Assembly (NCBI GenBank): GCA_017501245.1
Contig: JAFVXI010000018.1
Coordinates: 26,526 to 90,525 of the forward strand
DNA length: 64,000 nucleotides
Source of the DNA: Clostridia bacterium
Lineage (GTDB): Bacteria > Bacillota > Clostridia > Oscillospirales > CAG-272
Reading direction: 5' to 3'
The notes under the pieces are model-generated. The model was given only the letters and a program-made list of their open reading frames with translations, searched no databases and was not told the origin of the DNA. Position numbers and translations under genes: made by a program. Positions 1 through 64,000 of this stretch are shown one piece after another (position 1 is the first letter of the stretch; the number at the start of each line of letters is the position of its first letter).

Positions 1-230
1 AGCTCAACCTCCTCGATCCTGCCTCTGATCTCAACCGTTTTACCGGAGTATACCGAGACCAAAAGACCCGAGCCTCGGAGAGTGATCCTCCCCGAGAGCG
101 TACCAAGACTTATAGCATCGTCGGTCAGCTCATATACGCCGACGACGCCCCCGACGGTAAGGCTCGCACCTCTATGCCCCTTCCTTATCCCGATCTCAAG
201 AGGTGCGCTTCCGCCTCTCATATCTTGCAT
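1..230 (-). CDS. YabP/YqfC-family sporulation protein (3' end outside window)
   Basis: The reverse strand is open from an ATG at 230 to the window edge (76 codons) and follows a clear GGAGGTG ribosome site five bases upstream. The product is a small beta-rich protein with the family pattern: a hydrophobic strand, an acidic turn (ELTDDAISL), a GRITLRGSGL strand and a final VEIRGRIEEVE strand. YabP and YqfC are small mother-cell proteins of spore formers; the fragment cannot separate the two. About 20 residues are missing compared with the usual length of near 95-100. It is divergent from ylbJ, 61 bp away, which supports a sporulation role. The family call is from remembered sequence patterns, not a search. 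Confidence 0.7.
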   Translation of the reverse strand, partial: MQDMRGGSAPLEIGIRKGHRGASLTVGGVVGVYELTDDAISLGTLSGRITLRGSGLLVSVYSGKTVEIRGRIEEVE

Positions 231-291
231 TTTTTCACCTCCGGTATCATAGCCTTAACTGTAAAAAGCATATGCGCAAGCGAGGGATAAA

Positions 292-1305
292 ATGATTAAG
301 AGTGGATATCCGAGGAGCGCCTCGTACGAAGTGCGTGACGCCGCAAAAGAAAAGTGCGGCGATAGATCTGACAGAAAGACACGCCGTGAGAGTCTCTTTA
401 AGGCACTTTGTACAGCACTTATAATTGTAGGCTTCGTGTGCTTCACGGCGCTTATGGGAGAGGAGGTAGGCGCACGCTTTAGTGAGGGGCTGATGCTTGC
501 GGTAAGGCGTGTTTTGCCTATAACGATGCCCTTTATGCTGCTCTCCTCCCTCGCCTCACAATACATCTACCCCGAGTGCCTTGGTGCGCCTGCACGCATC
601 TTTGAGCGGATCACCGGGATCTCACGCTCGGCGCTCGGAGCGTATATTATCGGCTCGGTTGCAGGCTTTCCCATCGGTGCGAGGATGACGGCAGAGCTAT
701 ACCGTCGTGGCGAGCTATCCCCCTCCGAGGCAGAGCGAGCGCTGGCACTGACCGACAATCCCTCGATTGCTTTTATCCTTGCGGTCGTTGGCGAGGGGCT
801 CTTAAAGAGCCAAAGCTCGGGCTTTATCCTGCTTATATCCATCCAGGCGGCTACGCTTGTGACTGCGGCGCTGTTTCGCGGTAAATCCTGTGTAATGACA
901 AGTATTGTTGTCGAAAAGAGGGGAAAATTCGACCTTATAGACGCTATTAAAAGCGCCGTTTCCTCATCTATTAATATGGTAGGCTGCGTTGCGCTCTTTT
1001 ACGGGGCGGTGGGAATTATCGGTGAGAGGCTGGGCGGTGCGGCGTCTGTATGCCTCTCTCTCTTCCTCGAGGTTGCGGGAGGCGTGCACGCCGTCTGTGC
1101 GCTAGACCTCCCCCTCTCCGTCGAGCTTTCGCTCGTCGCATTTGCGCTCGGCTTCGGCGGCTTTTGCGTTATGGCGCAGGTGGCGTCCTTCGCCTCCGAC
1201 GGCGGCATCTCTATGAGGAAGTATCTCCCCCTTAAGCTCGTCGAGGGGCTCCTCTCCGCCCTCTTTGCTCTAGCGGGGTCGATGATTCTTTGGACCTTTA
1301 ACTAG
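292..1305 (+). CDS. ylbJ: sporulation integral membrane protein YlbJ
   Basis: 337-aa polytopic membrane protein with a basic cytoplasmic N-terminus of about 40 residues and around eight hydrophobic segments. It has the Gate (nucleoside-recognition-like) signature of YlbJ: a GFPIGARMTAEL segment followed by TDNPSIAFILAVVGEGLL. YlbJ is needed for spore cortex formation in Bacillus and is present in most spore-forming Firmicutes. The ATG at 292 follows GCGAGGG. The 3' end overlaps the convergent downstream gene by 36 bp. Divergence from a YabP/YqfC-family gene fits the call. Confidence 0.8.
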   Translation: MIKSGYPRSASYEVRDAAKEKCGDRSDRKTRRESLFKALCTALIIVGFVCFTALMGEEVGARFSEGLMLAVRRVLPITMPFMLLSSLASQYIYPECLGAPARIFERITGISRSALGAYIIGSVAGFPIGARMTAELYRRGELSPSEAERALALTDNPSIAFILAVVGEGLLKSQSSGFILLISIQAATLVTAALFRGKSCVMTSIVVEKRGKFDLIDAIKSAVSSSINMVGCVALFYGAVGIIGERLGGAASVCLSLFLEVAGGVHAVCALDLPLSVELSLVAFALGFGGFCVMAQVASFASDGGISMRKYLPLKLVEGLLSALFALAGSMILWTFN

Positions 1306-1755
1306 CCCACGTCTCTTTCTCTCATTTATCAACGCTACCGCTTCGGCACCATTCGTTGAATAGGTTGAAACCATCCTCCCATAGTGCTCCTCACAGCCTC
1401 GGATTATCAAGTTTTTATTCATCAAATCACTGACCGCTCTGCTGACCGAACGGTCACTAAGCCCTGTCATTGAGGCGATATTCCCAAGCGAGCCGTAATA
1501 AGGCTTGTCGGTTTCCCTGTTAAAGGAATCCAAGAGAGCGTAAACCAAAAGCTCCGCTCCTACAAGGCCGAGCTCCATTGTGTGCGTTCTCCTCACCATA
1601 AAGCCCTGATCAAAGTATTCGATCTCCTTCTGCGTTTCCTCAAATTTGCGACGTCGCTCGATATTTTCGAGCCTAGCTCTCGTTGCCTCACTAAGCCCAT
1701 CTCTCGAAATACTGCCTATATCTCTATCAGTTTTGTTTTCTACTATATACGACAT
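1270..1755 (-). CDS. winged-helix DNA-binding protein, unknown role
   Basis: 161 aa. Residues about 75-112 form a recognisable winged helix-turn-helix (GNIASMTGLSDRSVSRAV, then a basic wing), like MarR-type regulators or plasmid/phage replication-initiator HTH domains. The N-terminal 60 residues are charged and probably helical (RARLENIERRRKFEETQKEIEYF). The ATG follows GGAG by six bases. The last 36 bp overlap the 3' end of ylbJ on the other strand. Its upstream side is an 800-bp gene-free region holding two identical palindromes about 0.5 kb away, which could be targets, but nothing links them directly. Specific function not recognised. Confidence 0.6.
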   Translation of the reverse strand: MSYIVENKTDRDIGSISRDGLSEATRARLENIERRRKFEETQKEIEYFDQGFMVRRTHTMELGLVGAELLVYALLDSFNRETDKPYYGSLGNIASMTGLSDRSVSRAVSDLMNKNLIIRGCEEHYGRMVSTYSTNGAEAVALINERKRRGLVKGPKNHRPR

Positions 1756-2585
1756 ACCTTACTCCAAGCTATGATATATAAGCACGATGCATATTGTCGG
1801 ATGCCTGATCTCGCTGCTTACGTCTTTATTTTATCAGACTTCACATATACAGTAAGTAAGGAGTGGTTACAAAAAACTCTCTGAAACGATATCGGGATTT
1901 AGTTAAAATGCACAAGTATTTTTGAGGCTGACAGAGCACAAAAACCCGATTTCCCTAGGAAAATCAAGGGATCGCGGGGTATTTGAGGTTAAATGTAAAC
2001 AGATTGTTAACAGGCAGGTGTTTTGCTACCCGGCGCTGATTACCGCCTTTAAGTCGGTGCGTTTGTCAGATGAACAGTCAAATCTCAATTATCCACTCCA
2101 TCACACGGCTACGCCCTACACCATAATAAACCAAACATCAAAAGCGTGTTTCCTTCTCGCGCGTATGCGCTAACATAGAATACATACAAAAGACAATATA
2201 TCTTTTTTGTCTCTTTATATAATATCTTATATATCTTATCTATCTTTTTGTCAGACACGCTGTCGTCCTCGCACGCCAATTTGGCGTAGTCCGAGTACAA
2301 AGTGTCATTTCTCTATGGCGTATAACCACGCCAATTTGGCGTGTAGAGAAGACAATTTGTCACTCTGTCGAAAACTCTCAACACAGAGTCCAAGTGTGAC
2401 AGTTGTGAAGGATATCGCAGGTTGCCTAGGCTATCAGAATTAATGCGGATATTATCTATCCTGATAAGGAGCGCATATTTCGCTCTGACAAAAAACATAT
2501 GATCCGCTATAAAAAGAAGCATTTACAGTCCTAATGACGAGGGTATAGTTCCTAAATCAAAAAAAGCGTATATAGCGATCCCAAC
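1756..2585. other. gene-free AT-rich region
   Basis: Over 800 bp without a supportable gene. The short open frames here lack ribosome sites and family patterns. It is more AT-rich than its surroundings and contains runs of TATCTTATC-like sequence, several TGTCA/TGACA words between 2290 and 2405, and the palindrome pair at 2273-2342. It could be the remains of a lost gene or a regulatory/replication-type region. Confidence 0.5.
2273..2342. repeat. two identical 15-bp palindromes
   Basis: ACGCCAATTTGGCGT occurs at 2273-2287 and again at 2328-2342, start to start 55 bp. Each has perfect 7-bp arms around a single central T. Perfect symmetry plus exact repetition looks like a paired operator or a binding site for a dimeric protein. 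No gene starts close by on either strand; the nearest are the lipoprotein at 2803 (-) and the winged-helix gene at 1755 (-). Confidence 0.6.
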
Positions 2586-2620
2586 AAAAAAACAAGGCGG
2601 CCTCGTGCGAGGTCGCCTTG
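2586..2620 (-). terminator. rho-independent terminator of the small lipoprotein gene
   Basis: A GC-rich stem with one mismatch and a 4-nt GTGC loop (2593-2620), followed on the minus strand by a T run (A run on the plus strand at 2586-2592). It lies 10 bp past the stop of the lipoprotein gene. Confidence 0.8.
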
Positions 2621-2629
2621 CTCTTGCTA

Positions 2630-2803
2630 TTAAAGGGGAAGATCTCCCATAGGAGTGTCAAAGGGATCGAAGGGGATCTTGCTGTCTTCCGACGTGCCTT
2701 CATCATCGGGCTTCTCATCCTCCTCCTCGCCGCCAAAGAGCGTGCAGGAGAACATAGAGAAGGAAAGAAGGATCGCAAGAAGAGCGAGAAGTATCTTTTT
2801 CAT
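2630..2803 (-). CDS. small secreted lipoprotein
   Basis: 57 aa from the ATG at 2803, chosen because AGGAGAG lies six bases upstream; a start 16 codons further out has no such site. The protein has a lipoprotein signal peptide (MKK, a leucine-rich core, then a lipobox ending FSC at about residue 19) followed by an acidic low-complexity tail (GGEEEDEKPDDEG...). Nothing suggests a catalytic domain. The mature part of about 38 residues is membrane-anchored outside the cell. It sits downstream of pckG on the same strand and has its own terminator. Function unknown. Confidence 0.65.
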   Translation of the reverse strand: MKKILLALLAILLSFSMFSCTLFGGEEEDEKPDDEGTSEDSKIPFDPFDTPMGDLPL

Positions 2804-2910
2804 AGCTTTCTCTCCTATTATTATTTTTTTCACTCGGCGCAGGATGCGCAAAGCGGTTGTGCGTACGGGTATGCCATCACCTACCCTGCTCGGGCGAGGT
2901 GATAAAACGA

Positions 2911-4704
2911 TTACTTGGAAAGGCGTGCCTCAAGAGCCTCGAGCTCGGTGTAAAGCTCTGCGGGAACTCTGTCGCCGACCTGCTTGTAGAACTCTCTGAT
3001 CGCAGCGCAATCCTCGAGCCAAAGCTCCTTGTCAACCGAGAGAAGCTCCTTAACGGTGTCAAGAGAGATGTCAAGACCGTCGATGTCGATGTCCTCAGCG
3101 TTGGGGACGAAGCCGATAGGAGTTTCAACAGCGTCAACCTTGCCCTCGCAGCGAGCGAGGATCCACATAAGAACTCTCATATTGTCGCCGAAGCCGGGCC
3201 AGATGAAGTGACCCTCGTCATCGGTTCTGAACCAGTTGACGTGGAAGATCTTGGGAGCGTTCTTGATGACCTTGCCCATGCCGAGCCAGTGTGCCCAATA
3301 GTCGCCCATATCGTAGCCTACGAAGGGTCTCATAGCCATGGGGTCGCGACGAACTACGCCGACAGCGCCTGCTGCAGCTGCAGTGGTCTCGGAAGCCATG
3401 ATAGAGCCGATGAAGGTTCCGTGCTGCCAGCCGGTCGACTGATATACGAGGGGAGCAGTCTTAGCACGGCGGCCGCCGAATACGATAGCGGAGATCGGAA
3501 CGCCTGCAGGATCGTTGAACTTATCAGAGATGCAGGGGCAGTTAGCTGCCATAGCGGTAAATCTCGAGTTAGGATGAGCGCCGGAGGTGCCGACCTTATC
3601 CTTCTTGTCATAGAGTCTGTAATCCCACTTCTCGCCTCTCCAGTTAAGAGCGTTTGCAGGAGGATTGTCGTTAAGGCCCTCCCACCAAACGGTGTTGGTG
3701 TCGAGGTCGTGGCAAACGTTAGTGAAGATACAGTCACGCATAGAGGTGTGAAGAGCGTTGGGGTTGGAGTGCTCGTTGGTTCCGGGAGCAACGCCGAAGA
3801 AGCCGTTCTCGGGGTTTACTGCCCAGAGTCTGCCGTCCTTGCCGACACGGAGCCAAGCGATGTCGTCGCCTACGCACCAGACCTTGTAGCCAAGATCTCT
3901 ATACTTCTTGGGGGGGATGAGCATAGCGAGGTTAGTCTTTCCGCAAGCGGAGGGGAATGCTGCGGAAATATACTTAACGTCGCCATCGGGATACTCAACG
4001 CCGAGGATGAGCATATGCTCAGCCATCCAGCCCTCTTTTCTACCGAGGTAGGATGCGATACGGAGTGCGAAGCACTTCTTGCCGAGAAGAACGTTTCCGC
4101 CGTAGCCGGAGTTAACCGACCAGATGGTGTTGTCCTCGGGGAAATGGCATATGTATCTCTTCTCCTGGCTGAGCTCAGCCTTAGCGTGCAGACCCTTGAT
4201 GAAATCTGCGCTGTCGCCGAGAGCCTCAAGAACGTTAAGACCAACTCTGGTCATAATGAGCATGTTAAGTACGACGTAGATGGAGTCGGTAAGCTCGATG
4301 CCATACTTAGCGAAGTCGGAGCCGACTACGGACATGGAATAGGGGATGACGTACATCGTCTTGCCCGAGTAGGAGCCGCGATAGAGCTTAGAGAGCTTCT
4401 CGTAGCACTCCTTGGGGTCCATCCAGTTATTGATGTTTCCTGCGTCCTCCTTCTTAGAGGTGCAGATGAAGGTTCTGTCCTCAACTCTTGCAACGTCGTT
4501 GATGGCGGTTCTGTGGAGGTAGCAGCCGGGGAGAACGTCCTGGTTGAGCTTGATCATCTCGCCGCTTGCGCAAGCCTCAGCACGGAGAGCCTCAGCCTGC
4601 TCGTTCGAGCCGTCGATAAGGACGATGTCCTTGGGGTTTACGAGCTCGCACATCTCTGCGATCCACTCATTAACAAACTTGTTGCTTGTAACGTTAGTGT
4701 TCAT
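2911..4704 (-). CDS. pckG: phosphoenolpyruvate carboxykinase (GTP)
   Basis: 597 aa, the usual length of the GTP-dependent family. It interconverts oxaloacetate + GTP with phosphoenolpyruvate + CO2 + GDP at the gluconeogenic or anaplerotic node; in many gut anaerobes it runs in the carboxylating direction. Visible signatures are the substrate loop GSYSGKTMYVIPYSM (about 110-124), the kinase-1 loop FPSACGKTN with catalytic Cys254, kinase-2 VGDD (278-281) and the guanine-pocket region NPENGFFGVAPGTN (297-310). The ATG follows AAGGAG. A single gene with its own promoter and a roughly 150-nt GC-rich leader. Confidence 0.97.
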   Translation of the reverse strand: MNTNVTSNKFVNEWIAEMCELVNPKDIVLIDGSNEQAEALRAEACASGEMIKLNQDVLPGCYLHRTAINDVARVEDRTFICTSKKEDAGNINNWMDPKECYEKLSKLYRGSYSGKTMYVIPYSMSVVGSDFAKYGIELTDSIYVVLNMLIMTRVGLNVLEALGDSADFIKGLHAKAELSQEKRYICHFPEDNTIWSVNSGYGGNVLLGKKCFALRIASYLGRKEGWMAEHMLILGVEYPDGDVKYISAAFPSACGKTNLAMLIPPKKYRDLGYKVWCVGDDIAWLRVGKDGRLWAVNPENGFFGVAPGTNEHSNPNALHTSMRDCIFTNVCHDLDTNTVWWEGLNDNPPANALNWRGEKWDYRLYDKKDKVGTSGAHPNSRFTAMAANCPCISDKFNDPAGVPISAIVFGGRRAKTAPLVYQSTGWQHGTFIGSIMASETTAAAAGAVGVVRRDPMAMRPFVGYDMGDYWAHWLGMGKVIKNAPKIFHVNWFRTDDEGHFIWPGFGDNMRVLMWILARCEGKVDAVETPIGFVPNAEDIDIDGLDISLDTVKELLSVDKELWLEDCAAIREFYKQVGDRVPAELYTELEALEARLSK

Positions 4705-4860
4705 TAATTTATCTCCTTAATATTTAATAAGCAAGTTAAGCGTGAAGCCGAGGCACGCTCTGCGCACCGCAGCCGAAGGGCCCTTCTGATGCGCAAAACG
4801 CCGGCCGACAGACACATCGGCAGCCGCCGCACCACAAAGAAGCCAACTTATCACAACTAC

Positions 4861-4889
4861 ATTATATCACAGTCGTTTTTCTTTTGCAA
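4861..4889 (-). promoter_or_regulatory. sigma-A promoter of pckG
   Basis: On the minus strand, -35 TTGCAA (4889-4884), 17-bp spacer, -10 TATAAT (4866-4861). The predicted start near 4854 gives a leader of about 150 nt that is unusually GC-rich and able to fold (for example GAAGGGCCCTTC near 4776-4787). Confidence 0.7.
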
Positions 4890-4930
4890 TATATATTTTT
4901 TATGATTTTATAAAATACAACGCTTTTAGG

Positions 4931-5493
4931 CGCTATGCATCCCAACCAAGGCCTTACGATCACGCGGCAGAGAGAAACGCCAGAGGCACTCTGTTACTGC
5001 GTGATCAACGCTCGCTCCGAACCGTACGCCTTCCAAAAAGGTTTCGTGCGCTATGCATCCTTACCAAGGCCTTACGATCACGCGGCAGGGAGAAACGCCA
5101 GAGGCACTCTGTTACTGCGTGATCAACGCTCGCTCCGAACCGTACGCCTTCCAAAAAGGTTTCGTGCGAGCTTTACCTACTGCGAGCGGTGACGCTCGTT
5201 CACTGGGAGTAAAAAAAGAGAGAGCAAATCAAACGAAATGCTCTCTTAAACTAAAGCTATTTAGTTCTCATGGTATTTTGGCGAGGAAGATTTTAGCGCA
5301 GAGCACAGGATTGCGGGCGACGCTGTAGTTACCTACTGCTAGCCCTAGCAATCGTGCGCTATGTGCAAAATGGTTCCTTACAAATGCCTTACGATCACGC
5401 GGCAGGGAGAAACGCCAGAGGCACTCTGCCATTGCGTGATCAACGCTCGCTCCAAACCGTACGCCTTTTATCAAGGCTTCGGGCGAGCTTTAC
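4931..5493. repeat. 118-bp palindromic repeat, two tandem copies plus one separate copy
   Basis: Copy 1 (4931-5048) and copy 2 (5049-about 5166) are directly tandem with a 118-bp period and differ at only a few positions. Copy 3 (about 5355-5493) is diverged at its left end. Each contains GATCACGC ... GCGTGATC inverted arms around a 30-40-nt centre, followed by a shared tail (AACGCTCGCTCC...CCGTACGCCTT). The third copy ends exactly at the stop codon of the 34-aa ORF. REP/MITE-like; no coding capacity supported. Confidence 0.8.
5211..5246 (-). terminator. terminator of the secreted-protein operon
   Basis: Minus-strand hairpin AGAGAGCA / TGCTCTCT with a 12-nt loop, followed by C and seven T. 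It lies about 245 bp past the small ORF, so the transcript would carry copy 3 of the 118-bp repeat in its 3' untranslated region. Confidence 0.75.
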
Positions 5494-5594
5494 CACTCAT
5501 AGTCATCGAAGGGCGAATCTCCCTTCGACGCCGTTATGACATCAGAGGACTCAAGCGTCGTGATATCAAGCTCTGGGGCTACGTATACTTCCAT
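5490..5594 (-). CDS. 34-aa small ORF, conserved-looking peptide
   Basis: Short ORF starting with ATG at 5594, with a strong GGAGG seven bases upstream, and ending in TAA at 5490-5492. The peptide begins MEVYVAPELDITTLE and continues SSDVITASKGDSPFDDYEW. From memory it resembles short peptides of gut Clostridia with the layout 'M..Y..PELEI..L...DVITAS', commonly found beside secreted proteins; their function is not known to me. It lies 13 bp downstream of the 1186-aa secreted protein on the same strand and probably shares its transcript. No signal peptide or membrane segment. Confidence 0.6.
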   Translation of the reverse strand: MEVYVAPELDITTLESSDVITASKGDSPFDDYEW

Positions 5595-5607
5595 GTTGTG
5601 TCCTCCT

Positions 5608-8600
5608 TTACTGATTAGTTGCCGTCTTATAGGCGAGGGCTGCCTTTGCGTAGTTGTAGATCGCTGTGACCATCATCTGTGCCTCGGCACGCTGCTCGTC
5701 GGTCAAGCCCTCGAGAGTGGCAAGACTGTTGTAGTAAGAGACGATGTTCATCTTCGCTTCTCCTACCGTGACGTCGGATAGGAAGTCGCACGCCTTGACG
5801 GTGAGGTAGATGAAACCGTTCTCATTAGCCGTCTTGGTGGTTGTGATCTCGTTGCCGTTTACGGTGTATTTTACGGTATAGGACTTCCCTGCCTCGGCCT
5901 TGACGATCCAGTTCAGCTCTGGGCCGTAGTTGATAGCTATCGTGAGATCCTTCTCGCTGCCGCCCTCTGCTTCAGCGCCCGAAACAGCGTCAAACTCGAC
6001 GCCTTCGATGAGCTTAGCGAGGTTTTGTGCATCCTTGCCGTCTACGGTATATGCCGCCTTAAGGTAGTTTACGATCGCACGGACTATCTCGTCGTCATCG
6101 GTCTTTGCGTTGGATAGGATGTTGGAGCAATAGTCGTAGATCGAGAAGGTCTTTTCCAGGTTGTAGCTGTCGTTATAAGCGCCGTCAACGTGCATTACGA
6201 AGGAGATTATCTTATCCTCAGCCATCGTGGGAGCGAGATCCTTGACCTGGAACTTGTAGTAGTCGGAGCCGTCGATGCTCACGAGCTCGCCGACAAGCTC
6301 CTTTTCGTTTACGAGGTCGGTCACGGTGAGGTAAGCCTTGCTGGCATCGTAGAGATCTGCCTTAACGTAGAAGTTAAAGAAGATGTTGTCATAGAGGGTG
6401 AGGTTAGACTTAGCGGAGATCTTGAAGTCCTTGTCGATGACGGCTGAATAGAGCTTTCCGTCCTCGGAGATCTCCCACTCGTACTTATATGCGCCTGCCT
6501 TGCTCTCGGGGATAATGACTCTGTCGATCTCGACGGGATCTGTGCCCTCGGCGGGAAGGTTCCAGAGGAAGTCGGTGGGATCGAGGTTTCCGAGCTTGTA
6601 GGCGTAGGGCTCGAAGGAAGGTGTGACGATAACGTTATACTGATCGTTTATCGAGGTGTATGCAAGCTCAGAGCCCTCGGGAAGGATGAGGTTAATATCA
6701 GCGTCTCCATCCTCTACCAGCTTCATCGACGACATCCTTGAGCCATCGCTGAGCGAAACGTTCATGTCATCGTTAGAATTATGATCGATAAGCGAGACGG
6801 AGTGATCTATATCGCAGGAATTGAAGTCGACGTTTACCTCATAAACGTAATCAAGATCCTCCGGGACTGATTTTGGAGTGTACTGGTAAAGTGCGTATGC
6901 GCCCTTCAAAGTGCAGTTGTTAAAGGTGAAGTCTAAGTTATAGCTGAACTCCTCTGCGGCGAAATAAACGGGATCAGCCTTTGTGCCCTTGTTTGCCGAG
7001 TAGAAGGAGTCGACTTTAACTATAAAAACGTTATATGCTCCGGTATCAAGATCAGAGTTGTTGACGACCGTCTTAACCTCGTTTTCGTTGATAGCGTAAG
7101 CCGGTGTCTGCGTCCATCCGGTAATCACGCCCGCTTCGTCTTTTATCAGCGTTCCGGTGGAATTCGCAAACGCCGTATACTCTATAACGTTTTCGTTGTC
7201 AATAGAGATGGCAGAGTCGTTGATATAAACGAAGTTATGCATTGAACCCTGTCGGCTACCTGAGCTCGCAACGTTGTTCACGAGGAAAGGCGCATTTGCG
7301 CAGTTTTCGTATGTTCCGCCCTCGGGGACGCGCTCACTTTCCTTTGTTAGATCGAGGTTAACCGACTCTATGTAAAGCGAAGAACGGTTGTTACCGCTTG
7401 ATTTAGAGGAAACAATGGTGCAGACCTCGTATGTGGTATCGGTCTCGCCGTACGAATAAGGAGTCCTATACATCCTTTCGATATCATGCAGAATTACCGC
7501 ACCGCCGCGCTGATCGATAAACGTGTTTGCGTGCTTGAGTTCAAGCTCCTCGAGGCAGTCGAATACGATGAGCGAGGTGGAGTTGGTCATAGCGAGATCG
7601 CTGCCAGTGGTAGAGCAGATCGTGAGCTTTCCATTCTTAAAGATAACTCTGCCATTGTGGTCTTTATCTACGTTAAAGGCTCTGACGGCGTGCGAGAGAT
7701 TCATCTTATATCCGTTCAGGTCGAAGGTTGCCTGATCTCCGTACATACGAACGGATCCGCCATGCTCCCAATCGAAGTCACCCATCAGGATATAGCGATA
7801 ATCCACCTCGGAGCCTATTGCTGCAGAGCTCGTTCCGACGACGATGGTGTCCTCATTTGTCAGAACGTCGACGAACGAAGGCTCGGGAGCAACTCTTGCA
7901 CCTTTGAAGTTAGGATTCAGGTTTCTGACTCTCAGGATCTTTCCTTCGGTAAAATCGGCGGTTACCACGGCGGCTATATGAACGAGATCATTCTCACCGT
8001 AAACGCCGGGGGTAAGAACGGTTCCAGCAGTGTCCTTGAAGGTAACGGTTGCGTTCGAGTCCATGATAAGCGTGCTGGTGATGGAGCGATAGAGAGTAAC
8101 GACGTCGCCGTCCTTAAGGCTCGCATCAAGCTCATCAAAGCTGTAAACCTCGATCGGCTCTGCTTCACCTACTCTCTCGATTGTAGCCATAAGCTTATCC
8201 TCGGCAGAGGGGGTGTTTGCCTGAGTATATGCAAGATCGGGGAGCTCGGAGAGGTTGATGCCCGTATAGCCGAGCATACCGCTCTCGGTCATGGGACCGG
8301 CATAGCCACGACCAAAGGTCGTATAAGTGAAATTCTTGAAGAGGGTTGAACAATCCTTTCCGTATTCTATTCCTGTAGGGGTTGAAACACGGTTAAAGTA
8401 ATGCTGAACGGCTTTAGCGCTGGGAACGCCTATCGTTCCGCAATATATACCGTCAAAGTATACGTAAGCCACCCACTCGGAGGGAACGGCGTAACCGTAC
8501 TCATCAACGGCGGAGAAGTCATAGATCAGCGTAACGTTAAGCCATTCACCGGGAGTTTTGGCAGGCTGAACGTAAGCGCCTGAGCTCTGGTAGGTTGATA

Positions 8601-9168
8601 CGGAAAAGTTCGACAGATCGGTGCCGTTAAACATAACGTAATACTGCTGCGAAGCATCGTTGCTTGTCGACGTGGATCCTGACTGTCCGTACCATCTGTT
8701 GTGGAAATAGAAGCCTTCAAGAAGAGCTCCGCTCGAAGAGCCGATATCGAAATCTATGACCAGATAGTCGGTGTTCTTATTATTCTTGATAACTCTGTTA
8801 TCAGTAAAGGTTCCGTCACCGTTGTCGACAAGAGTTCCGGTGTAACGGTTGTTTATGTAGATGGACGATGGTGCAATAGTCCAATATTCTCCGCCATCAC
8901 CAGCGACGGAGGGGTCTACCGAATCGGGGAAGCTATACTCCCAGATGCCATCCTCATTTTTCTTCATAGTGGGATCCTTAAGAGCTCCGCCGGGTGTACT
9001 GATGGTAAGGGATTTCGACCCCAATCCATCCATATCGTATACGACAGTGCCATAATCGCTTGCCTTAGGAGTCGCTATCTCCGCCGCAAACGCAGGGAGA
9101 ACCGCAAAGACGGATACGACCGATGCAAGTATAAGGGTTAGTGCGAGGAATTTGCTGAGTTTATTCAT
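5608..9168 (-). CDS. large secreted protein with LamG-like and beta-helix-like regions
   Basis: 1186 aa. The start is set at the ATG at 9168 because GGAGG lies six bases upstream; an ATG four codons earlier would contain that ribosome site. A clear Sec signal peptide covers residues 1 to about 28 (KFLALTLILASV...AFA-AE). Next come a region with the feel of a laminin-G/concanavalin fold (about 30-300, Tyr/Gly/Asn rich), repeated short strands typical of right-handed beta helices (about 330-850), and a C-terminal segment ending in a helix (EQRAEAQMMVTAIYNYAKAALAYK). No sortase motif, SLH domain or catalytic motif was recognised. Probably an extracellular carbohydrate- or surface-associated protein; function unknown. 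Confidence 0.75.
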   Translation of the reverse strand: MNKLSKFLALTLILASVVSVFAVLPAFAAEIATPKASDYGTVVYDMDGLGSKSLTISTPGGALKDPTMKKNEDGIWEYSFPDSVDPSVAGDGGEYWTIAPSSIYINNRYTGTLVDNGDGTFTDNRVIKNNKNTDYLVIDFDIGSSSGALLEGFYFHNRWYGQSGSTSTSNDASQQYYVMFNGTDLSNFSVSTYQSSGAYVQPAKTPGEWLNVTLIYDFSAVDEYGYAVPSEWVAYVYFDGIYCGTIGVPSAKAVQHYFNRVSTPTGIEYGKDCSTLFKNFTYTTFGRGYAGPMTESGMLGYTGINLSELPDLAYTQANTPSAEDKLMATIERVGEAEPIEVYSFDELDASLKDGDVVTLYRSITSTLIMDSNATVTFKDTAGTVLTPGVYGENDLVHIAAVVTADFTEGKILRVRNLNPNFKGARVAPEPSFVDVLTNEDTIVVGTSSAAIGSEVDYRYILMGDFDWEHGGSVRMYGDQATFDLNGYKMNLSHAVRAFNVDKDHNGRVIFKNGKLTICSTTGSDLAMTNSTSLIVFDCLEELELKHANTFIDQRGGAVILHDIERMYRTPYSYGETDTTYEVCTIVSSKSSGNNRSSLYIESVNLDLTKESERVPEGGTYENCANAPFLVNNVASSGSRQGSMHNFVYINDSAISIDNENVIEYTAFANSTGTLIKDEAGVITGWTQTPAYAINENEVKTVVNNSDLDTGAYNVFIVKVDSFYSANKGTKADPVYFAAEEFSYNLDFTFNNCTLKGAYALYQYTPKSVPEDLDYVYEVNVDFNSCDIDHSVSLIDHNSNDDMNVSLSDGSRMSSMKLVEDGDADINLILPEGSELAYTSINDQYNVIVTPSFEPYAYKLGNLDPTDFLWNLPAEGTDPVEIDRVIIPESKAGAYKYEWEISEDGKLYSAVIDKDFKISAKSNLTLYDNIFFNFYVKADLYDASKAYLTVTDLVNEKELVGELVSIDGSDYYKFQVKDLAPTMAEDKIISFVMHVDGAYNDSYNLEKTFSIYDYCSNILSNAKTDDDEIVRAIVNYLKAAYTVDGKDAQNLAKLIEGVEFDAVSGAEAEGGSEKDLTIAINYGPELNWIVKAEAGKSYTVKYTVNGNEITTTKTANENGFIYLTVKACDFLSDVTVGEAKMNIVSYYNSLATLEGLTDEQRAEAQMMVTAIYNYAKAALAYKTATNQ

Positions 9169-9180
9169 ATTATCCTCCAT

Positions 9181-9744
9181 TGATATAGCGGGCGCAACGC
9201 GCTGTGCGCTCGTAAAAATATATTTATACAGTAATATTTTAACATTGTTTTTAAGAAATACAAAAGACTTTAGTCAATTAATATTTTACATCAATGGAGA
9301 AAAACGGCAGAAAAAAGGCGACAATCAGCGTCCTGGAGGGCAAAAGACGTAGAGGCGACATAGATCCGAAGGACTCAAAGAGTGTAGAGGATGCGGAAAG
9401 GGTGGTGGAGGCAAAAGTGTGGAGGAGGCTAAGTGCGTAGAGGATAGGTAAACGTGGAGGAAGCAAAATCCCACGGGAGCGAATAGTAGTGCGGCTCTTC
9501 CCTTTCCTATTTGCGCTTTTCTTCTGCATTCTTGATTCTGCGCCCCTCTTTCCGCATTTTGCCTATTTCTGTCGTAGGCTGGAGAATGCGGTCGGCGGTT
9601 GGTTATTTTTACCATTTTATGGAAATTAAGTTTGTAGATCTTTTCACGTTTTTGCCCTTGATTTCAATTGGTAAATTGTGGTAAAATGTTGTTACGCTTT
9701 AGAATTTCCATTTTTTACCATTTTTATAACGGAAGGAGTTAACA
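9181..9744. other. noncoding leader regions between the secreted-protein gene and spo0A
   Basis: About 560 bp without a gene. The left part (9215-9295) is AT-rich and should hold the secreted-protein promoter. The middle (9300-9480) is purine-rich with loosely repeated GTAGAGG/GTGGAGG words every 10-25 bp. The right part (9603-9727) carries three copies of a GGTAAA/TTTACC-centred motif ahead of spo0A. Confidence 0.5.
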
Positions 9745-10527
9745 ATGATGGAAGAAGCAACGAAAATATTGATTTGCGACGAAAACAGAGAGGAAAGAGA
9801 GATGATAGTCGAGGCTCTGGCGCGCTGCGGCTACGGCTTTGTTTCGGAGGCGGAATCCGGCGAGGAGGCGCTTGAGCTGGCGATTGGCGGCGGCTTTGAC
9901 CTCATTATGACCGATCTGTGGCTGACAGGCATCGACGGCATCGGGCTGATAAGAGAGGCATCGAGAAGCTATGGCGAGGATAGGCCTGTTTTCGTCCTTA
10001 TATCTGCGTTAAACAAGCAGTCGCTGCTCGTGGAGGCGAGCGAGGCGGGAGCCGACGTCTGCATCCCCAAGCCCTTTGAGATCTCCACGCTGATCGGAAG
10101 GATCTCGGCGGCGATAAAGCTGCGCCGCTCAAGGCTCGAGGGCAAGCGCCCGCTGCTCTCCGAGGCGCCCGACATGGAGGCACAGGTGACGAAGATCATA
10201 CATCAGATAGGCGTCCCCGCACATATCAAGGGCTATCAGTATCTGCGCTCCGCCATCCTCATGGCAATCGACGATGCGGAGATAATCAACTCGGTGACGA
10301 AGGTGCTCTACCCTTCCGTCGCAAAGAAATACTCGACCACGACCTCCCGTGTCGAGCGAGCTATAAGGCACGCCATCGAGGTTGCGTGGGATAGGGGCGA
10401 CGTCGACACGCTCAATTCCTATTTCGGCTACACTATCCAGAACTCGCGCGGCAAGCCCACTAACTCGGAGTTTATCGCTATGATAGCAGACAACCTGCGC
10501 CTAAGACATAAATACGCTAACGTCTGA
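9745..10527 (+). CDS. spo0A: sporulation master regulator Spo0A
   Basis: 260 aa, the normal length. The N-terminal receiver has acidic Asp12, phospho-acceptor Asp57 (in [10 protein letters not shown]) and Lys109 (IPKP). The C-terminal effector domain (about 148-258) is strongly conserved, including [40 protein letters not shown] and [16 protein letters not shown]. Phosphorylated Spo0A starts sporulation and represses or activates 0A-box genes. The ATG follows AAGGAGT; a second ATG comes directly after. It is a single gene here, not in the common spoIVB-spo0A pair within view. Repeated GGTAAA-type motifs lie upstream. Confidence 0.98.
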
Positions 10528-10605
10528 TCAGTGCTGTAAAAATCAATTTAAACCGGTTTTACGACATAGATTGACAATTATTATTTGCATTTAGGCTGAT
10601 TTTGC

Positions 10606-10634
10606 AATAAAAAAAGAGCGAGATTGCTCGCACT
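10606..10634 (-). terminator. possible minus-strand terminator
   Basis: GCGAG CAAT CTCGC on the minus strand followed by TCTTTTTTT. It is more than 230 bp past recR and would be a second stop for that operon; on the plus strand there is no T run, so it would not serve spo0A. Confidence 0.45.
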
Positions 10635-10732
10635 TTGATAAACAACTCGTCTAAGTTCCCTTTTGGAAAAACAAGGTAAAGCAAGGGAGGGGAGGCGAGA
10701 GGAAGGGGGGGTGACGCCCATAGAGACCCCGA

Positions 10733-10779
10733 CAAAAGGAAAAGGCGCAAGCCCACCTTAGAAGGTGTGGGCTTACGCC
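10733..10779 (-). terminator. terminator of the dnaX-ybaB-recR operon
   Basis: Long inverted repeat GGCG-AAGCCCAC...GTGGGCTT-CGCC at 10744-10779. On the minus strand it is followed by TTTTCCTTTT. It lies about 90 bp past the recR stop. Confidence 0.65.
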
Positions 10780-10866
10780 AAATAACCGTATTTAAATAAA
10801 TAGGAAGCGTGCCTTCACATACAGCTCGAATAGGAAGCGAGCTTCGGCTTGAGGCTCGGGCGAGGA

Positions 10867-11469
10867 TCAGAAGAAGCGCCTGCCCTCCATAGCACGCATC
10901 AGCGTTATCTCGTCGGCATACTCGATGTCGGAGCCGACGGGGATGCCGTGTGCGAGCCTGGACACCTTGACGTCACGGCCCTCAAGAAGCCTTGCGATAT
11001 AGGTGGCGGTGGTTTCGCCCTTTGGTGTGGGGTTTGTCGCTATGATGATCTCCTCGACGCCGCCCTCGTCTACCCTCGCAACAAGCTCCTTGATCTTCAG
11101 GTCAGCAGCCGTCACCTTATCGAGGGGGGAGAGTGCGCCGCCCAGCACGTGGTAAACGCCTCGGAAGCCTCTGACACGCTCCATGGTTATAACATCCTTT
11201 GCGGACTCGACGACACATATCACGCTGCGATCTCTTTTCTCGGAGCGGCAGATGTCGCACCCTTCTTCGGAGCCGGCAAGCCCGAAGCAGACAGGGCAGG
11301 TGTAGACGTCTCGCTTAACGCCGACGATAGCATCGGCAAATGCCACAGCATCAGCCTCCGAGAAATTGAGCGCAGCAAAGGCATAGCGTGCGGCAGTTCT
11401 TGCGCCGACGCCCGGCAGCATGCGAAACTTCTCTATCAGCCTCTCAATAGGCGCAATATATTCACTCAT
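10867..11469 (-). CDS. recR: recombination mediator RecR
   Basis: 200 aa, full length. Helix-hairpin-helix near residues 11-27 (KFRMLPGVGARTAARYA), a four-cysteine zinc site (Cys58, Cys61, Cys71, Cys74), then a Toprim domain (VICVVESAKDV...) and the C-terminal ATNPTPKGETTATYIARLL segment. RecR works with RecF/RecO to load RecA on gapped DNA. Its ATG overlaps the ybaB stop by one base, so the two are translationally coupled, as in the conserved dnaX-ybaB-recR operon. Confidence 0.97.
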   Translation of the reverse strand: MSEYIAPIERLIEKFRMLPGVGARTAARYAFAALNFSEADAVAFADAIVGVKRDVYTCPVCFGLAGSEEGCDICRSEKRDRSVICVVESAKDVITMERVRGFRGVYHVLGGALSPLDKVTAADLKIKELVARVDEGGVEEIIIATNPTPKGETTATYIARLLEGRDVKVSRLAHGIPVGSDIEYADEITLMRAMEGRRFF

Positions 11470-11819
11470 CAGAACAGACCGCCAAGGCCGCCCATACCGG
11501 GGATATTCAGTCCGCCCGTGAGCTTGGACATCTCCTCGGAGGCATCAGACTCAACTCTCTTTATAGCCTCGTTAACTGCGGCTACCACGAGATCCTCAAG
11601 CGTCTCGATATCGTCGGGGTCTACGACCTCCTCAGCGAGCTTGACAGACTGGATCTCCTTCTTTCCGTTTATCCTGACGGTAACGACACCGCCACCGGAG
11701 GAGACCTCGTAGGTGCGAGCCTCAAGCTCCTCCTGCTTAGCTACCATATCCTCCTGCATCTTTTTGATCATGGCCTGCATATTGCCTGCGCCGCCATTCT
11801 GGGGAATTCTGACCTTCAT
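11469..11819 (-). CDS. ybaB: YbaB/EbfC-family nucleoid-associated protein
   Basis: 116 aa. Family pattern: Met/Gln-rich helix (MQAMIKKMQEDMVAKQEELEART), the central strand VSSGGGVVTVRINGKKEIQSVKL, then PDDIETLEDLVVAAVNEAI, and a Gly/Leu/Phe-rich tail. Forms a dimeric DNA-binding 'tweezer'. It sits in its standard place between dnaX and recR. The ATG follows a GAAAGG site. Confidence 0.95.
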   Translation of the reverse strand: MKVRIPQNGGAGNMQAMIKKMQEDMVAKQEELEARTYEVSSGGGVVTVRINGKKEIQSVKLAEEVVDPDDIETLEDLVVAAVNEAIKRVESDASEEMSKLTGGLNIPGMGGLGGLF

Positions 11820-11884
11820 AAGTCTAACCTTTCAAAACGTTTTGTTATTTGGATTTCGGGGAAATTTACCCGATATTGTAAACC

Positions 11885-13507
11885 TTAGTTATCAATCCTT
11901 GAGAAAAGATCGTCGGTGACGGGAGAGAGCTTCGATGCGTCGATAGCCTCGACGGTGATCTTGACTGTGTCTGCCGACTTACCGAGCGCCTCTGCTATCG
12001 TCGTCCTGACGATCGCCATATCCGACTCAGAGCCCGAGAGCATCTTAGCGAAAAAGGCGTTCATATATATCCTATACCCTCCGTCGGGCATCACCATACA
12101 TCTCGAGCGTGCAAACTGCACGGCAAGAGGCCTTTTTATCTCGCCTATGCGGTCAAGCACACGGCGCCACTCTGCGAGCGGACGAGGCTCTGTAACGGTG
12201 GCACCCGAGGGCTCCGAGGCTGGCTGAGCGGGGCTTGCCTTCGGTGTGGGTGCGCTCGCCGCTGTGGGCTTGGCTACCTTTGGCTCACCGGCTTCTTTCG
12301 GTGCAGAACTTGACACGGGTCGGGGCTTCTCCTCTTCCTTGACCGAGATCCTGCCGGAGGTCAAGGCTCTCTCGAGCTCCTCCAAACGCAGGGCCAGAGC
12401 CTCGGGAGTGATGGCGCTTTTAGCGTCGCACATCCTCGTTAAGGCGATCTCTGCTATCGCTCTTTTTGAGTTATAAGCCCTCTGCATATCCGCCATAGCG
12501 CCTTCAAGCACCGTCGTGTGATATGCTAGGCGTGCGGGGGACAGCTCTCTTGCGATAGCCGCAAGCTCCTCGTATTCTCCCTCAGTGAGATCGAGATAGG
12601 AGGCGGCTCTGTCCGTGTTCTTCACTACCATTATGTCACGGTAGGCGTCGATCAGCTCCTGCCAGAAGACGGCAACGTCGCCGCTCTTCTCCACTATCTC
12701 GGAGATGGTCTTATATATCTTATCGTAGTTCTTTTCGATTATCGCTCTTATGATGCCGTAGGTGCTGTCACGGTTTCCCGAGCCGACGGTAGAAAAGACG
12801 AGCTCGGCGTCGATCCTCTGCCTTGCGCCTGCGCAAAGCTCGAGCAGTGAGATAGCGTCACGCATACCGCCCCTGGCAACCCTGGCGATGACCCTCGCAC
12901 CATCCTCGGTGAGGTCAATGCCCTCGCTGCCTGCGATCTCTTTGAGCCTGCCCACGATGTTCTCGCCCGAGATGCGCTTGAAGTCGAAGCGCTGACAGCG
13001 TGAGACGATGGTGGTCGGGAGCTTATGAAGCTCGGTAGTTGCGAGAATAAAAATAACGTACGTGGGGGGCTCCTCAAGCGTTTTAAGAAGGGCGTTAAAC
13101 GCCGAGGGCGACATCATATGCACCTCGTCGATGATATAGACCCTGAACTTCAGCTCGGCGGGGGTGAAGGCGATCTCGTCCTTCATATCCCTGACGTTGT
13201 CAACGCCGTTGTTGCTCGCTGCGTCCATCTCGATGACGTCAGTCGCCGTGCCTGCGTTTATCGCCTTGCAGGCGGCGCACTCGTTGCAGGGGTTTCCGCC
13301 CTTCGGGGAAAGGCAGTTGACCGCCTTGGCGAGGATCTTGGCGCAGGTGGTCTTACCCGTTCCGCGCGAGCCGCAGAAGAGATATGCGTGCGAGAGCCTG
13401 TTTTCCGAGACCTCGTATTTAAGGATATCGGTGATGGCGGACTGCCCGACAACGTCATCAAAATCCGTCGGACGCCACTTGCGGTATAAAGCTCTGTAAT
13501 CAGACAT
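11885..13507 (-). CDS. dnaX: DNA polymerase III subunit gamma/tau
   Basis: 540 aa. AAA+ clamp-loader ATPase with Walker A GSRGTGKT (46-53), a four-Cys zinc module (Cys65, 74, 77, 80), Walker B DEVH (127-130) and an arginine-finger segment SRCQRFDFKRI. A Pro/Ala/Ser-rich linker (about 395-440) leads to a C-terminal tau-like domain. Loads the beta clamp and tethers the polymerase. The ATG follows GGAGG. It lies directly downstream of the SRP RNA and upstream of ybaB-recR, the classic Firmicutes order. Confidence 0.97.
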   Translation of the reverse strand: MSDYRALYRKWRPTDFDDVVGQSAITDILKYEVSENRLSHAYLFCGSRGTGKTTCAKILAKAVNCLSPKGGNPCNECAACKAINAGTATDVIEMDAASNNGVDNVRDMKDEIAFTPAELKFRVYIIDEVHMMSPSAFNALLKTLEEPPTYVIFILATTELHKLPTTIVSRCQRFDFKRISGENIVGRLKEIAGSEGIDLTEDGARVIARVARGGMRDAISLLELCAGARQRIDAELVFSTVGSGNRDSTYGIIRAIIEKNYDKIYKTISEIVEKSGDVAVFWQELIDAYRDIMVVKNTDRAASYLDLTEGEYEELAAIARELSPARLAYHTTVLEGAMADMQRAYNSKRAIAEIALTRMCDAKSAITPEALALRLEELERALTSGRISVKEEEKPRPVSSSAPKEAGEPKVAKPTAASAPTPKASPAQPASEPSGATVTEPRPLAEWRRVLDRIGEIKRPLAVQFARSRCMVMPDGGYRIYMNAFFAKMLSGSESDMAIVRTTIAEALGKSADTVKITVEAIDASKLSPVTDDLFSRIDN

Positions 13508-13552
13508 ATAACCTCCACGAAAGTTCTCGGGCGCACGCCCGCATTATAGAAA

Positions 13553-13858
13553 GTCCGTGTGTCGGAAAGAGCCATACACCCCACCGTCGAAAATACCCTT
13601 ACATACGGTAACCCCCGTCTCTGCTCCGAACAGGCTCCCTCGCGGCACACGCGATAAACCGCTTAATGCTGCTTGGTTCCCCACCTGACATGGTTCACAG
13701 CCTCACGTTGCGCAAGACCAATTCCTCAACACAGCGAGCGAAGGTGCAGACTATACAAAAGTAATCCTCGGGCGGGGAATGAACCCCTGCTATAGCGGAT
13801 TTCAGGTACAAGGCACCGCTAATTCCCCGGCTGGTATGGCTCCGTCCGACACACGGAC
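13553..13858 (-). ncRNA. ffs: signal recognition particle RNA, large bacterial type
   Basis: About 306 nt on the minus strand. The termini pair exactly (CCGTGTGTCGGA near the 5' end with TCCGACACACGG near the 3' end). Domain IV shows GTCAGG, a GGAA tetraloop and AAGCAGC. The closing pairs next to the tetraloop are GG/CC rather than the common CC/GG, a compensated change. The length fits the long, Alu-domain-containing SRP RNA of Firmicutes. It sits just upstream of dnaX, its usual neighbour, and behind a near-consensus promoter. Confidence 0.93.
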
Positions 13859-13865
13859 GCATTAT

Positions 13866-13894
13866 ATTATAACAAATCCCTACACAAAAATCAA
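13866..13894 (-). promoter_or_regulatory. sigma-A promoter of the SRP RNA
   Basis: Minus-strand -35 TTGATT (13894-13889), 17-bp spacer, -10 TATAAT (13871-13866). The predicted start near 13858 matches the 5' end set independently by the terminal helix of the RNA. Confidence 0.85.
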
Positions 13895-14089
13895 GTGCTT
13901 TGGCGAAAAAATAAATCGACAGGCAGGACTATTCGGACGGTATAGCCACAGATATGGCTATCGCCGTGCAGATTATCAAGCAATTCGCATAGATATGCGC
14001 TTCAACCGCCTGCTTATAGATGGGTATCAGACCTTGAAGGCGGCACGGCACAAGGACAAGCTCACACCAAACTCCGCACGCCGGAGGGT

Positions 14090-14806
14090 CTAGACGATAT
14101 AGCCGCCCGAGAGATTCATGACATCGCCCGTGATAAAGCCTGCGCCGTCGCCTGCGAGGAAGAGCGCCGCCTCAGCGACCTCCTCCGGTCTGCCCATACG
14201 CATAAGCGGCGTTTCATCCTCGAGAGCCCTGATAGCATCGGGGTCGAGCGCCTTGTTCATATCCGTGGCGATGACGCCGGGGGCGATGCAGTTGACGGTG
14301 ATGCCCGAGGGGCCAAGCTCCTTGGCGAGAGCCTTGGTGAGCCCGATAAGCCCAGCCTTGGACGCCGAGTAGTGCGCCTCGCAGGAGGAGCCGACGACAC
14401 CCCACATAGAGGAGACGTTGATGATCCTGCCTGAGCGCCTTCTGACCATAGAGGGGATGACGGCCTTAGAGTAGATAAAGGGAGCTGTGAGGTTTACGCT
14501 GAGGGTGTTGTTCCACTCCTCGAGCGAGAGGTCGGTGAGGAGGGAGAAGGAGGAGATGGCGGCGTTGTTGATCAGTACGTCGATCTCGCCAAGGGTCTCG
14601 GTCGTTTTTTTGACGGCGGCAATGATCTCGGCCTCGGATGCAGAGTCCGCCCGGATGGCAAGGGCGCCGACGTCGTGAGAGAGAGCCTCCGCCTCGGAGG
14701 CAGATGACTTATAGGTAAAGGCGACCCTGTAGCCCGCCTTACTAAATGCAATAACGAGCGCTCTGCCGATGCCGCGAGAGCCTCCCGTGATCAGTACGGT
14801 TTTCAT
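14090..14806 (-). CDS. ymfI: SDR-family reductase, YmfI/EF-P 5-aminopentanone reductase type
   Basis: 238 aa from the ATG at 14806. A start 11 codons further out would lie on the predicted transcription start, so it is not used. Classical short-chain dehydrogenase: cofactor loop TGGSRGIG (7-14), NNAA (80-83), catalytic Ser133, Tyr146, Lys150. The SMWGVVGSSCEAHYSASKAG segment is like the YmfI group, which reduces 5-aminopentanone-modified EF-P in Bacillus. A plain FabG-like 3-oxoacyl reductase is the alternative, but no fatty-acid genes are nearby. Single gene behind a strong promoter, divergent from the regulator at 14890. Confidence 0.7.
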   Translation of the reverse strand: MKTVLITGGSRGIGRALVIAFSKAGYRVAFTYKSSASEAEALSHDVGALAIRADSASEAEIIAAVKKTTETLGEIDVLINNAAISSFSLLTDLSLEEWNNTLSVNLTAPFIYSKAVIPSMVRRRSGRIINVSSMWGVVGSSCEAHYSASKAGLIGLTKALAKELGPSGITVNCIAPGVIATDMNKALDPDAIRALEDETPLMRMGRPEEVAEAALFLAGDGAGFITGDVMNLSGGYIV

Positions 14807-14841
14807 TTTTATCCCCGTTTCACAAAATAATTTACGCATTA

Positions 14842-14870
14842 ATTATAGACTATGTATGCCCGCTTGTCAA
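14842..14870 (-). promoter_or_regulatory. consensus sigma-A promoter of the SDR gene
   Basis: Minus-strand -35 TTGACA (14870-14865), exact 17-bp spacer, -10 TATAAT (14847-14842). Twelve of twelve hexamer positions match consensus. The leader to the ATG at 14806 is about 28 nt. Confidence 0.85.
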
Positions 14871-14889
14871 GTGGAGAAGGAGATGGCTT

Positions 14890-15801
14890 ATGCTCTTAGT
14901 TGTTGATAAAAACCCCGAGAAGGCGTCGACCGTCGCCGAGATGCTCTACTATATGGGCTACCTCGCCTCGGCGATAGAGCCCGAGGAAGCACCCGGTGCC
15001 TGCGAGGAGGGGTTTTCTGCGATACTGTTTACCTCGCCCGATGGCTCGCCCGACGAGGCAGAGCTCGTTGAGCTTGTGAGGCTACTATACGATGCACCGA
15101 TATTTGCGATGACGCCAAGGCGTGCGAGAAGCGCAGGAGGAAAGTCTGACGCAATTCTTTACGGCAACGAAAAACGCCATAATACGACAACTATACTTAG
15201 CATATTTGAGCATTTAAGGCTTTCCGATACGAAGTTCAGCGCCTGCCACGGCGGGATAGACGAGATGAAGCTATGCACACTCGGAGCGCCCGAGCACCAT
15301 AGAAACACAAGAGTCGGAGCGCCACCGTCGGGTAGCGACCTTGGGGCTGAGGGCTACGACTATTCCCTCCCCTCACCGGGCGACAGGGCCCCCGGATGCG
15401 GCTCGCTGTTTGACGGGATAATAGACGGTGAGATCTTTTCGCCAAGGTCGGTAGAGAGGATATGCCTCTCGCTTGCTTTATACGGCAAAGAGCCGCTGGG
15501 ATCTTACACGGGTGGGGGTATAGACGCCTCGGTTGATGCGGCAGGGGTGTTCTGCTCGGGTGAGCGGATCCCCTTAACGAGGACAGAAACGATGATCGTG
15601 CGTTATCTCATCCACCGCTCGCCACGCTCTGCAACGGCAGAGGAGATCCTTGCGCACGCCTTCAGGCAAACGAGAGCCCCCGAGCCAACGAGCGTAAGAA
15701 CGCATATATCCATCATCAACAAGAAATTCCGTGAGACGGTCGGCAGACCCCTCACCCTCCCCTCCGACGACGGCACCTATTCCCTCTGTCAGCACAGCTG
15801 A
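14890..15801 (+). CDS. OmpR-type DNA-binding regulator with degenerate receiver
   Basis: 303 aa. The N-terminal 120 residues look like a response-regulator receiver (LLVVDKNPEKASTVAEMLYYMGY), but the third strand reads SAILFTSPDG, with no Asp at the phospho-acceptor position, and the conserved Lys is absent from FAMTPRRA. The linker (about 120-205) is low in complexity. Residues about 215-300 form an OmpR/PhoB winged helix (IPLTRTETMIVRYLIH...TSVRTHISIINKKFRE...DDGTYSL). It is probably a phosphorylation-independent regulator; no kinase gene is adjacent. The last codons and stop lie inside a perfect hairpin that begins the downstream array. Confidence 0.7.
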   Translation: MLLVVDKNPEKASTVAEMLYYMGYLASAIEPEEAPGACEEGFSAILFTSPDGSPDEAELVELVRLLYDAPIFAMTPRRARSAGGKSDAILYGNEKRHNTTTILSIFEHLRLSDTKFSACHGGIDEMKLCTLGAPEHHRNTRVGAPPSGSDLGAEGYDYSLPSPGDRAPGCGSLFDGIIDGEIFSPRSVERICLSLALYGKEPLGSYTGGGIDASVDAAGVFCSGERIPLTRTETMIVRYLIHRSPRSATAEEILAHAFRQTRAPEPTSVRTHISIINKKFRETVGRPLTLPSDDGTYSLCQHS

Positions 15802-15929
15802 CAGTATCACGCCTCTTTGCGGCAGAGCCGCAGTGAAGTTTGCCGTGGACGGCAAGTGAAGTTTCGCCAAATGCGAAGTGAAGTTTCGCCGGATGCGAAG
15901 TGAAGTTTTTGCTCGGGGCAAAAGTAATA
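15786..15929. repeat. hairpin array with GTGAAGTT spacers
   Basis: Six small hairpins in series: CTGTCAGC-ACA-GCTGACAG (15786-15804, covering the stop codon of the upstream gene), then TATCAC, TGCGGC-AGA-GCCGCA (15818-15832), and four more with TTGCCG, TTCGC, TTCGC and TTTTGC stems. From the second on they are separated by exactly GTGAAGTT. Stems are perfect but differ in sequence, while the spacer is constant. Confidence 0.85.
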
Positions 15930-15944
15930 GGTTGATGAACTTAT

Positions 15945-16443
15945 CCATCACGTTGCGCAGCAACATATCACGAAGCCCCTCGTGGCCTCCATAACACGCT
16001 TGCATAGCAAGCATATCACGTTGCGCAGCAACATATCACGAAGCCCCTTGTGGCTTCCATATCACGCTTGCATAGCAAGCATATCACGTTGCATAGCAAC
16101 ATATCACGAAACCCCTCGTGGCCTCCATATCACGCTTGCATAGCAAGCATATCACGTTGCGCAGCAACATATCACGAATCCCCTTGTGGCTTCCATATCA
16201 CGCTTGCATAGCAAGCATATCACGTTGCATAGCAACATATCACGAAGCCCCTCGTGGCTTCCATATCACGCTTGCATAGCAAGCATATCACGTTGCGCAG
16301 CAACATATCACGAACCCCCTCGTGGCCTCCATATCACGCTTGCGTAGCAAGCATATCACGTTGCATAGCAACATATCACGAAGCCCCTTGTGGCTTCTAT
16401 ATCACGCTTGCATAGCAAGCATATCACGTTGCGCAGCAACATA
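15945..16443. repeat. 68-bp tandem array of triple hairpins with ATATCAC spacers
   Basis: The period is exactly 68 bp: GTTGC stems start at 15952, 16020, 16088, 16156, 16224, 16292, 16360 and 16428. Each unit is ATATCAC-GTTGC(GCA or ATA)GCAAC, ATATCAC-GAAGCC-loop-GGCTTC (variable), ATATCAC-GCTTGC(ATA)GCAAGC. That is seven complete units and one extra hairpin, 22 hairpins in all. The GCA and ATA loops alternate over copies 2-8. There are no variable spacers, so it is not CRISPR. The array ends about 70 bp before the sigma-factor start. Confidence 0.95.
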
Positions 16444-16513
16444 CATATCCCCTCTTCTCCAATCATACCTATATATAAGCGGCAAAGGTTAATGCCGCGG
16501 GAGGTGTTTTATT

Positions 16514-17215
16514 ATGAAGGGGCTGATGGGTCTATTTTTAAAGTTTATCGGGCTGATACTCGGCATCGAGGAGGTGGGGAGCTTTCCACCGCCGCTTTGC
16601 CGTGAGGAGGAGGATGAGCTTTTCCAAAAAATGAAGGAGGGAGATAAGCGTGCGAGGGAGAGGATCATCGAGCATAATCTCAGGCTCGTGCCGCACATCA
16701 TAAAAAAGTACTATTCATCCTACGAGTCGCCCGACGAGCTGCTGTCGGTCGGGAGCTTCGGGCTGATCAAGGCGGCCGACAGCTTTAAATCCGGGATGGG
16801 AACTAGGTTTGCGACCTATGCGGCGAGGTGCATACAAAACGAGATGCTGATGCTCTTCCGCTCGAGGAAGAAGCTGCGCTACGAGGTTTCGCTCGGGGAT
16901 GAGATCGACGTCGATAAGGACGGAAATCCGCTCACCTATATGGACATAATCGCCTCGGAGGAGGACTTTGCGCAGGACATAGAGATGAAGGGCTATATCG
17001 AGCGGCTGAGGGCGGCGATAGACGAGGTGCTTGACGAGAGAGAGCGTGAGATAATCCGCCTGCGCTACGGGCTCTGCGGCTATCATCCCTTGACACAAAG
17101 AGAGGTTGCGGCAAGGCTCGGCATCTCACGCTCTTACGTATCCAGGATAGAAAAAAAGGCGCTCCTCGTCTTAAAGCGACGCCTCGGAGACTGCGGAGGG
17201 CTGTTTGAGGATTAG
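16514..17215 (+). CDS. sigK: sporulation sigma factor, SigK/SigE type
   Basis: 233 aa, intact. A short hydrophobic N-terminus (LFLKFIGLILGIEE) leads to the SFPPPL motif typical of SigK/SigE, then region 2 (about 50-120: NLRLVPHIIKKY, ELLSVGSFGLIKA, RFATYAARCIQNEMLM) and region 4 (about 177-225: EREREIIRLRYGLCG...GISRSYVSRIEKKAL). SRSYVSRIEK and the N-terminus favour SigK, the late mother-cell factor, over SigE; no spoIIGA protease gene is adjacent, which also argues against SigE. The gene is not split by a skin element. The ATG follows GGGAGGTG; a GCGGCA/TGCCGC hairpin (16479-16498) precedes the ribosome site. Confidence 0.75.
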   Translation: MKGLMGLFLKFIGLILGIEEVGSFPPPLCREEEDELFQKMKEGDKRARERIIEHNLRLVPHIIKKYYSSYESPDELLSVGSFGLIKAADSFKSGMGTRFATYAARCIQNEMLMLFRSRKKLRYEVSLGDEIDVDKDGNPLTYMDIIASEEDFAQDIEMKGYIERLRAAIDEVLDEREREIIRLRYGLCGYHPLTQREVAARLGISRSYVSRIEKKALLVLKRRLGDCGGLFED

Positions 17216-17284
17216 AGTCTGTGGCCTTCGCCACGTCGACGCTATCCTTCTTGGAAGGCTACATAGGAGCTATCTTCAAGCAAA

Positions 17285-17337
17285 CAAAAAAAGAGTGAGC
17301 AGGGCTGAAAACAGCCGAATATTGCTCACTCTTATTT
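17285..17337. terminator. bidirectional terminator between sigK-like gene and nuclease
   Basis: AAGAGTGAGCA (17291-17301) pairs with TGCTCACTCTT (17323-17333), with an inner GGCTG-AAAA-CAGCC hairpin. An A run on the left and T-rich sequence on the right serve the two convergent genes. Confidence 0.85.
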
Positions 17338-17360
17338 ACATTTTATGCGTATTCTTGATT

Positions 17361-18722
17361 TTATGCAGCCAGATCTCTCTCGGGATGGCAGCTACCGCAG
17401 AAGGAATAGGACTTGCCCTTCGACTTAAAATACTCTATGACCTCCTCCAGTGTTACGGTGAAGGAGAGCTTGTTTTCCTCCTTCATCTGCGTTACGCTCG
17501 AGCAGGAATGGACGTGGATCTTGTTGCCGCTCTTGATATTTACGACGTAGGTGATATCGTCCTCCTCATCCGAGGTGTCGAAGTCGGGGTGGAGCTCGGT
17601 CCTGCCGGTTGCATAGTCTATGATGATGCCGGGGTTTACGTTATGGATAAAGACGTTAAAGCATATGCCGTCGCTCTCGGATGCGGTCAGAGAGCCGCCC
17701 TTGTCCTCAATTGAGTACGCCTCGATAGTCACCCCTCGGCAAACCAGCTCGTCGCCGACAAATACGGGGACTACACGGTAAAGCACGTGATTGCCCGTTT
17801 CCTTAATATAGTCGCGCACCATGGTTTCAAACGCCGTCATACCGAGCTGATTGAAGAATGGCGTGCCCGTGACGAGGTTGAGCTTGCCAGAGTCGCCCGC
17901 CAGCGACCAGGCGATAAGATGCGATCTGTTCCAGATATTGCCGCCCGTGACGACGTTGCCGCTATAAGCCGCCTGAACCCAGCCCGTTGGCTCGTAGGTG
18001 GGATTCTTTCTGTCTGTCGTCGGGAGAGTCTCTCTGCCGAGGTAGCCCACCGCAAGCCCTGCCCTGCCGAGGCTGTCAAGCTCGGAATAGTAGGCGTAAG
18101 CCTCAGCGACAATATCCTTGGCTGTGAAATTCGGCTTATTGCCGTTAAGAACCGTAAAGACGTCACCGACAAACTCGGGGATTTCATCAAGAGGCTTATA
18201 GCTCTCGATCGCCTCGGTAGTCTTATCCTCCTCGACCTCCGGCTGACCCGGGGTGGGATCGGGGTCAATGGGATCTTCGGTAGGCGTGTCGGTGCCCGAG
18301 CCCGTGCCGCCCTCGCCTGGCTGATCGGGAGTAGGGTCACTTCCCTCGCCGGGCTTCTCGGGCTCCTTGCCGTCGCCCTCCGTGGGCTTTTCGGGGTCGG
18401 TGGAATCGCCGGGCTTTTCGGGGTCATTATTGTCGCCGCCAATGTCGGGCTGCTCGGGTGTGGGCTTCTCACCGTCGTCGGGCTGGACCTTATCTCCTTC
18501 GCCTCCGTCGGGCTTAACCGTGTCGCCGTCGCCGTCATCGTCGCCGGGTGTCTCGTCGGGATATGCGTCGCCCTTATAGTCGTGATCACCGAAGATCACG
18601 TCAAATATCGAGCCGATATCTCCCGTAAGACCGCCAAGGTCACCGTTCGCACAGGATGCAAGCGAGAGCGTGAGCGATATTATCAGAAGTATCAGAAGAG
18701 GTAAGCGTAGCTTTTTCATCAT
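17361..18722 (-). CDS. secreted lipoprotein DNA/RNA non-specific endonuclease
   Basis: 453 aa. Lipoprotein signal peptide with lipobox LASC (about residues 21-24); a long Asp/Pro/Glu/Gly-rich linker (about 45-170); a nuclease domain (about 180-370) with NRSHLIAW near 264-271, corresponding to the His-containing catalytic motif of the EndA/NucA-like family; and a C-terminal module (about 395-450) with HVHSC...FCGSCHP, resembling the small Cys/His-rich tail of some secreted nucleases. It is expected outside the membrane, for nucleic acid scavenging. GAGG precedes two adjacent ATG codons. Confidence 0.8.
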   Translation of the reverse strand: MMKKLRLPLLILLIISLTLSLASCANGDLGGLTGDIGSIFDVIFGDHDYKGDAYPDETPGDDDGDGDTVKPDGGEGDKVQPDDGEKPTPEQPDIGGDNNDPEKPGDSTDPEKPTEGDGKEPEKPGEGSDPTPDQPGEGGTGSGTDTPTEDPIDPDPTPGQPEVEEDKTTEAIESYKPLDEIPEFVGDVFTVLNGNKPNFTAKDIVAEAYAYYSELDSLGRAGLAVGYLGRETLPTTDRKNPTYEPTGWVQAAYSGNVVTGGNIWNRSHLIAWSLAGDSGKLNLVTGTPFFNQLGMTAFETMVRDYIKETGNHVLYRVVPVFVGDELVCRGVTIEAYSIEDKGGSLTASESDGICFNVFIHNVNPGIIIDYATGRTELHPDFDTSDEEDDITYVVNIKSGNKIHVHSCSSVTQMKEENKLSFTVTLEEVIEYFKSKGKSYSFCGSCHPERDLAA

Positions 18723-18890
18723 TTTGACCTCGTTTTGTTTGTTTTAACATATTATAGCACATAAATATGAACAAAGCAAGACCTCGCATCCATCGGGATA
18801 ACTTTCATAATAGGCGAATAAATTCCCGCCCGAATGAAAAACTATATCTGAGGCGGCTTGCGCCTTAAGAAAAATGATAGGATGTTTAAT

Positions 18891-19115
18891 ATGGTTATGA
18901 CTGTTGTAAACAAGGTGGCGCTTGTCATAGCGATCATCGGTGCGCTCAACTGGGGCAGCATCGGCTTATTCGGCTTTGATCTTGTCGCCTGGATCAGCGG
19001 CGGAGCGGCGTCTATTATGGCGAGGATCATCTACACGCTCGTCGGGCTTGCGGGCATCTGGTGTATAGCGCTTCTTTTCGACAAGGACGAGAGCATGGTC
19101 GGCCACAAAGCTTGA
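18891..19115 (+). CDS. DUF378-family small membrane protein
   Basis: 74 aa if started at the ATG at 18891 (AGGATG six bases upstream); in-frame alternatives lie at 18882 and 18897. Pattern of DUF378: VNKVALVIAIIGALNWGSIGLFGFDLV followed by a second hydrophobic helix (IIYTLVGLAGIWCIALLF). Two transmembrane helices, no catalytic residues. Function unknown across the family. Followed by its own terminator. Confidence 0.8.
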   Translation: MVMTVVNKVALVIAIIGALNWGSIGLFGFDLVAWISGGAASIMARIIYTLVGLAGIWCIALLFDKDESMVGHKA

Positions 19116-19126
19116 CCTCCGCCCTC

Positions 19127-19161
19127 GGGGCTATCCGTGTGGTAGCCCTTTTTCTTTTTGG
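19127..19161 (+). terminator. terminator of the DUF378 gene
   Basis: GGGCTA (19128-19133) pairs with TAGCCC (19143-19148), followed by TTTTTCTTTTT. Confidence 0.85.
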
Positions 19162-19341
19162 GGGCTGTAATGCCTCAGCTCCTCGTCGGTCGGCGAGCTT
19201 TTCTGCTTTTTTAGTATACTGTACCGCATCGGGTCCTTCGGCATAAAATGGTTATAGGTATAGTTTTAAAAAACGGCTGATTAAAGAGCCGATAAACGGT
19301 AAAAATATGCATAGGAAGCACAACTTGAAAGGAATAAAAAA

Positions 19342-19683
19342 ATGAACATAAAGCGTGGCGACATCTACTACGCCGACCTCTCCCCCGTCGTGGGCAGCGA
19401 GCAGGGCGGCTTACGTCCCGTACTTATAATCCAGAATGACGTCGGCAACAAATACAGCCCCACGGTCATAGCGGCGGCGATAACCTCCAAGCTCGGCAAG
19501 GCGAAGCTGCCGACGCATATAGACATCCCGGGCATCGAGGTCGGGCTATGCAAGGACAGCGTCATACTGCTCGAGCAGGTGAGAACGATAGATAAGCAGA
19601 GGCTCAAGGAGAAGATGGGGCATCTTGACGAGGAGACGATGCGGGGGGTGAACACCGCCATATCAGTCTCCTTCGGATTATAG
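19342..19683 (+). CDS. mazF: MazF/PemK-family endoribonuclease toxin
   Basis: 113 aa, full length. Typical fold and motifs: [30 protein letters not shown], then [10 protein letters not shown], and [23 protein letters not shown]. MazF toxins cut single-stranded mRNA at short motifs. No MazE-like antitoxin is visible upstream; the preceding 180 bp is noncoding and the next gene upstream is DUF378. Either the antitoxin is elsewhere or this is a stand-alone EndoA homologue. AAAGGA precedes the ATG. Confidence 0.92.
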
Positions 19684-20092
19684 GGAGGTTTGGGTGTAAC
19701 CGTAAATAAACGGATGTAACCATAAATACGCCTGATCCCCCTGTACGTTCCTTTTTCATATCGGTAAAAGCCAAAGGCTTTTATTTATTTACTATCGCCG
19801 CTCCCACCCCTCGACGTACACTTGTACGCCTCACGGGGTGCGATCAACGATTTCCCCTCCAAACCTCCCCCTGCTCCCTGCGGCTACCGAGCTCTGATCT
19901 ACCCCGACATAATGCGATGGGTTTGGGTGTAACCGTAAATAAACGGATGTAACCATTAATACGCCCGATCTCTCTGTCCGTTTCTTTTTTTGTATCGGTT
20001 AAAGCCTAAGGCTTTTATTAAGTAACCGTAAATAAACGGATGTAACCATTAATACGCCCGATCCTCTGTCCGTTTCTTTTTTCCCCCGCAGG
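19683..20092. repeat. three copies of a GTAACC-GTAAATAAACGG repeat
   Basis: The core GTAACCGTAAATAAACGG followed by ATGTAACCAT(T/A)AATACGCC starts at 19696, 19929 and 20022. Copies 1 and 2 extend into an AAAGCC/GGCTTT hairpin with following T-rich sequence. The first copy is also bracketed by GGGAGGTTTGG (19683-) and its complement CCAAACCTCCC (to about 19870). Noncoding spacer of about 500 bp between mazF and the S1-domain gene. Confidence 0.8.
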
Positions 20093-20182
20093 ATATTCTC
20101 GGGACCCAAATCATAAAACTCTCCGTTTGCGCATAGGCTTTAGCATAGATCAAAAAACTATGCAAAGGACGGTTTATCGAGG

Positions 20183-21115
20183 ATGAATAAATACAGACCC
20201 GAGGGGATGCTGCTCGCCACACGCTCAAACTATGAATACACGCGTGACAGAGCGGGGCTCGAGGCGGCTATGGTGCGTGGAGCTATCCTTGAGGGGGTTG
20301 CCACGATGTGCGACCACAGGCTCGACCTTGAGGTTGAGCTTGGTGGGGGAATTCTCGGCATTATACCGAGGGATGAGGTGCTTATGCCGAGGGATGGCGA
20401 GGAGGTTAAGGACATCGCAATTCTCACACGGGTCGGCAAGCCCGTTTCGTTTAAGGTGATGGGCTTTGACCTCTGCAGGGGGCGGCATGTCGCCATTCTG
20501 TCAAGGAGAGCGGCGCAAAAGGAATGCCTCGAAAACTATATAAGCACGCTCGCACCGGGCGACATAATTCCCACTAAGATAACGCACCTTGAGAGCTTCG
20601 GCGCCTTCGTCGACATCGGATGCGGCATAAGCTCGCTGCTCTCGATCGACACTATCTCGGTTTCAAGAATTGCGCACCCATCGGCGAGGCTTTCGGTCGG
20701 CGATATGATACACACCGTCGTCAAGATGATCGACGCACGGGGGCGCATCTACGTTTCGGAGCGGGAGCTGCTCGGCTCGTGGGAGGAAAACGCCGAGCTT
20801 TTCTCCGAGGGGCAGACCGTAAGGGGCATAATCCGAAGCGTGGAGAGCTACGGCGTTTTCGTTGAGCTGATGCCTAATCTCGCAGGCCTCGCCGAATACC
20901 GTGCGGATGCGAGGGTCGGAATGAGCGCCGCCGTCTACATAAAATCCATCATCCCCGAAAAGATGAAGATAAAGCTGATAATCATAGATATGCAAGAGGC
21001 GCCATGCGAGCCGACCAAGCTCGAATACTTCATCGACACCGAGCGTGTGCGCCACATCGACAGCTGGCTCTACTCGCCTAAGAGCTCGAGCAAGGTTATC
21101 GAAAGCGTGTTCTGA
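20183..21115 (+). CDS. S1-domain RNA-binding protein, ribosomal protein S1-like
   Basis: 310 aa with three S1-type OB folds: about 33-108 (divergent), 124-193 (GDIIPTKITHLESFGAFVDIGCGISSLL, canonical) and 212-272 (GQTVRGIIRSVESYGVFVELMPNLAGL). Clostridia often carry such short S1 proteins in place of the six-domain form. It would bind mRNA on the ribosome or act as a translation/RNA-stability factor. The start is uncertain: GAGG abuts the ATG, with AAAGGA 13 bases upstream. Confidence 0.8.
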   Translation: MNKYRPEGMLLATRSNYEYTRDRAGLEAAMVRGAILEGVATMCDHRLDLEVELGGGILGIIPRDEVLMPRDGEEVKDIAILTRVGKPVSFKVMGFDLCRGRHVAILSRRAAQKECLENYISTLAPGDIIPTKITHLESFGAFVDIGCGISSLLSIDTISVSRIAHPSARLSVGDMIHTVVKMIDARGRIYVSERELLGSWEENAELFSEGQTVRGIIRSVESYGVFVELMPNLAGLAEYRADARVGMSAAVYIKSIIPEKMKIKLIIIDMQEAPCEPTKLEYFIDTERVRHIDSWLYSPKSSSKVIESVF

Positions 21116-21124
21116 TACCTGTCA

Positions 21125-21385
21125 GGGGGGGCGTGAGCGATCACGCAGCTATGGTTGACTCCGGCGTGAGAGATCACACAGTCACATCCGTCTACGCCCC
21201 CCAAAAAAGCTCGTCTATGCTCGCTTCGGGGATCCTTGGGACGGGAGCTGTCAAGAGAGCTGACTGAGGGATCGTTTTTAAATCTACCACTTTTACAAGC
21301 CCTCCGCCACGGCAAGACGCGAACCCCCAAAGCTCGTAACCTCGCTTCGGGGAACCCCGTCGCCGTGCCACCTCCCACAGCACAA
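21125..21385. repeat. composite palindromic interspersed repeat
   Basis: Two pieces. 21125-21202 is closed by GGGGGGCGT/ACGCCCCCC arms and holds two GTGA-n4-TCAC mini-palindromes. 21205-21385, read on the minus strand, has the layout of an interspersed element common in gut Clostridia: CCTCCC...GGGAGG, then a CACGGC/GCCGTG stem, then GGAGGG...GATCCCTC. Inside its stem loop sits a second palindrome (GGTTCCCCGAAGC ... CTTTGGGGG, about 21312-21357) that also occurs tandemly at 38321-38408. No gene. Confidence 0.65.
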
Positions 21386-21475
21386 GGGAGGCTTGGTTTT
21401 ATACCCCGTTTGGCGCACGTTTTTTCACTCCTTAATGGCGGTGCTTTCGCATAAGAGAGAATTTCGGCGTGAGTA

Positions 21476-21504
21476 TTGTTTTTCGCCGTGAGAGATGCTA
21501 TAAT
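21476..21504 (+). promoter_or_regulatory. promoter of ung
   Basis: -35 TTGTTT (21476-21481), 17-bp spacer, -10 TATAAT (21499-21504). The start would fall near 21511, about 26 nt before the ATG. Confidence 0.6.
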
Positions 21505-21536
21505 AGAGCTAACGAAAATGCACTCATGGAGGCTCT

Positions 21537-22208
21537 ATGGTCAGACTTGGAAACGACTGGGATGAGATCGTCGGCGAGGAATTCCAAAAGGATTATTATC
21601 TTTCGCTGCGTGAGTTTTTAAAGAAGGAATACTTCGGCGGCGTGGTTTATCCTCCTATGGAGGATATTTTCAACGCTTTGAAATACACGCCCTACGCCGA
21701 GGCGAGGGTGGTCATCCTCGGTCAGGACCCCTATCACGGCGAGGGGCAGGCTCACGGGCTATGCTTCTCGGTCAGGGCGGGAGTGCCTAAGCCGCCGTCG
21801 TTAAAGAATATTTTCAAGGAGCTTGCCGACGAATACGGCATGCCCGAGCCGCCTACGGGCGAGCTTGTCGGCTGGGCTAGGCAGGGCGTTTTGCTCCTCA
21901 ATACGACGCTGACCGTGCGTGCAGGCTCGCCGATGAGCCACAAGGGCAGAGGCTGGGAGGAGCTGACCGACAGCATCATCAGACGGATGAACGATAAGGA
22001 GCGCCCCGTCGTTTTCCTGCTCTGGGGAGGACACGCCAGGTCGAAAAAGGCGCTGATAACCAACCCTCGCCATCTCGTTTTGGAGTGCGCGCACCCGAGC
22101 CCGCTGTCGGCTTACGCAGGCTTTTTCGGCTGCGGCCATTTCAAGCGTGCAAACGACTTTCTCCGCTCGCACGGCGAAGCCGAGATAGACTGGACGAGGA
22201 CGGTGTGA
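21537..22208 (+). CDS. ung: uracil-DNA glycosylase, family 1
   Basis: 223 aa. Removes uracil from DNA as the first step of base excision repair. Water-activating motif GQDPYH (62-67, Asp64), the GVLLLNTTLTV segment and the minor-groove loop HPSPLSA with His186 are all present. GGAGG lies four bases before the ATG. It is a single gene with its own promoter and two hairpins downstream. Confidence 0.98.
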   Translation: MVRLGNDWDEIVGEEFQKDYYLSLREFLKKEYFGGVVYPPMEDIFNALKYTPYAEARVVILGQDPYHGEGQAHGLCFSVRAGVPKPPSLKNIFKELADEYGMPEPPTGELVGWARQGVLLLNTTLTVRAGSPMSHKGRGWEELTDSIIRRMNDKERPVVFLLWGGHARSKKALITNPRHLVLECAHPSPLSAYAGFFGCGHFKRANDFLRSHGEAEIDWTRTV

Positions 22209-22211
22209 ATA

Positions 22212-22309
22212 AAGAAAAGGACGAAGAATGTCGATTTCTTCGCCCTTTTTTGCTTTGATATGATATAGTTTTTATGAATTTTTTAGCCCTGAGGGGGCTT
22301 TTTTGTTTT
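22212..22309 (+). terminator. two successive terminators after ung
   Basis: The first is a CGAAGAA/TTCTTCG stem (about 22219-22243) followed by six T. The second is AGCCC-n5-GGGCT (22285-22299) followed by TTTTTGTTTT. Confidence 0.8.
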
Positions 22310-22354
22310 ATAGAACATCGGCTTTATGGGATAGCCCGAGGTGGGAATTGAGGC

Positions 22355-23248
22355 TCAGGCAAAAACGCCAGAAAGGCGAAGCACGAAATAGAGGATGACG
22401 AGTGCGCCGAGCGCAATTCGGTAGATGCCGAAGGCGGCGAAGCTGTGCCGCTTGACGAAGCTCATCAGGAAGCGGATGACGAGGACGGACACGAGGAAGC
22501 CGACGAGCATTCCGACGAGGAGATAGACGAGATAGGGCAAAAGCGAGCCCTCGGGGATATACTTGGTCGGATCATCCGCCGTGAGATACTCATAGCCGAA
22601 CTTGAGGACCTTAAGTCCGGATGCGCCGAGCATAACGGGTATAGCCATAAAGAAGGAGAACTCGGATGCCGCCGTTCTCGACACACCGGTGAGCATTCCG
22701 CCGAGGATAGTCGAGCCAGATCGAGAGGTGCCGGGGATGAGGGCAAGCATCTGATAGGCGCCGATGACGAGGCAATCACGGAAGGAGAGGTCGTAGACGC
22801 TGTCGATGCGGGGCTCCTTATCCTTATTGTGGCGCTCGATGATGATAAAGAGGACGCCGTAGACGATGAGGGCGACGGCGACGATAACGAATGCGTAATC
22901 CCAGGATAAGAGCAAGCCGTCGATCAGATCGTCAAGCAAAACGCCGAGCACGGCGCAGGGCAGGACACCGACGATGACCTTGAGCCAAAGTAAACCGATG
23001 GCAGAGTTTTCTTCCTTTGTTTTTTTCCTTCCGGGAACCAGCTTATCCCAGAAGAGGATCGGAACGGCGACGATGGCGCCGAGCTGGATGACGACGAGGA
23101 AAAGCTCCTTAAACTCCTTCGTAAAATCAAGCGAGATAAACTCGTCAAGCAGGATCATATGACCCGTCGAGGAGATGGGCAACCACTCGGTTATTCCCTC
23201 TATAATACCAAACAAGACCGACTTGAGAAGCTCAAATATATCGATCAT
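22355..23248 (-). CDS. uppP: undecaprenyl-diphosphatase UppP (BacA)
   Basis: 297-aa polytopic membrane protein. Contains the two family motifs, GIIEGITEWLPISSTGH near the N-terminus and IPGTSRSG near residue 175, and about eight hydrophobic helices. Dephosphorylates undecaprenyl diphosphate so the lipid carrier for peptidoglycan precursors can be reused; raised dosage gives bacitracin tolerance. GGAGG precedes the ATG. The U32 gene lies just upstream on the same strand (40-bp gap), a likely two-gene transcript. Confidence 0.97.
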   Translation of the reverse strand: MIDIFELLKSVLFGIIEGITEWLPISSTGHMILLDEFISLDFTKEFKELFLVVIQLGAIVAVPILFWDKLVPGRKKTKEENSAIGLLWLKVIVGVLPCAVLGVLLDDLIDGLLLSWDYAFVIVAVALIVYGVLFIIIERHNKDKEPRIDSVYDLSFRDCLVIGAYQMLALIPGTSRSGSTILGGMLTGVSRTAASEFSFFMAIPVMLGASGLKVLKFGYEYLTADDPTKYIPEGSLLPYLVYLLVGMLVGFLVSVLVIRFLMSFVKRHSFAAFGIYRIALGALVILYFVLRLSGVFA

Positions 23249-23288
23249 AAAGCCTCCGAAATGTTAATTATTATTTGCAAATTCGAGG

Positions 23289-24518
23289 TTATAGCGCCCT
23301 GATGATATCTCCGGGCTTCATCCTACACTCGGTGTGCATATAGAAGATCATATAAGGATGCCTTGATGCGTCGATGGGCTCGAGGCTCTCGTCAAGGAGG
23401 GCGTCGTAGGCTATCTCGGCTCCGCACTCGCCGGGGGTGAGTCGCTCTACCCTGTCGCCGAGGGTCATCTTGTTTCGCTGCTCTAGCTTAGCGAGACCTC
23501 TGCCCTCGTCGTAGGAGAGGCAGACGGCGAGATACGCCTTATCCTTGATGTAGCCGTTGTTGGGTGCGAGGTTTGCATCCGTGTGAGAATCCGAGAAGTA
23601 GTAGCCCGTGGCATACTCCCTATGGCTGACGGAGAGAAGCTCGCGGAGCCAATCGGGGTTATAGGCATAGGAGCCCGAGAAATAGCTGTCGAGTGCCATA
23701 CGGTAGGTGTTTGTGACGACGGCGGTGTAGTAGGCAGACTTCATTCTGCCCTCTATTTTAAAGGAGGAAATGCCAGCCTCGACGAGCTCGGGGATATGCT
23801 CTATCGTGCAGGTGTCACGGCTCGCCATAATAAAGGTCTCGCCGTTTATCTCCTCGATGGGCATGCTTCTGTCGGGGCGCTTTTCCTCGGTGATCTCATA
23901 GCCTCTTATGGTATAGTTCCATCTGCAGGGCTGAGCGCACATACCCATATTTGCATCCCTGCCGACGATATGCCCCGAAAGCAGGCATCTGCCGCTATAA
24001 GAGATGCACATCGAGCCGTGGATAAAGCACTCAAGCTCGATCTCGGGGGGGACATTCTGCCTGATCTCCCTGATCTCGTCGAGCGTCAACTCCCTCGCTA
24101 ACACGACACGGGTGGCACCTAAGGCACACCAGGAGCGCACGGCGAGAGAGCTGACGGCGTTTGCCTGCGTCGAGATATGGATATCGACGTCGGGCAGTAG
24201 CTCGTGGACGAGAGAAAGCACGCCGATGTCGGCGACGATGAGCGCATCGAGCTTTATCGGGCGGAGCTGCTCTATATATTCTTTGAGGAGGGGAAGGTCC
24301 TTTTCCCTCGGCATGGTGTTGAGCGTGAGGTAGACCTTGACGCCTCGCTCGTGGGCGTATTCGACAGCCTCTATAAGCTCGGGGATGTCAAAGTTATCTG
24401 CTGCGGCACGCATACCGAAAAGCTTGCCAGCGAGGTAGACGGCGTCGGCTCCGTATAGGATAGCCGCCTTCATTTTTTCCATATTTCCTGCGGGGGAAAG
24501 TAGCTCGGGTCTTTTCAT
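23289..24518 (-). CDS. trhP2: peptidase U32-family protein, tRNA hydroxylation type
   Basis: 409 aa. Carries the U32 signature ECFIHGSMCISYSGRCLLS (163-181). Cys171, Cys178, Cys194 and Cys198 match the cysteines proposed to bind an Fe-S cluster in this family. Despite the name, well-studied members (TrhP in E. coli, TrhP1/P2 = YrrN/YrrO in Bacillus) hydroxylate U34 of tRNA using prephenate-derived chemistry. The full two-domain length without extra C-terminal regions is closest to YrrO/TrhP2; the P1/P2 choice is inference. No partner yrrN-like gene is next to it. Confidence 0.75.
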   Translation of the reverse strand: MKRPELLSPAGNMEKMKAAILYGADAVYLAGKLFGMRAAADNFDIPELIEAVEYAHERGVKVYLTLNTMPREKDLPLLKEYIEQLRPIKLDALIVADIGVLSLVHELLPDVDIHISTQANAVSSLAVRSWCALGATRVVLARELTLDEIREIRQNVPPEIELECFIHGSMCISYSGRCLLSGHIVGRDANMGMCAQPCRWNYTIRGYEITEEKRPDRSMPIEEINGETFIMASRDTCTIEHIPELVEAGISSFKIEGRMKSAYYTAVVTNTYRMALDSYFSGSYAYNPDWLRELLSVSHREYATGYYFSDSHTDANLAPNNGYIKDKAYLAVCLSYDEGRGLAKLEQRNKMTLGDRVERLTPGECGAEIAYDALLDESLEPIDASRHPYMIFYMHTECRMKPGDIIRAL

Positions 24519-24563
24519 TATCTTATTTACTGATCCTTCGTTTTATTCTTATGTCGGGTCGAA

Positions 24564-25664
24564 TTATTGCTCGGGGAGGGCTATAACGCAAAGCTCCCAG
24601 GCGGGGACGCACCTCTGCCGCCTCAGATAAAGCTTGTAGCCGGGATGCTGCTCGGCGAGGTATAATATCAAGGAATAGATATCACGTGATCTATGGTATA
24701 CAGACACGAGAAGTGCGGGGGCGTGTCGGATTATCGTCTCCTTTGAGCCTATAAGAGCCTCAAGCTCCGCACCCTCTACGTCATACTTGATATAGTCGGG
24801 CGAGGAGGCGAGAGAGTCGGCGGACACGAGGCTGACCTCCTCACACTTATGCTCGTAGGAGGCGGTTGCGCCTATCGAGGAATTTCTGTTTCCGCTTGAG
24901 GAAAAGCTGCCTACACTGCATTCGGAATATGCGGCGGCACATATGGGCTTGACCGAAATAGCATCCTCTGCCTCGGCGTATTTAACCAGGCGGCGGAATG
25001 TCTTAGGGTCGGGCTCAAGAGCTATGGCAGACCTCAGCGTGGGGATATGCTCCTTCATCTCTCTCAGCGTGTCACCGTTATAGGCTCCGAGGTCGAGGGC
25101 TGTGGTGATGCGCCTTTTATTAATTAATGAATAGATCTCTCCGACCTCCGACCAAGCCTCCTCAAGATAGGAGAGCCTGCCCGAGAGCTTGAAGTGTATC
25201 ACCTTGGCAAAGACTCTCCTTGAGAAATCGTCTGCGAGCGCATCGTAAGCCCTGCATATCTCGCTGTAATGAGCGTTATAAAACTCACGGTCAAAATACT
25301 CATCTACGCCTGCTACGGGCATATCGGGGATGTATAGATCCTCTGTTTTGTCAATATTGGTTAGCAAATCAAGTACATCTTCCCTTCTCGAGCCGAAGGA
25401 AAGGAGGATGACGGGGTCGGGATATTCAACCTTTATATCCGAGAGCGAGCGCACGGTCATACCCCTGAAGGACTGCCCACGCACGAAGCCGTCGGAGGCA
25501 AAGATGCCAGAGGGGCAAACGCCGATGGAAGAGAGCCTGTCGATGAGCTTATCAGCGCCGTTTCCCATACCGTAGATAACTATGGGGCGGCTCTGTGCCT
25601 TCAGGCTATCCCACATATCCCCCATACAGGGATACTGCGGCAGCTCGCTATAACCTATGCTCAT
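24564..25664 (-). CDS. FkbM-family methyltransferase
   Basis: 366 aa. The N-terminal 130 residues look like a nucleotide-binding fold (RPIVIYGMGNGADKLIDRL) of the type that often precedes FkbM domains in polysaccharide loci. The C-terminal half is a class I SAM methyltransferase with TALDLGAYNGDTL (motif I, about 188-200), IALEPDP, and YIKYDVEGAELEAL (FkbM signature, about 293-306). Likely O-methylates a sugar or lipid-linked substrate. It stands alone, with no glycosyltransferases nearby, so the substrate is unknown. GGGAG precedes the ATG. Confidence 0.85.
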   Translation of the reverse strand: MSIGYSELPQYPCMGDMWDSLKAQSRPIVIYGMGNGADKLIDRLSSIGVCPSGIFASDGFVRGQSFRGMTVRSLSDIKVEYPDPVILLSFGSRREDVLDLLTNIDKTEDLYIPDMPVAGVDEYFDREFYNAHYSEICRAYDALADDFSRRVFAKVIHFKLSGRLSYLEEAWSEVGEIYSLINKRRITTALDLGAYNGDTLREMKEHIPTLRSAIALEPDPKTFRRLVKYAEAEDAISVKPICAAAYSECSVGSFSSSGNRNSSIGATASYEHKCEEVSLVSADSLASSPDYIKYDVEGAELEALIGSKETIIRHAPALLVSVYHRSRDIYSLILYLAEQHPGYKLYLRRQRCVPAWELCVIALPEQ

Positions 25665-25729
25665 TTCTGCTCCCTTCCGCCCGAGCTGCTTCGGGCTTTT
25701 ATGCTTTTATGACTTTTTCATTTCTCTGC

Positions 25730-25758
25730 TTGATTTGTGGTGCGAGGTGTGCTACAAT
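25730..25758 (+). promoter_or_regulatory. sigma-A promoter of the HIT gene
   Basis: -35 TTGATT (25730-25735), 17-bp spacer, -10 TACAAT (25753-25758). Confidence 0.75.
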
Positions 25759-25785
25759 TAAAGAAAAAACGCAGGAGAGATGAAT

Positions 25786-26124
25786 ATGGACTGCTTATTC
25801 TGTAAGATCATCAAGGGGGAGATCCCCTCATCTAAGGTTTACGAGGACGAGGCGTGCTACGCCTTTCTCGATATTGCGCCGCAGGCACGCGTGCATTGTC
25901 TTGTGATACCCAAGGAGCATATATGCTCTGCGGATGCTATCGACGGCGAGAGCGCAAAGGTGGTTGCGCATATCTTCACCAAGATCCCCGAGATCGCCAA
26001 GAGCCTCGGGCTCGGCGAGGGCTACCGCATCGTCACCAACGTGGGCGAATTTGGCTGCCAGTCCGTCAAGCATCTGCATTTCCATATCCTCGGCGGCGAA
26101 AAGCTCTCCGAGAGGATGGCGTAA
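25786..26124 (+). CDS. hinT: HIT-family nucleotide hydrolase (HinT type)
   Basis: 112 aa from the ATG at 25786, preferred because GGAG lies eight bases upstream; the ATG at 25780 is too close to it. Family layout: DCLFCKIIKGEIPSSKVYEDE at the start, LVIPKEH in the middle, and the histidine triad HLHFHIL near the C-terminus. HinT proteins hydrolyse purine phosphoramidates such as AMP-lysine adducts. Single gene with its own promoter and terminator. Confidence 0.95.
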   Translation: MDCLFCKIIKGEIPSSKVYEDEACYAFLDIAPQARVHCLVIPKEHICSADAIDGESAKVVAHIFTKIPEIAKSLGLGEGYRIVTNVGEFGCQSVKHLHFHILGGEKLSERMA

Positions 26125-26243
26125 GTCCGGGCGAGCGGTTTTTGCTCCCCGTATGGGTCTCACTGCCCCGCCCTTCAGAGTATGCGCGGGCAGCGAAGGA
26201 GCTGTGCGGCTTCTGCCGTATCTCAATTAAAATGAGTATATCA

Positions 26244-26278
26244 TAAAGCCCTGCGGCTGTCAAGCAGGGCTTTTTTCT
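26244..26278 (+). terminator. terminator of hinT
   Basis: AAGCCCTGC / GCAGGGCTT stem with a short loop, followed by six T. Confidence 0.85.
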
Positions 26279-26522
26279 TCGGACCTGCCTTTACGTGCGC
26301 CTTTATTTCTGCTAAAGAGCACGCTATACCTAGCTCAGAAGAGCTTCAAAAAGGAAAAAACCGGAGATAGCCCGAGCCTGAGAGAGTTATGAAAAAAGGA
26401 AAGCCGTGCGATAGCACATTGTGGGGAGAGTGCAAAAACAAAATGGAAAGACGAGATAAACCCAGGCGTAGAGAGAGCTTCAAAACAAATATAACGGATC
26501 GAAAAAGGAAGCGGCGAGGGAA
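26279..26522. other. noncoding purine-rich spacer
   Basis: About 240 bp between two terminators. From 26335 it is strongly purine-rich on the plus strand (runs of GAAAAAAGG, GAGAGAG, GGGGAGAG). Short frames on both strands have no ribosome sites or recognisable products. Nothing else seen. Confidence 0.4.
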
Positions 26523-26566
26523 AAAAATAAAAGAGTGCGGCGGCTGCCACACTCTTTTATTTCGCT
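26523..26566. terminator. terminator of rplS (bidirectional)
   Basis: Symmetric AAATAAAAGAGTG ... CACTCTTTTATTT stem. It stops the minus-strand rplS transcript just past its stop codon and could also stop plus-strand readthrough. Confidence 0.85.
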
Positions 26567-26577
26567 AAAGGAAGATC

Positions 26578-26919
26578 TTAGATCTTTTCCTTAACCTTAG
26601 CTGCCTTACCAACTCTGTCGCGCAGATAGTAGAGCTTCGCACGGCGAACCTTCGCCTCACGGAAGACTACGATCTTCTCAACGTTGGGAGAATGAAGGGG
26701 GAAGGTCTTCTCAACGCCTACGCCGTAGGAAACACGTCTTACGGTGAAGGTCTCGGAGATGCCGCCGCCACGCTTAGCGATAACGGTACCCTCGAACATC
26801 TGAGTTCTGGTCTTCTCACCCTCGGTGATCCTGATGTAAACCTTAACACCGTCACCGATACCGAACTGGGGAACTTCGGTCTTTAACTGCTCACTTGCAA
26901 AAGCCTGGATCTTATCCAT
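26578..26919 (-). CDS. rplS: 50S ribosomal protein L19
   Basis: 113 aa, full length. Clear family features: [35 protein letters not shown], then [24 protein letters not shown], then [33 protein letters not shown]19 sits at the 30S-50S interface. In many Firmicutes rplS heads the ylqF-rnhB cluster; here it is transcribed away from lepB-rbgA-rnhB, so the cluster is kept but rplS is inverted. GGAGGG precedes the ATG. Confidence 0.98.
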
Positions 26920-27051
26920 TTTATGGCCCTCCTTAAACTACGAACATTCATGCATGAGCCGCAGAGGACTGTTCTGATATTCTACCGATGTATGCAAAAA
27001 GGCATACGCACAGTTACTAGCATTATAACACAAGCGGACGTCATGTGTCAA
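26920..27051 (-). promoter_or_regulatory. rplS promoter and hairpin leader
   Basis: Minus-strand -35 TTGACA (27051-27046), 18-bp spacer, -10 TATAAT (27027-27022). The leader of about 95 nt contains GTATGC-n6-GCATAC (27007-26990) and further complementary segments. A structured leader before an r-protein gene fits autogenous control by L19, but this is inference. Confidence 0.6.
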
Positions 27052-27194
27052 GTGCTTTTTTTGATTTTCCGAGATTTGTGCGTTTTGGCGCACTTGCTCT
27101 GCCGTCGGGGGAGAAAATAGTGCAAAATGCTTATTGTATTTTATTTTTATTTATGATAAAATTATATTTGTATAAGTATGCGTAGGAGGTGGAA

Positions 27195-28874
27195 GTGTTG
27201 GAGAACGAGAAGAAGCTCGGCGACCCCGTCGAGCCGGAAAACGAATTCGAGATACCCGATGTGTCCACTATCGAGGCTGAGTTTGGCACCCGTGAGAAGG
27301 AGCCTACCCCCGAGCCCCCGAAAAAGAAGAAAAAGCGTAACAAAAACAAAAACGGCAAAAAGAGCCGTAATAACGATATTAAGCCCCTCGCCGCCGAGGG
27401 AGAACCCGCCGCAGATGGTGAGCACGCCGCAGAGGTAGATCCTGCCGCAGAGGGTGACGCCACCAAGGTCGAGGTCATCTCCGAGGATAATGCCGAGGCT
27501 AAGAGCGACATAGATCCCGAGGCTGGGGCCAACGTCAATTCGGACATAGAGACCGAGGTCATAGGCGAGGCTAAAGGTGGCGATCAAAGCGTGAAGCCCG
27601 AGGCTGAGGCTGTCACCGATTCGTGTGCAGAAGCAGCCGCAGAGGCTGAGGTCGGTGTCAATGACGCTTCCGACGAGGATATTGCCGTCGAGGCTGAGCC
27701 TAAGGCTGTCGCAGCTGAGATCACGACAGCTGACGGAAGCGACTTAGAGGCAGGCAGCGACGTTAGCACCGAGAGCGCCGAAGTGCCCCACGAGAGCGAC
27801 GAAGCCGCTGTGACCCCCGACAGGGCAAGCGAGGCTGACACGGCGTCGGAAGCAGACGAAGCATCGGACACTGATGACGAGTTCATCCTCCCGGACGGAG
27901 AATTCCTTGCCCACCTAATGGCAGAGGACGCCGTAGGCGACGGCAGAAAGAGCGGCGAAAGAGAGTATGCCTTTCCCGACGATGCTCTCGCACCCGAGCC
28001 CGAGCCGGAGGAGCTACCATTCCCCGACGATGCGCTTGCGCCTATCGAGAGCGAGATAGTTATCACCGACCTGTTAGGCGACCCCATCGAGGAGCTCTGC
28101 GCCCCCGTGGAAGCAGAAGAGGACGGCACGGATGCGCCCGCCAAAGATAGCGACGCCGAAAGCGAGGAGAGTGAGGCAGACATAACCGAAGAGGAGCCCG
28201 AGCTCACGGAGGAGGAGCCGCAAGCTGAGGAGCCTTTGGCTGCCGACGAGCGCACCCCCGAGAAAAACCTCAACGAATACGACCCCGAGAAGCCCAGGAG
28301 GATCGACGGCGTCTTTGATTTTATCGAGCTTCTGATCTTCACGCTTGTTGCCGTGCTGGTTCTGACGACCTTCTTCGTCAAGCACGCTATCGTCGAGGGA
28401 AACTCAATGTACGACACGCTTGAGGACGGCGACATCCTTTTGATCTCCGACCTCTTCTACACGCCTAAGTGCGGCGATATCGTCGTTATCGAGGATTACA
28501 CGACCGTGCTTAAGAAGCCCATCGTCAAGCGAGTTATTGCGACGGGTGGCCAGATCGTCAAGGTGACGAAAAACGGCGTGTATATCAACAAGAGCGAGAT
28601 CATGCTCGACGAAAAATACGTCTACACAGACTACGAGGACTACGAATATTTGATAGCCGTGCCCGAGGAGATCGCTTCCCTGCCCGGCTTCCTGATCACG
28701 TCCGAGTTTTACGAGTTCCGTGTTCCCGACGGTCAGCTGTTCGTTATGGGAGATCACAGAAACGACTCCACCGACTCAAGGGCTATCGGCTGCGTCTTAG
28801 AGGACGCCGTCCTCGGTCGGGTGCTGTTCCGCCTTTATCCTAACTTCGGTGATCCCGACAAGGATAATAAATAA
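27195..28874 (+). CDS. lepB: signal peptidase I with long acidic cytoplasmic extension
   Basis: 559 aa from the GTG at 27195, five bases past AGGAGG; the TTG at 27198 is an equal choice. The last 190 residues are an ordinary type I signal peptidase: a membrane anchor (DFIELLIFTLVAVLVLTTFFV), nucleophile Ser404 in EGNSMYDTL, catalytic Lys445 in KPIVKRVIATGG, and GDHRNDSTDSR. The unusual part is about 365 residues ahead of the anchor: a basic KKKKKRNKNKNGKK patch near 45-60, then more than 300 residues dominated by Glu, Asp and Ala, ending before NEYDPEKPRRIDGVFDF. This part is cytoplasmic and probably disordered. Next to rbgA-rnhB as in other Firmicutes. Confidence 0.93.
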   Translation: MLENEKKLGDPVEPENEFEIPDVSTIEAEFGTREKEPTPEPPKKKKKRNKNKNGKKSRNNDIKPLAAEGEPAADGEHAAEVDPAAEGDATKVEVISEDNAEAKSDIDPEAGANVNSDIETEVIGEAKGGDQSVKPEAEAVTDSCAEAAAEAEVGVNDASDEDIAVEAEPKAVAAEITTADGSDLEAGSDVSTESAEVPHESDEAAVTPDRASEADTASEADEASDTDDEFILPDGEFLAHLMAEDAVGDGRKSGEREYAFPDDALAPEPEPEELPFPDDALAPIESEIVITDLLGDPIEELCAPVEAEEDGTDAPAKDSDAESEESEADITEEEPELTEEEPQAEEPLAADERTPEKNLNEYDPEKPRRIDGVFDFIELLIFTLVAVLVLTTFFVKHAIVEGNSMYDTLEDGDILLISDLFYTPKCGDIVVIEDYTTVLKKPIVKRVIATGGQIVKVTKNGVYINKSEIMLDEKYVYTDYEDYEYLIAVPEEIASLPGFLITSEFYEFRVPDGQLFVMGDHRNDSTDSRAIGCVLEDAVLGRVLFRLYPNFGDPDKDNK

Positions 28875-28984
28875 GCTCCGACGGGGATATCGCCCCGGTT
28901 TGTCGGATTATGTAAACTATTGATTGCTTTTCGCCTGTTTTATCCTGCTTTGTGGTGGGTGATGGGCAAATGAAAGGAAGCTAA

Positions 28985-29854
28985 ATGGCTGCAAACCCTA
29001 TACAGTGGTTTCCCGGGCATATGGCGAAAACGCGCCGAGTTATGCAGGAGTGCCTGCCTCAGGTGGACCTCGTCCTTGAGCTGCTTGACGCACGCATCCC
29101 CCATTCCTCGAAAAACCCGGAGATAGAAAAAATGCTCGGCACAAAGCCGAGGATCATAGTGCTTACCAAGGCGTCGCTCGCCGACCCTGCGGCTACTGCC
29201 GAATGGGTGCAGGAATACCGCAAGAGGGGCATTATGGCAGTTGCCGTAAACTCCACCACGGGCGAGGGCATCGAGGCTCTCTCCGCCGCCGTGCGCACCC
29301 TGATGGCAGAAAAGCTCGCCCGCTACCGTGAGAAGGGTATGGAGGGCAGAAAGCTCAAGTCCATGATCGTGGGCATACCGAACGTGGGTAAGTCCTCGCT
29401 CATCAACAGGCTCGCAGGCTCGGTCAAGGCAAAGGTCGAAAACCGCCCTGGCGTTACCCTCGCTAAGCAATGGGTGCCGACGTCGATAGGACTCGATCTA
29501 CTTGATATGCCCGGCGTGCTCTGGCCTAAGTTTGAGGACGAGAGAGTTGGAGAAAACCTCGCCTTCACGGGCGCTATAAGAGATCATATCATTGATACGA
29601 CCGAGATCGCCATGCTCCTTTGCAAGAGGCTCTACGAGGTCAGCCGCGAGCAGTTTTTGGCGAGATATAAGCTCACCGACGCTGAGGCGGCAGATCTTGA
29701 TTGCTACGACCTTTTCGAGCTTGTCGGAAGGAAGCGAGGAATGCTCCGCTCGGGCGGCGAGATCGACCACGAGAGGTGCGCCGCTATGCTGCTCGAGGAG
29801 TTCAGATCCGCAAAGATAGGAAGAATAACGCTTGAGAGGGTTGGTGATTTCTGA
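28985..29854 (+). CDS. rbgA: ribosome biogenesis GTPase RbgA (YlqF)
   Basis: 289 aa. Circularly permuted GTPase: the G4 region comes first (IIVLTKASLAD, about 57-67), then G1 GIPNVGKSS (about 127-135) and G3 DMPG (about 178). The N-terminus IQWFPGHMAKTRR is diagnostic. RbgA helps late 50S assembly. The G4 motif reads TKAS where NKxD is usual, so both the Asn and the specificity Asp are replaced. First gene of a tight rbgA-rnhB-yraN run; the rnhB ATG overlaps its stop (TGATG). Confidence 0.95.
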   Translation: MAANPIQWFPGHMAKTRRVMQECLPQVDLVLELLDARIPHSSKNPEIEKMLGTKPRIIVLTKASLADPAATAEWVQEYRKRGIMAVAVNSTTGEGIEALSAAVRTLMAEKLARYREKGMEGRKLKSMIVGIPNVGKSSLINRLAGSVKAKVENRPGVTLAKQWVPTSIGLDLLDMPGVLWPKFEDERVGENLAFTGAIRDHIIDTTEIAMLLCKRLYEVSREQFLARYKLTDAEAADLDCYDLFELVGRKRGMLRSGGEIDHERCAAMLLEEFRSAKIGRITLERVGDF

Positions 29855-30453
29855 TGCCGAGCTTTGATATTGAGGAAGAGATCTACGCTAAGGGCTACAC
29901 CGCCGTTTGCGGATGCGACGAGGCGGGACGAGGACCTTTATGCGGCCCTGTGGTTGCGGCGGCCGTCATACTGCCGAGGGGGCTGATCATAGATGGGCTC
30001 GACGACTCGAAAAAGCTCACCGAGAAAAAGCGTGAAAAGCTCTACGACGTGATAATCAAGGAGGCTCTCGCCTACGCAATAGCCGAGGCAAGCCCCGAGG
30101 AGATCGACGAATACAACATACTTAACGCATCCATGCTCGCTATGAGGCGTGCCGTCGATGCGCTCGGCGTCAAGGCAGATTTTGCACTTATAGACGGAAA
30201 CTGCTCGCGCGGCTTCGAGATCCCGACCGAAACGGTGGTCAAGGGCGACTCGAGGAGCTACTCGATAGCGGCAGCGTCCATCCTTGCCAAGGTCACGAGG
30301 GACAGAGGCTGCATCGAGCTCGACCGCCTTTATCCCGAATACGGCATAGCCAAGCACAAGGGCTACCCGACGAAGGAGCATATGGACGCAGTCAGGGAAT
30401 TCGGCCCCGCTCCGATATACAGACGGACGTTTTTAAAGTTTTTGGATAAGTGA
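29854..30453 (+). CDS. rnhB: ribonuclease HII
   Basis: 199 aa. Cleaves the RNA strand of RNA-DNA hybrids and removes single ribonucleotides. Visible: GCDEAGRGPLCGPVVAAAVILP with the Asp-Glu pair of the active site, GLDDSKKLTEKKRE, ALIDGN with the third acid, YSIAAASILAKVTRD, and HKGYPTKEH. Translationally coupled to rbgA. Confidence 0.98.
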   Translation: MPSFDIEEEIYAKGYTAVCGCDEAGRGPLCGPVVAAAVILPRGLIIDGLDDSKKLTEKKREKLYDVIIKEALAYAIAEASPEEIDEYNILNASMLAMRRAVDALGVKADFALIDGNCSRGFEIPTETVVKGDSRSYSIAAASILAKVTRDRGCIELDRLYPEYGIAKHKGYPTKEHMDAVREFGPAPIYRRTFLKFLDK

Positions 30454-30547
30454 TCGTACTTTCGCCGGATGAATGCGGATCTGACGATTTTTGACAATAA
30501 TTGTTTGCATATCGCATCGTTTTGCGCTTTTCAGGGAGGCAGGGCTT

Positions 30548-30991
30548 ATGAACATCCTCGGCATAAATACCGAAAAGAGAAAGCTCGGAAGCCTCGGCGA
30601 GGACGAGGCGGCGAGATACTTAAAGAAAAAGGGATATAAGATCCTCGAGCGCAACTATGCTCCCTTTGACAGCGAGATAGACATAATCGCCAAAGACCGT
30701 GTAGAGACCGTTTTCATAGAGGTCAAGACACGCTCAACGGATAAAAGCGACCCACGTGAGACACGCCCCGCCTCTGCCATAACACCCGAGAAGATGAGGG
30801 CGATAATCTCGGCGGCGAAGGTCTATATGGCGTATCACCCCGAGCACGGCAAGCTCCGCTTCGACGTCGTTGAGGTCTACGTCCGCTCTGAGGGCGGCAA
30901 AACCAAGGTCGAGAGGATAAACCACATCGAGGGAGCGTTCAATAACAACACCGCTCACCCCTCTCGCTTCTCAAAGCGCTACCGCGGCTAA
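30548..30991 (+). CDS. yraN: YraN (UPF0102) endonuclease-like protein
   Basis: 147 aa from the ATG at 30548, chosen for the GGAGG site eight bases upstream rather than a frame opening at 30491. Family features: LGSLGEDEAARYLKKKGYKILERNY, then SEIDIIAKD...TVFIEVKTRS (the D-ExK nuclease-fold core), and LRFDVVEVY. UPF0102 proteins resemble Holliday-junction resolvase/restriction folds; the biological role is unsettled. Frequently found after rnhB, as here. Confidence 0.92.
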   Translation: MNILGINTEKRKLGSLGEDEAARYLKKKGYKILERNYAPFDSEIDIIAKDRVETVFIEVKTRSTDKSDPRETRPASAITPEKMRAIISAAKVYMAYHPEHGKLRFDVVEVYVRSEGGKTKVERINHIEGAFNNNTAHPSRFSKRYRG

Positions 30992-31000
30992 GGCAGCTTC

Positions 31001-31050
31001 ACATATCACAGCTTTGCTGTGTATCTCATCAACACGCAGTGTTGTATATT
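31001..31050. repeat. minimal hairpin module ahead of thrC
   Basis: CTTCAC-ATATCAC joins directly to a CACAGC-TTT-GCTGTG hairpin (31007-31021), then TATCTCATC and AACAC-GCA-GTGTT (31031-31043). It uses both spacer words known from the larger arrays (end of AACTTCAC plus ATATCAC) and the same GCA loop. Lies in the 91-bp gap between yraN and thrC. Confidence 0.6.
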
Positions 31051-31082
31051 AGCCATTCGTTAAACCAAAAAAGGAGAAAGAA

Positions 31083-32567
31083 ATGAATTACGTCAGCACA
31101 AGAGGAATTGACAACGAGGGCGTAAGCTCTGCATTTGCGATAAAGACCGGTCTTGCAAAGGACGGCGGCCTTTATATGCCCGAGAGCATACCCATGATAG
31201 ACCTTGATTTCATTGGGGAGCTTTCCGCCCTGCCCTACACCGAGAGAGCCGCAAGGATACTCTCGCTCTTTCTGACCGATTATACGATAGACGAGCTGAG
31301 AGAGGACGCCGAGGGCGCTTACGGCGGCGGAAAGTTTACGCCCGAGCCTGCACCCATTACCTCGCTCGGCGACAGCAGATATATGCTTGAATTATGGCAC
31401 GGCCCCACCTCCGCCTTCAAGGATATGGCGCTTCAGATAATGCCCAGGCTATTTGTCAGAGCATTAAGAAAGACGGGCGAGGAGCGCCGAGCGCTCATCC
31501 TCGTTGCGACCTCAGGCGACACGGGAAAGGCTGCGCTCGAGGGCTACCGTGACGTTGAAGGCACTATGATCAAGGTCTTTTACCCCACGGGCGGCGTAAG
31601 CTCGGTGCAGAAGCTGCAGATGCAGACCCAGGAGGGCTCGAACGTTTCGGTCGAGGGCATCGTCGGCAACTTCGACGACGCGCAGAGCGGCGTAAAGCGC
31701 ATCTTCTCCGACGACGCTATCCGGAGGGAGCTTGACGGAGCCGGCGTTTTCCTCTCCAGCGCAAACTCCATCAACTGGGGCAGGCTCGTCCCTCAGATCG
31801 TATACTACGTTTCGGCTTATGCCGATATGTACCGCACGGGCGCTATATCGCTCGGCGAGGAGGTAGACGTTTCGGTTCCTACGGGCAACTTCGGCAACAT
31901 CTTTGCCGCTTATATCGCAAAGAGGATGGGCGTTCCGATCCGCAGGCTCGTTTGCGCATCAAACAAGAACAACGTTCTTACCGAGTTTTTCAAGAGCGGC
32001 GTCTACGACAAGAACCGTGAGTTCTTTACCACTATGTCGCCCTCTATGGATATCCTCATCTCCTCGAACCTCGAGAGACTCCTCTACCTCACCCTCGGTC
32101 AGGACAAGACGAGGGGATATATGGAAGAGCTGGCAAGACTTGGCAGATATGAGCTTTCGGCGGAGGACCTCGCCGCAATCTCCGAGAGCTTCGTCGGCTA
32201 CTACACCGACGAGGAAGAGTGTCAGGCTACGGTCAAGGAGATCTACGAAAAGAAAAACTGCCTTATCGACACCCATACGGCAGTTGCGATACACGCCACT
32301 AACGCCTATATGAACGACTTTAAGGCAGAGAGAAAGACCCTTACGGTCTCCACGGCGTCACCCTACAAGTTTGCACGTGACGTACTCAACTCGCTGACCG
32401 ATGCCAAGGACATCGGCGACCTCGAAGCACTCGAGGCGCTCAACAAGCTTACGGGCGTCGATATTCCTACCCCCCTTGCATCCGTGCTGAATAAGCAGCC
32501 GCGACACACGGGTATTATCGACCGCAGCGAGATGGAGGCCGCAACCGTCAGCTTCGCGAAGAGCTAA
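31083..32567 (+). CDS. thrC: threonine synthase
   Basis: 494 aa, the long (plant/yeast-like) class. Converts O-phosphohomoserine to threonine with PLP. Begins MNYVSTRG...FAIKTGLAKDGGLYMPE, has the PLP-lysine motif WHGPTSAFKDMAL, the phosphate loop VATSGDTGKAALEGY, and PTGNFGNIFAAYIAKRMGVP. AAAGGAG precedes the ATG. No other threonine-pathway genes are near. The 3' end overlaps the convergent DUF1540 gene by four bases. Confidence 0.98.
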   Translation: MNYVSTRGIDNEGVSSAFAIKTGLAKDGGLYMPESIPMIDLDFIGELSALPYTERAARILSLFLTDYTIDELREDAEGAYGGGKFTPEPAPITSLGDSRYMLELWHGPTSAFKDMALQIMPRLFVRALRKTGEERRALILVATSGDTGKAALEGYRDVEGTMIKVFYPTGGVSSVQKLQMQTQEGSNVSVEGIVGNFDDAQSGVKRIFSDDAIRRELDGAGVFLSSANSINWGRLVPQIVYYVSAYADMYRTGAISLGEEVDVSVPTGNFGNIFAAYIAKRMGVPIRRLVCASNKNNVLTEFFKSGVYDKNREFFTTMSPSMDILISSNLERLLYLTLGQDKTRGYMEELARLGRYELSAEDLAAISESFVGYYTDEEECQATVKEIYEKKNCLIDTHTAVAIHATNAYMNDFKAERKTLTVSTASPYKFARDVLNSLTDAKDIGDLEALEALNKLTGVDIPTPLASVLNKQPRHTGIIDRSEMEAATVSFAKS

Positions 32568-32746
32568 AACTCGCGAGGCTTGAAGGTGGCACACGAAGTG
32601 TTTGCCGAACAGGATGCCTCGTTCGGGCCGACGCAGATAGAGCCTGCGTAGCATTCGCTCTTTCCGCTGTGGTATGCGCAGTTTTTAACGTCGCAGACGA
32701 TGCCCTTGATGTGCTTCGCCTCGTTTTTTGCGCATTCGTTGTTCAT
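32564..32746 (-). CDS. DUF1540 cysteine-rich small protein
   Basis: 60 aa from the ATG at 32746 (weak GGAAG site upstream). The core IKGIVCDVKNCAYHSGKSECYAGSICVG...SCSANTSCATFKP matches DUF1540, short proteins with paired cysteines common in Clostridia and linked by some authors to spores or metal binding; no activity is established. Seven cysteines in 60 residues. Convergent with thrC and overlapping it by four bases. Confidence 0.85.
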   Translation of the reverse strand: MNNECAKNEAKHIKGIVCDVKNCAYHSGKSECYAGSICVGPNEASCSANTSCATFKPREF

Positions 32747-32853
32747 TCTTTTTTCTTCCAAGCTATTTTTCTCTTTTCCGCAGGCTCTTGCCTGCAACAT
32801 CATTTTGCCCGAGGCGAGGTCTCGCTATTCGGGCGGCGGGAGATTTTTTCTAT

Positions 32854-33609
32854 ATGGCATTATATACCATTGCCGATCTGCATCTGTCGACGCTCGAATC
32901 GACGAACAAGTCGATGGAGGTTTTCGGGCAGAGATGGCAGGACTATATGCTCCGCATCGCGGGCAACTGGAGGCGGCTGGTGACTGATCTTGACACCGTC
33001 GTCATCCCCGGTGACGTTTCCTGGGCGCTGTCGCTTGAGGAGGCGGTCTCCGACCTCAAATTTATAGACTCATTGCCGGGCAAGAAGATAATCGGCAAGG
33101 GAAACCACGACTTCTGGTGGGCGACTATGCGAAAGCACGAGGAGCTTTTCAAGAAGGAAAATATCAGCACCATATCCTTTCTCTTCAACAACGCCCACGA
33201 GCTTGACGATTTTATCGTCGCCGGCACGAGGGGCTGGTATTACGACGACGACTGCAAAAACATGCCTAAGAACTCCGACTTTCAGAAGCTCACGCGCAGG
33301 GAGGCAATGCGCTTAAGAATGAGCCTCGAGGCGGCAAAGAAGCTGAAGGAGGAGTCGGGCAAGGAGATCATCGCCTTTATGCACTTCCCTCCCTTCTGGG
33401 CGGGCGAGGAGTCGGGCGAGCTTTGCGACATACTGATCGAATACGGGATAGAGGAGCTTTATTTCGGACATATACACGGAAACTACACCCTGCCCCTCCA
33501 CTTCTCCCATCGCGGGATCAATATGCATATGATCTCGGCCGACCACGTCGACTTTACCCCCGTGAGGGTGCATCCCCACGGCGTGATAGAAGCAGAGAGC
33601 GAGGAGTAA
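32854..33609 (+). CDS. metallophosphoesterase
   Basis: 251 aa from the ATG at 32854. Calcineurin-like metal motifs in order: DLHLS, GDVSWAL, GKGNHDFWW, HFPPFW and FGHIHGN. This is the clostridial 'serine/threonine phosphatase-like' metallophosphoesterase group; substrate unknown. The upstream frame continues open to 32728 but overlaps the DUF1540 gene and has no ribosome site. Confidence 0.9.
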   Translation: MALYTIADLHLSTLESTNKSMEVFGQRWQDYMLRIAGNWRRLVTDLDTVVIPGDVSWALSLEEAVSDLKFIDSLPGKKIIGKGNHDFWWATMRKHEELFKKENISTISFLFNNAHELDDFIVAGTRGWYYDDDCKNMPKNSDFQKLTRREAMRLRMSLEAAKKLKEESGKEIIAFMHFPPFWAGEESGELCDILIEYGIEELYFGHIHGNYTLPLHFSHRGINMHMISADHVDFTPVRVHPHGVIEAESEE

Positions 33610-33643
33610 AAGACCTGATTGTCGGCCTATTTTCAAAAACCGC

Positions 33644-33672
33644 TTGACAAAAGAGACTAATTGGTGTACAAT
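33644..33672 (+). promoter_or_regulatory. sigma-A promoter of tig-clpP-clpX
   Basis: -35 TTGACA (33644-33649), 17-bp spacer, -10 TACAAT (33667-33672). The leader to the tig ATG is about 55 nt. Confidence 0.85.
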
Positions 33673-33734
33673 AAAGCGGATATAACCTATAATTATTATA
33701 ATAAAAAACAGATACATTTGGAGGAAGTTTTAAA

Positions 33735-35006
33735 ATGAGCCTTATTAAAAAGGAGCTCACCGAGGGTAACGGTTATACTATCGAATTCTCGGTTGACAAG
33801 GAAGTTTACAAGGCGGCTGAGCTGAAGGCCTACAAGAAGAACGTTAAGTCCATCAACGTGCCCGGCTTCAGACGCGGAAAGGCGCCCATGCACATCATCA
33901 AGACGATGTACGGCAAGGACGTTTTCTTCGAGGATGCTATCAACGAGTGCATCCCCGAGGCATTTGAGGCAGCTATCAAGGAGGCTGAGCTTACCATCGT
34001 TGGCAACCCTCAGTTTGACCTTGTTTCCATGGAGGGCGACATCGTCCTCAAGGCTATCGGCTTCGTTAAGCCCGTTCCCACCATCGAGGGCTACGCAGGC
34101 ATCGAGGTCGAGAAGAAGGTAAAGAGAGTTCTCAAGAAGGACGTTGAGGCAGAGCTTGAGAAGGTTCTTGACAGAAACGCAAGATTCGTCACCGAGGCTG
34201 AGGGCGAGCTCAAGGACGGCGACACCGTTCAGCTTGACTTCGAGGGCTTTGTTGACGGCGTTGCATTCGAGGGCGGCAAGGGCACCGACTACGAGCTTAA
34301 GCTCGGCTCGGGCAGCTTTATCCCCGGCTTCGAGGCTCAGATCGTCGGCAAGAAGCTCGGCGAGGAGTTTGACGTTAACGTGACCTTCCCCGAGGATTAC
34401 TCCGCTAAGGACCTCGCAGGCAAGGCTGCTACCTTTAAGTGCACCGTTAAGGCTCTCAAGCAGCTCCCCGTAGCTGACGATGAGTTTGCTAAGGACGTTT
34501 CCGAATTTGACACCCTTGATGAATATAAGGCTGATCTGAAGGCTAAAATTGTAGCGAGAAACGAGGCTGAGGCTGAGGCTGATATGGAGTCTAAGCTCTC
34601 CGAGGCTCTTATGGAGAAGCTCGTCTGCGAGATCCCCGAGCCCATGTTTGAGGCTGAGACCGAGAACTACCTCCGCGACTACGACACCCGCCTTCGCCAG
34701 AGCGGACTTGACCTCAAGACCTATATGCAGTACACCGGCATGACCCTCGACACCCTGAGAGAGCAGCTCCGCCCCCAGGCCGAGAAGCAGGTCAAGCTCA
34801 GACTCGCTCTTGAGGCTATCGCTAAGGCAGAGGCTCTCGCAGTCACCGAGGAGGAGACCGCCGAGGAGTATAACAGGATCGCTACCACCTACGGTGTTGA
34901 GCTTGACGAGGTCAAGAAGATGATCGCAGTCGAGGACATCGAGGCAGACCTGCTCGTCGCTAAGGCTATGACCTTCGTTAAGAACAGCGCAGTCATCAAA
35001 AAGTAA
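33735..35006 (+). CDS. tig: trigger factor
   Basis: 423 aa, full length. The ribosome-binding N-terminal domain has the signature VPGFRRGKAPMHII (residues 44-57). A PPIase (FKBP-like) domain covers about 150-245 (GDTVQLDFEGFVDGVAFEGGKGTDYELKLGSGSFIPGFEAQIVG), followed by the helical C-terminal chaperone arms. Binds nascent chains at the exit tunnel. First gene of the tig-clpP-clpX run; GGAGG precedes the ATG. Confidence 0.98.
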   Translation: MSLIKKELTEGNGYTIEFSVDKEVYKAAELKAYKKNVKSINVPGFRRGKAPMHIIKTMYGKDVFFEDAINECIPEAFEAAIKEAELTIVGNPQFDLVSMEGDIVLKAIGFVKPVPTIEGYAGIEVEKKVKRVLKKDVEAELEKVLDRNARFVTEAEGELKDGDTVQLDFEGFVDGVAFEGGKGTDYELKLGSGSFIPGFEAQIVGKKLGEEFDVNVTFPEDYSAKDLAGKAATFKCTVKALKQLPVADDEFAKDVSEFDTLDEYKADLKAKIVARNEAEAEADMESKLSEALMEKLVCEIPEPMFEAETENYLRDYDTRLRQSGLDLKTYMQYTGMTLDTLREQLRPQAEKQVKLRLALEAIAKAEALAVTEEETAEEYNRIATTYGVELDEVKKMIAVEDIEADLLVAKAMTFVKNSAVIKK

Positions 35007-35139
35007 TCAACATTTTCAGCCGATAGTCACTCTACCGATTGTCGGCTGATTTTTATAAGCAATGGGAAGCCGTGAAAAACACCCGAGAGATACGGGGCTT
35101 ACGGCAGTTGCAAAAAATAAACGAAAGTGAGGAAAAACC

Positions 35140-35730
35140 ATGCCACTCGTACCTAACGTCGTTGAGCAGACCCCGAACGGAGAGCGTGCCTACGACATAT
35201 ATTCAAGACTTTTATCCGATAGGATAATCATCCTTGCCGACGAGGTGAACGACACGACCGCATCGCTCGTCGTAGCCCAGATGCTCTTCCTCGAGGCGCA
35301 GGACCCCGACAAGGACATCTACTTTTACATCAACTCGCCCGGAGGATCGGTCAGCGCAGGCTTTGCGATCTACGACACGATGAACTACATCAAGTGCGAC
35401 GTCTGCACGATCTGCCTCGGAATGGCGGCCTCTATGGGCGCATTCCTGCTCTCGGGCGGCGCTAAGGGCAAGAGAATGGCTCTGCCCAACGCTGAGGTAA
35501 TGATCCATCAGCCCCTCGGCGGCACCAGAGGTCAGGCGACGGACATCAAGATCCACGCCGACCACATCATAAGGACCCGTGAGAAGCTCAACAAGCTCCT
35601 CGCAGAGCACACCGGCAAGCCGCTCGCAGACATCGAGCGTGACACCGAGCGCGACAACTTCCTCTCTGCTGAGGAGGCGCTCGCCTACGGTCTTATCGAC
35701 AAGGTAATAACCAAGAAGGACATCAGGTAA
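35140..35730 (+). CDS. clpP: ATP-dependent Clp protease proteolytic subunit
   Basis: 196 aa. Serine protease ring subunit with catalytic Ser98 ([11 protein letters not shown]), His123 (MIHQPLGG) and Asp172 ([11 protein letters not shown]). [18 protein letters not shown] is also visible. Works with ClpX, whose gene starts one base after its stop. AAAGTGAGG precedes the ATG. Confidence 0.98.
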
Positions 35731-35731
35731 T

Positions 35732-37054
35732 ATGCAGGAAAACAACGGAGTTATGCGCTCTTGCTCCTTCTGTGGCAGAAGCGAGAGAGAGGCGATAGTT
35801 CTAATCCCGTCAAACGACGGAAAATCCTATATCTGCGACAGCTGCATCTCTGTTTGCGCTGAGTTTCTCGAGGAGAACTTTGCGCCCGAGGTGGAGCCCG
35901 ACTACGACTTTGATATAGAGAGCCTCACCCTCGAGACCCTCCCGAAGCCGAAGGACATAAAGGCGATGCTCGACGAGCACGTCATCGGTCAGGACGGCGC
36001 AAAGCTCGCACTCTCGGTCGCAGTTTACAACCATTATAAGAGAATACTCTCGCTCGAGGAGAGCGACGACGGAAAAAAGAGGAAGAACAAGGGCGAGGCC
36101 TGCCGCGACGACGTAGAGATCCAGAAGTCGAACGTTCTTCTGCTCGGCCCGACCGGCGTAGGAAAGACCTATATTGCGCAGACGCTGGCGAAGAGCTTCA
36201 AGGTTCCCTTCGCTATTGCGGATGCAACCACGCTGACCGAGGCAGGCTACGTCGGAGAGGACGTCGAGAACATACTTCTGCGCCTCATCCAGGCGGCGAA
36301 CTTTGACGTCGAGCTTGCCGAGAAGGGCATCATCTACATCGACGAGATCGACAAGATCTCACGCAAGGGCGAGAACCGCTCTATCACGAGGGACGTTTCG
36401 GGTGAGGGCGTTCAGCAGGCGCTGCTCAAGATCCTTGAGGGAACGGTGGCAAACGTGCCGCCCAAGGGAGGAAGAAAGCACCCGAACCAGGACTTCATCC
36501 AGATCAACACGAAGAACATACTCTTTATCTGCGGCGGCGCATTTGACGGCATTGAGTCCATCATCGAGGCAAGGCGCGGCACGACGCAGATCGGCTTCGG
36601 AGGCGAGGAAAAGCGCTCGCGCGAGAGGGTCGAAAAGGGAGTTTACAAGGACGTCGAGGCGCATGACGTCGTTAAGTACGGAATTATCCCCGAGCTTGTC
36701 GGCAGACTGCCCATCATCGTCGCCCTCGACAACCTCGACGAGGAGGCGCTCGTGCGCATAATCAAGGAGCCCAAGGGTGCGCTCTATAAGCAGTATCAGA
36801 AGCTATTCTCGCTCGACGGCATTGAGCTTGTGATCGAGGAAGAGGCGTTCAGGGCTATTGCACACCTTGCGATAGAGAGAAAGACGGGAGCGAGAGGCTT
36901 AAGGTCGATCGTTGAGGGCGTTATGATGAAGCCTATGTTCGAGCTGCCCTCTGAGCCCGACGTCGAGAGGGTCGTGGTTACTGCGGCGTTCGTAAGAGGC
37001 GAGGAGCCTATAACAGTTATAAGGAGAAAGAGCGATGAAGCACGTGACGCCTGA
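35732..37054 (+). CDS. clpX: ATP-dependent Clp protease ATP-binding subunit ClpX
   Basis: 440 aa. N-terminal zinc-binding domain ([11 protein letters not shown]...[10 protein letters not shown]), then an AAA+ unfoldase with Walker A GPTGVGKT, Walker B IIYIDEID, and the [27 protein letters not shown] segment. A lysine-rich insertion ([17 protein letters not shown]) sits before Walker A. Coupled to clpP by a one-base gap. The M20 gene begins within its last 20 bases. Confidence 0.98.
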
Positions 37055-38186
37055 TCTTGACTATATTATTTCGGTAAGACGTGAATTGCATAAGCACCCC
37101 GAGGTCGGCTTCGACCTGCCTAAGACGCTTGAGATAATCCGCCGTGAGCTTGATGCACTGGGCATTCCCTATACCGAAAAATACGGCAGGTCGAGCATCG
37201 TCGGCTATATAGCGCGCGGCAGAGGCAGAGTGCTTGCACTCCGTGCGGATATCGACGCTCTGCCCGTCACCGAGGACACGGGGCTTCCCTTCTCCTCGGA
37301 GCACGAGGGTATGATGCACGCCTGCGGACACGATACGCACGCCGCTATGCTGCTCGGCACGGCGAAGATGCTCAAGGAGGTCGAGGACGAGCTACCCTGT
37401 GAGATAAGACTCTTCTTCCAGGCGGCTGAGGAATATGCGCCCGGAGGTGCAAAGCTTATGGCAGAGGACGGCTGTATGGACGAGGTGGACGCTATTATCG
37501 GCGCTCACATAGATCCCGACTTCCCCTTTGGCAAGATTGCGCTTAACTACGGCGCTATGTCGGCATCGAGCCACGGCTTTTACCTTGATCTGTTCGGCAG
37601 ATCCTGCCACGTTTCGACACCCGAGCTGGGAGTTGACGCAATTGCGATGGGTGCGAGAGTCTTTATGGACATCCAGCTGATGAGAGCAAGAGAGCTGTCT
37701 CCCAAGGAGCCCGTAGTCATCGGCATCGGAGAGTTCCACGGCGGCAAAGCTAACAACGTCGTTTGCGACAAGGTGAGGCTGCACGGCACGATCAGAACGA
37801 CTAACAACAAGGTCGACGACTATATCTATCGCCGCATAGGCGAGATAGCAGACTCGGTCAGCCGTGATATGGGTGGCAGCTGGTCTATCGAAACGACTAA
37901 GCACTACCCCTCTATAAAAAACGACCCCGAGATCGCAAGGCTCATCGTAGAGGCGGGCCGGCGCGCACTCGGCGAGGAGAACGTTATCGACGACAAGGAA
38001 TGCATGATGGGCGGCGAGGACTTCGCCTTTTACCTTTTACATAAGCCCGGCGCCTTCTTCCATATCGGAATGGGATCGGACAGATACAAGTTTGCCCCCA
38101 TGCATAACCCCAAGTTCTTCGTCGACGAGGAGGCACTCGTCTTTGGCCCCAAGGTCATGTTTGACTTTGCGACGAGATTTAAGTGA
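37035..38186 (+). CDS. M20 family amidohydrolase
   Basis: 383 aa. M20D-type: [17 protein letters not shown] at the start, [10 protein letters not shown], the metal site [14 protein letters not shown], and [18 protein letters not shown], with GGEDFAFYL near the end. Relatives hydrolyse N-acyl amino acids, hippurate or N-acetyl-diaminopimelate; the substrate is not clear here. It starts inside the end of clpX (20-bp overlap) with AAGGAG within clpX, so it is probably co-transcribed with tig-clpPX, an unusual partner. Confidence 0.93.
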
Positions 38187-38320
38187 TTTATCCTCGGCGA
38201 GATAAATAGAAAAAGAGAGAATGAAATGGGTGATGCTCTTAGCGGAGAATTTGGAAAACACCGTTAAGTGCGGGCATCGCATTTGGCCGGTCAAATGCAA
38301 ATGGGCTAAGCCCAAACCCA

Positions 38321-38408
38321 TATACGTGAACCCCCAAAGCTCATTCTTCGCTTCGGGGAACCCCTATACGTGAACCCCCAAAGCTCATTCTTCGCTTCGG
38401 GGAACCCC
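38321..38408. repeat. 44-bp tandem palindromic repeat
   Basis: Two copies (38321 and 38365) of TATACGTGAACCCCCAAAGC plus TCATTCTTCGCTTCGGGGAACCCC. Each can form a CCCC(C)AAAGC/GCTTCGGGG hairpin with one mismatch. A diverged copy lies at about 21312-21357. Confidence 0.8.
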
Positions 38409-38470
38409 TATACAAGCAGAAAGAGCACACACGCAAGACGAAAAATCTTGTATGTATGCTCTTTTCTGTT

Positions 38471-38641
38471 AGTGAAGTTTTCGCTACTGCGAAAGTGAAG
38501 TTGTGCTACGCACAGTGAAGTTGCTCACAGGGGCTCGCAGTGAAGTTAAGTTTGCCTACTTTGCCAAAGGCAAAACTTCACTATCCGCAGGATAACTTCA
38601 CTTACGAAGTAAACTTCACTTGCCCATAAGGGCAAACTTAG
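38471..38641. repeat. mirrored hairpin array with GTGAAGTT then AACTTCAC spacers
   Basis: Seven hairpins: TTTCGC-TACT-GCGAAA, TGTGC-TAC-GCACA, a weak TGC..GCA, then TTTGCC-AAA-GGCAAA, TATCC-GCA-GGATA, TTAC-GAA-GTAA and TTGCCC-ATAA-GGGCAA. Spacers before the fourth hairpin read GTGAAGTT (four times). Those after it read AACTTCAC (three times), the exact complement. The whole is thus a mirror of spacers around unrelated small stems. Confidence 0.9.
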
Positions 38642-38643
38642 TT

Positions 38644-38698
38644 TTAGCGTGTTCTCCGTTAAGGATAACACGCTAAACGTTTCATTCTCTCTTTTTTG
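38644..38698 (+). terminator. terminator-like hairpin at the right end of the cassette
   Basis: TTTAGCGTGTT pairs with AACACGCTAAA across a 13-nt loop (38644-38678). T-rich sequence follows (TTTCATTCTCTCTTTTTT), which doubles as the right inverted repeat. Confidence 0.6.
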
Positions 38699-38721
38699 CT
38701 GAAAAATGTAAATTATCGTTG

Positions 38722-39420
38722 TCAAATAAGGCTTTTTAGGTAGGCTTTTGTCTCCGGTGAGATGCGATAGCTCTCAAGAGCCTTTCTTATCGCCTTACGG
38801 TGGATGTCCTCCGGTAGGCGACGATTTTCTATATATCCTATCACCTCGGCGTAGTTTGTAAAGAGAGCCGTGGCAAAATACCAAGCCGCCGCCATACCCA
38901 CGTAATATGATGAAAGATCGGCAGACAGGATAGCCTCCGGGTAGGATGAGTCAAACGACTCACTAAGATAGAGCTTCATCAAAAGGACGATGGCATACCT
39001 CACGGTAAACTCCGAGGATGACTTTAGCCAGCGGTATATATCCCTTAAAAGCTCGGGACAGCCCTTCTTATACGCTCTTGGAAGGAGGCAGTCGGTCTCG
39101 CACCAGCTCTCAAGATAGGGTAAAAGACGATCGACGGCGGCGCTTGCGGCGCCTATATCCTTTATCCCGTTTATAATAAATATATGAAGCAGATATTCCT
39201 CAAGATATCCGTGAGGCAGGGTGCTTAACAGCTCTTCCCTTTCGTACTCGGTGAGCGTCCTCACTATTTTTCTTAACGTCGGGACTCTGACGCCGATGAT
39301 GCTGTCGGGCGAGAGCGTGGGGTTAAGCGCTTCGGTAAAGCGGGCGTAGCCCTCCTCGGCGTAACTGACGATGCGTGAGTAGACCGAGGTGGCTTCAGGC
39401 TTTATAGCTTTTTCGCTCAT
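38722..39420 (-). CDS. AlkD-like DNA alkylation repair protein
   Basis: 232 aa, all-helical HEAT-like repeats. Pattern of the AlkD family: GVRVPTLRKIVRTL, then LLHIFIINGIKD, ESWCETDCLLP, WLKSSSEFTVRYAIVLLMKLYL, and YVGMAAAWYFATAL. AlkD-type glycosylases remove bulky alkylated bases without base flipping; this compact group (DUF/'alkylation repair') is common in Clostridia. Its ATG overlaps the stop of the AraC-type regulator by four bases, so the two are co-translated. Confidence 0.85.
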   Translation of the reverse strand: MSEKAIKPEATSVYSRIVSYAEEGYARFTEALNPTLSPDSIIGVRVPTLRKIVRTLTEYEREELLSTLPHGYLEEYLLHIFIINGIKDIGAASAAVDRLLPYLESWCETDCLLPRAYKKGCPELLRDIYRWLKSSSEFTVRYAIVLLMKLYLSESFDSSYPEAILSADLSSYYVGMAAAWYFATALFTNYAEVIGYIENRRLPEDIHRKAIRKALESYRISPETKAYLKSLI

Positions 39421-40256
39421 TGAGCGCTCTTACGGTAGGCCAAGGGGCTCGTGTTCATATACTGCTTGAAGATCTTGTGGAAGTAGTTAGCGTTGCAGAA
39501 GCCGACGGTCTCGGCGATCTCACCCATGGCAAGATCGGTGGAGCAAAGCAGCTGCATCGAGAGGTTTATCCTCATAGCGTTTATGTAGTCGATCGGGGTC
39601 TTGCCTATCGACTCCTTGAACATCTTGGTGAAGTAGTCGCCCGAGACGGTTATCATAGCGGCGAGCTGATCGATATAGGTCTTTTCGGTGAAATGCTCGG
39701 CGAGATAATCGATGACGGGTCGCATACGAAGGACGTTGTGATAGACCATCCTGTCCTCCTCGGTCTTGGAGCCGCAGTAATAGCGAAGCAGGGCGGTCAT
39801 CATAAGATAGATATTTGCTCTGATGGGGAGCTTGTAGCAAAGATCCTTGTCCGAATACTCAAGATAGGACTCCTCGATAAGGGCGGCGAGAGTGTCGTGG
39901 ACGGGATGATCCTTGCCGAAAACGACGATCTTGTTCTTCGCCTGCACGTAGAACATATAGAACACCTCGGAGTCAAAGGGATCCATATTTTCTTCAAGGA
40001 TAGACATATTAAAGACTGTGCCGCGCACGGTCGCCTGCCCATCAAGCGCCACGCATCTAAACATCATCGAGGGAGGCACGCAGACGATATCTCCGCACGA
40101 TGCCTCGGCAAGCTCGGTTCCTATCTGGATCTCTACCCTGCCGTCGATGACCTCGACGATCTCCATCTCTCTGTCACGGCAGATGGAGTTTACCACTCTG
40201 TCAGAGGAGGTTGTGCGGTAGACCGCAAAGGGGAATTTAGGATCGTTCTTTCTCAT
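39417..40256 (-). CDS. AraC-family transcriptional regulator
   Basis: 279 aa. N-terminal cupin-like sensor (about 20-110: EVIDGRVEIQIGTELAEASCGDIVCVPPSMMFRC) and C-terminal double helix-turn-helix (about 180-275: YIDQLAAMITVSGDYFTKMFKESIGKTPIDYINAMRI, then MGEIAETVGFCNANYFHKIFKQYMNTSPLAYRK). The ligand may be a sugar, by analogy. Coupled to the AlkD-like gene. AAAGGAC precedes the ATG. Confidence 0.93.
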   Translation of the reverse strand: MRKNDPKFPFAVYRTTSSDRVVNSICRDREMEIVEVIDGRVEIQIGTELAEASCGDIVCVPPSMMFRCVALDGQATVRGTVFNMSILEENMDPFDSEVFYMFYVQAKNKIVVFGKDHPVHDTLAALIEESYLEYSDKDLCYKLPIRANIYLMMTALLRYYCGSKTEEDRMVYHNVLRMRPVIDYLAEHFTEKTYIDQLAAMITVSGDYFTKMFKESIGKTPIDYINAMRINLSMQLLCSTDLAMGEIAETVGFCNANYFHKIFKQYMNTSPLAYRKSAQ

Positions 40257-40435
40257 ATGGCGTCCTTTCTGAATTGGAAAACGTTCTGATTGAAGATTTG
40301 CGCCGTGGGAGCCTCTGCGCCCGATGTATAAGCGGAAAAGCTCGGAAAATGTATGCTTTAGTTGTCAAATACTGCCCGGTTATCTCTCGACTCCGCCGAT
40401 AAGACAGCAGAGATGAGGTAAGAGGTGCCGCAGGA

Positions 40436-41377
40436 TCAATAGAAGGTTGCGACCTCTTGTAGAGGCTTTTCGGCTCTCTCTATCGCCTTTACGGTGAGGA
40501 CGGGGCCGACGCCGCCGTAGAGCTTTGAATGCTCCTCGTTGAGCACGCCTTCTACGATGACCCAATCACGGGTCTTGAGCTTTAAGGAGCCCATACCCTT
40601 TGCGACGACGCCGCGGTAGGCAATGTCGTCCTGGCAGCAGGTCATGATATGCCTGCCAACGGCAAAGTGCGACGAGGGGAGTGCGGGATCGGTGGCAACG
40701 ATGCCCTTGAAGCGCAGAGTCTTGCCCTTATACTTATCTATCTCGTCGACCATATCACGGTAGAAGATAGCAAAATCCTCGTCCTTGATCTCGACGACGT
40801 CAGCCTCGAGGTCGTAAGGGAGGGGATCCTCAATGCTGTCAAATTCTATATCGCCGCCAACTGCCTCGTAACAGATGTTCGCCCTTTTGGAAACGCCTCT
40901 GACGAGCTTATGCAGCTCCATCTTGTCGGTTGACTCGGTGGTCCTGTTAAAGACGACCATCTCGGCGCTGGTGAGCTTGTCCACCATCAGCTGGCGCATA
41001 TTTGCGTTATATACGGCGGCGGTCTTGGAATCTATGATCGCTATCTCCTGGAAGACCATCCAGCCCTCGGGGAGAGAGGAATAGAAGCGGTCTATCCCCC
41101 ACATACCGTTATACTCAACTATAACGATGTCGGCGCCCGCCCTCTTCTGCATAGCCGAGAGCCTGTCGGGCGTGATGAGCTGCTCCTCGTCAAAATGAGC
41201 AAAGGAGACGTTTTCGCCGAGGTCCTCGGGCTCGTATTCCTCCTCGCCGTCCTCACAGAGGATGACGAGGTATTTTTTATCGGGATCGTTAAACCCCGGG
41301 TCCTTCATAGTCTCCTTGATAAACGAGGTCTTGCCCGCCTCAAGAAAGCCTGTGAACAGATATACTGCTATTTCCAT
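40436..41377 (-). CDS. CobW-type GTPase fused to a YcgQ/DUF1980-like domain
   Basis: 313 aa. Residues 1 to about 190 form a CobW/COG0523-like P-loop domain (LFTGFLEAGKTSFI), but the CxCC metal motif is missing and the switch regions are divergent. Residues about 200-313 (YKGKTLRFKGIVA, HFAVGRHIMTCCQDDIAYRGVVAKG, RDWVIVEGVL) resemble the OB-like C-terminal part of YcgQ/DUF1980 proteins, known for GxVxxD-type metal-linked families. It is adjacent (13-bp gap) to a canonical CobW gene, suggesting a two-protein zinc or metal allocation unit. Domain assignment of the C-terminus is from memory. Confidence 0.7.
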   Translation of the reverse strand: MEIAVYLFTGFLEAGKTSFIKETMKDPGFNDPDKKYLVILCEDGEEEYEPEDLGENVSFAHFDEEQLITPDRLSAMQKRAGADIVIVEYNGMWGIDRFYSSLPEGWMVFQEIAIIDSKTAAVYNANMRQLMVDKLTSAEMVVFNRTTESTDKMELHKLVRGVSKRANICYEAVGGDIEFDSIEDPLPYDLEADVVEIKDEDFAIFYRDMVDEIDKYKGKTLRFKGIVATDPALPSSHFAVGRHIMTCCQDDIAYRGVVAKGMGSLKLKTRDWVIVEGVLNEEHSKLYGGVGPVLTVKAIERAEKPLQEVATFY

Positions 41378-41390
41378 TTTGCGTCCTCGG

Positions 41391-42653
41391 TCAGATGCCG
41401 AAAAGCTCCTTTATCTTATTCTCGTCGATGCCCGAGCCGATAACGCAGAGCCTGCCTATCGTGCCCGCCGTGCCGTATCTGACGTCGATGCCGTCGGGCA
41501 CGTAGTCGAAGTGTATCCATCTGCCGTCGGTTGCGGCAACTATTCCCTTCGCTCTTAAAACCATACCGAAGTCGGAGGACTCGTCAAACTCACCGAGCGC
41601 CGCCTCGATAGCCTCGGGGGTGAACTTCTTCGTCGTTTCTGCGCCGAAGCTCGAGAACACCTCGTCAGCGTGATGATGGCCGTGCTCGTGGCCGTGGCAT
41701 CCGCAGCCGCACTCCTCGTCGTGGTCGTGGTGGTGATGCTCGTGATCGTGGCATCCGCAGCCGCACTCCTCATCGTGATCGTGGTGGTGATGCTCGTGAT
41801 CGTGGTGGCCGTGACAGCACTCCTCGTCGTGGTCGTGGTGGTGATGCTCATGCTCGTGATGACCGTGACAGCACTCCTCATCGTGGTCGTGGTGGTGATG
41901 CTCGTGCTCGTGATGACCGCAGCCGCACTCCTCGCCATGGTCGTGGTGGTGATGCTCGTGCTCGTGGTGGCCGTGACAGCACTCCTCGTCGTGGTCGTGG
42001 TGGTGATGATGGTGCTCGCGATGCTCCTCCTCGAGCTTAGAGATGGCGTCCTCAAGGGTGTTCTTATGCTCCATAGCCGCAAGCACGTCCTTGCCGTCGA
42101 GGCTGTCCCAGGGGGTGACGATGATCTCGGCCGTGGCGTTATGCTCTCTTATAAGAGCGACTGCCTCCTCTATCCTCGACTCCTTTGCAACGTCGGTGTG
42201 CGAGAGGACGATGGCAGAGGCGTTTGCTATCTGATCGTTATAGAACTCGCCGAAGTTCTTCATATACATACGCACCTTCGTAGCGTCCGCAACGGTGGTG
42301 AAGCAGTTTAAGACGTAGTCCTCACGCTCGACGTTTCCGACAGCCTTGATAACGTCGGAGAGCTTGCCGACGCCCGAGGGCTCGATAATGATCCTGTCGG
42401 GGCTATACTCCTCAAGCACCTTTGCAAGTGCGGCGGTGAAATCGCCGACGAGGGAGCAGCAGATGCAGCCCGAATTCATCTCGGTGATCTCGATGCCCGC
42501 ATCCTGAAGGAAGCCGCCGTCAATGCCGATCTCGCCAAACTCGTTTTCGATGAGGACGACCTTCTCGCCGCTGTACGCCTCCTTGATGAGCTTTTTTATA
42601 AGAGTGGTCTTTCCCGCACCGAGAAAGCCCGAGAATATGTCTATCTTGGTCAT
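41391..42653 (-). CDS. CobW/ZNG-type zinc GTPase metallochaperone with six His/Cys repeats
   Basis: 420 aa. GTPase domain with Walker A GFLGAGKTTLI (9-19), the metal motif CICC in MNSGCICCSLVGDF, and SHTDVAK (T in place of N in the NKxD element). Residues about 213-328 hold six tandem 18-residue units of the form HHHHDHDEECCHGHHEHE (variants with ECGCGCHDHE), then the CobW C-terminal domain (MVLRAKGIV...WIHFDYVPDG). COG0523 GTPases deliver zinc, cobalt or nickel to client enzymes; the insert should buffer many metal ions. The repeats are also visible in DNA as 54-bp units. Confidence 0.92.
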   Translation of the reverse strand: MTKIDIFSGFLGAGKTTLIKKLIKEAYSGEKVVLIENEFGEIGIDGGFLQDAGIEITEMNSGCICCSLVGDFTAALAKVLEEYSPDRIIIEPSGVGKLSDVIKAVGNVEREDYVLNCFTTVADATKVRMYMKNFGEFYNDQIANASAIVLSHTDVAKESRIEEAVALIREHNATAEIIVTPWDSLDGKDVLAAMEHKNTLEDAISKLEEEHREHHHHHHDHDEECCHGHHEHEHHHHDHGEECGCGHHEHEHHHHDHDEECCHGHHEHEHHHHDHDEECCHGHHDHEHHHHDHDEECGCGCHDHEHHHHDHDEECGCGCHGHEHGHHHADEVFSSFGAETTKKFTPEAIEAALGEFDESSDFGMVLRAKGIVAATDGRWIHFDYVPDGIDVRYGTAGTIGRLCVIGSGIDENKIKELFGI

Positions 42654-42683
42654 TTTTTCGCCTTTCTATATAAAAACCTTTAT

Positions 42684-42718
42684 TAAAATATTTTATACCT
42701 TTTAGCCGTAAAAGTCAA
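42684..42718 (-). promoter_or_regulatory. promoter and palindromic operator of the CobW pair
   Basis: Minus-strand -35 TTGACT (42718-42713), 17-bp spacer, -10 TAAAAT (42695-42690). The -10 lies inside the perfect 12-bp palindrome TAAAATATTTTA (42684-42695), a plausible site for a metal-responsive repressor. Not a strict match to a Zur or Fur box that I can cite. Confidence 0.5.
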
Positions 42719-42765
42719 TACTGAGCCGATACTTTTAACGGAAAAATATACTTTTTCCTCTCGGA

Positions 42766-43233
42766 TCAGACAAGCTCGGCAAAGCCCGACTGCCTGAGCG
42801 CCTCGTATACGGCTATGGCAACCGAGTTTGAGAGGTTTAAGCATCTTAGGGTCGGGAGCATCGGGATGCGCACGCTCGTCTCGGGGTTTGCCTCTATCAG
42901 CTCGCGCGGCAGGCCGGCAGTCTCCTTGCCGAACACGAGAAAGACCTCGCCCGAGTAGGAAACGTCGGTATAATTTTTGCTTGCGTGCGCAGAAAAGTAA
43001 TAGCAGAGAGCTCCGGGGTTCTTCTCCTTAAAGTCCTCGAAGCTATCGTAATAGGTGATATCGAGCTTGTCCCAGTAGTCGAGCCCCGCACGCTTGAGCG
43101 TTCTGTCCGAGATCTCGAAGCCGGTCGGGCGGATGATGTGAAGCGCCGCACCCGTCACGGCGCAGGTGCGTGAGATGTTGCCCGTGTTCTGGGGTATCTC
43201 GGGATTGTATAAAACCACGTTAAGCCTTTTCAT
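42766..43233 (-). CDS. trmL: tRNA (cytidine(34)-2'-O)-methyltransferase TrmL
   Basis: 155 aa from the ATG at 43233 (GGAGCAAGGAA upstream). SPOUT methyltransferase with a C-terminal trefoil knot: NVVLYNPEIPQNTGNISRTCAVTGAALHIIRPTGF, then LVFGKETAGLP and RIPMLPTLRCLNLSNSVAIAVYEALRQ. Methylates the ribose of nucleotide 34 in tRNA-Leu. Divergent from secA. Confidence 0.96.
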   Translation of the reverse strand: MKRLNVVLYNPEIPQNTGNISRTCAVTGAALHIIRPTGFEISDRTLKRAGLDYWDKLDITYYDSFEDFKEKNPGALCYYFSAHASKNYTDVSYSGEVFLVFGKETAGLPRELIEANPETSVRIPMLPTLRCLNLSNSVAIAVYEALRQSGFAELV

Positions 43234-43456
43234 TTCCTTGCTCCAATGTATTTTCTTCATAATATTGTATCACATCGGCGTGGCTTATGCAAGGGGGGGA
43301 GCTCCGATTGGCCTCGGTGTTTTTATTCGCTTCAATACCCGATATTTCCCACGGCGACCCCCGGCGTATACGCCGTATTGCACAGCCGCTCACGTGGCAC
43401 CTATGACAGAAAAAAGTTTCGGCTTTGTAAACTAAATATTTATTTTCTTTTTCCGG

Positions 43457-43485
43457 TTTACTTTTGCGTGCGGGCGTGGTATAAT
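43457..43485 (+). promoter_or_regulatory. promoter of secA
   Basis: -35 TTTACT (43457-43462), 17-bp spacer, -10 TATAAT (43480-43485). Confidence 0.65.
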
Positions 43486-43539
43486 TAAGAATGGCAAATT
43501 ATAGTGTCGGCTGAGCCGACGGCGAAAGGATATATCATA

Positions 43540-46308
43540 ATGGGGCTTTTTAAGCTACTCTTCGGAACGTATAGTGAAAGACAGATAAAAAAGATCAAGC
43601 CTATCGTGGATGCGATAGAGGCTCTCGACGAAAAATTCCACGCCCTCTCGGACGAGGAGATGCGTGGATATACGGAAAAGCTCAAGGCAGAGCTTGCGGC
43701 AGGAAAGACGCTCGACGACATCCTGCCCGAGGCATTTGCTCTCGTGAGAGAGGCGGCCGAGAGAGTGCTTGGCAAGAGACCCTTCCGTGTTCAGCTTATA
43801 GGCGGCATACTCCTCCACCAGGGGCGCATCGCCGAGATGAGGACCGGCGAGGGAAAGACCCTCGTTGCTACCCTCCCCGCCTACCTTAACGCACTGACGG
43901 GCAAGGGCGTCCACATCGTCACGGTAAACGACTATCTCGCAACTCGTGACAGCGAGGAGATGGGCAGAGTTTACGGCTATCTCGGGCTCACCACCGGTCT
44001 TATCGTCCACGGTCAGTCGGGCGAGGAGAAGCGTGCGGCTTACGCTGCGGATATCACCTACTGCACTAATAACGAGCTGGGCTTTGACTACCTGAGAGAT
44101 AATATGGTCGTCTACAAGGAGCGTATGGTGCAGAGGGGACACGCCTTTGCCATCGTTGACGAGGTCGACTCCATTCTTATAGACGAGGCGAGAACGCCCC
44201 TGATCATCTCCGGCATCTCCTCCAAGTCTACCGAGCTATACGAGAGGGCGGACACCTTCGTGCGCACGCTCTCCCGCCACGTAATCAAGGAGGTCGACAA
44301 GAAGCAGGACCTCGACACGTACGAGGAGGACTTCATCGTTGACGAGAAGGCGAGGACGGCAGTTCTCACCGCTCACGGAATTGAGAAGGCGGAGAAATTC
44401 TTCGAGATAGAAAACCTCTCCGACCCCGAAAACTCAAGCATATACCATCACGTAAACATCGCCATCAAGGCGCACGGCGTAATGAAGTGCGACACCGACT
44501 ATATCGTCAAGGACGGCGAGGTCATCATCGTCGACGCATTTACCGGCAGACTTATGCCCGGAAGACGATATAACGACGGCCTGCACCAGGCTATCGAGGC
44601 TAAGGAGCGCGTCGAGGTCCAGAAGGAGAGCCGCACGATTGCGACCATCACCTTCCAAAACTACTTCAGGATGTATAAAAAGCTCTCGGGCATGACCGGA
44701 ACGGCGCTGACCGAGGAGGACGAGTTCAGGCAGATATACTCTCTCGACGTCGTAGAGGTGCCGACCAACAAGCCGATGATCAGAAAGGATCAGAACGACG
44801 TCGTATACAAGACGAGAAGAGGCAAGCTGCGTGCCATCGTCGAGCAGATCCGCGCCTGCAAGGAGAAGGGACAGCCCGTGCTTGTCGGCACGGTTTCCAT
44901 CGAGCGCTCGGAGGAGCTCTCGGCTATATTAAAGAAGCTCGGGATCCCGCACAACGTGCTTAACGCAAAGCAGCACGAAAAGGAGGCGGAGATCGTTGCT
45001 CAGGCGGGCAGCCTCGGCGCCGTCACCATCTCTACCAACATGGCGGGACGTGGAACGGATATTATGCTCGGAGGAAACCCCGAGTTCCTCGCTAAGCGTG
45101 ACTTAAGGAGCCTTGGCTACGACGAGAGGCTCGTGGCAGAGGCTAATGGCACGGGCGAGACCGACGACGAGGAGATCCTCGAGGTAAGAGAGAAATTCCG
45201 TGAGCTATACAAAGAGCATAAGGAAAAGATTGCACCCCTCGCAGAGGAGGTCAAAGCTGCCGGCGGACTTTACATCCTCGGCACGGAAAGACACGAGAGC
45301 CGAAGGATAGACAACCAGCTCCGCGGACGAAGCGGCAGACAGGGCGACCCCGGCGAATCCCGATTCTTCCTTTCTCTTGAGGACGATCTGATGCGTCTTT
45401 TCGGCTCGGACAGGATCATGGGAATGGTTTCGGCGCTCGGCCTCGACGAGGACACGGCGATAGACGCAAGGATCCTCTCGGGCTCCATCGAGGGTGCGCA
45501 GAAGCGCATCGAGTCGAACAACTTTGAGCGCAGAAAGAACGTGCTCACCTACGACGACGTCATGAACCAGCAGAGGCAGATCGTCTACGCACAGAGAGGC
45601 GAGGTGCTGCTCGGGGAGAGCGTCGAGGAGAAAATAGTCAATATGATCCGCTCGTCGGTGGAATCTACCTTCGACTTCTGCTTCGGCGGTGAGGACCCCG
45701 AGAGCTATCGCTTTGACGATTTTATAAGCCACTACCGTGGACTGCTCGTCGACTCGAAGGGCTTTAAGTATAGCCCCGAGGAGCTTGCCGCGATAGACAA
45801 GGACGCATGGCGTGAGGAGCTTGTCCTGCGTGCGCTCGAGATCTACCGCTCCAAGGATCAGATCTTCCTCGATGCCGGCATCGGCACGGAGGATAAGCCC
45901 GTTATGCGTGAGATCGAAAAGCGCATACTGCTTGAAAACGTTGACCGCAAGTGGATGGATCATCTTGAGGCTATGGATCAGCTCAAGGAGTATATCGGAC
46001 TTAACGCCTACGCTCAGCGTGACCCCGTTGCGATGTATAGGCTCGAGGGCGGCGATATGTTCGACGCTATGATAGACGACATCAAGGAGGACACCGTAAG
46101 AGGCATACTCAGCGTTATGCCGAGGACGGCATCCACCGAGCGCAAGGAGGTCGTTAAGGTAACGGGCGTCGGAGAAAACGCAAGGAGCAAGCCCTCCACC
46201 TCACCAGTACGACGCACCGAAAAGAAGGTCGGACGAAACGACCCCTGCCCCTGCGGAAGCGGAAAGAAATATAAGAAGTGCTGCGGTAGAAACACCTCAG
46301 AGGAATAA
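43540..46308 (+). CDS. secA: preprotein translocase ATPase SecA
   Basis: 922 aa from the ATG at 43540 (MGLFKLLFGTYSERQIKKI; AAAGGA upstream), the normal SecA start. DEAD-like motor with MRTGEGKTLVATLPAYL, VDEVDSILIDEARTPLIISG, MAGRGTDIMLGGN and LRGRSGRQGDPGESRFFLSLEDDLMRLFG. The extreme C-terminus carries the SEC-C zinc motif CPCGSGKKYKKCC. Drives post-translational export through SecYEG. Single gene with its own promoter. Confidence 0.98.
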   Translation: MGLFKLLFGTYSERQIKKIKPIVDAIEALDEKFHALSDEEMRGYTEKLKAELAAGKTLDDILPEAFALVREAAERVLGKRPFRVQLIGGILLHQGRIAEMRTGEGKTLVATLPAYLNALTGKGVHIVTVNDYLATRDSEEMGRVYGYLGLTTGLIVHGQSGEEKRAAYAADITYCTNNELGFDYLRDNMVVYKERMVQRGHAFAIVDEVDSILIDEARTPLIISGISSKSTELYERADTFVRTLSRHVIKEVDKKQDLDTYEEDFIVDEKARTAVLTAHGIEKAEKFFEIENLSDPENSSIYHHVNIAIKAHGVMKCDTDYIVKDGEVIIVDAFTGRLMPGRRYNDGLHQAIEAKERVEVQKESRTIATITFQNYFRMYKKLSGMTGTALTEEDEFRQIYSLDVVEVPTNKPMIRKDQNDVVYKTRRGKLRAIVEQIRACKEKGQPVLVGTVSIERSEELSAILKKLGIPHNVLNAKQHEKEAEIVAQAGSLGAVTISTNMAGRGTDIMLGGNPEFLAKRDLRSLGYDERLVAEANGTGETDDEEILEVREKFRELYKEHKEKIAPLAEEVKAAGGLYILGTERHESRRIDNQLRGRSGRQGDPGESRFFLSLEDDLMRLFGSDRIMGMVSALGLDEDTAIDARILSGSIEGAQKRIESNNFERRKNVLTYDDVMNQQRQIVYAQRGEVLLGESVEEKIVNMIRSSVESTFDFCFGGEDPESYRFDDFISHYRGLLVDSKGFKYSPEELAAIDKDAWREELVLRALEIYRSKDQIFLDAGIGTEDKPVMREIEKRILLENVDRKWMDHLEAMDQLKEYIGLNAYAQRDPVAMYRLEGGDMFDAMIDDIKEDTVRGILSVMPRTASTERKEVVKVTGVGENARSKPSTSPVRRTEKKVGRNDPCPCGSGKKYKKCCGRNTSEE

Positions 46309-46611
46309 TAACGGCTGATCACACGGAGCCGCCTTCACTATTTGGCGCCGGCACCGAACTCAGAGGGCGCCGCTATGCTATACCTAAGGCAGCTTGCAGG
46401 CAAAAAGCCTCCCCGCCCTCTTTATGACGGCAGCAGATTATTTAGAAATGATCGCTCATATCTGCTGTTACAGGGCGGAAGCTCATAAGCTAAATTATAC
46501 CGCTCTGCTCTCTTTATGACGGCGGCAGACAAACAAAGAAAAAGGCCGCAGGGTTGCGGCAAAAAAACAATATCCCGAGGCGGATGCATCGGGGTCAAAA
46601 GGACTTTAATA
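46309..46611. other. noncoding spacer with repeated words and hairpins
   Basis: About 300 bp. CTCTTTATGACGGC(A/G)GCAGA occurs at 46418-46437 and 46510-46529. CAGCAGAT/ATCTGCTG arms (about 46431-46479) and GCCGCAGGGTTGCGGC (46545-46560) can fold. The promoter for the membrane-protein pair should lie here, but none was clear. Confidence 0.45.
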
Positions 46612-47295
46612 ATGGGATTCGGAACACTGTTTTTTGGCTATTTCCTGTTACTTAATATAACCTATTTCCACTTCACGGATCTGATAGCGGCGCTGGTAAT
46701 GCTCCTCGGCATCTACAAGCTGATGGGCGTCAGCGCCCCCTTCCGTGCGCCGTTTATTGCAGGCTGTGTGTTCGGAGCGGTGGGGATTTTTGAGCTGGGG
46801 CTCGGAATCTTTGAGCTTTTCGGCGGCGAGATCCTGCCCGACCTCATCACCTACACGGCGATAGCTAGATCGGTCGTCATCTGCATTCTGACCGTGCTTT
46901 TGCTGAGGGCTATGCGAGAGATCGCAATCTCGGTCGAGCTTGAGCGTGTGCCGCTCAGGTGCAGGACTATGACGATATGGACGATGCTGCTCTACGCCTT
47001 AAACGTGCTGCTGCAGTCGCCCGCCATCACCTCGGCTCTGCCCGATGGGGTTGCCGCAGGTCTATACCTTACTTATTTCATCGGCGTGGTTATAGTAGTG
47101 ATACTCAACCTCTCGATCATATACACCTGCTATATGCGTATATGCATGCCCGAGGACCTTGAAGGAAAGAAGGAAAAGCCCTCGCGCTTCGCCTTTATCA
47201 ACGAATACCGCCGCCGCAGAGACGAGCGTGCCGCTAAGGAAAGAGAGGAGGCGCTCGCCCGCTTAGAGGAGAAAAGGAGGAAAAAGAAAAAATGA
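46612..47295 (+). CDS. membrane protein of unknown function
   Basis: 227 aa from the ATG at 46612 (AAAGGA upstream). About six hydrophobic helices between residues 3 and 185, then a basic cytoplasmic tail (KPSRFAFINEYRRRRDERAAKEREEALARLEEKRRKKKK) with coiled-coil character. No recognised family. Overlaps the next gene by four bases; the two probably form a complex or share a function. Confidence 0.65.
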   Translation: MGFGTLFFGYFLLLNITYFHFTDLIAALVMLLGIYKLMGVSAPFRAPFIAGCVFGAVGIFELGLGIFELFGGEILPDLITYTAIARSVVICILTVLLLRAMREIAISVELERVPLRCRTMTIWTMLLYALNVLLQSPAITSALPDGVAAGLYLTYFIGVVIVVILNLSIIYTCYMRICMPEDLEGKKEKPSRFAFINEYRRRRDERAAKEREEALARLEEKRRKKKK

Positions 47296-48731
47296 CAAAT
47301 GCGACCCCCGGCCGTGGCGGCCTCACTATGGGAAAGCTGCTTCTTTGTCTTATCTTCATTCTCGTTCCTAATTTCAACGTTCTTGATTTTCTACCCGATC
47401 TCGTGGCCTATCTCATCCTTGCCCGGGCGTTCGGCAGATATGCCGAGATGGTGCCGCACTTTGCCGAGGCGAGAGATGGCTTTATGCACCTGGCGATCAT
47501 CAGCACGATCAAGATCCCCGCATCGGTGGTCATGGTGGCTAATATGTCGTCGGGACGCGACATCGTTATACTCTTCTCTCTCGTCTTTGTGACGATAGAG
47601 ATCATCACGCTCCTACCAACGATCCGCTCGGCATACGCCGCTCTATACTATCTCGGCGAGCGTGGAAGCCTGTCGGAGAGCGTTACGCCGTTTTCCACAT
47701 TTGGCATAAACATTAAGCCGGAAGCGTTAGAAATAATAACTATCATTTACATATTCGTGCGTGGGGCGCTGAATATTATCCCCGACGCCTTCTTACTTTC
47801 AAACGAAGTGCTTGAGATCGAGCTTGCTCTGCGCCGAGCCTTTCCGATCGCTACGGTCATCTGTATGTCGCTCTCGCTGCTCGTCGGTATAGCCGTCAGC
47901 ATACTTATATACCGCTATGCTAAGCGCATTATTAAGACGGGGCGCACCGAGGAGGTGGCAAGAGAGATCGCAGGCGAGGCGAGGCTTCGCGAGATCGAGA
48001 AGAAGACCTCGGTGAAGAGGATGCTCTTTGCCGTTACGGTCATGCTATTCGGCTCGCTCTTGACCTTTGACGTTTCCTTCGAAAACCTTAATAACGGGCT
48101 TAATATGTTGCCGCACTTCCTCTACGCCTTCCTCGTCATATGGTTTGGCTTAAAGCACTTCACCGACAGGAGGCACAAGAGCGGCATCCTGGTTTCGGGT
48201 CTGTGCTACTCTGCCGTTTCTGCATACGTTCAGTATCTTTCGGCGATGTTTTACGCCGTTTACGACTTCTCGGATCTCGGATATCTGCTCCCTGCCGACG
48301 AGGCATACGGAATGATAAAGCTCTTCTACGTAGTGGAGGTCGTGCTCTTTGCGGCGTTTGCGCTGAGCTTTGCGCTTGGCTTCTCTGCGTTTATCACCGA
48401 GCATACCACCCTCGGCATACACACCGAGGCGACCGAGACCGACCGCAGACAGGCACGCCGAATGAAAATAAAGAGCTTTGCTTTTGCGGCGTTTCCGCTC
48501 CTTATTCTTATCCTCAAGTGCGTCAACGTATTTATTTCCGGCGAGGTCAGATACATACCCGTAACCACCCCCGACCAGGAGCTATCGCACGTCGTCACTA
48601 ACGTTGCGCCCTGGTTCGGCTTGGTCGTCGTCATCGCTTCGATCGCTTACGTTTTCTACTCCTACTTCTTTATAAACGAGGTCAAGGAGGAGATAAGGAT
48701 GAAGTATTCGACCGAGCGGGAGAGCTTCTGA
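47292..48731 (+). CDS. polytopic membrane protein of unknown function
   Basis: 479 aa, about ten to twelve hydrophobic helices in two halves, split by a charged cytoplasmic segment near 218-250 (YRYAKRIIKTGRTEEVAREIAGEARLREIEKKTSVKR). The N-terminus LLLCLIFILVPNFNVLDFLPDLVAYLILARAFGRY is reminiscent of clostridial 'NVNIIDILPDFIGY' membrane proteins of unknown role, seen by memory only. Coupled to the preceding gene by an ATGA overlap. Confidence 0.65.
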   Translation: MTNATPGRGGLTMGKLLLCLIFILVPNFNVLDFLPDLVAYLILARAFGRYAEMVPHFAEARDGFMHLAIISTIKIPASVVMVANMSSGRDIVILFSLVFVTIEIITLLPTIRSAYAALYYLGERGSLSESVTPFSTFGINIKPEALEIITIIYIFVRGALNIIPDAFLLSNEVLEIELALRRAFPIATVICMSLSLLVGIAVSILIYRYAKRIIKTGRTEEVAREIAGEARLREIEKKTSVKRMLFAVTVMLFGSLLTFDVSFENLNNGLNMLPHFLYAFLVIWFGLKHFTDRRHKSGILVSGLCYSAVSAYVQYLSAMFYAVYDFSDLGYLLPADEAYGMIKLFYVVEVVLFAAFALSFALGFSAFITEHTTLGIHTEATETDRRQARRMKIKSFAFAAFPLLILILKCVNVFISGEVRYIPVTTPDQELSHVVTNVAPWFGLVVVIASIAYVFYSYFFINEVKEEIRMKYSTERESF

Positions 48732-48853
48732 CCGACCTTTGTTCCAAGCTTACTCAGGCCCCCCTTCACCTTCCGTGATGGGATCCTGCTCAAGCTTCAT
48801 TTTTTCATCCGAGCCGCACTCGCCTTCCGCCTTTGGCGTAAAGCTCGTATCCA

Positions 48854-48887
48854 CTAAAAAAAGCACCCGATCGGGTGCTTTTTTTAG
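48854..48887. terminator. perfect 34-bp palindromic terminator
   Basis: Perfectly self-complementary: CTAAAAAAAGCACCCGA followed by its exact inverse. T runs on both strands make it bidirectional, between the membrane-protein pair and gmk. Confidence 0.95.
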
Positions 48888-49000
48888 TATTTAAAATCGG
48901 GAAAACGAGCCGAGGAGCATAAACGTCCCGAACGCAAGCGTGACGCACTGATCCGCCACCCGGCAGATGAAAATGACGTTTTTGTCAGAAAACGCAAATA

Positions 49001-49624
49001 TTACTTAGCAATTTCAGCGATAACGGCGTCGATATCCGCCTGCTTGGGCTCGCCCCTCATAAAGCTGTCGAAGAGACTTACGACCTCGTCACGGCACTCG
49101 TCAAGGGTGGCGACGTTAGGCACCATATGATAGAAGGCGTAGGAGAGTCCGGGGAGGCGCATATAGTCCTCGAGGTTGCGCTGCTTCCTTGATCTAACCT
49201 TCTCCTCGGTTGCGCCCTCACGGGTGGTGAGCCTATGCTCGACCGTTGCGGGGTCTGCGTAGATAAAGACGGCGCAGGTGTGGCAGATGGGATTGTTGTA
49301 GAGCGACTCAACGCCCTTGAGGTCGAGGACGAGCAGAGGGATCTTGCCCTCGCTGTGCGCCCTTTCAACCTCGGACTTGGGAGTGCCGTACATACAGCCG
49401 TCGTAGACCATATGCTCGAGCATCTCTCCTCGCTCGACGAGGCCGAGGAACTCCTCCTCCGTTACGTGCAGATATTCGGTAGTATTTGAGTCGTTGCGCA
49501 TCGGGCGTGTGGTTGCCGAGCGGAGAAAGGTGAAGCGAGGCTCACGCTCTATGATGGCCTTTGCCACCGCAGTTTTGCCGACGCCGGAGGGGCCGGCTAC
49601 TATAAGGATAGGATACTTATTCAT
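49001..49624 (-). CDS. gmk: guanylate kinase-like protein
   Basis: 207 aa from the ATG at 49624 (GGAG upstream). P-loop GPSGVGKT (11-18), the GMP-binding region RSATTRPMRNDSNTTEYLHVTEEEF, then GEMLEHMVYDGCMYGTPKSEV and VLDLKGVESL. The motif order is that of Gmk, but RSATTRPMR replaces the usual SATTRxPRxGE and DxxG details differ, so it may be a second, divergent guanylate kinase. The C-terminus is extended by about 15 residues. Lies downstream of serS on the same strand. Confidence 0.75.
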   Translation of the reverse strand: MNKYPILIVAGPSGVGKTAVAKAIIEREPRFTFLRSATTRPMRNDSNTTEYLHVTEEEFLGLVERGEMLEHMVYDGCMYGTPKSEVERAHSEGKIPLLVLDLKGVESLYNNPICHTCAVFIYADPATVEHRLTTREGATEEKVRSRKQRNLEDYMRLPGLSYAFYHMVPNVATLDECRDEVVSLFDSFMRGEPKQADIDAVIAEIAK

Positions 49625-49689
49625 AAATTCTCCATTCTGTCGCACCGGGCGACCTTAGAAAATATGGGTCGGGGCTTTTGCCGCAAGGA

Positions 49690-50979
49690 TCACTTAGTGG
49701 GGATGAGCTTCTCCTTGCCGCCCATATAGGGGCGAAGGGCAACGGGGATATTTACGCTGCCGTCCTCGTTAAGATTGTTCTCAAGGAAGGCGATAAGCAT
49801 TCTGGGGGGAGCAACGACGGTGTTGTTGAGGGTGTGAGCGAGGTAGGTCTTGCCGTCCTCACCCTTAACTCTGATCTTAAGGCGTCTTGCCTGTGCGTCA
49901 CCGAGGTTAGAGCAGGAGCCGACCTCGAAATACTTCTTCTGTCTCGGCGACCACGCCTCGACGTCGATGGACTTGACCTTGAGGTCAGCGAGGTCTCCCG
50001 AGCAGCACTCGAGCGTTCTTACGGGGATGTCGAGGGTCCTGAACATATCAACGGTGTTCTGCCAGAGCTTGTTGAACCATACGGGCGACTCCTCGGGGCG
50101 GCAGACGACGATCATCTCCTGCTTCTCAAACTGGTGGATCCTGTAAACGCCTCTCTCCTCGATGCCGTGCGCACCCTTTTCCTTACGGAAGCAGGGAGAA
50201 TAGGAGGTGAGGGTGTAGGGGAGACTCGCCTCGGGATTGATAGTGTCGATAAACTTACCGATCATGGAATGCTCTGAGGTTCCGATAAGGAAGAGATCCT
50301 CGCCCTCGATCTTATACATCATAGCGTCCATCTCGGCAAAGGACATAACGCCGGTGACGACGCCCGAGCGGATCATATAAGGAGGGATGCAATAGGTGAA
50401 GCCACGGTCGATCATGAAGTCACGTGCGTAGGAGATGACGGCGGAGTGAAGCCTTGCGATGTCACCCATAAGATAATAGAAGCCGTTTCCTGCGACCTTT
50501 CTTGCGCTGTCGAGGTCGATGCCCGCAAATCTCTCCATAATATCGGTGTGATAAGGGATCTCAAAATCAGGCACGAGGGGCTCGCCGTAGCGCTCAACCT
50601 CAACGTTTTCGGAATCGTCCTTGCCAACGGGAACGGTGGGGTCGATGATGTTGGGGATAACCATCATAATGCCCGTAACCTTCTCCTCGAGCTCTGCCTC
50701 AAGCTTCTCACACTCGGCAAGCTCCTTAGCCTGAGCGGCAACGAGAGCCTTAGCCTCCTCTGCCTCCTCAAAGCGCTTCTGACCCATGAGCATACCGATA
50801 GACTTGGAGACCTTGTTGCGGTTAGCACGAAGCTCGTCCGCACGCCTCTTATTCTTACGAAGCTCCTCGTCGAGGGCTATTACCTCGTCTACGAGGGGAA
50901 GCTTACTATCCTGGAACTTCTTTCTGATGTTTTCCTTTACAACCTCGGGGTTTTCTCTCAAAAACTTAATGTCGATCAT
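49690..50979 (-). CDS. serS: seryl-tRNA synthetase
   Basis: 429 aa, class II synthetase. N-terminal tRNA-binding coiled coil (about 25-105), motif 2 (PCFRKEKGAHGIEERGVYRIHQFEKQEM) and motif 3 (LAHTLNNTVVAPPRMLIAFLENN), with motif 1 GVVTGVMSFAEM... ahead. Charges tRNA-Ser. Regulated by a T-box leader upstream. AGGAGAT precedes the ATG. Confidence 0.98.
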   Translation of the reverse strand: MIDIKFLRENPEVVKENIRKKFQDSKLPLVDEVIALDEELRKNKRRADELRANRNKVSKSIGMLMGQKRFEEAEEAKALVAAQAKELAECEKLEAELEEKVTGIMMVIPNIIDPTVPVGKDDSENVEVERYGEPLVPDFEIPYHTDIMERFAGIDLDSARKVAGNGFYYLMGDIARLHSAVISYARDFMIDRGFTYCIPPYMIRSGVVTGVMSFAEMDAMMYKIEGEDLFLIGTSEHSMIGKFIDTINPEASLPYTLTSYSPCFRKEKGAHGIEERGVYRIHQFEKQEMIVVCRPEESPVWFNKLWQNTVDMFRTLDIPVRTLECCSGDLADLKVKSIDVEAWSPRQKKYFEVGSCSNLGDAQARRLKIRVKGEDGKTYLAHTLNNTVVAPPRMLIAFLENNLNEDGSVNIPVALRPYMGGKEKLIPTK

Positions 50980-51004
50980 AATATATCTCCTAAAATTTAA
51001 TAAT

Positions 51005-51232
51005 CAAAAATAAAAAACGCCCTTCGTCCATGGGACGAAAAGCTCGCGGTACCACCCAAATTCGAGGGCTATGCCCTCCTCTGTCCGCTATAAGGGGCAG
51101 CCCCTCGACTCGTCGCCGAATGCTAACGGAGCGGAAATGCAGCGGTCGCAAGCGGCTCGCACCAAGCGCCGCCTCTCTGAATGCTGGGGTCTGCAATATT
51201 CTCCGGTCAATGCACCAAAAAAATATTTATAT
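51005..51232 (-). ncRNA. T-box riboswitch of serS
   Basis: Minus-strand leader of about 225 nt. It has the conserved T-box element GGGTGGTACCGCG (51057-51045), an AGAGAGGCGG stem-I segment, and a terminator (TTCGTCC...GGACGAA followed by GGGCGTTTTTT) that the T-box competes with. Senses uncharged tRNA-Ser. The specifier is probably a TCC triplet in the stem-I 3' strand, but its exact position was not settled by eye. Confidence 0.93.
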
Positions 51233-51238
51233 ACGCAT

Positions 51239-51267
51239 ATTATACAACAAGATATCTTAAAAATCAA
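51239..51267 (-). promoter_or_regulatory. sigma-A promoter of the serS T-box leader
   Basis: Minus-strand -35 TTGATT (51267-51262), 17-bp spacer, -10 TATAAT (51244-51239). The predicted start near 51232 agrees with the first paired bases of the T-box. Confidence 0.85.
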
Positions 51268-51583
51268 TAGGTAAATTTAATTTTTTTTTACCTTCTCCGC
51301 CCTCGCTCGCCCCGCACACCAATGACGGTTAACGCCGGATAGAATAAAGGAATGCCCGAGGGTGCGTAGGACCTGACGAAATATAACGAAAGGTGGCGAA
51401 GCACAGGCTAAAACGTCGGAATAGTATAAGAAAACAAAGAAATGCACCGTCACGGTACGAATGCCCGCTATGTAAGGGCATTTTGATAGTCAGTCCCACC
51501 CTTGCACCCAAAAAGATGAAAACAATCATAAAGGCGGCAGACGGCGAATATCATTCTATAAAGAATACTATCGGGGGGCTATC
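51268..51583. other. upstream region of spoIVA
   Basis: About 315 bp with no gene. A sigma-E promoter is expected for spoIVA. CATA-like words occur near 51525 and 51550, but no convincing -35/-10 pair was fixed by eye. Otherwise plain sequence. Confidence 0.4.
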
Positions 51584-53044
51584 ATGGCAGATAATTCTAT
51601 TTACAGCGATATAAAAAGGAGGACGGGCGGCGACATCTACGTAGGAGTCGTTGGCCCTGTCAGAACGGGTAAATCAACCTTTATAAGAAAATTTCTTGAG
51701 ACGGTCGTTCTGCCGAACATAAAGGACGACTTTGACAAGGCGAGATGCGAGGCGGAGACACCGCAGGCGGCAAGCGGCAGGACGGTCATGACGACCGAGC
51801 CGAAGTTTGTGCCCGATGAATCCGTGAGGATATCCGTAGGGGATGGGACAGAGCTTAACGTCAAGCTCGTCGACTGCGTCGGATATATGGTAAAGGGAGC
51901 GCTCGGCCAAGAGGAGGACGGAGCGACGAGAATGGTAAAGACGCCCTGGCTGGAGGAGGCTATTCCCTTCTCCGAGGCGGCGGAGCTTGGCACGGCGAAG
52001 GTGATCGGCGAGCATTCCACGATCGGTATACTCGTCACGAGCGACGGAAGCTTCGGGGAGATCCCGAGAGAGGACTACATCGAGGCCGAGGAGAGGGTCG
52101 CAAAGGAGCTGACCGAGCTAAGGAAGCCCTTCTGCATCGTCCTTAATTCTCAAAGGCCCTCCTCACGCGATGCGAGAATGCTCGCCGAGGAGCTTGAGGC
52201 GAAGTACAGTGCGCCCGTGGCTCTAGTCTCCTGCCCCGAGCTTTCGGCAGAGGATATCTCCGTGATACTCGAGATGACGCTCGGAGAGTTTCCCGCACGG
52301 AGAATAGACTTCAGGCTCCCATCCTGGCTTGGGGCCCTGCCCGAGGAGCATCCGCTCCATAAGGAGCTGGGCGAAAGGATCAAGAGCGTTCTCAAGCCCG
52401 GTATGAAGCTCGGCGACGTGCCCAGACAGTGTGCGGGAGCCTCAGGTGCCGAATTTATGAGAGCGGATGCAGGAGAGGGCGTTGCTGAGGTCATGCTGCC
52501 CGTTTCCGAAGAGAGATACTGCGAGATCATCGGCGAGGTGACGGGCTTTGACGTCTCAGACAAGGAAAAACTCTTTAACACCCTGAAGGAGCTATCCCTG
52601 ATCAAGGCAAAATACGAGCGCATAAGCGAGGCACTCGAGGAGGCTGAACGCAGCGGCTACGGCATCGTTATGCCGAGGGCTGAGGAGATGACACTTGAGG
52701 AGCCGAGAGCCGTAAAGACTGCCGGTGGCTACGGCGTCAGAGTGCTTGCCCACGCCGAAACGATACATATGATCAAGACCGGCATCAAGGCAGACCTCTG
52801 CCCGATGGTCGGAACCGAGGAGCAGACCGAGGAGGTCGTGCGCTACTTGCGGAGCGAATTTGAGGAGTCGCCCGAGAGGATATGGGAGTCTAATATGCTG
52901 GGCAGATCGCTCTACGACCTCGTCAAGGACGGTATGGCGGCTAAGCTCACAAATATGCCCGAGGAATCAAGAACCAAGCTCGGCGAAACGCTCGAGAGGA
53001 TCATCAACGAGGGCGCGAACGGCTTGATTTGTATACTTTTATAG
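51584..53044 (+). CDS. spoIVA: stage IV sporulation protein A
   Basis: 486 aa, close to the usual 492. A TRAFAC-class ATPase that polymerises on the forespore and anchors the spore coat. Walker A GPVRTGKST (24-32), the conserved TGGDIYVGVVG lead-in, GRTVMTTEPKFVP, VDCVGYMVKGA, TPWLEEAIPF, EHSTIGILVTSDGSFGEIPR and the strongly conserved C-terminus (YLRSEFEESPERIWESNMLGRSLYDLVKDGM...ETLERIINEGANGL). Single gene. Confidence 0.98.
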   Translation: MADNSIYSDIKRRTGGDIYVGVVGPVRTGKSTFIRKFLETVVLPNIKDDFDKARCEAETPQAASGRTVMTTEPKFVPDESVRISVGDGTELNVKLVDCVGYMVKGALGQEEDGATRMVKTPWLEEAIPFSEAAELGTAKVIGEHSTIGILVTSDGSFGEIPREDYIEAEERVAKELTELRKPFCIVLNSQRPSSRDARMLAEELEAKYSAPVALVSCPELSAEDISVILEMTLGEFPARRIDFRLPSWLGALPEEHPLHKELGERIKSVLKPGMKLGDVPRQCAGASGAEFMRADAGEGVAEVMLPVSEERYCEIIGEVTGFDVSDKEKLFNTLKELSLIKAKYERISEALEEAERSGYGIVMPRAEEMTLEEPRAVKTAGGYGVRVLAHAETIHMIKTGIKADLCPMVGTEEQTEEVVRYLRSEFEESPERIWESNMLGRSLYDLVKDGMAAKLTNMPEESRTKLGETLERIINEGANGLICILL

Positions 53045-53087
53045 TCATTTTCCCCAAATTACCCGACAAATTAAAAGAAAAACAGAG

Positions 53088-53124
53088 CGTTCAAGACGAG
53101 CGCTCTGCTTTTTTACTAAATCAA
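53088..53124. terminator. bidirectional terminator between spoIVA and a heparinase-like gene
   Basis: CAGAGCG (53093-53099) pairs with CGCTCTG (53111-53117). T runs follow on both strands (CTTTTTT on plus, TTTTTCTTTT on minus). Confidence 0.85.
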
Positions 53125-53161
53125 TATTGATCCTGATAGCGGCTCCTCTGAGCGGCTTTTT

Positions 53162-54853
53162 TTAGTCGAATCTGAAGGCAAAGGACAGCTCCCTATCAAG
53201 CTTCCTTGCCGAAAGCTTGAGGATATAGAGGGTCTCCTCCTTGCCACTGTTGCGTCTGAAGCTCTCGGAGGTAAGCTCCATATCGAAGAGATCCGCATCG
53301 TAGGTGAGCCTTGATGCGCCGCAGGTGATCGAGCCGTTTTCGCCCTCTATCGGAGTGAGCGACACGAACTGCTCGACAAGCGAGGTCGGCTCCTCGGTGA
53401 AGCTGAAGCTGTCGGTGAGGATCATAGCATCCTTAAGGCATCTGATATCTCTCACGAAGCTCTCGAGCGTTTCTCTGCATTCGGACGGATAAGCGTGCTC
53501 GCAGGTAAAGGCGAAGCGATCCGCCTCGGTGACGAGAAGCCTTGCTTTCTCCTCTCCCCAGCATTGAATATGACCGTTAATGACGGGCACGGAGTGACCT
53601 CTTGCGCTCGTTACGAGATGGGTGTATCTGCCGGCACCGAAGTAGGTCTTTACGTATTCACCTCCGCCGGGATCGGAGAATGTGATGTTATTATCCTTGG
53701 AGATGATAAACGAGCCGATATCATTATGGTTATGCGGCTCACTGTTTTTGCCCGCTTTAGCGCCTACGGAGTAGCTTTCACCTATATGAATAAACCACTG
53801 TGCATCACTGAATATATGGCTCTCGGGAGCGAGTGGCTCGCCCTTCATATAGGGGTCAAGCCAAAGCACCTGGTTGCAAAATCCGGGGGTATACGCCGGG
53901 GGCTCCCGCTCGGGGACGGGGAGATCGGGATATACGCCCTTTAAGAAATGAGCAAGCCAGAGGCAGGGATTATATTTTGTGCCGCCGTCGGAGAAGCTGA
54001 CGCACTGGTGGTCGTTAAGCGCTATCCTCGTCTGGAAGAACGCCGCCTCACGCACCTTTTTATTCTCAAAGAGGTTGATCCTGCCGTCGGTATATTCCAT
54101 CAGCATATGAGCAAACAGGCAGTAATGCGAGTAGCCGTAGACCCAATAGCCGTAGCCCTCAAGGCAGCATCCGTCCTCCTCCATGCCGCTGACGAAGTAG
54201 TCGGTTATGCGGATGAGCCTCGGAATTGCCGCATCGATCTCATCCTTCTCTGCGGCGTAGAGGAAGCATCCCAGCACGAGGGCGGCGCAGACCGCAGACC
54301 AGTTGTTAGTTTTCGTGTACCAGTTGAAGTCCTTCTCCCCCGTCTTTTCCTTGAAGGCGTCGATGATCCTCGTGCGAAGCTCGGCTCTTGCACGGCGTGC
54401 GACAAGCTCGGGCAGATCGTCGCCAATATAGTAAAGGATCTCAGCAATTCGGAAGCCGACGGAGCAGGAAACGAGCTCAAGATAGCCCTTTCTGTCGTGG
54501 AGCGAGAGCGCCTCCTTTACGTGCGCATTAGTTGCCCAGGTCTCAAAATCGCAGATCTGCCAGATGACGTCTGCGAGCGCCGTGAGATACTTCTCCTCCT
54601 TTGTCAGCATATAGCAAAAATAGAAGACCGACAGGCGTCTGAAATAGGGATCGGTGCGTGAGGTATAGGGACCTCTTACACCCTCCGCCTCAAACTTATG
54701 CATATCCGAGAATCTGATCGGCAAAGGCTCGGTGGCAAGCAGCTCCTCGCCGAGCGATAACGCTCCCTCACGGACCTTTGCAAAATAGGGATGGCTTCTG
54801 ACCTCATCCCATTTTTTATCATTGTAGCTGCTTATATAGTTTTTCTTTTCCAT
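53162..54853 (-). CDS. heparinase II/III-like polysaccharide lyase, copy A
   Basis: 563 aa, no signal peptide. An alpha-barrel N-terminal half (about 1-320, with NWSAVCAALVLGC) and a beta-sandwich C-terminal half with the heparinase II/III pattern SEPHNHNDIGSFIISKDNNITFSDPGGGEYVKTYF. Predicted to cleave uronic-acid-containing oligosaccharides by beta-elimination; with no signal peptide it would act in the cytoplasm on imported oligosaccharides. Tandem with an equally long paralogue, copy B, upstream. Confidence 0.82.
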   Translation of the reverse strand: MEKKNYISSYNDKKWDEVRSHPYFAKVREGALSLGEELLATEPLPIRFSDMHKFEAEGVRGPYTSRTDPYFRRLSVFYFCYMLTKEEKYLTALADVIWQICDFETWATNAHVKEALSLHDRKGYLELVSCSVGFRIAEILYYIGDDLPELVARRARAELRTRIIDAFKEKTGEKDFNWYTKTNNWSAVCAALVLGCFLYAAEKDEIDAAIPRLIRITDYFVSGMEEDGCCLEGYGYWVYGYSHYCLFAHMLMEYTDGRINLFENKKVREAAFFQTRIALNDHQCVSFSDGGTKYNPCLWLAHFLKGVYPDLPVPEREPPAYTPGFCNQVLWLDPYMKGEPLAPESHIFSDAQWFIHIGESYSVGAKAGKNSEPHNHNDIGSFIISKDNNITFSDPGGGEYVKTYFGAGRYTHLVTSARGHSVPVINGHIQCWGEEKARLLVTEADRFAFTCEHAYPSECRETLESFVRDIRCLKDAMILTDSFSFTEEPTSLVEQFVSLTPIEGENGSITCGASRLTYDADLFDMELTSESFRRNSGKEETLYILKLSARKLDRELSFAFRFD

Positions 54854-55077
54854 ATTAGCTCCATTCTGCGTAATTATTCACAATTATGTAAATGCTAGTT
54901 GACAAAACAGTGTAAAAACTTCATCCTAAGATGAATAGATCGAATAAAAACGGCGCCGCACCAAAACGCACGGCGCCAAGATAGATCAAATGGATCCGAA
55001 GCTGAAGGTCAGCCGTTTAATAACCAGAAGCCGCCCAAAAGAGTAGCCAAAGGGGGGCGTTTTTTTACAAGGTCTCC

Positions 55078-56769
55078 TTAATCAAATCTAAAGCTGAAGG
55101 ACAGCTCCTTATCAAGCGTCCTTGCCGAAAGCTTAAGGATATAGAGGGTCTCCTCCTTGCCGTTGTTGCGTCTGAAGCTCTCGGAGGTAAGCTCCATATC
55201 GAAGAGATCCGCATCGTAGGTGAGCCTTGATGCACCGCAGGTGATCAAGCCGTTTTCGCCCTCTATCGGAGTGAGTGACACGAACTGCTCGACAAGCGAG
55301 GTCGGCTCCTCGGTGAAGCTGAAGCTGTCGGTCAGAATAAGTGCGTCGGGAGTGCAGTCAAAATCACGCACGAAGGAGCTTAGCTTCTCACGAAGTGCGT
55401 CGGGATAGCCCTGCTCGACGTGGAAGGTAAATCTTCCCTCCTCCATCGTTATGGGCTCGAGCTTTTCCTCGCCCGTGCACTGGAGATAGCCGTTGATGAC
55501 CGGCACAGAGTGGCCTCTTGCGCTCGTTACGAGATGGGTGTATCTGCCGGCGCCGAAGTAGGTCTTTACGTATTCGCCGCTGCCGGGGTCGGCGAAGGTG
55601 ATGTTATTATCCTTAGAGATGATGAACGAGCCGATATCGTTGTGATTATGGGGCTCGTGGTTCTTGCCCGCCTTTGCACCGACGGCATACTTATCGCCGA
55701 CGTGGAGGAACCATTGCGCCTCACGGAAGATATGGCTCTTCGGCTTCTGGACTGCGCCCGTGAGCTTAGGATCTGCCCAAAGCACGTACTGAAGCCAGCG
55801 AGGCGTATAGCCCGGAGCTGCGATCGGGGGGATCTCCATCTCGGGATAGACGTTCTTGAGAAAATGCGTCAGCCAAGCCGAGGGCGCATAGGTTGATCCC
55901 GCATCCGAAAAGCTTAAGCACTGATGATCGTTTATCATAACGAGCGAGGGGAACTTCGCAATTCTACGCACCTTCTCGTCCTTAAAGAGGTCGATGGCGC
56001 CGTCGGTATATTCCCTCATAAACTCTGCAAAAACGCAATAATGCGAGAAGCCGTAATCCCAGTATGACTTGCCCTCGAGGCAGCATCCGTCGTCGGGGAT
56101 TCCGTCGATGAAGCACTGCGCCGTGGCAAGAAATCTCGGCAGCTCGGCGTCGATCTCCTCCTTCTCGGCCAGATAAACGAAGCAGCCGAACACCATCGAG
56201 ATGCAGACGGCAGACCAGTTATTTGACGCCTTATACCACCAGAAGTCGGTCTCTCCTCGCTTCTCGCGGTAGCAGTCGATGATCCTGAAGCGGACCTCCT
56301 CCTTTATCCTTCTGTATGCAAGCTCGGGGAACTTATCTCCGACGTAATAGAGGATCTCGGAGATCATATAGCCTATACCGCAGGACACGAGATCAAGAAA
56401 TCTGCGGCGCTCGATGATGGGTGCCTCCTCCTTGACGTGGGCGTTTGAGGACCAGGTCTCCATATCGCAGATCTGCCACATAACGTCGACGAGAGGCTCG
56501 ATATACTTCTCGTCCTTCGTGAGCATATATGCGAAGAAAAAGGCGCTCATCCTCTTGGTATACTGGCCCGAGCGAGCTCCGTAGGGCTTTCTTGATCCCT
56601 CTGTAACGAACTTATGATAGTCCGAAAATCTTAGGGGCAGCGGCTCCTCGAGAAGCAGCTTTTCCGCAAGCTCGATAGCCTCGGTGCGCACACGCTCAAA
56701 GTAGGGATGGCTTCTCACCTCTTGCCACTTTTGCTCGTTGCATTCCTTCAAATAATTTTTCTTTTCCAT
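55078..56769 (-). CDS. heparinase II/III-like polysaccharide lyase, copy B
   Basis: 563 aa from the ATG at 56769 (GGAAAGGAAACG upstream; MEKKNY matches the start of copy A, and the longer open frame to 56862 is discarded). Same architecture and the same HNHNDIGSF and NWSAVC motifs as copy A. The genes are mosaic: the 3' 255 bp and a block around 55490-55680 are about 90-95% identical to copy A, while the rest is clearly diverged. Probably arose by tandem duplication with later conversion. Confidence 0.82.
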   Translation of the reverse strand: MEKKNYLKECNEQKWQEVRSHPYFERVRTEAIELAEKLLLEEPLPLRFSDYHKFVTEGSRKPYGARSGQYTKRMSAFFFAYMLTKDEKYIEPLVDVMWQICDMETWSSNAHVKEEAPIIERRRFLDLVSCGIGYMISEILYYVGDKFPELAYRRIKEEVRFRIIDCYREKRGETDFWWYKASNNWSAVCISMVFGCFVYLAEKEEIDAELPRFLATAQCFIDGIPDDGCCLEGKSYWDYGFSHYCVFAEFMREYTDGAIDLFKDEKVRRIAKFPSLVMINDHQCLSFSDAGSTYAPSAWLTHFLKNVYPEMEIPPIAAPGYTPRWLQYVLWADPKLTGAVQKPKSHIFREAQWFLHVGDKYAVGAKAGKNHEPHNHNDIGSFIISKDNNITFADPGSGEYVKTYFGAGRYTHLVTSARGHSVPVINGYLQCTGEEKLEPITMEEGRFTFHVEQGYPDALREKLSSFVRDFDCTPDALILTDSFSFTEEPTSLVEQFVSLTPIEGENGLITCGASRLTYDADLFDMELTSESFRRNNGKEETLYILKLSARTLDKELSFSFRFD

Positions 56770-56866
56770 TTTGCGTTTCCTTTCCCGTGCCATTTTTACT
56801 ATGCACAAAGCAAACAAATATTTACAAAACGGCATTTTACTAGCCGTATTGCATCTATACAATCGA

Positions 56867-57373
56867 TTATTCCATTATGGAAGCGAGCATAGCGCAGAAA
56901 TCACGCTCCGCCTCCTCAAGGCTCTTGTCGTTGGTGAAATAATAGTCGTAGGCGTAGTCCTCGACGTTGTCGTCCGAGGCGTTTCCGTAGACGCCCTTAT
57001 TCATTCTGTCGCCGCCTCTGATGAGCAGGGTCTTTGCCTCGCCGCCCGTTGCGCTGACGAACTTCTCTATCTCCTTTGGCTCTCTGATATGTAAGAACAT
57101 GATCTCGTCCTCAGACTTTAAGAAGCCGAGGTAGCGCTCCTTTGCCCACACGGTGGGAAAATCGTTATATGCGACGGTCAGCGCCTTGAGATCCGAGAGG
57201 AAGCGGCGGGACTTGTCGTCCTTTCTGCCGTCCCATCCGCATTCCCTGGCGATAGCCTTGATAGGGTCTACGCTCGAGATGTTATATACCTTATAATGCT
57301 TTCGGGCAAGCTCGCAGAGCGTGTCCTTTCCGACGCCGCCCTTGCCATTGATAACGAGTGCAATTTTAGCCAT
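56867..57373 (-). CDS. P-loop (deoxy)nucleoside monophosphate kinase-like protein
   Basis: 168 aa. P-loop GKGGVGKDTL (10-19), then ISSVDPIKAIARECGWDG...KSRRFLSDLKALT and IMFLHIREPKEIEKFV. The layout is like phage-type dNMP kinases and related small kinases (lid region RGGDRMNKG). Function inferred only from fold. Encoded just upstream of heparinase copy B on the same strand (97-bp gap). Confidence 0.6.
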   Translation of the reverse strand: MAKIALVINGKGGVGKDTLCELARKHYKVYNISSVDPIKAIARECGWDGRKDDKSRRFLSDLKALTVAYNDFPTVWAKERYLGFLKSEDEIMFLHIREPKEIEKFVSATGGEAKTLLIRGGDRMNKGVYGNASDDNVEDYAYDYYFTNDKSLEEAERDFCAMLASIME

Positions 57374-57459
57374 AGATAAAACCTCACAATTTTCTATTCA
57401 TAATATAACATACAGGGCGTGTAAAGTCAATAAATATCCGAGATTTTCCGGGAGGCTAC

Positions 57460-57488
57460 TTTACTTTCCGCATCCCTTGTGTTAGAAT
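57460..57488 (+). promoter_or_regulatory. promoter of galM
   Basis: -35 TTTACT (57460-57465), 17-bp spacer, -10 TAGAAT (57483-57488). Confidence 0.55.
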
Positions 57489-57518
57489 TGTAGCAAAGGA
57501 TTTTATAAAGGAGTCAAT

Positions 57519-58520
57519 ATGGAGCTTTTCGGAGTTCTCCCTTCGGGAGAGAGCATATACAAATTCACGTTAAGGAGTGCCGCGGCTGAGGCGGAGATAA
57601 TCAGCTACGGCGCCGCAATACGCTCCTTTTCCGCCTTCGGACGGGATATCGTCGGCGGCTCGGAAACGCTCGGGCAATACCTCACGGGGCACGCATATTT
57701 CGGCACGACGGTCGGAAGGGTGTGTAACAGGATCGTCGGCGGCAGGCTGGTCATCGACGGCGAGACGGTCGAGCTGACAAAGAACAACGGCGAGCACTGT
57801 CTGCACGGCGGCACCGACGGCTATCACAACAAGCCCTGGGAGGTCATCTCGCACACCCCCTCGTCGGTTACGCTCGGTTATCTCTCGCCTGACGGTCAGT
57901 CCGGCTTTCCCGGAAATCTTAAGATTACCGCCCGCTTTTGCCTCGAGGGCAGTCGCCTCTCGGTGATCTACCGTGCGGTTTCGGACAAAAAAACGCCGGT
58001 CATGCTGACGAGCCACGGCTTCTTTAACCTCTCCTCCTTCGAGCGTGACGTGCTTTCCTCCCGTGCGATAATATACGCCGACGAGGTGACGGAGGTTGAC
58101 GAAAAAAGACTACCGACGGGCAGGCATATCCCCGTCAAGGACAGCTTCCTTGACTTCACCTCTGAGCATAGCTTCGGAGAGAGGATCGAGGAGAGTCCCG
58201 TCGGCTACGATCATAACTATATTCTTAAGCCCACCGTCTTTTCCGAGGTGGAGGGCATCCGTGTCGGCCTTGCGGCTGAGGTCAGGGGCGAGGGCTTATG
58301 CCTTAAGGCATACACAAATCAGCCGGGTATGCAGCTCTACGTCATGAAAAATCCGCCAAAGTCAACACCGACGGTGAAAAACGGAAGAGCCCTTTTGCCA
58401 AACGGGGCGTTCTGCCTCGAGGCGCAGATCGAGCCCGACTGCGTCAGCCGCGGCATCGGCTTTATTGATGCAGGCGAGGAATACGTCAGCGCAGTGGCTT
58501 ATGAGATAAGCTGCGACTAA
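57519..58520 (+). CDS. galM: aldose 1-epimerase (mutarotase)
   Basis: 333 aa. Interconverts anomers of aldoses such as galactose and glucose. Landmarks: YGAAIRSF, GTTVGRVCNRIVGG, HCLHGGTDGYHNKPWEV, TSHGFFNLS with the catalytic His, GYDHNYIL with an Asp, and the C-terminal CLEAQ with the catalytic Glu. AAAGGAG precedes the ATG. Lies next to the heparinase-like genes, divergent, consistent with sugar use. Confidence 0.95.
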   Translation: MELFGVLPSGESIYKFTLRSAAAEAEIISYGAAIRSFSAFGRDIVGGSETLGQYLTGHAYFGTTVGRVCNRIVGGRLVIDGETVELTKNNGEHCLHGGTDGYHNKPWEVISHTPSSVTLGYLSPDGQSGFPGNLKITARFCLEGSRLSVIYRAVSDKKTPVMLTSHGFFNLSSFERDVLSSRAIIYADEVTEVDEKRLPTGRHIPVKDSFLDFTSEHSFGERIEESPVGYDHNYILKPTVFSEVEGIRVGLAAEVRGEGLCLKAYTNQPGMQLYVMKNPPKSTPTVKNGRALLPNGAFCLEAQIEPDCVSRGIGFIDAGEEYVSAVAYEISCD

Positions 58521-58579
58521 CGTGACGTACAAGCTCATTGTGGCGAGCCCGGCGAGCCTCATAACTCTAAGCCAAGCAA

Positions 58580-58634
58580 ACGAAAAAGAGCAAGAATAGA
58601 AGGAAATTTAATCCTTTTACTCTTGCTCTTTCTG
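58580..58634. terminator. bidirectional terminator between galM and the CapA-family gene
   Basis: AAAGAGCAAGA ... TCTTGCTCTTT outer stem with an inner AAGGA/TCCTT stem, A-rich on the left and T-rich on the right. Confidence 0.85.
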
Positions 58635-58688
58635 TTTATCATAACGGATTTTGACTTAAGCCGTTTGGCATTCGCCCGGTCAATACGC

Positions 58689-59807
58689 TCACTTTCTGAC
58701 CTTATCCTCGAAGATGGGATAGCCGAGCATATACTTAAGGCCGGTGTGGAGCGCCTCGTAGTGCGCCTCGCACTCCATATAGTGGAAGATAGCCTTGCCC
58801 GAATTCATCATAAACTCATCGTCGATGGGGTGGCCGACCATGCGCTTGACGTATCTTGAACCGATCATGCCTGCGGCAAATTCGGCGTATTTTTTCGCTC
58901 TGACGACGTCGTCCTCGACCTCCTTCGAGCGAGCGTAGAGTCCCTCGAGGAGCGAGGGATCGTGAGAAAGTCTGACGCCCTTATCGGTCAGCTCGTAGGG
59001 TATGTATTCATACTTAACCCCCTCGTCTGTGATGTCAACGGCGACGAGCATGCCCGTAAACCAGCCCTCGAAGGGATATTCCTTTTTATCCTTAACGAAC
59101 ACGAAATTACCCTGACCGTAGACGATCCTCGAGCCATTATGATCCTCGGCGGTGCCTATGCAGTGCGTATGCTGGCAGAGGACGAGGTCGGCGCCCTTTT
59201 CAGCCATCCTGCGGCAGACCTTCGTCAGCCTCGGGGAGGGATAGCGGTAATGCTCCTTGCCGCCGTGATAAAGGACTATGAGATAGTCGCACTCTGCCTT
59301 AGCCTCGGCAACCTCGTCAAGGCTGTCAAGAGGCTCGAAGCCGTTTGACCCGAAGCCGTAATCCCTGGCCCAGGAGAACTCATGCTCGCAGCAGGCGTAA
59401 ACGCCGATGCGCTTTCCCTCAAGCTCGAAGAATGCGGGCTTGCTCGCCTCTTCCTGAGAAAAGCCGCCGCCGACACGTGCGATGCCTGCCTTATCGATTG
59501 TGTTTACCGTTGAGAGAAAGCCCTCGTAGCCGTGGTCAAGCACGTGGTTGTTTGCGATGCCGAGCATATCGACGCCCGCCGCACGGTAGCCCTCGATGGT
59601 GGCTGTTGGGGCTCTCAGACAAACACCCGCCTTCATTAAAGGCGTATCCTCGTCGGTGAGGGCGCACTCAAGATTAAATATGCGGTAGTCTGCCTCGGAG
59701 AGTATCTGCTTTATCTCCTCGCCAAAAAGAGCGTCAACGTCGCCTGCTTCAAAAAGGCCAATATTCTCCGCTGTGGGAACGAAATCGGCACCAACGATAA
59801 TTCTCAT
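58689..59807 (-). CDS. CapA-family protein (metallophosphoesterase-like)
   Basis: 372 aa from the ATG at 59807 (GGAGGTATACT upstream). Begins MRIIVGADFVPT; CapA/PgsA-type landmarks are NLECALTDEDTP, GIANNHVLDHGYEGFLSTVN, LYHGGKEHYRYPSPR, VLCQHTHCIG and YGQGNFVFV. Related proteins take part in poly-gamma-glutamate capsule synthesis, but many soluble clostridial members have unknown roles. No signal peptide, which argues against a capsule role. Confidence 0.85.
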   Translation of the reverse strand: MRIIVGADFVPTAENIGLFEAGDVDALFGEEIKQILSEADYRIFNLECALTDEDTPLMKAGVCLRAPTATIEGYRAAGVDMLGIANNHVLDHGYEGFLSTVNTIDKAGIARVGGGFSQEEASKPAFFELEGKRIGVYACCEHEFSWARDYGFGSNGFEPLDSLDEVAEAKAECDYLIVLYHGGKEHYRYPSPRLTKVCRRMAEKGADLVLCQHTHCIGTAEDHNGSRIVYGQGNFVFVKDKKEYPFEGWFTGMLVAVDITDEGVKYEYIPYELTDKGVRLSHDPSLLEGLYARSKEVEDDVVRAKKYAEFAAGMIGSRYVKRMVGHPIDDEFMMNSGKAIFHYMECEAHYEALHTGLKYMLGYPIFEDKVRK

Positions 59808-59838
59808 AGTATACCTCCGAGCTTTTCCTTTGCGCTTT

Positions 59839-59867
59839 ATTATAGCATAAAGCATATATAAAGTCAA
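59839..59867 (-). promoter_or_regulatory. promoter of the CapA-family gene
   Basis: Minus-strand -35 TTGACT (59867-59862), 17-bp spacer, -10 TATAAT (59844-59839). Confidence 0.8.
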
Positions 59868-59935
59868 GAAAGAAGCCTGCCCTAGACAGAAAAGCGCCTA
59901 CGGTGCCAAATTTGACAAAAAGCGCACCGTAGGGC

Positions 59936-59964
59936 TTGACAAGCGTGGGGTGATATGATAAAAT
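59936..59964 (+). promoter_or_regulatory. promoter of the tyrS T-box leader
   Basis: -35 TTGACA (59936-59941), 17-bp spacer, -10 TAAAAT (59959-59964). Just upstream a 10-bp inverted repeat (59897-59906 / 59924-59933, CCTACGGTGC) separates it from the CapA-gene promoter. Confidence 0.8.
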
Positions 59965-59970
59965 AACTCT

Positions 59971-60222
59971 ATAAATTAAAGCGATGATGGGAAAAAGTAG
60001 CGTATTTTGCCAAAAGACAGAAAGCTGCCGGCTGATGAGAGGCGCGTGAGGCTGATGCGTGAATACATCCCTGAGTGCGTACCGAAGCTCCGACCCGGAG
60101 TGCGTAGGCTACGACGGTCTGCCCGTTACAGCATTTATGGAGGCGCAGCAAATGCTGCGTGAAGCAAGGTGGTACCGCGGATCTTTCGCCCTTGGGATAT
60201 GTTCCCGAGGGCTTTTCTTTTT
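59971..60222 (+). ncRNA. T-box riboswitch of tyrS
   Basis: Leader of about 250 nt with the T-box element AAGGTGGTACCGCGG (60166-60180) and a terminator (GCCCTTGGGA pairing with TCCCGAGGGC, followed by TTTTCTTTTT to about 60222). A tyrosine specifier TAC lies at 60064-60066 in GAATACAT. Uncharged tRNA-Tyr would stabilise the antiterminator. Confidence 0.95.
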
Positions 60223-60299
60223 GCCGGCTTAGGTCGGGGAGGGAGCTGCGGGAGGTTTCAGAAAAAATAAAAAACGAGATATATACGGAGGAAAAAACA

Positions 60300-61520
60300 A
60301 TGAAGATTTATGACGAGCTCGTCGCACGTGGGCTGATCGCTCAGGTTACCGACGAGGCGGAGATCAAGGAGCTGATAAACGAGGGCAAGGCCGTCTTCTA
60401 CATCGGCTTCGACCCCACGGCGGACAGCCTGCACGTTGGCCATTTCATGGCTCTTTGCCTTATGAAGAGGCTACAGATGGCGGGAAACAAGCCCATCGTG
60501 CTTATCGGCGGCGGCACGGGACACATCGGCGACCCCTCGGGCAGAACCGACATGCGCTCTATGATGACCACCGAGACCATCAGACACAACTGCGAGTGCT
60601 TCAAGCATCAGATGGAGAGGTTTATCGAGTTTGGCGAGGACAAGGCGATCATGGTCAACAACGAGGACTGGCTCCTCAAGCTCAACTACGTTGACCTGCT
60701 TCGTGAGGTCGGTGCCTGCTTCTCGGTCAACCGTATGCTCACCGCTGAATGCTACAAGCAGAGGATGGAGAAGGGTCTCTCCTTCCTTGAGTTTAACTAC
60801 ATGATCATGCAGTCCTACGACTTCTACCACCTCTTCCAGCACTATGGCTGCAATATGCAGTTTGGCGGCGACGACCAGTGGAGCAATATGCTCGGCGGAA
60901 CCGAGCTGATCAGAAGGAAGCTCGGCAAGGACGCTTACGCCATGACTATCACTCTGCTGCTAAACTCCGAGGGCAAGAAGATGGGCAAGACGGCGAGCGG
61001 CGCAGTCTGGCTCGACCCCAAGAAGACCAGCCCCTACGACTTCTATCAGTACTGGAGAAACGTCGGAGATAAGGACGTCCTCAAGTGCATCAGAATGCTG
61101 ACCTTCCTTCCCCTTGAGGAGATCGACAAGATGGATGCCTGGGAGGGCGCACAGCTCAACGAGGCGAAGGACATCCTTGCATACGAGCTCACCAAGCTCG
61201 TGCACGGCGAGGAGGAGGCAGAGCGTGCAAGAGAGGCGTCGAAGGCTCTGTTCGTCGGCGGCAGCTCGGCTCTCACTCCCTCCGTCAGCGTTGATCCCGC
61301 AAGCCTTCGCGACGGCGCCATCGACGTAAACTCCCTTCTCGTGCTGGGCAAGATGGTTCCCTCCCGTTCCGAGGGCAGACGTGCTATCGAGCAGGGCGGC
61401 GTTTCGGTAGACGGTGAAAAGGTCACCGATCCCAAGGCCACCGTAGGCGAGGAGGCGCTTAAGGCGGGCGTCCTCATCAAGAGAGGCAAAAAGAGCTTCT
61501 GCAAGTTCGTTTTAGGCTGA
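60300..61520 (+). CDS. tyrS: tyrosyl-tRNA synthetase
   Basis: 406 aa from the ATG at 60300 (CGGAGG upstream); the frame is open back to 60159 through the T-box, which is not coding. Class I synthetase with HVGH (45-48), the KMGKT form of [40 protein letters not shown], and a C-terminal S4 RNA-binding domain ([20 protein letters not shown]). Belongs to the TyrRS-S/TyrZ-type length class. Confidence 0.97.
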
Positions 61521-61561
61521 TATCGACGTTTTTGTAAATAATAGTTAGCTTTATCTTTACG

Positions 61562-61609
61562 GCGCATACGGGTTGGCACTCCTTCCCGTGTGCGCTCTTT
61601 ATTTTTTTT
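61562..61609 (+). terminator. terminator of tyrS
   Basis: GCGCATACGGG pairs with CCCGTGTGCGC (61562-61572 / 61585-61595), followed by CTTTATTTTTTTT. Confidence 0.85.
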
Positions 61610-61631
61610 ATAAAAAGTTGATTAAATCCAC

Positions 61632-61660
61632 TTGATTTTATTTATACGCAGTGCTACAAT
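61632..61660 (+). promoter_or_regulatory. promoter of the 61706 membrane-protein gene
   Basis: -35 TTGATT (61632-61637), 17-bp spacer, -10 TACAAT (61655-61660). Confidence 0.75.
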
Positions 61661-61705
61661 AAAGTTAACCGAGAAAACCAACTGAAACTAACGACAGGAG
61701 GCGCT

Positions 61706-62290
61706 ATGATGAAGCACTTATACAGAAGCTTTCTATTTGATATGATCGTTGCCGTCGTTGCGCTTGCGCTGGGCGTCGTCATGCTGCCCGTCTTGCACAT
61801 CTCCGACTACTTTATCAACATTCTCCTCGCTGCCGCGCTCGTCGCTTATCTTCTGCTCTTTTTAAGAGAAAAACTCAAGCGCACGAGAGGTATCGTCTTC
61901 GGACTTACGGTGGCTGAGGTTGTTATCCTTGCTTTTATTATCCTGGGTCTTGTGATCGAGCAGTTCTCCCAGAACAAACTCGCTACCTTCTGCCAGGAGG
62001 TTGGCGTCGTTTTATGGCTGAGGGGCGTCGTTATGACTGCTACGCTCTACGTACACGCTCTTAACGTGAGGAAGCCTCGCACTCAGCTCGGCAGCCTTGC
62101 CATCGCTCTGGCGCTTATCACCCTTGGTGCGATACTCTTCGCAGGCTCCTTTATGACCGATCTTATCCTCGAGTGGGTGATCTCTATCGCCTTCTTTATT
62201 GCGGCGCTCGTGTTCGGCGCTCTCGCCTTCCTCTTCTATATCCCGAAGCAAAGAAGGCCTAAGTCAAGCGACATCACCGTCGACGAGTGA
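61706..62290 (+). CDS. membrane protein of unknown function
   Basis: 194 aa, six predicted transmembrane helices in pairs, short loops, a basic C-terminal tail (KQRRPKSSDITVDE). No family recognised. AGGAGG precedes two adjacent ATG codons (61706, 61709). Single gene with its own promoter and terminator. Confidence 0.7.
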   Translation: MMKHLYRSFLFDMIVAVVALALGVVMLPVLHISDYFINILLAAALVAYLLLFLREKLKRTRGIVFGLTVAEVVILAFIILGLVIEQFSQNKLATFCQEVGVVLWLRGVVMTATLYVHALNVRKPRTQLGSLAIALALITLGAILFAGSFMTDLILEWVISIAFFIAALVFGALAFLFYIPKQRRPKSSDITVDE

Positions 62291-62371
62291 TAAATGCGAT
62301 AACTTGACACGGGGTGTGCCGTCTTTCTGTCAAATCATGTGCGCCGGCATATAAAAAAACAAAGCAGCAAA

Positions 62372-62412
62372 AGGACGAAGAGCTTTTATAGCTCCTCGTC
62401 TTTTTTTATAAA
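62372..62412 (+). terminator. terminator of the 61706 gene
   Basis: GACGAAGAGC pairs with GCTCCTCGTC (one mismatch) across a 7-nt loop, followed by seven T. Confidence 0.8.
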
Positions 62413-62529
62413 GCTCTGCTTTTTGTGAAAACGGTTGCTCTACTTTAGAGCGATATCTTTGCCGTCGCAAATCACGCAAGGTTTTTATCGTCGCCAAGAC
62501 ACGATTTCCGACGGGCTTAGCAAATGGGC

Positions 62530-62558
62530 TTGACAAACAGGAAGAATTTGGTTATAAT
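62530..62558 (+). promoter_or_regulatory. consensus promoter of the degV gene
   Basis: -35 TTGACA (62530-62535), 17-bp spacer, -10 TATAAT (62553-62558), all twelve positions consensus. The leader to the ATG is about 150 nt. Confidence 0.8.
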
Positions 62559-62717
62559 GTTGTATGTGCGTTGTATTTACAACCTAATTACTACATAGTG
62601 TATATTATCGGGGCAAAGCGTCAAGCGGTCGGATCATACCGGGATGCGCAAGAGCCGACTTTTAAGGTTAGCGGCGTATGACAGACGCCATAGAAAGGCC
62701 CGGAAAGTGAGAAGCAT

Positions 62718-63554
62718 ATGAAAGAAATAAGACTTGTCGCCGACTCGTCGGCTGACGTCAGATCTGCGGGCGATCATGAGATCTTCGTGGCGCCACTCAA
62801 GATATCTACGAAGGATATGAGCTTTACCGACGACGAGGCGCTTGACGTCGGGGCGATGGTTGACCACCTCAGCAAATACAAGGGCAGATCGGGCACCTCC
62901 TGCCCCAACACCGAGGACTGGATCGCGGCGTTTGGCGGGGCTGAGAGGGTCATCGTTTGCACGATCACGAGCAACCTGTCGGGCAGCTACAACTCTGCCT
63001 GCCTTGCAAAGGCAGAATACGAGGCGGGGGATCCCGAGAGGCGTGTCTACGTTATCGATTCGCTCTCCACGGGGCCGGAATGCGCCTTGATCCTAAGAAA
63101 GCTCTCCGAGCTTATCGACGAGGGGCTTGAATATGAGGAGATCATCGACGTGATAAACGAATACAAGGCGTCGACGGGACTACTCTTTATGCTGAAATCG
63201 ATGAACAATCTTGCGAACAACGGCAGAGTTTCGCATCTGGCGGCAAGCGTTGCGAAGGTTATCGGCATATCCGCCATCGGCAAGGCGAGCGACGTCGGAA
63301 CGCTCGAGATGCTCCACAAATGCCTCGGCGAGGCAAGGGCGCTTGCGACGATGTTCTCCGAGCTTAAGGAGGCGGGGCTGCGCTGTGGCAGGGTGAGTAT
63401 CGCCCACTGTCAGAACGAGGCGGCGGCAAACAAGCTCTCAGATATGATCCTGAAGGAGCTGCCCGACTGTGAGGTCGAGATCCATACACTCGGCGGCTTA
63501 TGCAGCTTTTACGCCGAGAGGGGCGGTCTGCTCGTAGGATTTGAAAAGAGGTAG
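62718..63554 (+). CDS. degV: DegV-family fatty-acid-binding protein
   Basis: 278 aa. DegV/FakB fold: VADSSADV at the start, TSCPNTEDW (fatty-acid-head Thr-Ser), CTITSNLSGSYNSA, YVIDSLSTGPECALI, and LFMLKSMNNLANNGRVS. FakB-type proteins present a fatty acid to the kinase FakA; the fatty acid preference and the partner kinase are not visible here. A weak GTGAGA site precedes the ATG. Confidence 0.93.
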   Translation: MKEIRLVADSSADVRSAGDHEIFVAPLKISTKDMSFTDDEALDVGAMVDHLSKYKGRSGTSCPNTEDWIAAFGGAERVIVCTITSNLSGSYNSACLAKAEYEAGDPERRVYVIDSLSTGPECALILRKLSELIDEGLEYEEIIDVINEYKASTGLLFMLKSMNNLANNGRVSHLAASVAKVIGISAIGKASDVGTLEMLHKCLGEARALATMFSELKEAGLRCGRVSIAHCQNEAAANKLSDMILKELPDCEVEIHTLGGLCSFYAERGGLLVGFEKR

Positions 63555-63588
63555 GGTGCGCAAAGCCTTTGCCTCCTTTGCCCAAGAT

Positions 63589-63617
63589 AAAGCGCCCCGA
63601 GGCAAGAGGCTCGGGGC
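63589..63617 (+). terminator. hairpin after degV
   Basis: GCGCCCCGAG / CTCGGGGCGC stem with an 8-nt loop. There is no T run after it, so it may be an mRNA-stabilising hairpin more than a terminator. Confidence 0.5.
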
Positions 63618-63664
63618 GCCAAGCATAAATGCGATAACTAAGCGGTGTTTTTTGTTAAAAGGAC

Positions 63665-63693
63665 TTGACAAAAAGGCGTGATTGTGTTAATAT
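63665..63693 (+). promoter_or_regulatory. promoter of the tRNA genes
   Basis: -35 TTGACA (63665-63670), 17-bp spacer, -10 TAATAT (63688-63693). The tRNA starts 20 bases later. Confidence 0.75.
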
Positions 63694-63713
63694 ATTATGG
63701 CTAATTGCGATAT

Positions 63714-63789
63714 GCCCCTGTAGCTCAGTCGGTAGAGCACCTGACTTTTAATCAGGGTGTCCGGGATTCGAGTTCCCGCAGGAGCACCA
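63714..63789 (+). tRNA. tRNA-Lys (anticodon TTT)
   Basis: 76 nt including an encoded CCA. D arm GCTC/GAGC, anticodon stem CCTGA/TCAGG with loop CTTTTAA, T arm CGGGA-TTCGAGT-TCCCG. The acceptor stem GCCCCTG/CAGGAGC has one mismatch, C3 against A70, otherwise complete. Confidence 0.93.
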
Positions 63790-63816
63790 AGGGGACTGAC
63801 GACGTCAGTCCCTTTA
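63790..63816 (+). terminator. terminator after tRNA-Lys
   Basis: GGGACTGACG-A-CGTCAGTCCC hairpin followed by TTTACTTCTTC. It separates tRNA-Lys from the damaged tRNA-Pro. Confidence 0.8.
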
Positions 63817-63847
63817 CTTCTTCACTATTCACTATAACCTCACATCT

Positions 63848-63911
63848 CGGGGCGTAGCGCAGCCCGGTAGCGCGCCTGCTTTGGGAGCAGGACACCGCCT
63901 ACACTCCCCGA
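63848..63911 (+). pseudogene. tRNA-Pro (anticodon TGG) lacking the T arm
   Basis: The 5' half is normal: CGGGGCG acceptor strand, GCGC/GCGC D arm, anticodon stem CCTGC/GCAGG with loop TTTGGGA. After the anticodon stem only 19 bases remain before the acceptor partner ends (ACACCGCC...CTCCCCG). The T arm with its TTCRA loop is absent and no CCA follows. About ten bases are missing. A pseudogene, a deletion or an assembly error are the options. Confidence 0.6.
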
Positions 63912-64000
63912 AGAATTGAAAAACGCCGAAAAGCCTTGTAAACACTGACTTTTTCGGCACTCTGCTCTCTCTCGAAATCGCTGTAAAAAGCGGTTTGACC

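Follow-up and report, generated by a model that had tools for sequence, protein, structure and literature searches.

The window, i.e. the whole stretch of 64,000 nucleotides analysed here, contains a dense array of small hairpins between a regulator gene and a gene for a sporulation sigma factor (Table 1). The array is antisense to both flanking genes. Assignment of the downstream gene to the SigK type relies on NF004471, and its score with TIGR02846 is 251.6 bits, under that model's cutoff. A second element of related make-up lies further downstream, where the Rfam model Gut-1 (see below) scores 54.6 bits at 38644-38570 on the minus strand, above the gathering score, and 30.7 bits at 38470-38526 on the plus strand. 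It adjoins a 44-bp direct repeat (38315-38413, 2.2 copies, 98% matches), pieces of which are found again beside other elements of the host genome. The window also harbours nested tandem repeats of 54 bp (6.2 copies) and 162 bp (1.9 copies) at 41683-42018, a tandem duplication of 118 bp at 4930-5168 (2.0 copies, 97% matches), a bacterial large SRP RNA on the minus strand at 13572-13839 (174.6 bits), and T-box leaders at 51028-51219 and 59975-60196, one scoring 98.5, above the gathering score of 93, and one 83.3, below it.

Table 1 Features of the window at the hairpin array and at the second element
Feature	Position	Strand	Basis
Regulator gene, Trans_reg_C domain, upstream of array	14890..15801	+	PF00486, E=1.6e-6
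Facing array, word GTGAAGT, directly 3' of regulator gene	15831..15911	+	Gut-1 44.7 bits, below gathering score 50
Array, word GTGATAT	15945..16443	-	Best Gut-1 match 44.0 bits, below gathering score
Array unit starts	15952, 16020, 16088, 16156, 16224, 16292, 16360, 16428		Spacing always 68
Sporulation sigma factor gene, SigK type, downstream of array	16514..17215	+	NF004471 262.2 bits, cutoff 252
Second element: GTGAAGT half-array (+), ACTTCAC half-array, end hairpin GCGTG...CACGC	38466..38673		Sequence and Gut-1 matches

Tandem Repeats Finder describes the array with a period of 68, 7.3 copies, 92% matches and 0% indels (15947-16443). Together with the unit positions, this confirms the original prediction of seven 68-bp units plus one hairpin, adding up to 22 hairpins in less than 500 bp. 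Each unit comprises three hairpins with the plus-strand stems GTTGC, GAAGCC and GCTTGC, separated by the word ATATCAC, which reads GTGATAT on the minus strand. The separator had been called almost invariant, and it is exact in 20 of the 21 internal linkers, the sole internal deviation being ATAACAC in unit 1. Across the eight copies loop 1 reads GCA, GCA, ATA, GCA, ATA, GCA, ATA, GCA, so that the alternation proposed for copies 2-8 is right. Counting all short loops of the array, six of 15 are of the GNA type and nine are ATA. Mean identity between copies is highest at lag 2 (0.962, five comparisons), followed by lag 3 (0.945, four comparisons) and lag 1 (0.929, six comparisons). This order is in line with a 136-bp unit, and the suggested higher-order unit and growth by unequal exchange fit the signal. 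The stems themselves behave unequally. All 15 copies of hairpins 1 and 3 have perfect stems, as expected from the prediction of perfect or near-perfect hairpins, whereas hairpin 2 has a perfect stem in only three of seven units (2, 5 and 7). In units 1, 3, 4 and 6 this stem has one or two plus-strand changes without compensation (columns 24 and 36). Because the hairpin 2 stems have changed, the claim that substitutions fall in loops is true for two hairpins of three. Uncompensated stem changes had been named among the signs that would refute the proposal, and within the window array they do occur, in hairpin 2 only.

Comparison with congeners bears on the age of the array. The SigK-type gene was found in 27 of 39 congeners searched (E<=1e-60), and at 18 of these 27 loci it is preceded by the same regulator, with an intergenic stretch of 50-236 bp that contains 0-2 hairpins and no array. 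In the window, the interval between regulator and SigK-type gene amounts to 712 bp with 26 hairpins, counted in the same way. At the other nine loci the regulator was not found within the stretch examined. Given these 18 syntenic loci without it, the array is recent at this locus. Its absence there would also suit a reading without any function of its own, in which replication slippage and template switching made and perfected the hairpins, leaving neutral tandem DNA after an old insertion. The near-perfect stems, the 136-bp signal and the uncompensated changes in hairpin 2 speak in its favour. This reading, conversely, sits poorly with linkers that stay constant while stems change, both in this array and among the many stems that go with GTGATAT elsewhere, and with the agreement between words and proteins across genomes (see below). 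We regard this neutral reading as rather improbable.

The layout had been described as that of no named element. This does not hold, as the minus strand of the array is matched by Rfam Gut-1 (RF01706), a family of three hairpins with the linker GUGAAAU that is modelled as RNA. In cmscan the array aligns over the full length of the model (1-77) with GUGAUAU as the word, and the three hairpins with GUGAAAU-like linkers occur in the Gut-1 order. Still, the best match misses the gathering cutoff of 50 bits. The array shares with Gut-1 the short hairpins, a seven-letter linker starting with GUGA, the minus-strand orientation and an occurrence in gut bacteria. It differs in having GUGAUAU instead of GUGAAAU, 22 tandem hairpins instead of three, and scores of at most 44.0 bits. 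The window array is therefore a divergent, below-cutoff relative of Gut-1. In the portions of Weinberg et al. 2010 consulted, Gut-1 is rated as certainly RNA, not cis-regulatory and restricted to the human gut (PMC2864571). A search of the open-access literature for "Gut-1 RNA" returned no paper, and Gut-1 combined with Rfam and hairpin returned PMC2864571 only.

Arrays of this kind are widespread, which had been proposed as a check of the prediction and came out in its favour. In the host assembly (1.94 Mb, 73% complete), a threshold of E<=1 gives 63 Gut-1 matches. Of these, 45 reach E<=1e-3, among them seven within the window array, and 10 exceed the cutoff. A second GTGATAT array in the same assembly is located between genes that read as deoC and purine nucleoside phosphorylase. 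Matches at E<=1e-3 are present in 46 of 59 genomes, host included, with a maximum of 49 per genome. Three spaced GTGATAT words were found in at least 118 stretches of GTDB genomes, and 17 stretches in viral contigs match the same pattern. At 52 loci classed as Clostridia-like by their record titles, 74.1% of 174 unique segments between the words are palindromic, compared to 8.1% after shuffling, while the remaining 66 loci of the same scan show 5.9% of 153 segments compared to 6.0%. Thus, GTGATAT alone does not bring hairpins, but in the Clostridia-like group it comes with them. The word is met in other settings as well. An approximately 25-bp tandem repeat, CCTCGCACATTTGGCAGGGTGATAT, contains it at L106 2989-3076 (G000:C17), and many contigs of the Prevotellaceae MAG Hm464_bin115 carry a hairpin-free tandem repeat of the GTGATAT-AGTCATATCAAACACC type (L125, L131, L154, L158, L177, L179, L202, L209, L216, L234 and L239).

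Whether the arrays act as DNA or RNA was addressed via stem and loop statistics. Ten linker words were tried, giving 257 unique hairpins read on the GTGA strand, related hairpins among them not being independent. Their stems contain 1406 Watson-Crick, 11 G.U and 19 A.C pairs. As a control, the acceptor stems of 55 distinct tRNAs contain 366, 18 and 0, respectively. Read on the GTGA strand, 75 of 142 triloops are TNC and none is GNA, and 50 of 78 tetraloops are TNNC and none is GNNA. C-G closes the loop in 191 of the 207 clean hairpins. On the opposite strand, the loops become GNA and GNNA, closed by C-G. The d(GNNA) tetraloop is a stable motif of DNA. The same applies to the d(GNA) triloop with a C-G closing pair, for which the sections of PMC5815330 consulted give a GCA example melting at 68.9 degrees, and at 48.9 degrees with the pair reversed. 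Vienna folding energies do not tell the two strands apart for triloops, with a mean difference of 0.0 under DNA and 0.09 under RNA parameters; for tetraloops the mean difference is -0.27 kcal/mol (DNA) and -0.54 (RNA). In summary, by their pairing and loop statistics the arrays resemble DNA more than RNA, which favours a DNA role without proving it and sets the wider array set apart from Gut-1 as an Rfam RNA.

A structured RNA had been among the suggested roles. It would take the form of a minus-strand transcript, either a Gut-1-type RNA or a hairpin-rich UTR, whose single-stranded GUGAUAU linkers bind a host factor. The standing of Gut-1 in Rfam and its rating by Weinberg et al. support such a reading. 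In addition, RNAalifold on eight leaders with the word TGAATTG (see below) predicts 43 pairs, 13 of which are changed on both sides, at an unfavourable covariation energy term (+0.5), and arrays follow a gene end in the sense direction in L160 and L124 (both read by eye) and in L002. The covariation proposed as a check is hence seen in part: 79 distinct stems go with the single word GTGATAT while linkers stay constant and some leader pairs change on both sides, but hairpin 2 of the window is uncompensated. The case for RNA is weakened by the lack of a G.U excess relative to tRNA. Moreover, GNRA and GNYA on the other strand count 28 and 22, lacking the R preference of RNA tetraloops, half-arrays point both ways, and the array of the window runs antisense to its two neighbouring genes. 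A transcript as the functional form thus appears unlikely.

Another suggestion concerned a hairpin substrate for a REP-type transposase acting in trans. REP elements, which are linked to RAYT (Y1) transposases, combine short intergenic palindromes with a conserved word next to them, and their palindromes are conserved between copies. The arrays resemble them as short intergenic palindromes beside a fixed word, dispersed in the genome and with DNA-type loops. They differ in that stems vary between copies while linkers are constant. The Y1 domain PF01797 occurs in 14 of 46 Gut-1-bearing and five of 13 Gut-1-free genomes (Fisher p=0.74), and it is missing from the host assembly (73% complete) and from the array-rich genomes G027 (49 Gut-1 matches), G038 (33) and G058 (48). 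Because PF01797 is neither associated with Gut-1 nor present in these assemblies, the REP/RAYT link was rejected, and movement by such an enzyme is very improbable.

A different gene family does accompany the arrays. GTGATAT loci in other Clostridia show facing half-arrays by the 3' end of an rlmD-like gene, followed by a small S23/IVP-like gene. The S23/IVP family (PF05635, TIGR02436) forms a four-helix bundle; the closest solved chain by sequence is the uncharacterised protein 2rld, and the parts of PMC4990558 consulted state that S23p proteins have no known function. PF05635 is found in 47 of the 59 genomes. Gut-1 and PF05635 occur together in 42 of these, Gut-1 alone in four (G001, G016, G030 and G049), the S23/IVP gene alone in five (G003, G013, G039, G044 and G048) and neither in eight (p=2e-4). 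Outside the genus the corresponding numbers are 11, 1, 3 and 8 (p=0.003). Among the literature matches listed (open-access, without supplements), none links Gut-1 or hairpin arrays to S23/IVP genes.

For a closer look, 80 S23/IVP genes were examined, out of the best 83 of 128 matches listed. At least four C-G-closed hairpins within 450 bp upstream are present at 54 of 72 genes of the host's order, compared to four of 27 control genes; eight genes with less than the needed 250 bp of upstream sequence were dropped. Elsewhere in the phylum the same search gave 0 of 21 S23/IVP genes, several of which share a genome (one masked locus was dropped). Directly before the gene, the arrays are made of two halves with complementary words: hairpins joined by the word, usually within a closing stem, are followed by a half-array joined by the reverse complement. 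An inverted repeat of at least 9 bp enclosing 50-220 bp is present at 62 of 71 genes with at least 300 bp upstream, compared to about 4% in shuffles (means of three). Most of these repeats span 80-125 bp with differing arm sequences, and some coincide with the words or with portions of tRNA genes. At least three hairpins also occur in 16 of 73 downstream regions of 250-300 bp, so that the upstream side does not have the hairpins entirely to itself. Copies of arrays far outnumber S23/IVP genes. No S23/IVP gene was noticed beside the second element of the window.

Among the S23/IVP genes, 17 of 54 with an array and five of 18 without one have a tRNA gene in the 450 bp before them, compared to none of the 27 controls, and the rlmD-end motif precedes six of 80. 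At L188, arrays at 5220 and 6553 start with nearly the same stretch resembling an rlmD 3' end, one after an rlmD-like gene and one elsewhere, so that this stretch looks like a favoured insertion site. In L330, L333, L340, L344 and L363 the first part of the element is nearly an inverted copy of the rlmD coding letters before it. Gene end and element thereby form one hairpin, the stem of which follows the host codons in most of those loci. Two phage records, both unannotated human-faecal scaffolds, match the S23/IVP protein, with six upstream hairpins in L401 and three in L402; GTGATAT words are visible in the latter.

Outside the order, a 7-mer occurs at least three times within 150 bp upstream of six and downstream of eight of 21 S23/IVP genes, compared to 0 of 27 control upstreams, with three of the 21 being near-identical upstream regions inside apparent 23S rRNA. 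This is only suggestive of short direct repeats accompanying these genes. The three regions in question (L391, L397 and L399, G114) have no hairpin array and represent the classical intervening-sequence setting. On plasmid pTS1 of Treponema saccharophilum (L403), purine repeats GGAAAGGTGAAAG and then pyrimidine repeats precede an annotated four helix bundle gene, i.e. a layout of word and complement without hairpins. Tandem heptamers in variable number just upstream of an S23p start codon are described in the sections of PMC4990558 consulted, so that short words in repeated form could be a common feature next to S23 genes. In the same sections, the Xanthomonas campestris S23p forms a ring built from five four-helix bundles, an assembly that would suit several words at once.

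The word itself goes with the protein. Using 16 words, picked after the upstream hairpin survey, 47 of the 80 S23/IVP genes carry one of them at least four times within 400 bp. In 33 of these 47 the best S23/IVP hit from another genome has the same word, compared to a mean of 3.5 and a maximum of 11 in 1000 label shuffles, and several of the mismatches are one-letter neighbours. Such agreement can come from linkage alone. Five best-hit pairs span GTDB families at 90-93% identity in the matched domain (L318/L321, L335/L309, L336/L338, L358/L357 and L359/L344), compared to 57-68% for the sigma factor among members of the genus. The stretch shared by homologous elements is about 600 bp long, e.g. 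from -286 to +329 around the match start in L318/L321. Misbinned short MAG contigs would mimic transfer.

For the window array, the bridge is provided by L337 of the congener G024, where the rlmD end is followed by a CGTGATAT half-array, a ATATCACG half-array and an S23/IVP gene. The window array shares this word as well as the C and G that flank it. PF05635 genes preceded by GTGATAT leaders are found in L296, L306 and L337. The window array is thus alike to the S23/IVP elements of the order in its kind of hairpins and in the shared word. Unlike these elements it has no S23/IVP gene, and unlike rRNA intervening sequences it is located between protein genes rather than in 23S rRNA. The two PF05635 matches of the host assembly (73% complete) are on contigs C7 and C13 while the window is on C10, and neither was seen with a GTGATAT leader. 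A facing half-array with the reverse complement of GTGATAT is also absent at the window, the facing array there having its own word.

We put even chances on the window array being a gene-less, tandem-expanded relative of an S23/IVP element leader. Under this explanation the S23/IVP protein would recognise the word, probably several words at a time, and the hairpins would hold the words single-stranded and at even spacing, with DNA a more probable form than RNA. Whole S23/IVP elements would move, and both they and gene-less copies would spread, with tRNA gene ends and the rlmD end as frequent sites. Upstream of the SigK-type gene, unequal exchange or slippage may then have enlarged one array in the window to 22 hairpins. 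The missing S23/IVP gene at the window array, the genomes that carry either Gut-1 or an S23/IVP gene but not both, the predominance of ATA over GNA among the short loops of the window array, the array-less S23/IVP genes outside the order, and tRNA genes that are equally common by array-less and array-bearing S23/IVP genes count against the leader reading. A protein-binding array, one of the roles originally suggested, is nonetheless the leading reading here; from the sequence comparisons we infer that the S23/IVP protein may bind its word.

The array kind as such was already known as Gut-1, and what is new here is the link of Gut-1-type arrays to S23/IVP genes. In the more general and more tentative form of the proposal, which we hold at somewhat below even odds, S23/IVP proteins would be word-specific nucleic-acid binders, each element having its own seven-letter address on a scaffold of DNA mini-hairpins. 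The 'Gut-1 RNA' would then be the front half of selfish elements and would work mostly in the form of single-stranded DNA, with gene-less arrays serving as platforms recognised in trans. As far as the consulted text of PMC2864571 tells, Gut-1 has been a motif without known role since 2010, and the S23/IVP link merges two puzzles into one. If the word is indeed the address of the protein, mobile-looking elements that pair a word with a protein would emerge as a small class, and Gut-1 as an Rfam RNA family would move towards DNA.
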